Shown: in pieces, positions 1-32,786 of the stretch | Layout: each line of letters begins with the position of its first letter | Position numbering within the stretch: the stretch's first letter is position 1 | Assembly: GCA_015484945.1 (NCBI GenBank) | Contig: WFUO01000045.1 | Span: forward strand, 1 to 32,786 | DNA length: 32,786 nt | Source of the DNA: Gammaproteobacteria bacterium | GTDB lineage: Bacteria; Pseudomonadota; Gammaproteobacteria; WFUO01 | Reading direction: 5' to 3' | Made by a program: the position numbers and the translations under genes | Notes under the pieces: model-generated | Databases searched by the model: none | The model's input: only the letters and a program-made list of their open reading frames with translations | What the model was told of the DNA's origin: nothing

Positions 1-516
1 ATGCAGGTCGGTGATCATCAATGCATCAAACCGGTGACGGTCGATTTCATTCTTCCATACCGGCACCTTCAGGATCGCGCGCTTGTCGGTTCCGGGCTCA
101 TGCACACCGGCGACGACGATATCGTTCTCGACGGCCTTGATGATGGCGATCTCGGCTAAATCACTAATGCCGACAAGTACCACGCTGCGATGCCCTGCCG
201 CCCTCATTCGCTGGTAGCAGTCGCTGCACGACTGCCCGGCCTCACGATAGAAATGAAACGAGGATTGCAGATAGCTGGCTGTCAGCCGGGATTTTTCGGC
301 AAAGCCCTTGGGCGTCAGATAATACAGGTAGCGGTTGGCCGGTACGGTCTTGATTTTGACCAGTCCCTTGCGGATGCAGCGCTTGAGATAGGCGTTCGCC
401 AGCCCCAGGGCTACGCCCATGCGTTCGGCCAGATGACGCTGAGTCAGGTCGTCGCGCTCGTCGATGGCCGTGAGTAGCTCGCGGGTGATCTGCTCCTCTC
501 TCTCCCTGGTGTTCAT
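1..516 (-). CDS. Winged-helix (MarR/EPS-associated type) transcriptional regulator, 3' end missing
   Basis: The frame is open from an ATG at 516 to the window edge (172 codons, no stop), so the C-terminus lies outside. Residues 1-70 form a winged helix-turn-helix: a helix with LTQRHLAERMGVALGLANAY is followed by a wing-like KIKTVPANRYLYYLTPKG. This resembles the small MarR-type regulators found beside exopolysaccharide clusters. Residues from about 85 on (CSDCYQRMRAAGHRSVVLVG) add a second, Rossmann-like domain that may bind a nucleotide or sugar-nucleotide ligand; that role is inferred. The gene lies 73 bp after rfaH in the same direction, which suggests it heads or precedes a polysaccharide locus to the left. 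The reading frame is also open upstream of 516, but 516 is the first ATG and matches where the family normally begins. No Shine-Dalgarno sequence is visible before it. Confidence 0.75.
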   Translation of the reverse strand, partial: MNTREREEQITRELLTAIDERDDLTQRHLAERMGVALGLANAYLKRCIRKGLVKIKTVPANRYLYYLTPKGFAEKSRLTASYLQSSFHFYREAGQSCSDCYQRMRAAGHRSVVLVGISDLAEIAIIKAVENDIVVAGVHEPGTDKRAILKVPVWKNEIDRHRFDALMITDLH

Positions 517-527
517 CTTGTGAACAC
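509..527. promoter_or_regulatory. Perfect inverted repeat (7-5-7) over the regulator start codon, candidate autoregulatory operator
   Basis: The arms GTGTTCA and TGAACAC are exact reverse complements around a 5-nt spacer. The palindrome covers the start codon of the winged-helix gene and part of its proposed -10 box. A dimeric winged-helix protein bound here would block its own promoter. The palindrome is seen; the operator role is inferred. Confidence 0.55.
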
Positions 528-552
528 TAGTCAAGGGGTGGTCTTGTGTCAA
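524..552 (-). promoter_or_regulatory. Candidate sigma70 promoter of the winged-helix regulator, possibly leaderless transcript
   Basis: On the minus strand a perfect TTGACA (552-547) is separated by 17 nt from TAGTGT (529-524), a weak -10. Transcription would start about 7 nt after the -10, at or next to the ATG at 516. The mRNA could therefore be leaderless, which fits the missing ribosome binding site. Confidence 0.45.
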
Positions 553-589
553 GAACGGAATCAAGGATTCATACGGTGCTTCACAGGTG

Positions 590-1120
590 TCACGAGACCT
601 TTTCGATATCGTGTACCGAAAGCTCCAGTTCGGTGCAGTGCCCGGCGTATTCGAGCAGGATCTTTACCCTGTCGCTGGCGGTACGGGCCTTGAAGATGGC
701 CTCGTAACCGTTCATGACGCCATCGATGATACGAATCCGGTCTCCCTGGCTGTAGTCCGCCTGAGGGACGATCTGCAGGCCCTGTTCATCACGTTGGATC
801 ATCAGTGCCTCAACGAAGCTGGCGGGTACCCGTGCCGGCTGGTCGCCAAAGTAGATCAGCTGGCTGACACCGATGGTGGAGCGTATCGGGTGCCAGTTGT
901 CGTTGACGCTGTCAAGCTCAATGAACAGGTAGCGTGGGAACATGGCCTCGATGGCCTGGTGATACCGGCCGCGACGGCGCCGGCTCACTTGCATGCGCGG
1001 CAGAAACACGGTGAAACCCTGACGTTCGAGATTTGCGGCGGCGACACTTTCCTGGCGTGGCTTGGTGTAGATCAGATGCCAGTGACGGCCTTCCATGCTG
1101 TCTTGGACGTGTTTGCCCAT
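590..1120 (-). CDS. rfaH: RfaH-type transcription antiterminator
   Basis: This is a 176-residue NusG paralogue. The N-terminal NGN domain (about 12-110) carries the typical HWHLIYTKPRQE start and the MFPRYLFIELD strand that docks on RNA polymerase. A KOW-type C-terminal domain (about 122-176) starts YSQGDRIRIIDGVMNGYEAIF. RfaH proteins load at ops elements and suppress termination in long polysaccharide and LPS operons. I saw no ops element here, so its target is probably outside the window. An internal ATG at 1096 would give the shorter N-terminus usual for RfaH; both starts follow a similar gacagc sequence and cannot be separated by eye. The next gene downstream is the polysaccharide-type winged-helix regulator, which supports RfaH over NusG. 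Confidence 0.85.
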   Translation of the reverse strand: MGKHVQDSMEGRHWHLIYTKPRQESVAAANLERQGFTVFLPRMQVSRRRRGRYHQAIEAMFPRYLFIELDSVNDNWHPIRSTIGVSQLIYFGDQPARVPASFVEALMIQRDEQGLQIVPQADYSQGDRIRIIDGVMNGYEAIFKARTASDRVKILLEYAGHCTELELSVHDIEKVS

Positions 1121-1161
1121 GCTGTCGTCTCTTGCGATTTTGCGGTTTTTACCGTTACCGG

Positions 1162-1189
1162 ACTATAGCACAAAAAGGCATGGACAAAA
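1162..1189 (-). promoter_or_regulatory. Candidate rfaH promoter
   Basis: On the minus strand TATAGT (1167-1162) lies about 42 nt before the first rfaH start codon. A loose -35 TTTTGT (1189-1184) sits 16 nt upstream. The -10 is good and the -35 poor. Confidence 0.35.
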
Positions 1190-1204
1190 GATAATGTTGA
1201 CGAG

Positions 1205-1500
1205 GTTGCCTTGCCCTCACCCATTCCCTCAAGGGAAGAGAATGGTGGTGGCAGTACCACCCCGAATCACGGCTCGTTGGACGTGCAACCAGGCTGCATG
1301 ACCGGTTAATGTTGTCCTGCGCATGTGTTGCCCCCCTCACCCTGACCCTCTCCCCTATGGGGAGAGGGGACCAGAAATGGCGGTGATTATGCGCTCACCC
1401 CTCACCCTGACTCTCTTCCTCATCGGGTGAGGGCATTGTGGTGGTAGCGCACCCCGGATTCCAGCCCGTTGGGCGTGTAACCAGGCTACGTGAGGTCGAT
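1205..1500. repeat. Cluster of three GC-rich palindromic intergenic repeats (rfaH-comEA gap)
   Basis: This gene-free gap holds three copies of a CCCTCACCC-type repeat, beginning near 1214, 1334 and 1397. The middle copy has a perfect 10-bp stem with a 3-nt loop (1346-1355 and 1359-1368). The third has CCCTCACCC (1399-1407) facing GGGTGAGGG (1425-1433). The first and third copies are each followed by a related tail of about 45 bp (1258-1302 and 1448-1492) containing CGTTGG, then GTGCAACCAGGCT or GTGTAACCAGGCT. The arrangement looks like a degenerate duplication with a period near 185 bp. No protein-coding potential is convincing here. Confidence 0.7.
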
Positions 1501-1503
1501 AGG

Positions 1504-1869
1504 CTATTGCCCGATGACGATATGGTAGGGTGAGTCGTTGTGTCGGCGTCTTGCTCGCTGTCTCCGTGTCGTTCTGGGGCTATCCAGGCTATCCAAGCGA
1601 TCGAGACCGATAAGAGTCAGCCTGTGACGGTTGCGCGCCAGGGTCTTTGGCCCGATGCCCTTGACCAGCAGCAGTTGTTCCAGGCGGGTGAACGGGCCGT
1701 GCTGCTTGCGGTAACGGATGATGGCGCGCGCCTTTTTGATACCGACCCCTTTCATGATCCGGGCAAGCTGTTCGGCGCTGGCAGTGTTGATGTTGAGTTT
1801 TTCGGCCTGTACCCCTGTTGCGAAAATCAGCAGGGGAATGGCGACGAGGAAATGGTGAAATTTTCGCAT
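1504..1869 (-). CDS. Small ComEA-family helix-hairpin-helix protein
   Basis: The 121-residue product begins with a signal peptide (MRKFHHFLVAIPLLIFATG, likely cleaved after VQA). A ComEA-type helix-hairpin-helix pair follows: LNINTASAEQLARIMKGVGI (about 25-44), then LLLVKGIGPKTLARN. Proteins of this type bind double-stranded DNA non-specifically in the periplasm and support DNA uptake in competent bacteria. The tail after residue 90 is rich in Arg (TTRRQRARRR) and unlike the rest. The gene stands alone between repeats and a MITE-like element, with no other competence gene nearby, so a competence role is family knowledge rather than context. Confidence 0.8.
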   Translation of the reverse strand: MRKFHHFLVAIPLLIFATGVQAEKLNINTASAEQLARIMKGVGIKKARAIIRYRKQHGPFTRLEQLLLVKGIGPKTLARNRHRLTLIGLDRLDSLDSPRTTRRQRARRRHNDSPYHIVIGQ

Positions 1870-1910
1870 GTTGCGCTCCTTTGCCTTGTTCGCGGCGATC
1901 CTGCCTTGCT

Positions 1911-2167
1911 AGCCCGAATAATTCACCAGCATCCCGAGAGCCGGCGGAATTCGCAGCCGCTGTGGCGCCGGTTTGGAATGAAACCCATAGCCTTCGCTAT
2001 GGGTTGAATGAAAAGCAAGCCACAGCGAGCGAGAAACCGCCGGAATCGGGATAGCACCGAACGGGGAACAGACTGTATCAGCTGATAAATGTCATTATTG
2101 TCCATTTTGTACGTTGCTTCAGTTGGTTACACCACCCGTTCGGTTCGGCTGGTGAAATATTCGGGCT
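1911..2167. mobile_element. MITE-like element or IS remnant with 20-bp terminal inverted repeats
   Basis: The left end (1911-1930) and right end (2148-2167) are inverted copies matching at 19 of 20 positions, with outer sequence AGCCCGAATA. Inside the left half lies a nested imperfect palindrome, about 1933-2050. Its matching blocks are CCGGCGG (1941-1947) with CCGCCGG (2037-2043), CGCTGTGGC (1958-1966) with GCCACAGCG (2019-2027), and a perfect 9-bp hairpin with a CTTC loop (1983-2004). A 12-bp palindrome TATCAGCTGATA lies near 2080. No transposase is encoded and no target-site duplication is obvious. It fills most of the 338-bp gap between comEA and pyrF. The parent family is not known to me; an IS1380-type origin is only a guess. 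Confidence 0.65.
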
Positions 2168-2207
2168 TTTCATTATAGGACTTGCGAGAAAGGGTTTGAA
2201 GTGGCTG

Positions 2208-2909
2208 TCAGACGCGAATCTCACCATTGATGGCGGCGAGTACGGCCTGTGGGTCATCGGCACCGGTGATGGGCCGGCCGATGACGAGATAGTCGCTGCC
2301 GGCGGCGATGGCCTCGGCCGGGGTCATGATACGGCGTTGGTCGCCGCTGTCGCTGCCAGCCGGGCGAATGCCTGGGGTGACGAGGGTGAATCCCGGACCG
2401 TTGTCACGGCGCAGCATGCCGGCCTCGTGTGCCGAACAGACCACGCCGTCGAGTCCACTCTCACTGGCCAGCCCGGCCAGCCGCCGCACCATGTCGGCCG
2501 GCGCGCTATCAATGCCGATCTCGGCCAGATCACCCGCGTCCATGCTGGTCAGTATCGTGACAGCGATCAGCAATGGCCTGTCGGACCGTGCCTCGATAGC
2601 CTCCCTGGCGGCCTCCATCATCCGCCGCCCCCCTAGGGCATGGACGTTGAGCATCCACACGCCGAGGTCGGCGGCTGCCGCGCAGGCGCGCGCGACGGTA
2701 TTGGGAATGTCGTGGTATTTGAGATCGAGAAATACACGGAAGCCGCGTTCGACCAGTTCACCGACGAAGGCCGGGCCGCTGCGGGTGAACAGTTCCTTGC
2801 CGACCTTGAGGATACAGCTGTCGGGCGTGACGCGCTCGATGAAGGCGCTGGCCTGCTCGGCCGAGGGATAGTCAAGTGCGACGATGATGCGTGAGGTGTT
2901 GTGGTTCAT
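2208..2909 (-). CDS. pyrF: Orotidine 5'-phosphate decarboxylase
   Basis: PyrF catalyses the last step of UMP synthesis, decarboxylating OMP. The 233-residue protein has the family marks: [10 protein letters not shown] near the N-terminus, the catalytic Asp-x-Lys-x-x-x-Asp set in [11 protein letters not shown] (D62, K64, D67), VTPGIRP, and the phosphate-binding end [13 protein letters not shown] chose the ATG at 2909 because AGGA lies 5 nt before it and [14 protein letters not shown] fits the family start. An upstream in-frame ATG at 2939 would add ten residues encoded by repeat sequence. The gene follows lapA-lapB in the same direction, as in enterobacteria. Confidence 0.95.
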
Positions 2910-2975
2910 ATTGTCCTGCTCATATTTTTGCCCCCTCATCCTGACCCTCTCCCCCCCCAGGGGTGAGGGGATCAG
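2907..2975. repeat. Fourth copy of the GC-rich palindromic repeat, upstream of pyrF
   Basis: Positions 2932-2970 carry CCCCTCATC facing GGTGAGGGG, a close match to the copies in the rfaH-comEA gap. The similarity to the 1311-1355 copy extends left through TTGTCCTGC, so about 44 bp are shared. Read on the minus strand, this shared edge supplies the AGGACAA that serves as the pyrF ribosome binding site. Confidence 0.6.
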
Positions 2976-2988
2976 AAGAAGATATCAC

Positions 2989-4161
2989 CTATTCGGCCTC
3001 GACGCCCTGGATGGGCTTGACGCTGTTCCATTGCTTGCAACCCGGGCACTGCCAGTGCAGGGATTTGCCGGAAAAACCACACTGGGTGCAGCGGTACACC
3101 GGCTTGCCCTCGAGCAGCTTGCTGGTCAGTTCGTCGAGAATATTCAGATTGTTGCGCGCCTCGCCCTTGCTGTGCTCGAGGCTCAGCTCGATGACCCATT
3201 TCAGGCCCTTGACCGAGGGACGGCGGCCAAGCTGTTCGATGACGAACTTCATCGCCTCCTTGTCGCCATTCTGTTTGCGGATCTGCTCGGCCACGGCGAG
3301 GATGGCGGAAATGCCGGTATAACGTGGCAATATCGACATCAGGTAACTGACGATGCCTGTCGGGTCGCCAAGACGCTCGTAACAGGTCTCCAGTTGTGGC
3401 AGTACCTCGGGCAGGAATTCGATGTCCTGGTCGGCGACCCGCTTGTAGGCCTTCAGGGCGGCCTTGATGTCGCCACGCTTGAGTTCGATATTGCCTCGCA
3501 GGATGCTGGCGCGTACGCAGTTGCGATCATAACCCCCTGCACGCTTGAGCATCTGCATGGCGTTGCTCAGGTCACCGTTATCGAGCGCCTGCTCTGCCAT
3601 CTCGCAGTAGTACTGGGCGATCACATCATTGTGTGCCTTGCCCGAGACCTCACCGAGCTGGCGGGTGACGGTGATGGCCTTGTCCCAGTCCTGCTCCTGC
3701 TGGTAGATGTCCACCAGGTGCTCGAGCGCCCTGCGCGTGTAGGCCTTGCGTTCGATGAGCTCCAGGAACAGGCCTTCGGCACGATCGAGCACACCGGCGC
3801 GCATGTAGTCCTCGGCCAGTTCCAGCAGTGCGTGGGTGCGTTGTTCATGACTGAGTGTGGGCCGGGCGATGAGGTTCTGATGAATGCGGATGGCCCGATC
3901 GACCTCTCCGCGACGGCGAAACAGGTTGCCCAGTGCCAGGTGGGTCTCGACCGTTTCGCTGTCAACCTCGACCATGCGAATGAAGACCTCGATGGCCTTG
4001 TCCGGTTGTTCGTCCAGCAGATAGTTCAGTCCCTTGAAATAGTCGATGTTGAGATCCTTGCCGCGCTTGTGTCTGTCCTGTTCCCTGGCAAGGCTGCGCC
4101 GCGCCGCAAACCAGCCAGATGCGGCAGCGACCGGCAACAGCAACCACAGCAATTCCTGCAT
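2989..4161 (-). CDS. lapB: LapB (YciM), LPS assembly TPR protein with rubredoxin-like zinc domain
   Basis: LapB is an inner-membrane adaptor that controls LpxC degradation by FtsH and so balances lipopolysaccharide synthesis. The 390-residue protein starts with one membrane segment (ELLWLLLPVAAASGWFAA). Tandem TPR helices run from about 45 to 330; one example is VETHLALGNLFRRRGEVDRA. It ends in a rubredoxin-like metal site, C358-x2-C361 and C372-x2-C375. Length and architecture match E. coli LapB. The start codon overlaps the lapA stop by one base (TGATG), so the two are translationally coupled, and pyrF follows. Confidence 0.95.
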   Translation of the reverse strand: MQELLWLLLPVAAASGWFAARRSLAREQDRHKRGKDLNIDYFKGLNYLLDEQPDKAIEVFIRMVEVDSETVETHLALGNLFRRRGEVDRAIRIHQNLIARPTLSHEQRTHALLELAEDYMRAGVLDRAEGLFLELIERKAYTRRALEHLVDIYQQEQDWDKAITVTRQLGEVSGKAHNDVIAQYYCEMAEQALDNGDLSNAMQMLKRAGGYDRNCVRASILRGNIELKRGDIKAALKAYKRVADQDIEFLPEVLPQLETCYERLGDPTGIVSYLMSILPRYTGISAILAVAEQIRKQNGDKEAMKFVIEQLGRRPSVKGLKWVIELSLEHSKGEARNNLNILDELTSKLLEGKPVYRCTQCGFSGKSLHWQCPGCKQWNSVKPIQGVEAE

Positions 4162-4451
4162 CAGTCGGTGTCCTTGATCGGCAGATTGCGCAGGTTCTTC
4201 ACTTCCTTCTCGGTGGTATGGATCTGTCGGCGCAGGCGGGCGTTCTGCCCCTTCAGCCGCAGGATCAGAAACAGACTTACGACAATGCCAAGGATGACAC
4301 CGATGGCAAAGGCAATCACGATGACCAGCGACAGGGCCATGCTGGTAGTACCGAAGTAGTAGTCGAGCTTGACGGCATCGGCATTGAGAACGGCAAAGCT
4401 GATGCCCAGAAGGATGACGATGATGAAGAAAACCAGTCCCAGGATACGCAT
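4161..4451 (-). CDS. lapA: LapA (YciS), DUF1049 inner-membrane protein
   Basis: This 96-residue protein has two membrane hairpins (about 3-24 and 41-66) joined by a short loop with the family pattern LNADAVKLDYYFG. A charged cytoplasmic coiled tail follows (KGQNARLRRQIHTTEKEVKN). LapA is the small partner of LapB in LPS assembly control. It lies 77 bp after ihfB and is coupled to lapB by a one-base overlap. Length and topology are standard for the family. Confidence 0.93.
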   Translation of the reverse strand: MRILGLVFFIIVILLGISFAVLNADAVKLDYYFGTTSMALSLVIVIAFAIGVILGIVVSLFLILRLKGQNARLRRQIHTTEKEVKNLRNLPIKDTD

Positions 4452-4528
4452 GATGTCACCTGTCTGCTTTGTGCCCTGGAACGCCTGCCAGGATCGGTCG
4501 GTGTGGGTTCCGGGCCCGGTTCGATCGT

Positions 4529-4837
4529 TCAGTCGTTGGACAGTGGATATTTCTCGCGTCCCTGGTTGACACGTTCGCGCAGCTCCTTGCCTGGTTTGAA
4601 ATGCGGCACGTGCTTGCCTGGCAATGAGACGGACTCACCCGTCTTGGGGTTGCGGCCAATACGCGGTGGCCTGAAATGCAGCGAAAAGCTACCAAAACCG
4701 CGAATTTCGATGCGGTTGCCGGTTGCCAGCGCCTGACTCATCTGCTCGAGCAGGCTCTTGACGGCCAGCTCGACATCTTTGTAGGCCAGATGGCTCTGTT
4801 TCTTTGACAGTGACTCGATCAGTTCAGATTTTGTCAT
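4529..4837 (-). CDS. ihfB: Integration host factor beta subunit
   Basis: The 102-residue protein is a standard IHF beta chain. It opens with [20 protein letters not shown], has the core [21 protein letters not shown], and then the DNA-inserting arm [20 protein letters not shown] that kinks target DNA. The beta-specific C-terminus REKYPL is present. It would pair with IhfA, encoded elsewhere. The rpsA-ihfB order is conserved across gammaproteobacteria. A perfect hairpin stands in the rpsA-ihfB gap just before it, so ihfB may be partly uncoupled from rpsA. Confidence 0.96.
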
Positions 4838-4856
4838 TATGGTTATCCCAAAACCG

Positions 4857-4878
4857 GGAGGCCAGATCCCTGGCCTCC
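4857..4878 (-). terminator. Perfect 9-bp hairpin between rpsA and ihfB, attenuator or terminator candidate
   Basis: The arms GGAGGCCAG (4857-4865) and CTGGCCTCC (4870-4878) pair perfectly around a 4-nt loop. On the minus strand the stem is followed by CGGTTTTGGG, only a short T run. It could lower read-through from rpsA into ihfB, or act as a processing site. Confidence 0.5.
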
Positions 4879-4978
4879 ATTAGCTGCCACAGCCTATGCC
4901 ATACGGGCGACGACTGAAACTTGGCCCTGTCACTAATGTAGCAATCCTTGCCGTGAAGCTCAAGCTTTGTATCTGAAT

Positions 4979-6655
4979 TTACTCAGATTTTTCGCCCATT
5001 TGCTCCTTGAGGATGTCACCCAGGGAGGTGGTTCCGGTCTCACTGCCCCGGCTGTACTCCTTGACCGCGGCCGCTTCCTCGTCGCTGTCCTTGGCCTTGA
5101 TCGACAGGTTGACCATACGGTTCTTGCGGTCCATGCCGATATACTTGGCCTCGATTTCATCACCGACGCTGAGTACCGTGCGGGCGTCTTCGATCCGGTC
5201 ACGGGCCAGTTCGGAGGCGCGCAGGTAACCGGTGACGCCATCACCCAGATCCACGACCGCGCCCTTGGCATCGACCTCGGTGACCGTGCCCTTGACGATG
5301 CTGCCGCGCTGGATGCCGGCTACGTAGCCGGAGACGGGATCCTGCTCAAGCTGCTTGAGCCCCAGCGAGATACGCTCTCGCTCAGGATCGATGGCCAGGA
5401 TGACGGCCTCGACCTCGTCGCCCTTCTTGAAGTTGCGGATGGCTTCCTCACCCGGTTCGTTCCAGGAAATATCGGACATGTGGATGAGGCCGTCGATGCC
5501 GCCCTCGAGACCGACGAAGATACCGAAGTCGGTGATCGATTTGATGTTGCCAACCACCTTGTCGCCCTTGTTGTGGGTGGCGGCAAATTCATCCCACGGA
5601 TTGGGCTGGCACTGCTTCATGCCCAGCGAGATCCGGCGGCGTTCCTCATCGATGTCCAGCACCATGACCTCGACTTCCTGGCCCAAGTGGACCATCTTGG
5701 CCGGGTTGACGTTCTTGTTGGTCCAGTCCATTTCCGAAACGTGTACCAGACCCTCGACACCCTCTTCGATCTCAACGAAGCAGCCATAATCGGCAATGTT
5801 TGTCACCTTGCCGAACAGGCGAGTGCCGACGGGATAGCGGCGCGCGATGGCCGACCAGGGATCGTCGCCAAGCTGTTTGAGGCCGAGCGAAACACGGTTG
5901 CGCTCGCGATCGAACTTGAGCACCTTGACGTCGATCTCGTCGCCAACGTTGACGACTTCAGACGGATGCTTGACGCGCTTCCAGGCCATGTCGGTGATGT
6001 GCAACAGGCCGTCGATACCACCAAGATCGACGAATGCGCCGTAGTCGGTGAGGTTCTTGATGACGCCCTTGACGACGGCGCCTTCCTGCAGGTTTTCGAG
6101 CAGCTTGTCGCGCTCTTCGCTGTATTCGGATTCGACCACAGCGCGGCGCGAGACGACGACGTTGTTGCGCCGGCGGTCGAGCTTGATGACCTTGAATTCG
6201 AGTTCCTTGCCTTCGAGATAGGTGGCGTCGCGCACCGGGCGCACATCGACCAGCGAGCCCGGCAGGAAGGCGCGGATGTCGCCCAGTTCGACGGTGAAAC
6301 CGCCCTTGACCTTGCCACTGATGACGCCGGTGACGATCTCGTCCGCTTCGTGAGCCTTCTCGAGACGCGTCCATGCGCGTGCGCGCTTGGCCTTTTCGCG
6401 TGACAGGCGGGTCTCGCCAAATCCGTCCTCGAGGGCGTCGAGGGCAACCTCGACCTGGTCGCCGACCTGGACTTCCAGCTCGCCCTTTTCGTTCATGAAC
6501 TGTTCGGCGGGGATGACTCCCTCGGATTTCAGCCCGGCGTTGACAATGACCATGTCGCCACGGATATCGACGACTTCACCGGTAAGAATGGCGCCGGGGC
6601 GCATCTGGTTGCTTTGAAGGCTCTCTTCAAAAAGTTCTGCAAAACTTTCGCTCAT
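4979..6655 (-). CDS. rpsA: 30S ribosomal protein S1
   Basis: S1 brings mRNA to the 30S subunit. The 558-residue protein has six S1/OB repeats, the same number and length as E. coli S1 (557). The first two are the divergent ribosome-binding repeats ([20 protein letters not shown], then [20 protein letters not shown]). Repeats 3 to 6 carry the RNA-binding pattern seen in [20 protein letters not shown] and [20 protein letters not shown]-like segments. It lies between cmk and ihfB as usual, with a 114-bp leader after cmk that could carry S1 autoregulation; no specific structure was assigned there. A modest GGAAG lies upstream of the ATG. Confidence 0.97.
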
Positions 6656-6769
6656 TTATGTATCTTCCATGGCCCGGATGGACCAGATCGTGTTGCTCAG
6701 GACGGACGTTTTCGTGCAGTTTGGCTCGTCGCTGATTGTTGTTGACCACGGAAAGCGCCCGGCCGTGTT

Positions 6770-7450
6770 TCAACCGCGCGTTTCCACCTGTTTGCCGAGG
6801 ATCTCCATGACCCGTGCGACGACTTCGTCGATACCCATGTCACTGGTATCGAGCACAATGGCATCATCAGCCGGCCGCAAAGGCGAGACCGGACGATTGG
6901 CGTCACGATCGTCCCGCTCGGCGATCTCTCTGGCAAGATCGCGAATATTAACGCTTATCCCTTTTTCTTTCAACTGCTTATATCGTCTTTTTGCACGCTC
7001 TTCGGCGCTGGCCGTCAGAAAGACCTTGTAATCGGCATCGGGAAACACTTCGGTGCCCATGTCGCGGCCGTCAGCAACCAGTCCTGGCGGCTGGCGGAAG
7101 GCGCGCTGGCGGTCCAGCAGCGCCTCGCGGGCCTCGGGTACGGCCGCCACGCGCGAGGCGGCGTTGCCGGCGGTTTCGGAACGGATGATGGCGGTAACGT
7201 CGTCACCGTCGAGCAGCACCCGGGTGTCGTCATCGGACTCGGCGAAGGCAACGGGCAGGTTGCGGGCCAACGCGCCCAGGGCTGTGCTGTCGGCGGGATC
7301 GACGCCATGCCGCTCGGCGGCCAGTGCCAGCACCCGGTACAAGGCGCCGCTGTCAAGCAGGTGCCAGCCGAGCCGGCGCGCCACGGCGCGCGCGATGGTG
7401 CCCTTGCCGGATCCGCTCGGCCCGTCGATGGTCAGTACCGGGACGCTCAC
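6770..7450 (-). CDS. cmk: Cytidylate kinase
   Basis: Cmk phosphorylates CMP and dCMP with ATP. The 226-residue protein has a P-loop at residues 10-17 (GPSGSGKG), the substrate segment LLDSGALYR, the [13 protein letters not shown] motif, and the Arg-rich lid [13 protein letters not shown]. The start is a GTG at 7450 whose first base sits in a GTGA overlap with the aroA stop, so the genes are translationally coupled. rpsA follows. Confidence 0.96.
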
Positions 7451-8772
7451 GAGGCCACCTGCGAAACCGCCAATCCAGCCATCCCGGCCAGTTCGAGAAA
7501 ATTGGGAAAGGAGGTATTGACGTTGGCGCAGTCGTCGATGGTGATGTCGCCGCCGGCGCGCAGCGCGGCGATGGCGAACGCCATGGCGATACGGTGGTCG
7601 CCGTGGCTGTCGATACGGCCACCCGCATACGCGCGGCCGCCGCGGATCACCATGCCATCCGGTGTAGCGGTGGCATCGACGCCGAGTGCCGCCAGGCCGT
7701 CGGCCATGACCTGGATGCGGTCGCTCTCCTTCACGCGCAGCTCTTCGGCCCCGCGCAGGACCGTTGTGCCTTCGGCACAGGCGGCAGCGACGAACAACAC
7801 CGGAAACTCGTCGATCGCCAGCGGCACCAGCGCCTCGGGGATCTCGATCCCGTGCAGGCGGCTGCTGCGCACCCGGATGTCGGCTACCGGTTCGCCACCC
7901 ACCTCGGTTTGATCGAGGATCTCGATGTCGGCGCCCATCTGGCGCAGAATCTCGATGATACCGGTGCGTGTGGGGTTGATGCCGACGTGTTCGAGGGTGA
8001 TGTCGGACCCCTCGGCGATGCTGGCGCCGACCATGAAGAAGGCCGCCGATGAGATGTCGGCTGGTACGTCGATGTCACAGGCGCGCAGGCTGCCGCCGCC
8101 CTCGACACACACGATGGCGCCGTCACGCTCGACCCGGTAGCCGAATCCGGCCAGCATGCGTTCGGTGTGGTCGCGCGTGGGTGCCGGTTCGGTGACACAG
8201 GTGCGTCCCTCGGCGTACAGCCCGGCGAGCAGGATGCAGGACTTGATCTGCGCGCTGGCCACCGGCAGTCGGTAGTCGATGCCATGCAGTGGCTTGCCGC
8301 CCGTGATCCGCAACGGAGCGGTGCCCCCGGCGGTGGTATCGATGACCGCACCCATCTGCGCCAGCGGGTCGGTCACCCGCTTCATCGGCCGTGATGACAA
8401 CGATGCATCACCGACCAGGGTGGTATCGAAGCCCTGCCCGGCCAGCAAACCGCACATCAGACGCATGGCGGTACCGGAATTGCCGAGATCCAGCGGCGCG
8501 GAAGGGGCACGCAGTCCGCGCATGCCAACGCCATGGATCACGACCCGGCCGGCATCCGGCCCGTCTATATCGACACCCATGTCGCGGAAGGCCTGCAGGG
8601 TGGCCAGGCTGTCCTCGCCCTCGAGAAAACCCGTTACTGTCGTAGTGCCCTCGGCCAGCGCGCCAAGCATGATGGCACGATGCGAGATGGATTTGTCGCC
8701 CGGCACCCGCACACGGCCTTGCAGCCGGCCGCCGGGACGGGCCTGAAAGATAATGTTGTCGTGGTGGCTCAT
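7447..8772 (-). CDS. aroA: 5-enolpyruvylshikimate-3-phosphate synthase, class II-like
   Basis: AroA joins PEP to shikimate-3-phosphate, the sixth step of the shikimate pathway. The 441-residue protein carries the four motifs reported as diagnostic of class II (CP4-type) enzymes: GDKS (25-28), SAQIK (173-177), RDHTE (200-204) and NPTR (266-269). The PEP-site segment reads GNSGTAMR (97-104). Gly100 sits where CP4 has the Ala that excludes glyphosate, so this site looks like the sensitive form; that is inference. It overlaps tyrA by 4 nt upstream and cmk by 4 nt downstream. In pseudomonads tyrA and aroA are fused; here they remain separate but coupled. Confidence 0.96.
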
Positions 8773-9650
8773 GATTCAGTGTTGTCTGTCTTGTCGCAAT
8801 AACGATCACGCGCGGCCTTGGCGCGGCCAAACACCGCGAGCAGGCGCTCGCCGTCACGCTGTTGCAGGGCCTCGTGCAGCTCAGCCAGCTCCTCGCGGTA
8901 GGCTTGCAGAACCTGATCCAGCGCCTCGGCGTTGCACAGGCAGATGTCACGCCACATCCCCGGATCGCTTGAGGCGATCCGGGTGAAGTCACGAAACCCG
9001 CCGGCGGCGTATTCGAAGATCTCGTCACGCTCGCCCATGCGTGCCAGACGATCGACCAGCGCATAGGCAAGTACATGTGGCAGGTGACTGGTGGCGGCCA
9101 GCACCTCGTCGTGATGACGCGGTTCCATGCACACCACGTCGGCGCCGGCCTGGCGCCACATCCATGTCACCCTGTCTATGGCATCGGTGCCGGTTATGTC
9201 CACCGGCGTCAGGATCACGCGCCGGCCCTGAAAGAGTTCGGCGAACGAAGCCGCAACGCCGCTGTTTTCGGTGCCGGCGATGGGATGGCCGGGCACGAAC
9301 CATGCGGGCATGCCGCCGAAGGCTGCTTGCGCATCGTCGATCACGGACTGTTTGGCGCTGCCGGCATCGGTGACGATGGCGCCATCGGCCAGGTGTCCGG
9401 CGATGGCGGCGAACACCGTGGCCATGTTGCCAAGCGGCACGGCAACAACGACCATGTCGGCATCCTTGACCGCGCTGGCCGGGTCGGTGTCGTAACGGTC
9501 GATGACACCCAGTTCGACCGCGCGTTCCAGATTGGCCGTGTGGCGACCGCAACCGACGATCTCCTCCACCACGCCTCTGGCACGCAACGCGCGTGCCAGT
9601 GACCCACCGATCAGGCCAACGCCGATGACGCACAGCCGCCCGATGTTCAT
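8769..9650 (-). CDS. tyrA: Prephenate dehydrogenase (TyrA family)
   Basis: This enzyme oxidises prephenate or arogenate on the route to tyrosine. The 293-residue protein begins with the NAD(P) fold GVGLIGGSLARAL (10-22) and contains the active-site strand VPGHPIAGTENSGV. The helical dimerisation half follows (SHLPHVLAYALVD, then FRDFTRIASSDPGMWRDICL). No chorismate mutase or ACT domain is attached, so it is the short monofunctional type. It overlaps hisC and aroA by 4 nt each. Cofactor and substrate preference (cyclohexadienyl type is common here) cannot be read from sequence alone. Confidence 0.94.
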   Translation of the reverse strand: MNIGRLCVIGVGLIGGSLARALRARGVVEEIVGCGRHTANLERAVELGVIDRYDTDPASAVKDADMVVVAVPLGNMATVFAAIAGHLADGAIVTDAGSAKQSVIDDAQAAFGGMPAWFVPGHPIAGTENSGVAASFAELFQGRRVILTPVDITGTDAIDRVTWMWRQAGADVVCMEPRHHDEVLAATSHLPHVLAYALVDRLARMGERDEIFEYAAGGFRDFTRIASSDPGMWRDICLCNAEALDQVLQAYREELAELHEALQQRDGERLLAVFGRAKAARDRYCDKTDNTES

Positions 9651-10789
9651 GCGCCGGTCTCCATCACCTGTTTGAGGGCCTCGATCACGCGTGTGTTTTG
9701 TTCCGTAGTGCCAATGGTGATACGGATATGGTCGTCGAGGCCATAGTTGCCGATCGGGCGCAGGATGATGCCCTGGCGCAGCATGGCTTCGTACAGGGTC
9801 TGGCCTGGCAACCCGGTGCGCACACAGACGAAATTGCCCACCGACGGAATCCAGGTCAGTCCCATCTCGGCGAACGCCGCGGTCAATTGGCGCATCCCGG
9901 CGCTGTTCATATCGATACTGCGTTGCACGTGCTCGCGGTCATCCAGCGCAGCCTCGGCCGCCGCCAGCGCCAGACTGTTGGCATTGAACGGCTGGCGCAC
10001 GCGGTTGAGCAGGTCGGCAACCACTGGGCTGGACAGCGCATAGCCGATACGCAGCCCGGCCAGTCCGTATATCTTCGAGAACGTGCGCGTGACGACCAGA
10101 TTCTGGTATTCGTCCAGCCAGGCGGTGGCGTCGGGATAGTCCGCCTCCCGCACATATTCGGTATAGGCTTCGTCGATGACGACCACGCAGTCATCCGGCA
10201 CCGCTGTGATGAAGGCCTGCAGGCTGTCATGATCCAGCCAGGTGCCGGTCGGATTGTTGGGATTGGCGACAAACACCACGCCGGTATCGGTATCGATCTG
10301 CTCGCGCATGGCGTCGAGATCGTGCCCGAAGGGCATGGCGTGATCCACCGGATTGGCTGCCGCGGCGCGGCATTCGGCACCGGTGGCCAGCGTGGCGATG
10401 GGATAGACGGCAAACGCATGCTGCGAGAACACGGCATTGTGTCCTGGACCGAGAAACACGCGCGCGATCAGCTCCAGCACGTCGTTGGAGCCATTGCCGA
10501 GCGTGATGCGAGCCGGGTCGATGTCATGAAAATCCGCCAACCGCTGCTTGAGCCGAAAACCGTTGCCGTCCGGATACAGCGAAACACCGGGCAGGACGGC
10601 CTGCGCCGCGGCCATGGCCAGTGGTGAGGGGCCCAGCGGGTTTTCATTGGATGCCAGCTTGATGGCCTCGTCGATGCCCAGCTCGCGCTCCAGTTCCTCG
10701 ACGGGCTTGCCCGGCTCGTATGGGCGCAGCGCCTGTACGCCTGAATTGGCGCGCGAGAACAGGGAATCGCTGTCGTGATGCAAGGCGTT
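9647..10789 (-). CDS. hisC: Histidinol-phosphate / aromatic aminotransferase
   Basis: This PLP fold-I aminotransferase has the N-terminal KLASNENPLGPSP, the cofactor segment NPNNPTGTWL, DEAYTEY, and the PLP-Lys motif TRTFSKIYGLAGLRIGYAL. The arginine site near the C-terminus is GNYGLDDHIRITIGT. Its position between pheA and tyrA suggests the HisC2 subgroup, which transaminates aromatic keto acids as well as histidinol phosphate. The likely start is the ATG around 10790-10792 (380 residues) preceded by a G-rich stretch (GGGGCGGGG). An upstream in-frame ATG at 10888 would add an implausible Cys/Arg-rich extension. Confidence 0.92.
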   Translation of the reverse strand, partial: NALHHDSDSLFSRANSGVQALRPYEPGKPVEELERELGIDEAIKLASNENPLGPSPLAMAAAQAVLPGVSLYPDGNGFRLKQRLADFHDIDPARITLGNGSNDVLELIARVFLGPGHNAVFSQHAFAVYPIATLATGAECRAAAANPVDHAMPFGHDLDAMREQIDTDTGVVFVANPNNPTGTWLDHDSLQAFITAVPDDCVVVIDEAYTEYVREADYPDATAWLDEYQNLVVTRTFSKIYGLAGLRIGYALSSPVVADLLNRVRQPFNANSLALAAAEAALDDREHVQRSIDMNSAGMRQLTAAFAEMGLTWIPSVGNFVCVRTGLPGQTLYEAMLRQGIILRPIGNYGLDDHIRITIGTTEQNTRVIEALKQVMETGA

Positions 10790-10898
10790 CATCGCCCCGC
10801 CCCGACATTCGCAGCGCGGCGGCCTGCGCCGCCGGACGCCCTGGCATGTGTACCGGCGAGCACATGGCCAGCATTGTGAGACCGGCAATACATACGCA

Positions 10899-11981
10899 TT
10901 ACAACACCGCGCACGGGTAGGAACCCAGTACCCTGAGCATCGCGGCCTCCTTTTCCAGTGCCGTCAGCGCGCGCTCGACCGGTTCGTCACTGGCATGACC
11001 CTCGATGTCAATGAAGAACACATAGTCCCACATGCCCTGTCGCGAGGGCCGTGATTCCAGGCGCGTCATGCTGATGCCGTTCTCGACCAGCGGCGCCAGC
11101 AGACGGTACAGCGTACCAGCCTGGTTGCGCGCTGAAACCATCAGCGAGGTCTTGTCGTTGCCACTGGGCGGCACTTGCTGCTTGCCGATGATCAGGAAAC
11201 GGGTGGTATTGTCCGGTTCGTCCTCGATGTTGGCGACCAGGATCCCGAGCCCGTAGATCTCCGCTGCGGTCTCACCGGCGATGGCCACAGCCTGCGGGTC
11301 ATCGAGCACACGCCGGGCCGCTTCTGCATTACTGTTCACGGCAATGCGTTCGGCCCTTGGCAGATGAGCGTTGAGCCATTCACGGCACTGCGCCAGCGAC
11401 TGCTGGTGGGAATAGACCCGTTCCACCTTGTCCAGTTTCGCTTGCTTGCCGAGTACATGGTGATGGATGCGCAGTTCCACTTCGCCACAAATGCCCAGCG
11501 ACGACTGCATGAACATATCCAGGGTATGGTTGATGATGCCTTCGGTGGAATTCTCCACCGGCACCACGCCATAGTGTGCCGCATCGGATGTCACCTCGCG
11601 GAACACCTCGTCGATGGCGGTCAACGGCACGGTCTGGATGGCATGGCCGAAGTGTTTGAGCGCGGCGGCCTGGGTGAAAGTGCCCTCGGGGCCGAGAAAG
11701 GCGACTCGCATGGGTTGTTCCAGCGCAAGACAGGCGGACATGATCTCGCGGAACAGACGCGCCATCTCCTCGTCGCTGAGCGGACCCTGGTTGCGTTGCT
11801 TGACCTGACGCAGAATCTGCGCCTCGCGCTCGGGGCGATAGAAAACCGGGTTGCCGCCATCGGCCTGCTTGACCTCGGCCACTTCGCGCGCGCACTCGGC
11901 ACGCTCGCTGATCAGCGCCTGGATGCGGGCATCGATGTCGTCGATGCGCGCGCGTATTTTCTTCAACCTGTCGTCACTCAT
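10899..11981 (-). CDS. pheA: Bifunctional chorismate mutase / prephenate dehydratase (P-protein)
   Basis: PheA makes phenylpyruvate from chorismate. The 360-residue protein has an AroQ chorismate mutase helix bundle at about 1-90 (RARIDDIDARIQALISER, then EREAQILRQVKQRNQG). The dehydratase domain runs from about 92 to 270 (VAFLGPEGTFTQAAALKHFG, later VPVENSTEGIINHTLDMF and TTRFLIIG). A C-terminal ACT domain has ESRPSRQGMWDYVFFIDIEG; the ESRP element binds phenylalanine in feedback-controlled P-proteins, so inhibition by Phe is likely. It lies 15 bp after serA and about 106 bp before hisC. The intervening gap holds a short GC-rich hairpin (10818-10833). Confidence 0.96.
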   Translation of the reverse strand: MSDDRLKKIRARIDDIDARIQALISERAECAREVAEVKQADGGNPVFYRPEREAQILRQVKQRNQGPLSDEEMARLFREIMSACLALEQPMRVAFLGPEGTFTQAAALKHFGHAIQTVPLTAIDEVFREVTSDAAHYGVVPVENSTEGIINHTLDMFMQSSLGICGEVELRIHHHVLGKQAKLDKVERVYSHQQSLAQCREWLNAHLPRAERIAVNSNAEAARRVLDDPQAVAIAGETAAEIYGLGILVANIEDEPDNTTRFLIIGKQQVPPSGNDKTSLMVSARNQAGTLYRLLAPLVENGISMTRLESRPSRQGMWDYVFFIDIEGHASDEPVERALTALEKEAAMLRVLGSYPCAVL

Positions 11982-11996
11982 GCCGGTGGCGTTCGC

Positions 11997-13175
11997 TCAT
12001 TCGTGGTTGCACCCCAGACAGCGTACCGACAACACGCCTTCGATGCCACCAATCCTTGCCAGTGCACTCTCGGGAATCTCGCTCTCGACATCGACCAGCG
12101 TGTAGGCGATGTCGCCACGAGACTTGTTGGTCATGTCGATGATATTGAGCCCGGCATTGGCCAGCTCGGTGGATATCTGGCCCAGCATGTTGGGCACGTT
12201 GCGGTTGACCACGGCCAGACGATAACCCTGGTTGCGTGGCATGTCCATGTCGGGGAAATTGACCGAATTGCTGATGTTGCCGTTGAGCAGGTATTCACGC
12301 ACCTCGTCGGCGACCATGATGGCGCAGTTCTCCTCGGCCTCGCGCGTGGAGGCGCCCAGGTGCGGTAGGGTGATGCAGCGCGGATGATCCTTGAGCAGGT
12401 TGCTGGGAAAGTCGCAGACATAGGCATATACCTTGCCATCGTCTATGGCTTTGACCACGGCCTCGTCATCGACGATGCCGTTGCGGGCGAAATTGAGGAT
12501 GATGACATTGTCCCGCATCATGCGCAGGCGCTCGGCATTGATCAGGTTGCGGGTCTCTTCCACGAGCGGCACATGGAAGGTGACGAAGTCCACGCGCGAT
12601 AACAGATCATCGATGCTTTTGCCCTGCTCGATATCGGAGGCCAGCTCCCAGGCGCGGCGCACGGTGATCTGGGGATCGTAGCCGATCACGTTCATGCCCA
12701 GCGCACGCGCGGCATTGGCGATCTGCACGCCGATGGCGCCGAGGCCGATGACGCCCAGGGTACGGCCGGGCAGTTCGAAACCGACGAAATGCTTCTTGCC
12801 CGCCTCGACCTCACGGTGGATCTCCTCATCACTGCCGCTCAGGCCCCGGGCAAAATCCCAGGCCTGCCCAAGGTTGCGACAGCCCATGAGCATACCGGCG
12901 ATGACCAGTTCCTTGACCGCGTTGGCATTGGCGCCGGGCGCGTTGAACACCGGAATGCCGAGTTCGGTCAGTTTCGCCACCGGGATATTGTTGACACCGG
13001 CACCGGCACGACCGACCGCCAGCAAGGTGTCGGGGATCTCCATGTCGTGCATGTTGTACGAGCGCAGCAGGATGGCGTCGGGGTTGGGCAGTTCCGACGC
13101 GACCTCGAACTGGTCGCGCGGCAGCCTTTCCAGGCCGGCGACAGAGATGTTGTTGAGTGTGGATATCTTGTACAT
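11997..13175 (-). CDS. serA: D-3-phosphoglycerate dehydrogenase, DFP variant
   Basis: SerA oxidises 3-phosphoglycerate, the entry step to serine. The 392-residue protein has the D-2-hydroxyacid dehydrogenase fold with NAD motif GVIGLGAIGVQIANAARALG (141-160), catalytic R231 in NFARNGIVDDEAV, and H272 in LPHLGAST. An ACT domain fills about 318-392 and could sense serine. The segment that usually reads DVFExEP, which supplies the relay Glu, is here CDFPSNLL (254-261); I recall this type from clostridial enzymes, so activity is likely kept. It sits 18 bp after serC and before pheA, so both early serine enzymes are adjacent. Confidence 0.92.
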   Translation of the reverse strand: MYKISTLNNISVAGLERLPRDQFEVASELPNPDAILLRSYNMHDMEIPDTLLAVGRAGAGVNNIPVAKLTELGIPVFNAPGANANAVKELVIAGMLMGCRNLGQAWDFARGLSGSDEEIHREVEAGKKHFVGFELPGRTLGVIGLGAIGVQIANAARALGMNVIGYDPQITVRRAWELASDIEQGKSIDDLLSRVDFVTFHVPLVEETRNLINAERLRMMRDNVIILNFARNGIVDDEAVVKAIDDGKVYAYVCDFPSNLLKDHPRCITLPHLGASTREAEENCAIMVADEVREYLLNGNISNSVNFPDMDMPRNQGYRLAVVNRNVPNMLGQISTELANAGLNIIDMTNKSRGDIAYTLVDVESEIPESALARIGGIEGVLSVRCLGCNHE

Positions 13176-13193
13176 GTTTTTTCCGTTAGTAGT

Positions 13194-14276
13194 TCAGGCG
13201 TGTGCTTTCTCGAACCCGGCCATGAATTCGATCAGGGCATCGACACCGGACTCCGGCATGGCGTTGTATATGCTTGCGCGCATCCCACCAACAGAGCGGT
13301 GACCCTTGAGCGTTACCAGCCCGGCCTCTGCGGCCTGCTCGAGGAAGGCCTTGTCGAGCGCGGGATCGGCCAGCGTGAACGGCACGTTCATCCACGAACG
13401 GCTGGCCGGTTCGACCGGGTTGGCATAGAAATCCGACGCGTCGATGGCGGCATACAGCTTTTCGGCCTTGCGCCGGTTGATCCCGGCCATGGCCTCCAGT
13501 CCGCCCTGTGCCAGCAGCCACTGGAATACGAGGCCGGCGAGGTAGATGCCATAGGTCGGCGGCGTGTTGTACATGGAAGCGTTGTCGGCATGGGTCTTGT
13601 AGTCCAGCATCACCGGCATGTCACTACGCGCATTGCCGATCAGGTCCTTGCGCACGATGACCAGGGTGAGCCCTGCCGGGCCGATGTTCTTCTGGGCGCC
13701 GGCGTAGATGACGCCGAAGCGGGAGACGTCGATCGGGCGCGACAGGATCGTCGAGGACATGTCGGCCACCAGCGGCACGTCGCCGGTCTCGGGAATGTAG
13801 GGAAACTCGACGCCGCCGATGGTCTCGTTGGGTGTGTAGTGCACATAGGCGGCCTGCGGGTCGAGCCGCAGTTCGTCCTGTGACGGCGCGCGGGTGAAGT
13901 TGCCGTCCTCGGTGCTCGCGGCAATCTGCACCTCGCCGAAGCGGCGCGCCTCGGCAATGGCCTTCTTCGACCAGGCACCGGTATTGATGTAATCGGCCCT
14001 TCCCCGGTCACCGAGCAGGTTGACCGGCACCATGGCGAACTGCAGGCTGGCGCCACCTTGCAGGAACAGGACCTTGTAATCATCCGGAATCTGCATCAGC
14101 CGGCGCAGGTCGGCCTCGGCCTGCTCGGCCACCGACATGAATTCCTTGCCGCGGTGGCTCATCTCCATGATGGACATGCCGCTTCCGTGCCAGTCGAGGA
14201 TCTCGGATTGCGCCTGCTCGAGAACCGCCTGCGGCAGCATGGCCGGGCCGGCGCTGAAGTTATAAACCCGTGACAT
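13194..14276 (-). CDS. serC: Phosphoserine aminotransferase
   Basis: SerC converts 3-phosphohydroxypyruvate to phosphoserine using glutamate and PLP, and also acts in pyridoxine synthesis. The 360-residue protein starts [20 protein letters not shown] and contains [28 protein letters not shown], the cofactor Lys segment [14 protein letters not shown], and the end [21 protein letters not shown] chose the ATG at 14276 because AGGAG lies 7 nt upstream; an ATG at 14300 adds eight residues without a site. It is 67 bp after gyrA and directly before serA. Confidence 0.96.
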
Positions 14277-14343
14277 TGAACGTCTCCTGAAAACAGTCAA
14301 TCAAATCGTGTTGTGACCGGCATGAACCGGCCTGCCGGGCGCG

Positions 14344-16914
<2,571 letters not shown>

Positions 16915-17044
16915 GGGTCGGGCTCATTCCTTTTCTTTTATGGTGTGATGATCCACAGTGTCGATCCGGTTTTCAGCCTGTTGCTGGCGACTCGTGCGTG
17001 ATTCGCATTTTGGCATGTGACGGTCCACGGCCATGTATCCGCGC

Positions 17045-17053
17045 ATCTTACCA
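17045..17053 (-). promoter_or_regulatory. Candidate extended -10 promoter upstream of gyrA
   Basis: Minus-strand TGGTAAGAT (17053-17045) reads as TGn plus TAAGAT, an extended -10, about 130 nt before the gyrA start. The -35 region is weak. The rest of the 260-bp gyrA-mtnA gap shows no gene I would support. Confidence 0.4.
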
Positions 17054-17174
17054 TACCAGCCCCCCACACTGCACGGCGAACAAGGCGCTTCAAACGGGTT
17101 CTGAGAAAGCCTGACGGTGAATCGGTCCGAAAAAATGACTTGTTTGTTCGCAGGGCCGGAGAGTTACCTGTCAC

Positions 17175-18185
17175 TCATCGCATGAGCGCCCGAAGACTGG
17201 CGGCATCCGGTTTGTGGACCACCCCACGCTCGGTGACAATCGCATCGACCAGGCTTGCCGGTGTGATGTCGAACACCGGGTTCCACACCCCGGCGCCGGG
17301 CGCGGCCACCCGTTGTCCCGCACAGCCCAGCAATTCATCAGCATCGCGGTCCTCGACCGGGATTCGCGAACCGTCCGCCAGCTTCATGTCGATGGTCGAG
17401 GTCGGCGCCACGACCATGAATCGCACCCCATGGTGACGGGCGGCAATGGCCAGGCCGTAGGTGCCGATCTTGTTGGCCACATCGCCGTTGGCGGCAATCC
17501 GGTCCGAACCGACGATGACCCAATCGACCAGACCGCGGGCCATCAGATGGGCGGCCGCGCCATCGGCGAGCAGCGATACCGGTATGCCCTCCTGCACCAT
17601 CTCCCAGGCCGTCAGCCGCGCACCCTGCAGCCATGGCCGGGTTTCGTCGGCATACACATGGTCTATCAGGCCACGCGCATGGGCGCTGCGAATCACACCC
17701 AGCGCGGTACCATAACCACCGGTCGCCAGGGCCCCTGCGTTGCAGTGGGTCAACACCCGGCATGGGTGTTCGATCAGATCGGCACCCAGTTCGCCCATGC
17801 GCCGGTTCGCGGCGATGTCTTCCTCGTGGATCGCGCGTGCCTCCCTTTCCAGCCGCGCGGCATCGGCGCCTGTCTCGACCAGGGAGCGCATACGCGCCAG
17901 GGCCCAGAACAGGTTGACGGCGGTAGGACGTGCCGCTGCCAGTGTCTGCATGTCATCGAGGATGGCGGCCGTATCGGCAGCATGCCGGCGCGCCGACAAC
18001 ACCACACCCCAGGCTGCGGCGATACCGATGGCCGGCGCACCGCGCACGACCATCTCATGGATCGCGGTGGCCACCTCGCCGGCCTGGCGACAAGTCAGAT
18101 AGCTGACACTGGCGGGAAGCAAACGCTGGTCGAGCAGAATCAGGGTTTCACCATCCCAGCGGATGGCCTGTACGGAATCACTCAT
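17175..18185 (-). CDS. mtnA: S-methyl-5-thioribose-1-phosphate isomerase
   Basis: MtnA converts methylthioribose-1-phosphate to methylthioribulose-1-phosphate in methionine salvage. The 336-residue protein shows [16 protein letters not shown] (45-60), the catalytic Cys148 in [19 protein letters not shown], and the catalytic Asp228 in [25 protein letters not shown] precedes the ATG. It lies 33 bp after the response regulator gene in the same direction, and the mtaD gene for an earlier step is just beyond. The later salvage genes are not in the window. Confidence 0.96.
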
Positions 18186-18218
18186 GCGCTCACCTGGATG
18201 CTGTGCCTGAACGATGGC

Positions 18219-18929
18219 TCAGGTGCCTGTCTCCTGTTGCGGCACGTCCAGGCGTTCGAGCCGGTAACCATGCAGGTAGATGGCGCTGAGCTTCCAGTTG
18301 TCGAGCTCGGCCAGGCCCAGCTTGTTGCGCAGACGGCTGATATGGGTATCCACGGTACGGGTGTTGATATCGGGATTGCGCCCCCATACCGATTCCAGGA
18401 TATAACCGCGTGACAGCACCCGGCCGGTATGCCGGAACAGGAACAGCGCGAGGTCGAATTCCTTGTGTGTGAGCTCGACGGGATTGCCGTCACGCAGGAT
18501 CCGGCGCGCTGACGGATCGATCGTGAATGGCGCCATTTCCAGCACCTCCTGGGTATCGGCCTGTGGATTGACGCGCCGGCCCAGGGCGCCAACGCGGGCG
18601 GTCAGCTCCATGCTGCGGATCGGCTTGACCATGTAATCGTCGGCACCGGCCTCGAGCGCGGTGACGATGTCCTGCTCCTCGTCTCTGGCGGTGACGAACA
18701 GGATGGGGATATTCCATTCCATGTTCTCGCGCACCTTGCGCAGCACCTCGATACCGTCGATATCCGGCAACATCCAGTCCAGGATCAGCATATCGAAGGT
18801 ATCATTGGCCAGGTTGCGCAGCAGGGCCTTGCCCTCGCTGAACACTTGCACGCTATGACCGGCCTTTTCCAGCCAGTGTTGAAGCAGTTCCGCCTGGGAT
18901 GGATCATCCTCGAGAACGACAATGCGCAT
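18219..18929 (-). CDS. Orphan OmpR/PhoB-type response regulator
   Basis: This 236-residue regulator has a receiver domain with acidic pair D8/D9, phospho-acceptor D51 in LILDWMLPD, T80 and K102 (MVKPI). A winged-helix DNA-binding domain follows from about 140 (FTIDPSARRILRDG, then LTHKEFDLALFLFRHTG, and TVDTHISRLRNKLG). The ATG at 18929 gives a normal receiver start; an upstream ATG at 19046 would add about 39 residues across the divergent promoter region. AGGAG lies upstream with 11-nt spacing. No histidine kinase is adjacent. Its place between mtnA and mtaD hints at control of MTA salvage, but that is speculation. Confidence 0.9.
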   Translation of the reverse strand: MRIVVLEDDPSQAELLQHWLEKAGHSVQVFSEGKALLRNLANDTFDMLILDWMLPDIDGIEVLRKVRENMEWNIPILFVTARDEEQDIVTALEAGADDYMVKPIRSMELTARVGALGRRVNPQADTQEVLEMAPFTIDPSARRILRDGNPVELTHKEFDLALFLFRHTGRVLSRGYILESVWGRNPDINTRTVDTHISRLRNKLGLAELDNWKLSAIYLHGYRLERLDVPQQETGT

Positions 18930-19006
18930 TTCCGCTGTTTCTCCTGTCGAGACTGCATTCCCTGTGGCCAGGTGGCCGTAGATATACAGTAGCGTCCAAC
19001 CAAGTG

Positions 19007-19027
19007 TTATAGTGTTAGTTACTATAA
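19007..19027. promoter_or_regulatory. Symmetric element TTATAGT-N7-ACTATAA in the divergent regulator/mtaD gap
   Basis: Perfect 7-bp arms (19007-19013 and 19021-19027) flank a 7-nt spacer between the response regulator and mtaD. Each arm contains TATAGT on one strand, so the element may be two opposed -10 boxes, a regulator site, or both. No convincing -35 was found on either strand. Confidence 0.4.
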
Positions 19028-19048
19028 ACTGAACCAAAATAGCCATTT

Positions 19049-20392
19049 ATGCAAGTCATCGACGAGCTGATCCATGCCCGCTGGGTGATCCCGGTGGTGC
19101 CGCGCAAAACCGTCCTCGAGCATCACGCCATCGCCATCCACGATGGACGTATTGTCGATATCCTGCCTTCTTCGATCGCGCAGCAACAGTATCAGCCCGG
19201 GCGTTCCACCCTTCTCGACCGTCACGCACTGATACCCGGCCTTGTCAATGCCCATACGCATGCCGCGATGTCGCTGTTCCGGGGGCTGGCCGACGATCTG
19301 CCGCTGATGCAATGGCTCAATGCGCATATCTGGCCGGCCGAACAACGTTGGGTCGGCGAGGAATTCATCATCGCCGGCGTCCGTCTGGCCATGGCCGAGA
19401 TGATTCGTACCGGCACCACTTGCTTCAACGACATGTATTTCTTTCCGGACGTTACGGGACGTACGGTGGCCCAGGCGGGCATGCGTGTTGTCACCGGTCT
19501 CATCGTCATCGACTTTCCCACCGTATGGGCAGCCGATGCGGACGAATACATCGAAAAGGCCATTGCCGTTCATGACGAGTTCCGCGACGATCCGCTGGTT
19601 CACACGGCCTTCGCGCCACATGCGCCATATACCGTCTCCGACGGGCCGCTGCAACGTATCCAGACCCTGGTCGGTGAGCTCGACATACCGGTGCACATGC
19701 ATGTGCATGAAACAAATGACGAAATCGAACAGGGCATGAAACGGTACGGCAAACGCCCGCTGACGCGACTGCATGAACTGGGCCTGCTGGGGCCGTCACT
19801 GGTAGCGGTACACATGGCCCGCATCGATGACGATGAAATCGAGCTGACCGCACAACAAGGCGTCAATGTGGTCCATTGCCCGGAATCGAACATGAAACTG
19901 GCCAGTGGCGCCTGCCCGGTACAGCGCCTGCTGGATGCCGGTGTCAACGTGGCTTTGGGCACCGATGGCGCCGCGAGCAACAACGATCTCGACATGTTCG
20001 GCGAGATGCGCAGCGCCGCCTTGCTGGGCAAGCTGGCAGCGCAGGACGCCAGCGCCCTGCCCGCCTGGCAGGCACTGGAGATGGCCACCATCAATGGCGC
20101 GCGCGCCCTGGGGCTGGATGCGCTCATCGGCAGTCTGGAACCGGGCAAGGCCGCCGATATCGTTGCCGTCGATCTGAATGATGCAGGCCACCAGCCGGTC
20201 TATCAGCCGGTCTCGCAGCTCGTCTATACCAATGCCGGGGCATCGGTCACCGATGTCTGGGTCAATGGGCATCGCCTGTTGCGCGAGCGGGTGCTGACAA
20301 GTCTGGACGGTGATGCCATACTCGAACAGACAGCCCAATGGTGTAGAAGAATAACAACCGGCACGATGCCGGATGACACAATGCAGACCTGA
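19049..20392 (+). CDS. mtaD: 5'-methylthioadenosine / S-adenosylhomocysteine deaminase
   Basis: This amidohydrolase of the TRZ/ATZ group has metal ligands H69 and H71 in NAHTHAAMSLFRG, a third His segment VHMHVHETNDE, a further His in VHCPESNMKLASG, and the catalytic Asp in LGTDGAASNNDLD. The closing GSLEPGKAADIVAVD is typical of the family. MtaD deaminates methylthioadenosine to methylthioinosine, which after phosphorolysis feeds MtnA; the divergent neighbour mtnA supports this over a generic chlorohydrolase. The ATG has no clear Shine-Dalgarno, so translation may depend on a short leader. Length is 447 residues, as expected. Confidence 0.93.
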   Translation: MQVIDELIHARWVIPVVPRKTVLEHHAIAIHDGRIVDILPSSIAQQQYQPGRSTLLDRHALIPGLVNAHTHAAMSLFRGLADDLPLMQWLNAHIWPAEQRWVGEEFIIAGVRLAMAEMIRTGTTCFNDMYFFPDVTGRTVAQAGMRVVTGLIVIDFPTVWAADADEYIEKAIAVHDEFRDDPLVHTAFAPHAPYTVSDGPLQRIQTLVGELDIPVHMHVHETNDEIEQGMKRYGKRPLTRLHELGLLGPSLVAVHMARIDDDEIELTAQQGVNVVHCPESNMKLASGACPVQRLLDAGVNVALGTDGAASNNDLDMFGEMRSAALLGKLAAQDASALPAWQALEMATINGARALGLDALIGSLEPGKAADIVAVDLNDAGHQPVYQPVSQLVYTNAGASVTDVWVNGHRLLRERVLTSLDGDAILEQTAQWCRRITTGTMPDDTMQT

Positions 20393-20445
20393 GTGCTGCA
20401 AACATCCGGAACGATGTGCCCTAAAGCAACATGGAGGAGCAAGTC

Positions 20446-21300
20446 ATGAGTAATTTCGAAATCAACGATTCCTGGTTGCGGGACTGGGCGATGCGTTGCG
20501 GCATCATGCTGATCGTGGCCTTTTTGCTGCCAATGGTCACGCCATTCAAGACCTTCTGGTTCTGGCATATGATCAAGGCCGCACCGGTAGGTACCTTGCT
20601 GCTGCTGGGTGTGGGTGTTGCCTGCGTGGCACTGACGACGGTGGCCAAAGACAAGCTTGCCGGCAACCGGCTCGCTGTGGTGCTGCTGGTGCTCTCGTTG
20701 TTGCCACTGCTGTCCGGCATGGGTGGCTCGTCCAATATGGCCACGATGGGCGCGATGGGCAGGGGCGGCATGCCGATGGCCGGCGGCGCCAATTTCGGTG
20801 CGATACTGCTGCTGCTGAGCCTGTGCTCGATCGCGATCGGCAACCATCTGTCCAAGGTACACACCCAGGACCAGTACCCCCGGCTGATGGTTGGCATCGG
20901 CGGTATCGTGCTGCTCGTTCTCATGATCCTGCCCATTGCCGGCCGTTCACCGATCACGATGTTCTTCAGCGGATTCATGTGGAGCCGCGGCTGGCCGGTG
21001 TTGCTCATCCTGGCCGGTGTCATCGCCTATGGCGTCATCGCTGTCATGCAGTTTTTCAAGATCCGCGGCGATATGTCCGAACTGCTCAGCCTCGTTGCCC
21101 GTGGCCTGCTGGTCGGCGTTCCGGCCGTAGCCTTGTTCTATGTGCTGGTCGGCCCGATACCATTCTTCAGCGGTCTGATGATGGTGCTCAAGATGATCCT
21201 GACCGTGTACGGGATCGTACTGCTGTTCGTCACCAGTCTGACCGCGGTCATCGAATACAATGTGGGCTCAGGCAACCAGGGAGCCGAAACATCATCCTGA
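20446..21300 (+). CDS. Uncharacterised 8-segment membrane protein, single-unit member (A) of a 1-2-1 cluster
   Basis: I do not recognise this family. The 284-residue protein has about eight hydrophobic segments (roughly 14-33, 46-66, 73-91, 117-133, 148-168, 185-206, 221-241 and 252-272). Between the third and fourth is a Gly/Met-rich loop (91-116) with six Met. Marks shared with the third gene are DSWLRDW (8-14), the pair LAG after segment 2, NHLS (133-136), FSGFMW (174-179) and SLTAVIEY (264-271). The ATG at 20446 is preceded by GGAGGAGC at 5-8 nt, a strong site. It follows mtaD by 53 bp. No signal peptide, enzyme motif or known transporter signature is visible. Confidence 0.85.
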   Translation: MSNFEINDSWLRDWAMRCGIMLIVAFLLPMVTPFKTFWFWHMIKAAPVGTLLLLGVGVACVALTTVAKDKLAGNRLAVVLLVLSLLPLLSGMGGSSNMATMGAMGRGGMPMAGGANFGAILLLLSLCSIAIGNHLSKVHTQDQYPRLMVGIGGIVLLVLMILPIAGRSPITMFFSGFMWSRGWPVLLILAGVIAYGVIAVMQFFKIRGDMSELLSLVARGLLVGVPAVALFYVLVGPIPFFSGLMMVLKMILTVYGIVLLFVTSLTAVIEYNVGSGNQGAETSS

Positions 21301-21302
21301 AC

Positions 21303-21326
21303 AAGCCGGTGTATGCACACCGGCTT
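21303..21326. repeat. Perfect 10-bp inverted repeat with 4-nt loop between membrane genes A and B
   Basis: Arms AAGCCGGTGT (21303-21312) and ACACCGGCTT (21317-21326) pair fully, starting 3 nt after the stop of gene A. There is no T run on the plus strand, so a classical terminator is unlikely; an mRNA-stabilising or processing hairpin is possible. Confidence 0.5.
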
Positions 21327-21376
21327 CAACCAAGGCCTGACATCGGCTAGAGGCAGACACGGAAAGGTAACAACTC

Positions 21377-23068
21377 ATGGATGACAGATACCGGCAGCGG
21401 ATCCGCATTGCGGCTGTTCTGATGATCCTGTACGGCTTGTTGCCCGTATGGACACCTGACGGTTATCACTGGGTATGGCAATCTCCCCCCAGGCCGACAA
21501 TCTTCTGGCTGGGAACCGGTCTGCTGCTGCTTGCCCTTGCGCACAGGCTGGATACGTTTCGCCTGACACAGGCAGCCGTGGTCATTGCGCTCGGCATGCT
21601 TGCACACGGTCTGAGCGAAACCGCACAGGTGCTGAGATTCCTGTCAATGCTACGCTCAGCCCAGGGCCTGACAGTGGTTTTTTTTATGCTGTTGGTCTTT
21701 GCCCTCGTGCTGGCCGCGGCCAACCGGGTAGCCACACAGAACGCGCAATCACTTCTGATCACAGGCCTGATTGTCGTATGCGGCATTGCGCTGCTGATAT
21801 TGCTTTTCACCCCGATCACGACTGGCCGTCACAGCCGGATCATGCTGACCCGAATCCTCGTCACCGCCCGGGCCTGGCATGAGGCTCCGGTCGTGCCGCT
21901 GTTCATGGGTACCTTGTTGCTGTACGCTGTCATTGCGCTCATCCACCACTGGCTGCCAAAACCGGATGTGCATCGCTGGCTGAACTGGCTGGGGTTGTTG
22001 CTCGTCATTCTCAGCGTCATCAGTCTGGTGGTACTGCAATACCGCCTGTTGCTTCGTGCTTCCATCAGTGATATCGGCGCGTGGCCGTTTCTGCAGTCCA
22101 TTCTCTATGTACTGACCGGCATGCTGGCCTTCGTTCTGCTGGCCGTCAATGGCATTGGCGGCTGGCTGGCTCACAGACTGGCCTCGGGTGAGATACAGAA
22201 GCCGCCACGCCTGTCGGAAGCCTGGTTGCGAAACAGGCTGGGCGATGCGCTGCTGATGCTCGGGACGATGATACTGCTGGCCAGCCAGTGGCGGCTGTTC
22301 TGGGGCTGGATCGTATCCGGTCATGGGCCGGGTGAGGCGCTCTACCCCCTTGTCCTGATCGTCATACTGAGCTTGCTCGTGTGGTATTTTCGCGATCACG
22401 TGATACGCCTGTCGGCGACCATGTTCAGTGTGGTACTGGCCTATCTGGTGCTGGAACTGGTACGCACGCCATACTATATGAGCTGGTTTCCCCAGTTGTA
22501 CCAACTGCGTTCGTTTGGCTTACGCCTTGCACCGGGTTTTTTATATACCGTTGCCGCCAGCCTGCTGGCCGCGACCGTCATCTCGGCAACCGCCCTGTTG
22601 CCCGATACAGAAAACCGGCATTGGCGGGTGTTGGCAGTGCAGGCCATCAGCAGTCTGGCCCTGCTGTTCACTCTGTTCCATCCGTTCTGGGAGACCTCAC
22701 TGTATGGTTACGCGAACATGCCTGGCTATGGCCTGCCGCCACAACTGGCCTGGCTGGCGCTGCTGAACCTGCTCGCCTTGCTGGCGGGGCTGACCCTGGT
22801 GCACCTCTTCTTTCCACTGGGCCGTTTGTGGCACTGGCTGGCATCCCGCCTCCTGCCCTGGGGTGGGTTGATCGTCTGGCTCGTCATTAGCGCCAGCTAT
22901 CGATTCTGGCGAGGCGATTATCTGCTGGGCATAACGACCCTGATCAACAAGCTCGCCGGCGGGCTTTGGCTGCTTGGCCTGCTGATCAGTCTGGCCTGTA
23001 CACTGGCGGTTTTGCTGCATGCCTGGATAAACCGGACAAAACACGGCCAACAGGATGCGACGCTGTAG
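21377..23068 (+). CDS. Uncharacterised large membrane protein, apparent fused duplication of the unit (B)
   Basis: The 563-residue protein is almost entirely hydrophobic, with about 16 predicted segments. By eye it divides into two similar halves, about 1-280 and 281-563, each the length of the neighbouring single-unit proteins. Half two opens EAWLRNRLGDALLML, like DSWLRDW in gene A. In half one AAANRVATQNAQSLLITG (113-130) aligns with the NHLS region of A. Half two ends with LINKLAGGLWLLGLL, close to LVINKNLSGFALLILLL of gene C. Half one keeps the TM1 pattern LPVWTPDGYHWVW seen as LPMVTPFKTFWFW in A. The start has AAAGG upstream. The gene follows A by 76 bp. Function is unknown; a transport or scaffold role would be guesswork. 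Confidence 0.8.
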   Translation: MDDRYRQRIRIAAVLMILYGLLPVWTPDGYHWVWQSPPRPTIFWLGTGLLLLALAHRLDTFRLTQAAVVIALGMLAHGLSETAQVLRFLSMLRSAQGLTVVFFMLLVFALVLAAANRVATQNAQSLLITGLIVVCGIALLILLFTPITTGRHSRIMLTRILVTARAWHEAPVVPLFMGTLLLYAVIALIHHWLPKPDVHRWLNWLGLLLVILSVISLVVLQYRLLLRASISDIGAWPFLQSILYVLTGMLAFVLLAVNGIGGWLAHRLASGEIQKPPRLSEAWLRNRLGDALLMLGTMILLASQWRLFWGWIVSGHGPGEALYPLVLIVILSLLVWYFRDHVIRLSATMFSVVLAYLVLELVRTPYYMSWFPQLYQLRSFGLRLAPGFLYTVAASLLAATVISATALLPDTENRHWRVLAVQAISSLALLFTLFHPFWETSLYGYANMPGYGLPPQLAWLALLNLLALLAGLTLVHLFFPLGRLWHWLASRLLPWGGLIVWLVISASYRFWRGDYLLGITTLINKLAGGLWLLGLLISLACTLAVLLHAWINRTKHGQQDATL

Positions 23069-23233
23069 ACATAGACGGGTTCAGGACAGGAAAGCACCGA
23101 ACAGTTCATGTTTGAATCATCGATGTTTAAAGATGATCCTGGCAAAGCCTGGGAACATGGGACGGTTTCACTACCTATCTGAGTAAACAACCATCGAATG
23201 CAACCTCGTTTCCGGACACTGAAACCAATCCTG

Positions 23234-23262
23234 TTGACCAGTCTCGGGGTAATTGATAAGTT
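23234..23262 (+). promoter_or_regulatory. Candidate promoter for membrane gene C
   Basis: TTGACC (23234-23239), 17 nt, then TAAGTT (23257-23262), about 55 nt before the gene C start. The 248-bp B-C gap holds no other supported feature. The long gap suggests gene C has its own transcript. Confidence 0.4.
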
Positions 23263-23316
23263 CCAGGCTGAAGCTACTGAAGGCTTGTTTTTCACCTTTG
23301 CAAGGAGGCTATGTGT

Positions 23317-24174
23317 ATGGATGCCACCGAATCCTGGCTGAAGAAATGGGCGCTGATCGGCGCCATCATGCTGCTCACTGGTTTTCTTTTTCCCGTATTT
23401 GGCCGCAATGGCGTCCATGGATTCTGGAGCATGTCAGCTCATAACTGGTATGACTCTGTCATCACAATGAGTTTCGGTATTCTGGTTTTGTTCCTGCGAC
23501 CAAGACTGGCTGGCAAGGCCCTTGCCTGGCTCATACTGATCGGCATGCTGGCCATCCTGGGCCTCGAAGTCACAAAACTGCTCAATATCAATTCTTTCAG
23601 TATCCCGAGGGGGCTGACGAAAGTACCGATACTGATTATGACCCTGCTGCTCTATATCAGTATCGTGCTGATCGCCATCTGCAACCATTTGAGCAGACAT
23701 ATGCCCCAGGCCAGAGGCCCGCGAATTATTCTGTTCTTGTCCAGCTTCACCATCATTGCACTCTATATCATTCCATGGTTGCGAAAGCCGCTGATCAGCA
23801 TCGTGTTTTCCGGCAGACTCTGGGATATGGCGCCTATGATCGTTATCATGTTCGCCGTACAGTTCATCTACGCTCTAATCGCAATCTTTCGGAATGGATT
23901 CAAAGACCTGTCACTGAATATCCGTATGATCAGCGTCTTCAATTGGGTGCTGATATTCGTCTATGCCGGGGTGTTCTACAGCTTGTCAATTCAACGGGGC
24001 GTTTCACCGGGAACAGCGTTATCTCTGGTTATCAATAAAAACCTTTCCGGTTTCGCCTTGCTGATACTGCTACTGGCCAGCCTCACAGCCGTGATCGAAT
24101 ACGCCATGAAACGACGGCAGCCGTCCGCAACGAATCCGCCACCCGCCATGGCCACAAACGAAGCTGGAGCCTGA
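23317..24174 (+). CDS. Uncharacterised 8-segment membrane protein, single-unit member (C)
   Basis: This 285-residue protein is a paralogue of gene A. Shared marks in the same order are ESWLKKW (5-11), RLAGKALAW, ICNHLSRH (121-128), FSGRLWD (164-170) and SLTAVIEY (255-262). About eight membrane segments are predicted, with a polar Pro-rich tail after 263. I chose the ATG at 23317 over 23311: AAGGAGG ends 8 nt before 23317 but only 2 nt before 23311, and the resulting N-terminus matches gene A. The Gly/Met-rich loop of A is absent. The DNA looks slightly more AT-rich than genes A and B. It ends 25 bp before ubiG. Confidence 0.85.
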   Translation: MDATESWLKKWALIGAIMLLTGFLFPVFGRNGVHGFWSMSAHNWYDSVITMSFGILVLFLRPRLAGKALAWLILIGMLAILGLEVTKLLNINSFSIPRGLTKVPILIMTLLLYISIVLIAICNHLSRHMPQARGPRIILFLSSFTIIALYIIPWLRKPLISIVFSGRLWDMAPMIVIMFAVQFIYALIAIFRNGFKDLSLNIRMISVFNWVLIFVYAGVFYSLSIQRGVSPGTALSLVINKNLSGFALLILLLASLTAVIEYAMKRRQPSATNPPPAMATNEAGA

Positions 24175-24199
24175 TGCCGCAATTCGTTAAACTGAGGCA

Positions 24200-24919
24200 A
24201 TGACTGAACAGGCACATACGAACGTCGATCATGCCGAAATAGCGAAATTCGAGGAGCTGGCCTCACGCTGGTGGGACCCGAACAGTGAGTTCAAGCCGCT
24301 GCACGATATCAACCCGTTGCGACTGGACTACATCGACCAGCGCGCGGGGCTGAAGGGCAAACGGGTAGTCGATGTCGGCTGTGGTGGTGGCATCCTTTCG
24401 GAAGGCATGGCCCTGCGTGGCGCACAGGTCATGGGTATCGACATGGGCGAGGCGCCCTTGTCGGTGGCGCGCCTGCACCTGCTGGAATCGGGCGCCGAGG
24501 TGGACTATCAGCAGACCACGGCCGAACGTCTGGCCGATGAGATACCTGGCCGGTTCGACATCGTTACCTGCCTGGAGATGCTCGAACACGTACCCGATCC
24601 CGCCTCGGTGATAGCGTCCTGCGCCAGGCTCGTCAAACCGGGCGGGGACGTGTTCTTCTCTACCATCAACCGCAACCCCAGGTCCTACCTGTTTGCCATC
24701 ATCGGCGCCGAATACCTGCTGCGCCTGCTGCCACGGGGCACGCACGATTATCGCAAGTTCATCCGTCCGTCAGAACTCGAGGCCTGGTCACGTGACGCCG
24801 GGCTCGAATTTCTCGATATCACCGGCATGAGCTACAACCCGCTTACCCGCCGTTACCGGCTGGGTGACGATACCGGTGTCAACTATCTCGTCCATGCCCG
24901 CAGACCGGCCGCGGACTGA
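24200..24919 (+). CDS. ubiG: Ubiquinone biosynthesis O-methyltransferase
   Basis: UbiG performs both O-methylations of ubiquinone synthesis. The 239-residue SAM-dependent enzyme has the N-terminal [17 protein letters not shown] and [15 protein letters not shown], then motif [10 protein letters not shown] (56-64), [11 protein letters not shown], and the membrane-associated [13 protein letters not shown] region. The [12 protein letters not shown] segment matches the family. The start ATG is 25 bp after gene C. It overlaps the phosphatase gene by about 26 bp and begins a compact plus-strand group. Confidence 0.97.
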
Positions 24920-25589
24920 CGGATGCATACGAACCGTCCTGTTCGACCTGGACGGTACGCTGCTCGATACGGCGCCCGACCTGGCCTGGGCACTCAACGA
25001 ACTGCGCCGCCGCCATGACCTGCCACCCCTGCCGTTCGAAACCATCCGTCCCGCTGTCTCGCATGGCGGTCTGGCGCTGATCCGTATGGGCTTCGGGCTG
25101 ACACCAGATCACCCCGATACCGGGCCGCTACGCCAGGAGCTGCTGGGCCTGTATCGCGACAACATCGCCATCCGTACACGCCCCTTCCCGGGTATCCCAG
25201 AGCTGCTTGGTTCACTCGCAGCCATGGGACTCAAATGGGGTGTGGTGACCAACAAGCCGGGCTGGCTGACCGAACCCCTGATGCAGGCCATGGCGCTGAA
25301 CCCGGCCCCGGACTGCATTGTCAGTGGTGATACCCTGCACGAACGCAAGCCCCACCCTGCGCCGATGCTGCACGCCTGCCGCATGACGGGCAGCCAACCG
25401 GACCAGTGCGTCTATGTGGGCGATGCACAACGCGATATCGAGGCTGGCAGCCGTGCGGGCATGCACAGCCTGGTGGCACTGTTCGGTTACATCGGCGAGG
25501 ACGAGGATCCAGCAAGCTGGGGCGCGGACGCCTGCCTGGAGAGCCCAGAGGAAATACTGGATTGGATCCGCGCTTTGCAGGCACAATGA
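24894..25589 (+). CDS. mupP: HAD phosphatase, probable MupP (N-acetylmuramate-6-phosphate phosphatase)
   Basis: A HAD-superfamily phosphatase of 231 residues with the nucleophile motif [14 protein letters not shown], motif II VVTNKP, motif III Lys in [10 protein letters not shown], and motif [15 protein letters not shown]. Sequence alone fits Gph as well, but position right after ubiG and before the yciK-type SDR matches mupP of Pseudomonas, where it serves cell-wall MurNAc recycling. Two starts are possible: a GTG at 24864 or the ATG at 24894. I prefer the ATG because it gives a shorter lead to the catalytic strand; neither has a clear ribosome site. It overlaps the ubiG end by 26 bp and ends 4 bp before rmuC. 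Confidence 0.85.
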
Positions 25590-25593
25590 GACC

Positions 25594-26847
25594 ATGAACC
25601 CGATCCTTGTCATCCTGCTCGCCCTGGCCGCGTTTGCCGTCGGCTGGCTGGCCGCCCGCCTGCATGCCGGGCGCGAGATCGCGCGCCTGCGCGAGGTGCG
25701 CACCGAACTGCAGACCCGGTTGCAGATGACCGAGGACAGCGGCAAGGACCTGGAACAGGCCCTGGAAACCACACGCAAGGAGATGGCCAGCCTGTTCAAC
25801 CAGCTCTCCAGCGAGGCCCTGCGCCACAACAACGAGACCTTCCTGAAACTGGCGCAGGAAAACCTCAAGCAGTTCCAGGTCAAGGCCGAGGGTGACCTCA
25901 AGCACCGCCACAGCGCCATTGAGCAACTGGTCAAGCCTATCCAGGAAACCCTGGCCAAAACCGAAAAGCAGTTGCACGAGATCGAAAAGGCGCGCGAACA
26001 CGCCTTCGGCGCCCTGCACCAGCAGATCGAGAACATGAACCGTATGCAGCAACAACTGCAGCAGGAGACCGCCAACCTGACAAAGGCCCTGCGCAAGCCG
26101 GAGGTACGCGGACGCTGGGGCGAGATGACTCTCAAGCGCCTCGCGGAACTGGCCGGCATGGTCGAACACTGTGACTTCAGTGAACAGACGCACACTGACA
26201 CCGGTGAAGGGCATCTGCGTCCTGACATGGTGGTACGCATGCCGGACGCACGTGTCATCGTGGTGGATGCCAAGACACCACTGGATGCCTATCTCGAGGC
26301 GGTGGAGGCCACCGACGATCGTCATCGCGACGAAATGTTGCAGCGCCATGCCGCCAATGTGCGTAAACAGGTCAAGGACCTGTCCGCCAAGGCCTACTGG
26401 CAACAATTCAGGGAATCGCCGGATTTCGTCGTCATGTTCATTCCCGGCGAGCAATTCCTGTCGGCGGCACTGGAAAAGGATCCTGCCCTGCTCGAAGACG
26501 CCATGAGCCGCAAGGTCATTCTCGCCACACCTACCAGCTTCGTTGCCTTGCTACGCGCGGTTGCGTTTGGCTGGCGCCAGGAATCCATGGCTCGTAATGC
26601 CGACCGTATCCGCGATCTGGGTCAGGACCTGTACAAGCGGCTGAATACCTTTGTCGAGCACATGACCAGGCTCGGCAAGTCGCTTGGTAGCAGTGTGGAA
26701 ACCTATAACAAAGCGGTTGGCTCACTGGAGCGTAGCGTGCTGCCAGGCGCGCGCAAGATGGAGGAACTGGGCATCCAGACGCGCAAGTCCATCGAGGAGC
26801 CCGACGCCATCGACAAGCAGCCGCGCGGGATTCACAAGGACACATGA
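25594..26847 (+). CDS. rmuC: RmuC-family DNA recombination protein
   Basis: The 417-residue protein has an N-terminal membrane helix (ILVILLALAAFAVGWLAA), a long coiled coil from about 25 to 175, and then the RmuC core. Core marks are PEVRGRWGEMTLKRLAELAGM, the nuclease-like DMVVRMPDARVIVVDAKTPLD, and MFIPGEQFLSAAL. E. coli RmuC limits inversion at short repeats; the biochemical activity is not settled. The ATG at 25594 lies 4 bp after the phosphatase stop. It overlaps the next gene by ATGA. Confidence 0.93.
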   Translation: MNPILVILLALAAFAVGWLAARLHAGREIARLREVRTELQTRLQMTEDSGKDLEQALETTRKEMASLFNQLSSEALRHNNETFLKLAQENLKQFQVKAEGDLKHRHSAIEQLVKPIQETLAKTEKQLHEIEKAREHAFGALHQQIENMNRMQQQLQQETANLTKALRKPEVRGRWGEMTLKRLAELAGMVEHCDFSEQTHTDTGEGHLRPDMVVRMPDARVIVVDAKTPLDAYLEAVEATDDRHRDEMLQRHAANVRKQVKDLSAKAYWQQFRESPDFVVMFIPGEQFLSAALEKDPALLEDAMSRKVILATPTSFVALLRAVAFGWRQESMARNADRIRDLGQDLYKRLNTFVEHMTRLGKSLGSSVETYNKAVGSLERSVLPGARKMEELGIQTRKSIEEPDAIDKQPRGIHKDT

Positions 26848-27674
26848 ACCCGATCAGCTATTGTGAAGAGAAGGCGGCCCCGTCCGGCTCGGACAACTAC
26901 TATGCGCTGCTCGGTCTTGCCCCTGAAACCCGCAACGCCCTGCTGCCACTGATGGCGTTTGCGTGCGAGGTTTCCACGGTCCCGCGTGAGTGCCACGATA
27001 CCGACGTTGCCATCAGAACGCTGGACTGGTGGCGGCAACAGGTGGCTGCAGTCTATCGGGGCGATGCCTCACATCCCGTCTGCCAGGCCCTGCTGCCAGT
27101 GATTCAGGCCCACGACCTGCCCGACGCATGGTTCATGGAAATCATCGATGGTCATGCTATGGACATCGGCCGGGAAACCCCGTTCGATCGCCATGACTTG
27201 CAACTCTACCAGCAGCGCACCGCCAGCACCCTGTGCCTGATGCAGGCGGAAATCACCTGCCCGGGCTCGCGAGAGGCGCAAAAATTCGCCGCACGCGCCG
27301 GAAACGTCATCGCCGGCGTGAGGGATATCCAGATGCTTGGATATGATGTTCGCCTGGGCCGGCACTACCTGGACAAAGAAGTACTTACGCAGCACGGCCT
27401 TGACGCCAGTCAGCTTTATTCACCGGTAACGCCCGATGCGCTCGGCAGGCTGCTAGCGCAACAGGCCCAGCTGCTACGCAGCAACGGAAAAGACCTGATC
27501 AGCACCCTCGACCGTGGCCAGCGCGTACAGCTGCGTTACCTGGTGACTCGCCTGCGACTGTCATTACGACTGCTGGAGCGGATCGCCGACGATGGTTTCC
27601 GGGTGATGGAACATCAGATCCACCTCACGCCTCTTGGCAAATGGTGGATCGCCTGGCGCGGCCGTTGGTCATGA
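26844..27674 (+). CDS. Squalene/phytoene-synthase-fold protein lacking the first Asp-rich motif
   Basis: The 276-residue all-helical protein follows the layout of the squalene/phytoene synthase family. The helix with the first Mg-binding motif in active enzymes (DDxxD) here reads EVSTVPRE (42-49), with no aspartate pair, while the following DVAIRTLDWWRQQV is kept. The second motif region is partly kept: VRDIQMLGYDVRLGRHYLDKE (159-179) has D161 and D168. This resembles NDUFAF6-like members that assist respiratory complex I assembly and lack catalysis. A similar non-enzymatic role is possible here but unproven. It overlaps rmuC by 4 nt and precedes the SDR gene by 58 bp. Confidence 0.75.
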   Translation: MNPISYCEEKAAPSGSDNYYALLGLAPETRNALLPLMAFACEVSTVPRECHDTDVAIRTLDWWRQQVAAVYRGDASHPVCQALLPVIQAHDLPDAWFMEIIDGHAMDIGRETPFDRHDLQLYQQRTASTLCLMQAEITCPGSREAQKFAARAGNVIAGVRDIQMLGYDVRLGRHYLDKEVLTQHGLDASQLYSPVTPDALGRLLAQQAQLLRSNGKDLISTLDRGQRVQLRYLVTRLRLSLRLLERIADDGFRVMEHQIHLTPLGKWWIAWRGRWS

Positions 27675-27694
27675 ACCAGACAGCGCGGTAGAAT
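27665..27694 (+). promoter_or_regulatory. Candidate promoter for the YciK-like gene
   Basis: TTGGTC (27665-27670) and TAGAAT (27689-27694) are separated by 18 nt. A strong AAGGA lies 7 nt before the ATG at 27733. The -35 overlaps the end of the previous gene. Confidence 0.35.
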
Positions 27695-27732
27695 GTGCGC
27701 CCCCATGATAGACATTCCACAAGGAAACCCTG

Positions 27733-28485
27733 ATGTTCGAATTCAGCGATGCCCCTGACCTGCTCGAGGGCAAGGTCATTCTCGTCACCGGCGCCACGTC
27801 AGGTCTTGGACGCGCCTGTGCGATCGATTTCGCCGCACGTGGCGCCAGCGTGATTCTGCTCGGGCGCAACGTGAGTGCACTGGAACAGGTCTATGATGAA
27901 ATCGAACAGGCAGGTTATCCGCAACCAGCCATCTACCCGATGAATCTCGAAGGCGCGGCCGAGAAGGACTACGATGACCTGGCCGCCAATATCGACAAGG
28001 CGTTCGGCCGTCTCGACGGCCTGCTGCACAATGCCGCCTGGCTCGGCGCCCTGACACCGATACAGCACTACCAGACCGAACTCTGGTACAGGGTGATGCA
28101 AGTCAACCTGAACGCACCATTCATGCTCAGCCGTGCCTGCCTGGGCCTGCTCAATGTGCCGGATACCGCCTCCATGGTCTTTGTCAGTGATGCCGTTGGC
28201 CGTCATGGCAAGGCCTACTGGGGGGCCTATGGAATCGCCAAGGCCGGGCTTGAAAATCTGATGCAGATCATTGCTGATGAAGTCGAGGTCAACACAGCAA
28301 TCCGGGTCAATAGCATCGATCCCGGTCCTATGCAGACCAAGCTGCGTCGCAACGCCTACCCGGCCGAGGACATCGACCAGCATCCGAAACCGGAGGAACT
28401 CACCGGACCCTTCATCTACCTGATGAGCGACGCCAGTATCGACATACGTGGCCAGGCACTCAGCATTCCGCACGGCAAACAATGA
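27733..28485 (+). CDS. yciK: Short-chain dehydrogenase, YciK type
   Basis: A classical 250-residue SDR with cofactor motif TGATSGLG (19-26), the structural HNAA (99-102), catalytic S152, Y166 and K170 (YGIAK), and the end QALSIPHGKQ. The overall pattern matches YciK, an NAD(P)-dependent oxidoreductase whose substrate is not established. In pseudomonads the same gene follows mupP. AAGGA precedes the ATG by 7 nt. It converges with the metalloprotease gene 51 bp later; no terminator hairpin is clear there. Confidence 0.9.
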   Translation: MFEFSDAPDLLEGKVILVTGATSGLGRACAIDFAARGASVILLGRNVSALEQVYDEIEQAGYPQPAIYPMNLEGAAEKDYDDLAANIDKAFGRLDGLLHNAAWLGALTPIQHYQTELWYRVMQVNLNAPFMLSRACLGLLNVPDTASMVFVSDAVGRHGKAYWGAYGIAKAGLENLMQIIADEVEVNTAIRVNSIDPGPMQTKLRRNAYPAEDIDQHPKPEELTGPFIYLMSDASIDIRGQALSIPHGKQ

Positions 28486-28536
28486 AGCGAGATCCTCACG
28501 GAGGAGGCCAAGCCTGCACGGAAGCTCATACCACGC

Positions 28537-30246
28537 TCATTTGCATTTGCCAAGCTTGCACTTGCCCGACAGGCAACGATGCCCTATTCCGACACCAAAG
28601 CCACAACTCGCCCCCTTGGGCAGTTTGTCACGACATTGATTCTCTTTAAGGTCCAATCCCTTGTCGCACCACTGGTTCCTGCCGCAATCACTGTCACGCT
28701 TGCATACACACCGCTTGTTGGAATTGCATTTCCCTGTCTTGCATTCGAGATCGATCTTGCATGAACTGCCTGCCGACTTCGATGAAGGCGTATAGCATAT
28801 ACCCGATGTCTGGCCATCCTGGGGCCGCCATTTGGAACATTTTCCGGAAACACATTGATCATCTCCGGTACACGCTTGCCAGTCAGGTTTCTTGCTGATA
28901 CACCTGTTCCTGCTCAGATTTCCCAATCCTTTCTTGCAGTACTGGCCCGAAGCGCAATCAGCATTCAAGCTGCATTCGTGCGCCTCCTTGCATGAACCGG
29001 CGATACATCTGCCACTCAGGCATTGCTGGCTCCTGGTACACGCCGCAAAGACCTGTTTTTTAGCCTTGCACTGATTACGCCCAATGGTCAGCGTCCCCTT
29101 GTCACAATAGTTGCCTTGCCCACAATCACTGTCCTTCTTGCAACTCGGCGGCTTGCCTATGGCGTATCGTCTGGTCACAATCCACGGATAGACTGCCTTG
29201 GCGCCATTACGCCACTCATCAAGTGTTGTGCCTTCAGATGCCCATTGCGTGCACATGATATACATCCATCCACCGGTACGTTTATTACAATCACGTTGCG
29301 TCCTTGACCAGTCGGGCCCCCAGCCGTACTCATCGTCCAGCCCCATCCAGTGACCGAATTCATGGCCAATGACATGCGCCGGGATCGCGCTGTACATGGG
29401 CCGCCACTTGAAGACCCAGCGCTTGTAGGATGTCCTGTGCCTTGGTCTGAGATTCATGCGGATATTCCAGATCAGCTTCCCCTTTTTCCAGGCATTTCTC
29501 TGGGCCTCACTCCCCTCTCCCAGATCGAGAAGCACCGGCTCTATCCTGAATCCGGGTCGATCCCAAACACGTTTGAGCGCACGCGCAAAAAACTGTCTCA
29601 AGTGCACCAGGATATTGATACCGCGCACATTCTGGGAACGATAGACACGACAAGCCTCTTCACCTCTGTTGACGAGATCGGTGCCTTTCTGTTTGCTACT
29701 GGTACGCACGGGTATGTAACCGAGTGAAACATCCTTGCCATTTGGATCGAATACGGTGCCGCCTTCCCTGCACAGGCGGTTCAATTCCCGGTCGCCCAGA
29801 TCATTGACAAGCTGCATGGGTATATCAATCTTGTCGCGCTTTCTTGTCGGCCAGAAGAACCGCATCGGAATGGTTACGATCCAGACGCCTTTCTCGCGCC
29901 TCAACTGATATGCATATCTGATAGGAGCCGTCGAATAATAGGCATACCTACCCGTAATATAAACAGCCGGAAGATCATCGGCAAACCGATGCCCGGCATT
30001 TATCGCCTTCTCTATCTTTCCTCCTTTGCTGTCACGCTTCCTGTTACAGGTTATGACATCTGCATTGTATGAACGAAGACCGATATAATCAGGACTGGTG
30101 TTTGGCGCAGGCGTAACCAGACTGGTATCCCGCTCCAGGAGACGCGCCTCCTGGAGCGCCCTGTCCGTGGCAGCCTTCTTGCAGAAATTGGCACTGGCTG
30201 AAAACGCCAGCGTCATCAGCACCAGCAGCAATGACCATTTTTTCAT
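28537..30246 (-). CDS. Secreted metzincin-like metalloprotease with three Cys-rich modules
   Basis: The 569-residue product starts with a signal peptide (MKKWSLLLVLMTLAFSASA, then Asn). A region of about 270 residues of unknown fold leads to HEFGHWMGLDDEY (295-307), an HExxHxxGxxD zinc site. A possible Met-turn, YIMC, follows with Met at about 331. From about 369 to the end are three imperfect Cys-rich repeats with the pattern DxDC-G-x3-C...CxSGxC, spaced like Dickkopf-type or adhesive modules. The ATG at 30246 has AAGGA 7 nt upstream; a longer start at 30303 lacks a signal peptide. The DNA is visibly more AT-rich than its neighbours, suggesting acquisition. Substrate is unknown. Confidence 0.75.
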   Translation of the reverse strand: MKKWSLLLVLMTLAFSASANFCKKAATDRALQEARLLERDTSLVTPAPNTSPDYIGLRSYNADVITCNRKRDSKGGKIEKAINAGHRFADDLPAVYITGRYAYYSTAPIRYAYQLRREKGVWIVTIPMRFFWPTRKRDKIDIPMQLVNDLGDRELNRLCREGGTVFDPNGKDVSLGYIPVRTSSKQKGTDLVNRGEEACRVYRSQNVRGINILVHLRQFFARALKRVWDRPGFRIEPVLLDLGEGSEAQRNAWKKGKLIWNIRMNLRPRHRTSYKRWVFKWRPMYSAIPAHVIGHEFGHWMGLDDEYGWGPDWSRTQRDCNKRTGGWMYIMCTQWASEGTTLDEWRNGAKAVYPWIVTRRYAIGKPPSCKKDSDCGQGNYCDKGTLTIGRNQCKAKKQVFAACTRSQQCLSGRCIAGSCKEAHECSLNADCASGQYCKKGLGNLSRNRCISKKPDWQACTGDDQCVSGKCSKWRPQDGQTSGICYTPSSKSAGSSCKIDLECKTGKCNSNKRCVCKRDSDCGRNQWCDKGLDLKENQCRDKLPKGASCGFGVGIGHRCLSGKCKLGKCK

Positions 30247-30352
30247 TTTTTGTTCCTTGATATGGAGACAGTCAGCCCAGGATTGACAGGCCAGCCTTAC
30301 CAATATCTTTCAAAATCGTGGTTAATTGCCTTACGGAAGAAAAATGCGCGGA

Positions 30353-32296
30353 TCAGTCGATATCTGCCAATAGCGGTGGCATGGGGCAGTCGATACTGGC
30401 GGATATGGCGCGCAGGAAAGCGATACCGGCGCCACTGACCTTGCCATCCCAGGCCAGTGTACCGACCAGCGCCTTCAGCAAGCGCGGCTTGACCAGAGGT
30501 TTGAGCTGATCGAGACGGGAAATGGCCGCATCCAGTGCAGGCAACGTGAGTTCCGCTTCCGGCTGCAGATTAATGTTTGACAGCCCGGCCCGGTTTGCAC
30601 CCTCGCGAAATGCGGTGGCCATGCCTGCAGCGTCAGCATGCTCGAGACCGGCGGCGAAAGACAATAATATCGCAACCTCTCTGGCCACGGTGTCCAGGCT
30701 GTTAAAACGGGCCGCAAGATGACGGCGCAGCCCATGTTGCAATTCAAGCGGGTGCAGCACCAGACGCACGGTGACCCACTCGTGGAAATCCACCTTGCCA
30801 TCGGTATCGATCAGGGCCTGGACATTGCCACGCCATTCCTCGAACTGGGACTTTGATTGCTGTCTCAACGCGCCAGGCACCAGCTCCAGCAGGGACAATA
30901 CCTGCTCATCATCCAGAGTGGCCACCAGGCCGGTGATCTCACGTGTGGTTTGCAATACTTCGGGCAATGCCCTTGCCTCGAGGATTCGCCACTGACGCAC
31001 ACGGATCTTCTCATCCTTATGCAACAGAAGCGCGTAAACCACGGCACGCGCGCCCCAGGGGTTGCGCGCCTCGTCGAGCAAGCGCTCCGGCAACGAGGCC
31101 ACTTGCTCCCTTGCCCGCTCCACGTGCCCGGCTTGCGGGTTGCCAATGGCGTCCACGGCCTCCAGGGCCTGTGCGACTGTGACGCCACCCATTACCGCCG
31201 CCGCCTGACGCGCGTGTTTCTCCTGCGCCGCAGTACGGCGTTGTTCTTCCGTCTCAGCAGCCAGATCGACCCTTTGCAGTGGTTTGAGATAGCGGCCATC
31301 CCAGGAGGGATCCAGGCGCAGGATTCTTTCTTCAAGCGGCGGGTGGGTGGCCAGCAGGCCACCCAGAAAATGCGAGATGCCCTCGGCGAAATAGGCATGA
31401 CTGTACTCTTCTGCCGACGGTGTCATCAGCACCGAACCGGACTCCGCACCACCAATGCGCTTCAGCGCGTTGGCGATCCCGGCATTGTTGCGTGTGAACT
31501 GCACCGCCGAGGCATCGGCGAGGTACTCGCGCTGACGGCTGACCATGGCCTTGATGACATTGCCAAAGAAGTGGCCGATGGAACCGATCAGGAACAGACC
31601 CAGACCAAACAGCAACGCCCCGCCACTGCCACGTCCACGATGCAAATGACGATGGGAATGGCTCGCCGAGCGCATCAGGTAGCGCCCGGTCAGCGCAATG
31701 ATCAGGATGCCGTGCAGCAGGCCCGTCAAATGGATGTTCAGGCGCATGTCACCATTGAGGATGTGACTGAACTCGTGGCCGACCACGCCCTGAAGTTCGT
31801 CGCGTGTGAGCGATTCCAATGCTCCACGGGTGATTCCGATCACGGCATTGTCGATGCGAGTACCCGCGGCAAACGCGTTGATACCGGATTCCTCGAGCAG
31901 ATACACCGGGGGAACCGGAATACCTGATGCGATCGACATTTCCTCGACGACATTGAGCACCTTGCGGTGCGCGGGATCCTTGCTGTCCATCGGTACCAGC
32001 CGACCACCCAGTAATTCGGCAACGTTGGCGCCACCACCGGACAAGGCGACCATCTTGATCAGAGAACCACCAGCAACCACCAGCACTACGGCCGCAGCCA
32101 CCTGCCAGGCCAGCTTGGGATCGATGCGTTCAAGGGAAAAACTGCCATCGGCAACGGCATAGGCATTGTTGAACGAAAAGGCGATCGCCACAAACAGGAT
32201 CGTCAGGCCCACCAGGCACGCAACAGCCAGCACGAACAGCAGTATGAGTATGGCCGTGTGCTTGCGTGCCTTGTCCTGGGCCGAGAAAAAGTTCAT
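30353..32296 (-). CDS. M48 (HtpX-like) membrane metalloprotease with TerB-like C-terminal region
   Basis: The 647-residue protein has two N-terminal membrane segments (about 14-40 and 64-86) and the zinc site HEFSH at 174-178, with the third ligand E257 in QREYLADASA. Further segments lie at about 191-206 and 227-248, separated by a His-rich SHSHRHLHRG. This is the HtpX/M48 layout. The C-terminal 350 residues are extra: helices with DTDGKVDFHEW and, at the end, TLAWDGKVSGAGIAFLRAI ending CPMPPLL, which resembles a TerB-like domain. It follows lemA by 22 bp. M48-LemA pairs are common and probably work together in envelope quality control. Confidence 0.9.
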   Translation of the reverse strand: MNFFSAQDKARKHTAILILLFVLAVACLVGLTILFVAIAFSFNNAYAVADGSFSLERIDPKLAWQVAAAVVLVVAGGSLIKMVALSGGGANVAELLGGRLVPMDSKDPAHRKVLNVVEEMSIASGIPVPPVYLLEESGINAFAAGTRIDNAVIGITRGALESLTRDELQGVVGHEFSHILNGDMRLNIHLTGLLHGILIIALTGRYLMRSASHSHRHLHRGRGSGGALLFGLGLFLIGSIGHFFGNVIKAMVSRQREYLADASAVQFTRNNAGIANALKRIGGAESGSVLMTPSAEEYSHAYFAEGISHFLGGLLATHPPLEERILRLDPSWDGRYLKPLQRVDLAAETEEQRRTAAQEKHARQAAAVMGGVTVAQALEAVDAIGNPQAGHVERAREQVASLPERLLDEARNPWGARAVVYALLLHKDEKIRVRQWRILEARALPEVLQTTREITGLVATLDDEQVLSLLELVPGALRQQSKSQFEEWRGNVQALIDTDGKVDFHEWVTVRLVLHPLELQHGLRRHLAARFNSLDTVAREVAILLSFAAGLEHADAAGMATAFREGANRAGLSNINLQPEAELTLPALDAAISRLDQLKPLVKPRLLKALVGTLAWDGKVSGAGIAFLRAISASIDCPMPPLLADID

Positions 32297-32318
32297 GACT
32301 CAAGCCCTGTTGTCAGAT

Positions 32319-32786
32319 TCAGAAGGATACCTTGGGTGCAGCCTGGATCTGTTCGCTGTCCTCAAATTCCAGCAAAGCGGCATCACGGGGATGACCGAAG
32401 GCTGCCGCAAACACGATCTGCGGGAACGATTGCCGATAGGTATTGTATTCCATGACAGCGTCGTTGAATGCCTGGCGCGCGAAGGCAACCTTGTTTTCGG
32501 TACTGGTCAGTTCCTCGGTCAACTGCATCATGTTCTGGTTGGCCTTGAGATCGGGATAGGCCTCCATGACCATGTTGAGTCTGCCCAATGCGCCGGCAAG
32601 TCCACCCTCGGCGGCACCGAGCTGACGGATGACATCGGCATTGCCGGGATCCTTTTCAGCGGCCTTTAACACACTGGCGGCTGCGTTGCGCGCACTGATC
32701 ACGGCATCCAGTGTCTCGCGCTCGTGCTTGAGATAACCCTTTGCCGTCTCCACCAGATTGGGAATCAGATCGTAACGCCGCTTGAG
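32319..32786 (-). CDS. lemA: LemA family protein, 5' end missing
   Basis: The frame is open from the right edge to a stop at 32319 (155 residues plus stop). The visible start, RYDLIPNLVETAKGY, and the end, MEYNTYRQSFPQIVFAAAFG, are hallmark LemA sequence, including the long coiled helices between. The true start lies outside the window; a GTG at 32753 in the frame is internal to the conserved region. LemA proteins are membrane-anchored with a helical outer domain and often sit next to M48 proteases, as here. Confidence 0.92.
   Translation of the reverse strand, partial: LKRRYDLIPNLVETAKGYLKHERETLDAVISARNAAASVLKAAEKDPGNADVIRQLGAAEGGLAGALGRLNMVMEAYPDLKANQNMMQLTEELTSTENKVAFARQAFNDAVMEYNTYRQSFPQIVFAAAFGHPRDAALLEFEDSEQIQAAPKVSF

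Follow-up and report, generated by a model that had tools for sequence, protein, structure and literature searches.

Gene layout between mtaD and ubiG

The window, a 32,786-nucleotide stretch of gammaproteobacterial DNA, carries three consecutive genes, here called A, B and C, between an mtaD-type amidohydrolase gene (19049-20392, +) and ubiG (24200-24919, +; TIGR01983). Gene A (20446-21300, +) encodes 284 residues, B (21377-23068, +) encodes 563 and C (23317-24174, +) encodes 285; the positions, lengths and motifs that an earlier note on this DNA had given for them all proved accurate. A plausible Shine-Dalgarno sequence precedes each gene. That of A, GGAGG, lies 8 nt upstream of the ATG at 20446, and the AAGGAGG in front of C favors the ATG at 23317 over 23311 as its start. 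The intervals along mtaD-A-B-C-ubiG measure 53, 76, 248 and 25 bp, all five genes are on the same strand, and no plus-strand terminator-like site was found between them. A, B and C are real genes and, judging from this layout, are probably co-transcribed with mtaD and ubiG.

Hydropathy analysis revealed eight predicted transmembrane (TM) helices each in A and C. B, in which 13 are clear, has roughly double that number, and its low-confidence structure model is helical nearly to its end. Positive charge, counted by eye, clusters at the N-terminus and in three loops, those following TM2, TM4 and TM6, an arrangement suggesting that the N-terminus faces inward. An internal 4+4 TM repeat within each unit, an idea prompted by P..W after both TM1 and TM5, was rejected when the profile test proved negative.

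Other features were also recorded in the window. An OmpR-type response regulator gene (18219-19046, -) has mtnA and mtaD on either side, and no adjoining sensor kinase gene was noticed. A squalene/phytoene synthase family gene (26844-27674, +) lies immediately downstream of rmuC. The gene at 28537-30303 (-), adjoining an M48 peptidase gene (30353-32296, -), has a G+C content of 0.52, below that of its surroundings. In its secreted product a zinc-metallopeptidase-like motif, HVIGHEFGHWMGLDDEYG, precedes cysteine-rich repeats for which Pfam Dickkopf_N gave a match (E 2.4e-9). At 1347-1367 there is a perfect palindrome, CCTCTCCCCTATGGGGAGAGG, where none is expected by chance; it is probably a dispersed repeat element or a terminator. 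An open frame of 491 aa at 2884-4359 (+) was discarded as spurious, being antisense to lapB (2989-4161, -) and having no family match.

Relationships among A, C and the two halves of B

The earlier note had proposed that A and C are related, and direct comparison bore this out: BLASTP aligned them at E 5e-15, with 26% identity over 199 aligned columns, and a search of the host's own genome with A retrieved A and C only, the latter at E 5.8e-16 and 29% identity. Both proteins contain a WLRDW/WLKKW motif, NHLS (residue 133 of A, 123 of C), FSGxxW (174 and 164) and SLTAVIEY (264 and 255). Compared as DNA, A and C are notably alike in their first 52 bases alone (73%), so the duplication is not recent.

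The middle protein had been described as two such units joined end to end. This held for B1, the N-terminal unit (residues 1-275; 21377-22201, +). A matched the N-terminal half of B at E 2e-7, a family HMM built from A, C and two outside relatives matched residues 1-275 at E 5.6e-13 (best of 200 shuffles, 0.28), and hhalign gave B1 a probability of 93% against the family; C compared with B1 alone is marginal (E 0.005; z 4.9). The profile matches of A, C and B1, and of the outside relatives D and E described below, are significant and span most of the unit, and on these comparisons we regard A, C and B1 as three firm units of one family.

The same check was not significant for B2, the C-terminal half (residues 276-563; 22202-23068, +), which yielded nothing significant against the family in pairwise alignment and a probability of only 0.3% by hhalign, within the range of shuffles. 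Such shuffle-like scores would be expected if B consisted of B1 joined to a polytopic C-terminal domain from outside the family, leaving three firm units only. When the family profile was aligned end to end, however, B2 scored -55 (z 4.2), above every one of 103 null windows taken from 46 other polytopic proteins (mean -117, sd 15, best -82) and above its own pattern-preserving shuffles, which reached at most -77; z was 3.1 once B1 was omitted from the profile. Moreover, B2 has the length of a unit and opens with SEAWLR (EAWLR at B residue 281), the counterpart of the family's DSWLR motif, and its first 55 residues, from LSEAWLRN, resemble the N-terminus of A (z 4.0). LINKLAGG, at residue 522 and 42 residues before the end of B, lies where C has VINKNLSG, 48 residues before its own end (z 2.6). 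Fusion to an unrelated domain is thus rather unlikely. Since B2 beats all the null windows end to end and starts with the SEAWLR/DSWLR counterpart, it is probably a fourth, strongly and fast-diverged unit of the family, a grading that stops short of proof because the controls are few and we built the null ourselves. A match to PF17270 (DUF5336), confined to B2 (E 0.004-0.007) and composition-like, was rejected as an assignment, as it covers half of the model and reaches 17.2-17.9 bits against a gathering score of 28.6.

That A, B and C are unrelated membrane proteins, alike only through hydrophobic composition, might be suggested by their transmembrane composition and the low pairwise identity among units (19-29%), yet this is barely credible and is refuted for A, C and B1 by comparison with shuffles that keep the hydrophobic/polar pattern (z 18 for A and C, 13 for A and B1) and by identical motifs in the same order.

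Distribution of the family and history of the locus

As the earlier note had supposed, the family is not a recognized one: no match to A, B or C exceeded the curated cut-offs of Pfam and NCBIfam, none was found among PADLOC anti-phage defence profiles or PDB sequences, and the best PHROGs phage-family hit was short and weak (E 0.07). Our literature search found nothing relevant on the family. When 369 genomes of the class were searched with a two-sequence profile, D and E were the only full-length or near full-length matches, and a later five-sequence profile recovered no relative beyond them. Full-length matches were likewise absent from a 399-genome sample of the phylum and from 205 genomes belonging to another order (relatives of G007); these samples overlap, so the searches took in some 950 other genomes at the most. 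No close relatives were found in genome contigs, viral contigs or plasmids. The partial matches at L007-L009, L014, L015, L101-L105, L108 and L109 were dismissed as chance, being short, weak, single stretches, and the sequences of L007-L009, inspected in full, are other proteins.

D (G001, L005:1465-2343, -; 292 aa) and E (G158, L006:1468-2358, -; 296 aa) are unannotated and come from one AT-rich gammaproteobacterial family, in which two of the three genomes examined have the gene. They are full-length homologues with the same TM order as the window units, and D's W..KWA N-terminus and E's FNGxxW recall the motifs of those units, although identities to A, C and B1, and to each other, are only 16-24%. 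Unlike the window units, D and E occur as one single gene per genome at unrelated loci of about 0.40 G+C: D adjoins a GGDEF-EAL gene and E comes after alr-radA. A 758-aa protein (L097:10869-13145, -), for which Pfam and PADLOC gave no match, is encoded directly upstream of D in G001 and has hydrophobic N- and C-terminal segments. The duplication history envisaged earlier is supported, since three homologous units lie in tandem here and exist elsewhere as single genes only.

We then compared the junction itself across genomes. Among 80 named loci around ubiG, mtaD was also seen in 68; the mtaD-ubiG gap is -22 to 322 bp in 67 of these, the exception being L083, with a partial mtaD match, and none of the named mtaD-ubiG loci encodes a relative of A, B or C. 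The tight spacing elsewhere, set against an interval of 3.8 kb in the window, indicates that the trio is a lineage-specific insertion or expansion. Deducing its function from the mtaD-ubiG neighborhood was abandoned, since D and E lie elsewhere in genomes that keep mtaD and ubiG adjacent without them (gaps of 48 and 73 bp). No RNA family or tRNA was detected in the window, and a tRNA-linked insertion was therefore rejected. The host is a MAG-like draft of 1.81 Mb in 65 contigs, 76% complete, whose nearest relatives among the genomes searched are related at class level only; its UbiG is nearest, at low resolution, to uncultured gammaproteobacteria near Thiogranum.

Base composition sets C apart, with a G+C content of 0.51 versus 0.59 in A and B and a GC3 of 0.64 in surroundings of about 0.6 G+C and 0.71-0.83 GC3. 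A five-sequence tree joins C with D (87% bootstrap), although its branches are saturated. Together with the 248-bp gap, these features fit a separate arrival of C better than a simple local duplication, and an AT-rich lineage such as that of D and E might have donated C by horizontal transfer, with C landing beside distant paralogues. We nevertheless consider this unlikely, because the best match of C by identity is A (28.5%, against 24.0% to D), a chance landing next to paralogues is improbable, and the tree comprises five saturated sequences.

Our preferred reading, with a probability of roughly 0.7, makes A, B and C tandem paralogues built from inner-membrane units, each about 285 residues long with eight TM helices. 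Two units would have joined end to end to give B, whose second unit then diverged strongly, and the trio would have been inserted at the mtaD-ubiG junction. The family is best read as a set of undescribed, patchily distributed inner-membrane proteins with eight predicted TM helices and an N-in orientation, duplicated and fused in this lineage.

Possible role and assembly

Conserved positions in the family are W, P, G, N, H and aromatics at helix ends, and no set of catalytic-looking charged residues is common to its members, from which we infer a non-enzymatic membrane role. Conservation appears to fall on belts of aromatic residues or proline that follow TM1 (P..FW) and TM5 (FSGxxW), on what is predicted to be the outer face, and on the ends of TM4 and TM8 (NHLS, SLTAVIEY). 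With such non-catalytic conservation, the units are most likely packing or channel-like subunits. Each unit can presumably associate with its own kind, which relatives that occur alone would need to do; the window copies may have specialized and assemble with one another.

The complex of defined stoichiometry suggested in the earlier note is a tentative and rather unlikely possibility; in it A, the two units of B, and C would form a defined hetero-oligomer of pseudo-four-fold symmetry, in which the fusion fixes the position of two units. The tandem, same-strand, closely spaced genes, the single, double and single unit lengths, and the retention of three divergent copies in one genome are consistent with it. 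D and E, however, exist alone, the units share only 19-29% identity, and AlphaFold models on thin alignments are unreliable (mean pLDDT 58 for A and 51 for B) and too weak for a comparison of folds; a fold search with the low-confidence A model found nothing (best E 0.39). It is a speculative and improbable extension that the units constitute a new membrane fold family and that A, B1-B2 and C sit in one pseudo-symmetric complex, their order fixed by fusion, within an mtaD-ubiG operon of one gammaproteobacterial lineage.

This analysis defines a family missing from curated libraries, and the trio marks a lineage-specific insertion at an otherwise stable gene junction. A paralogue set within one genome, with single copies and a probable fused double, should help to show how oligomeric membrane proteins diversify. 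Other membrane families exist as single and fused-double copies through duplication and then fusion of a polytopic unit; A, B and C resemble them in this duplication and fusion, although no sequence relation to them was found.
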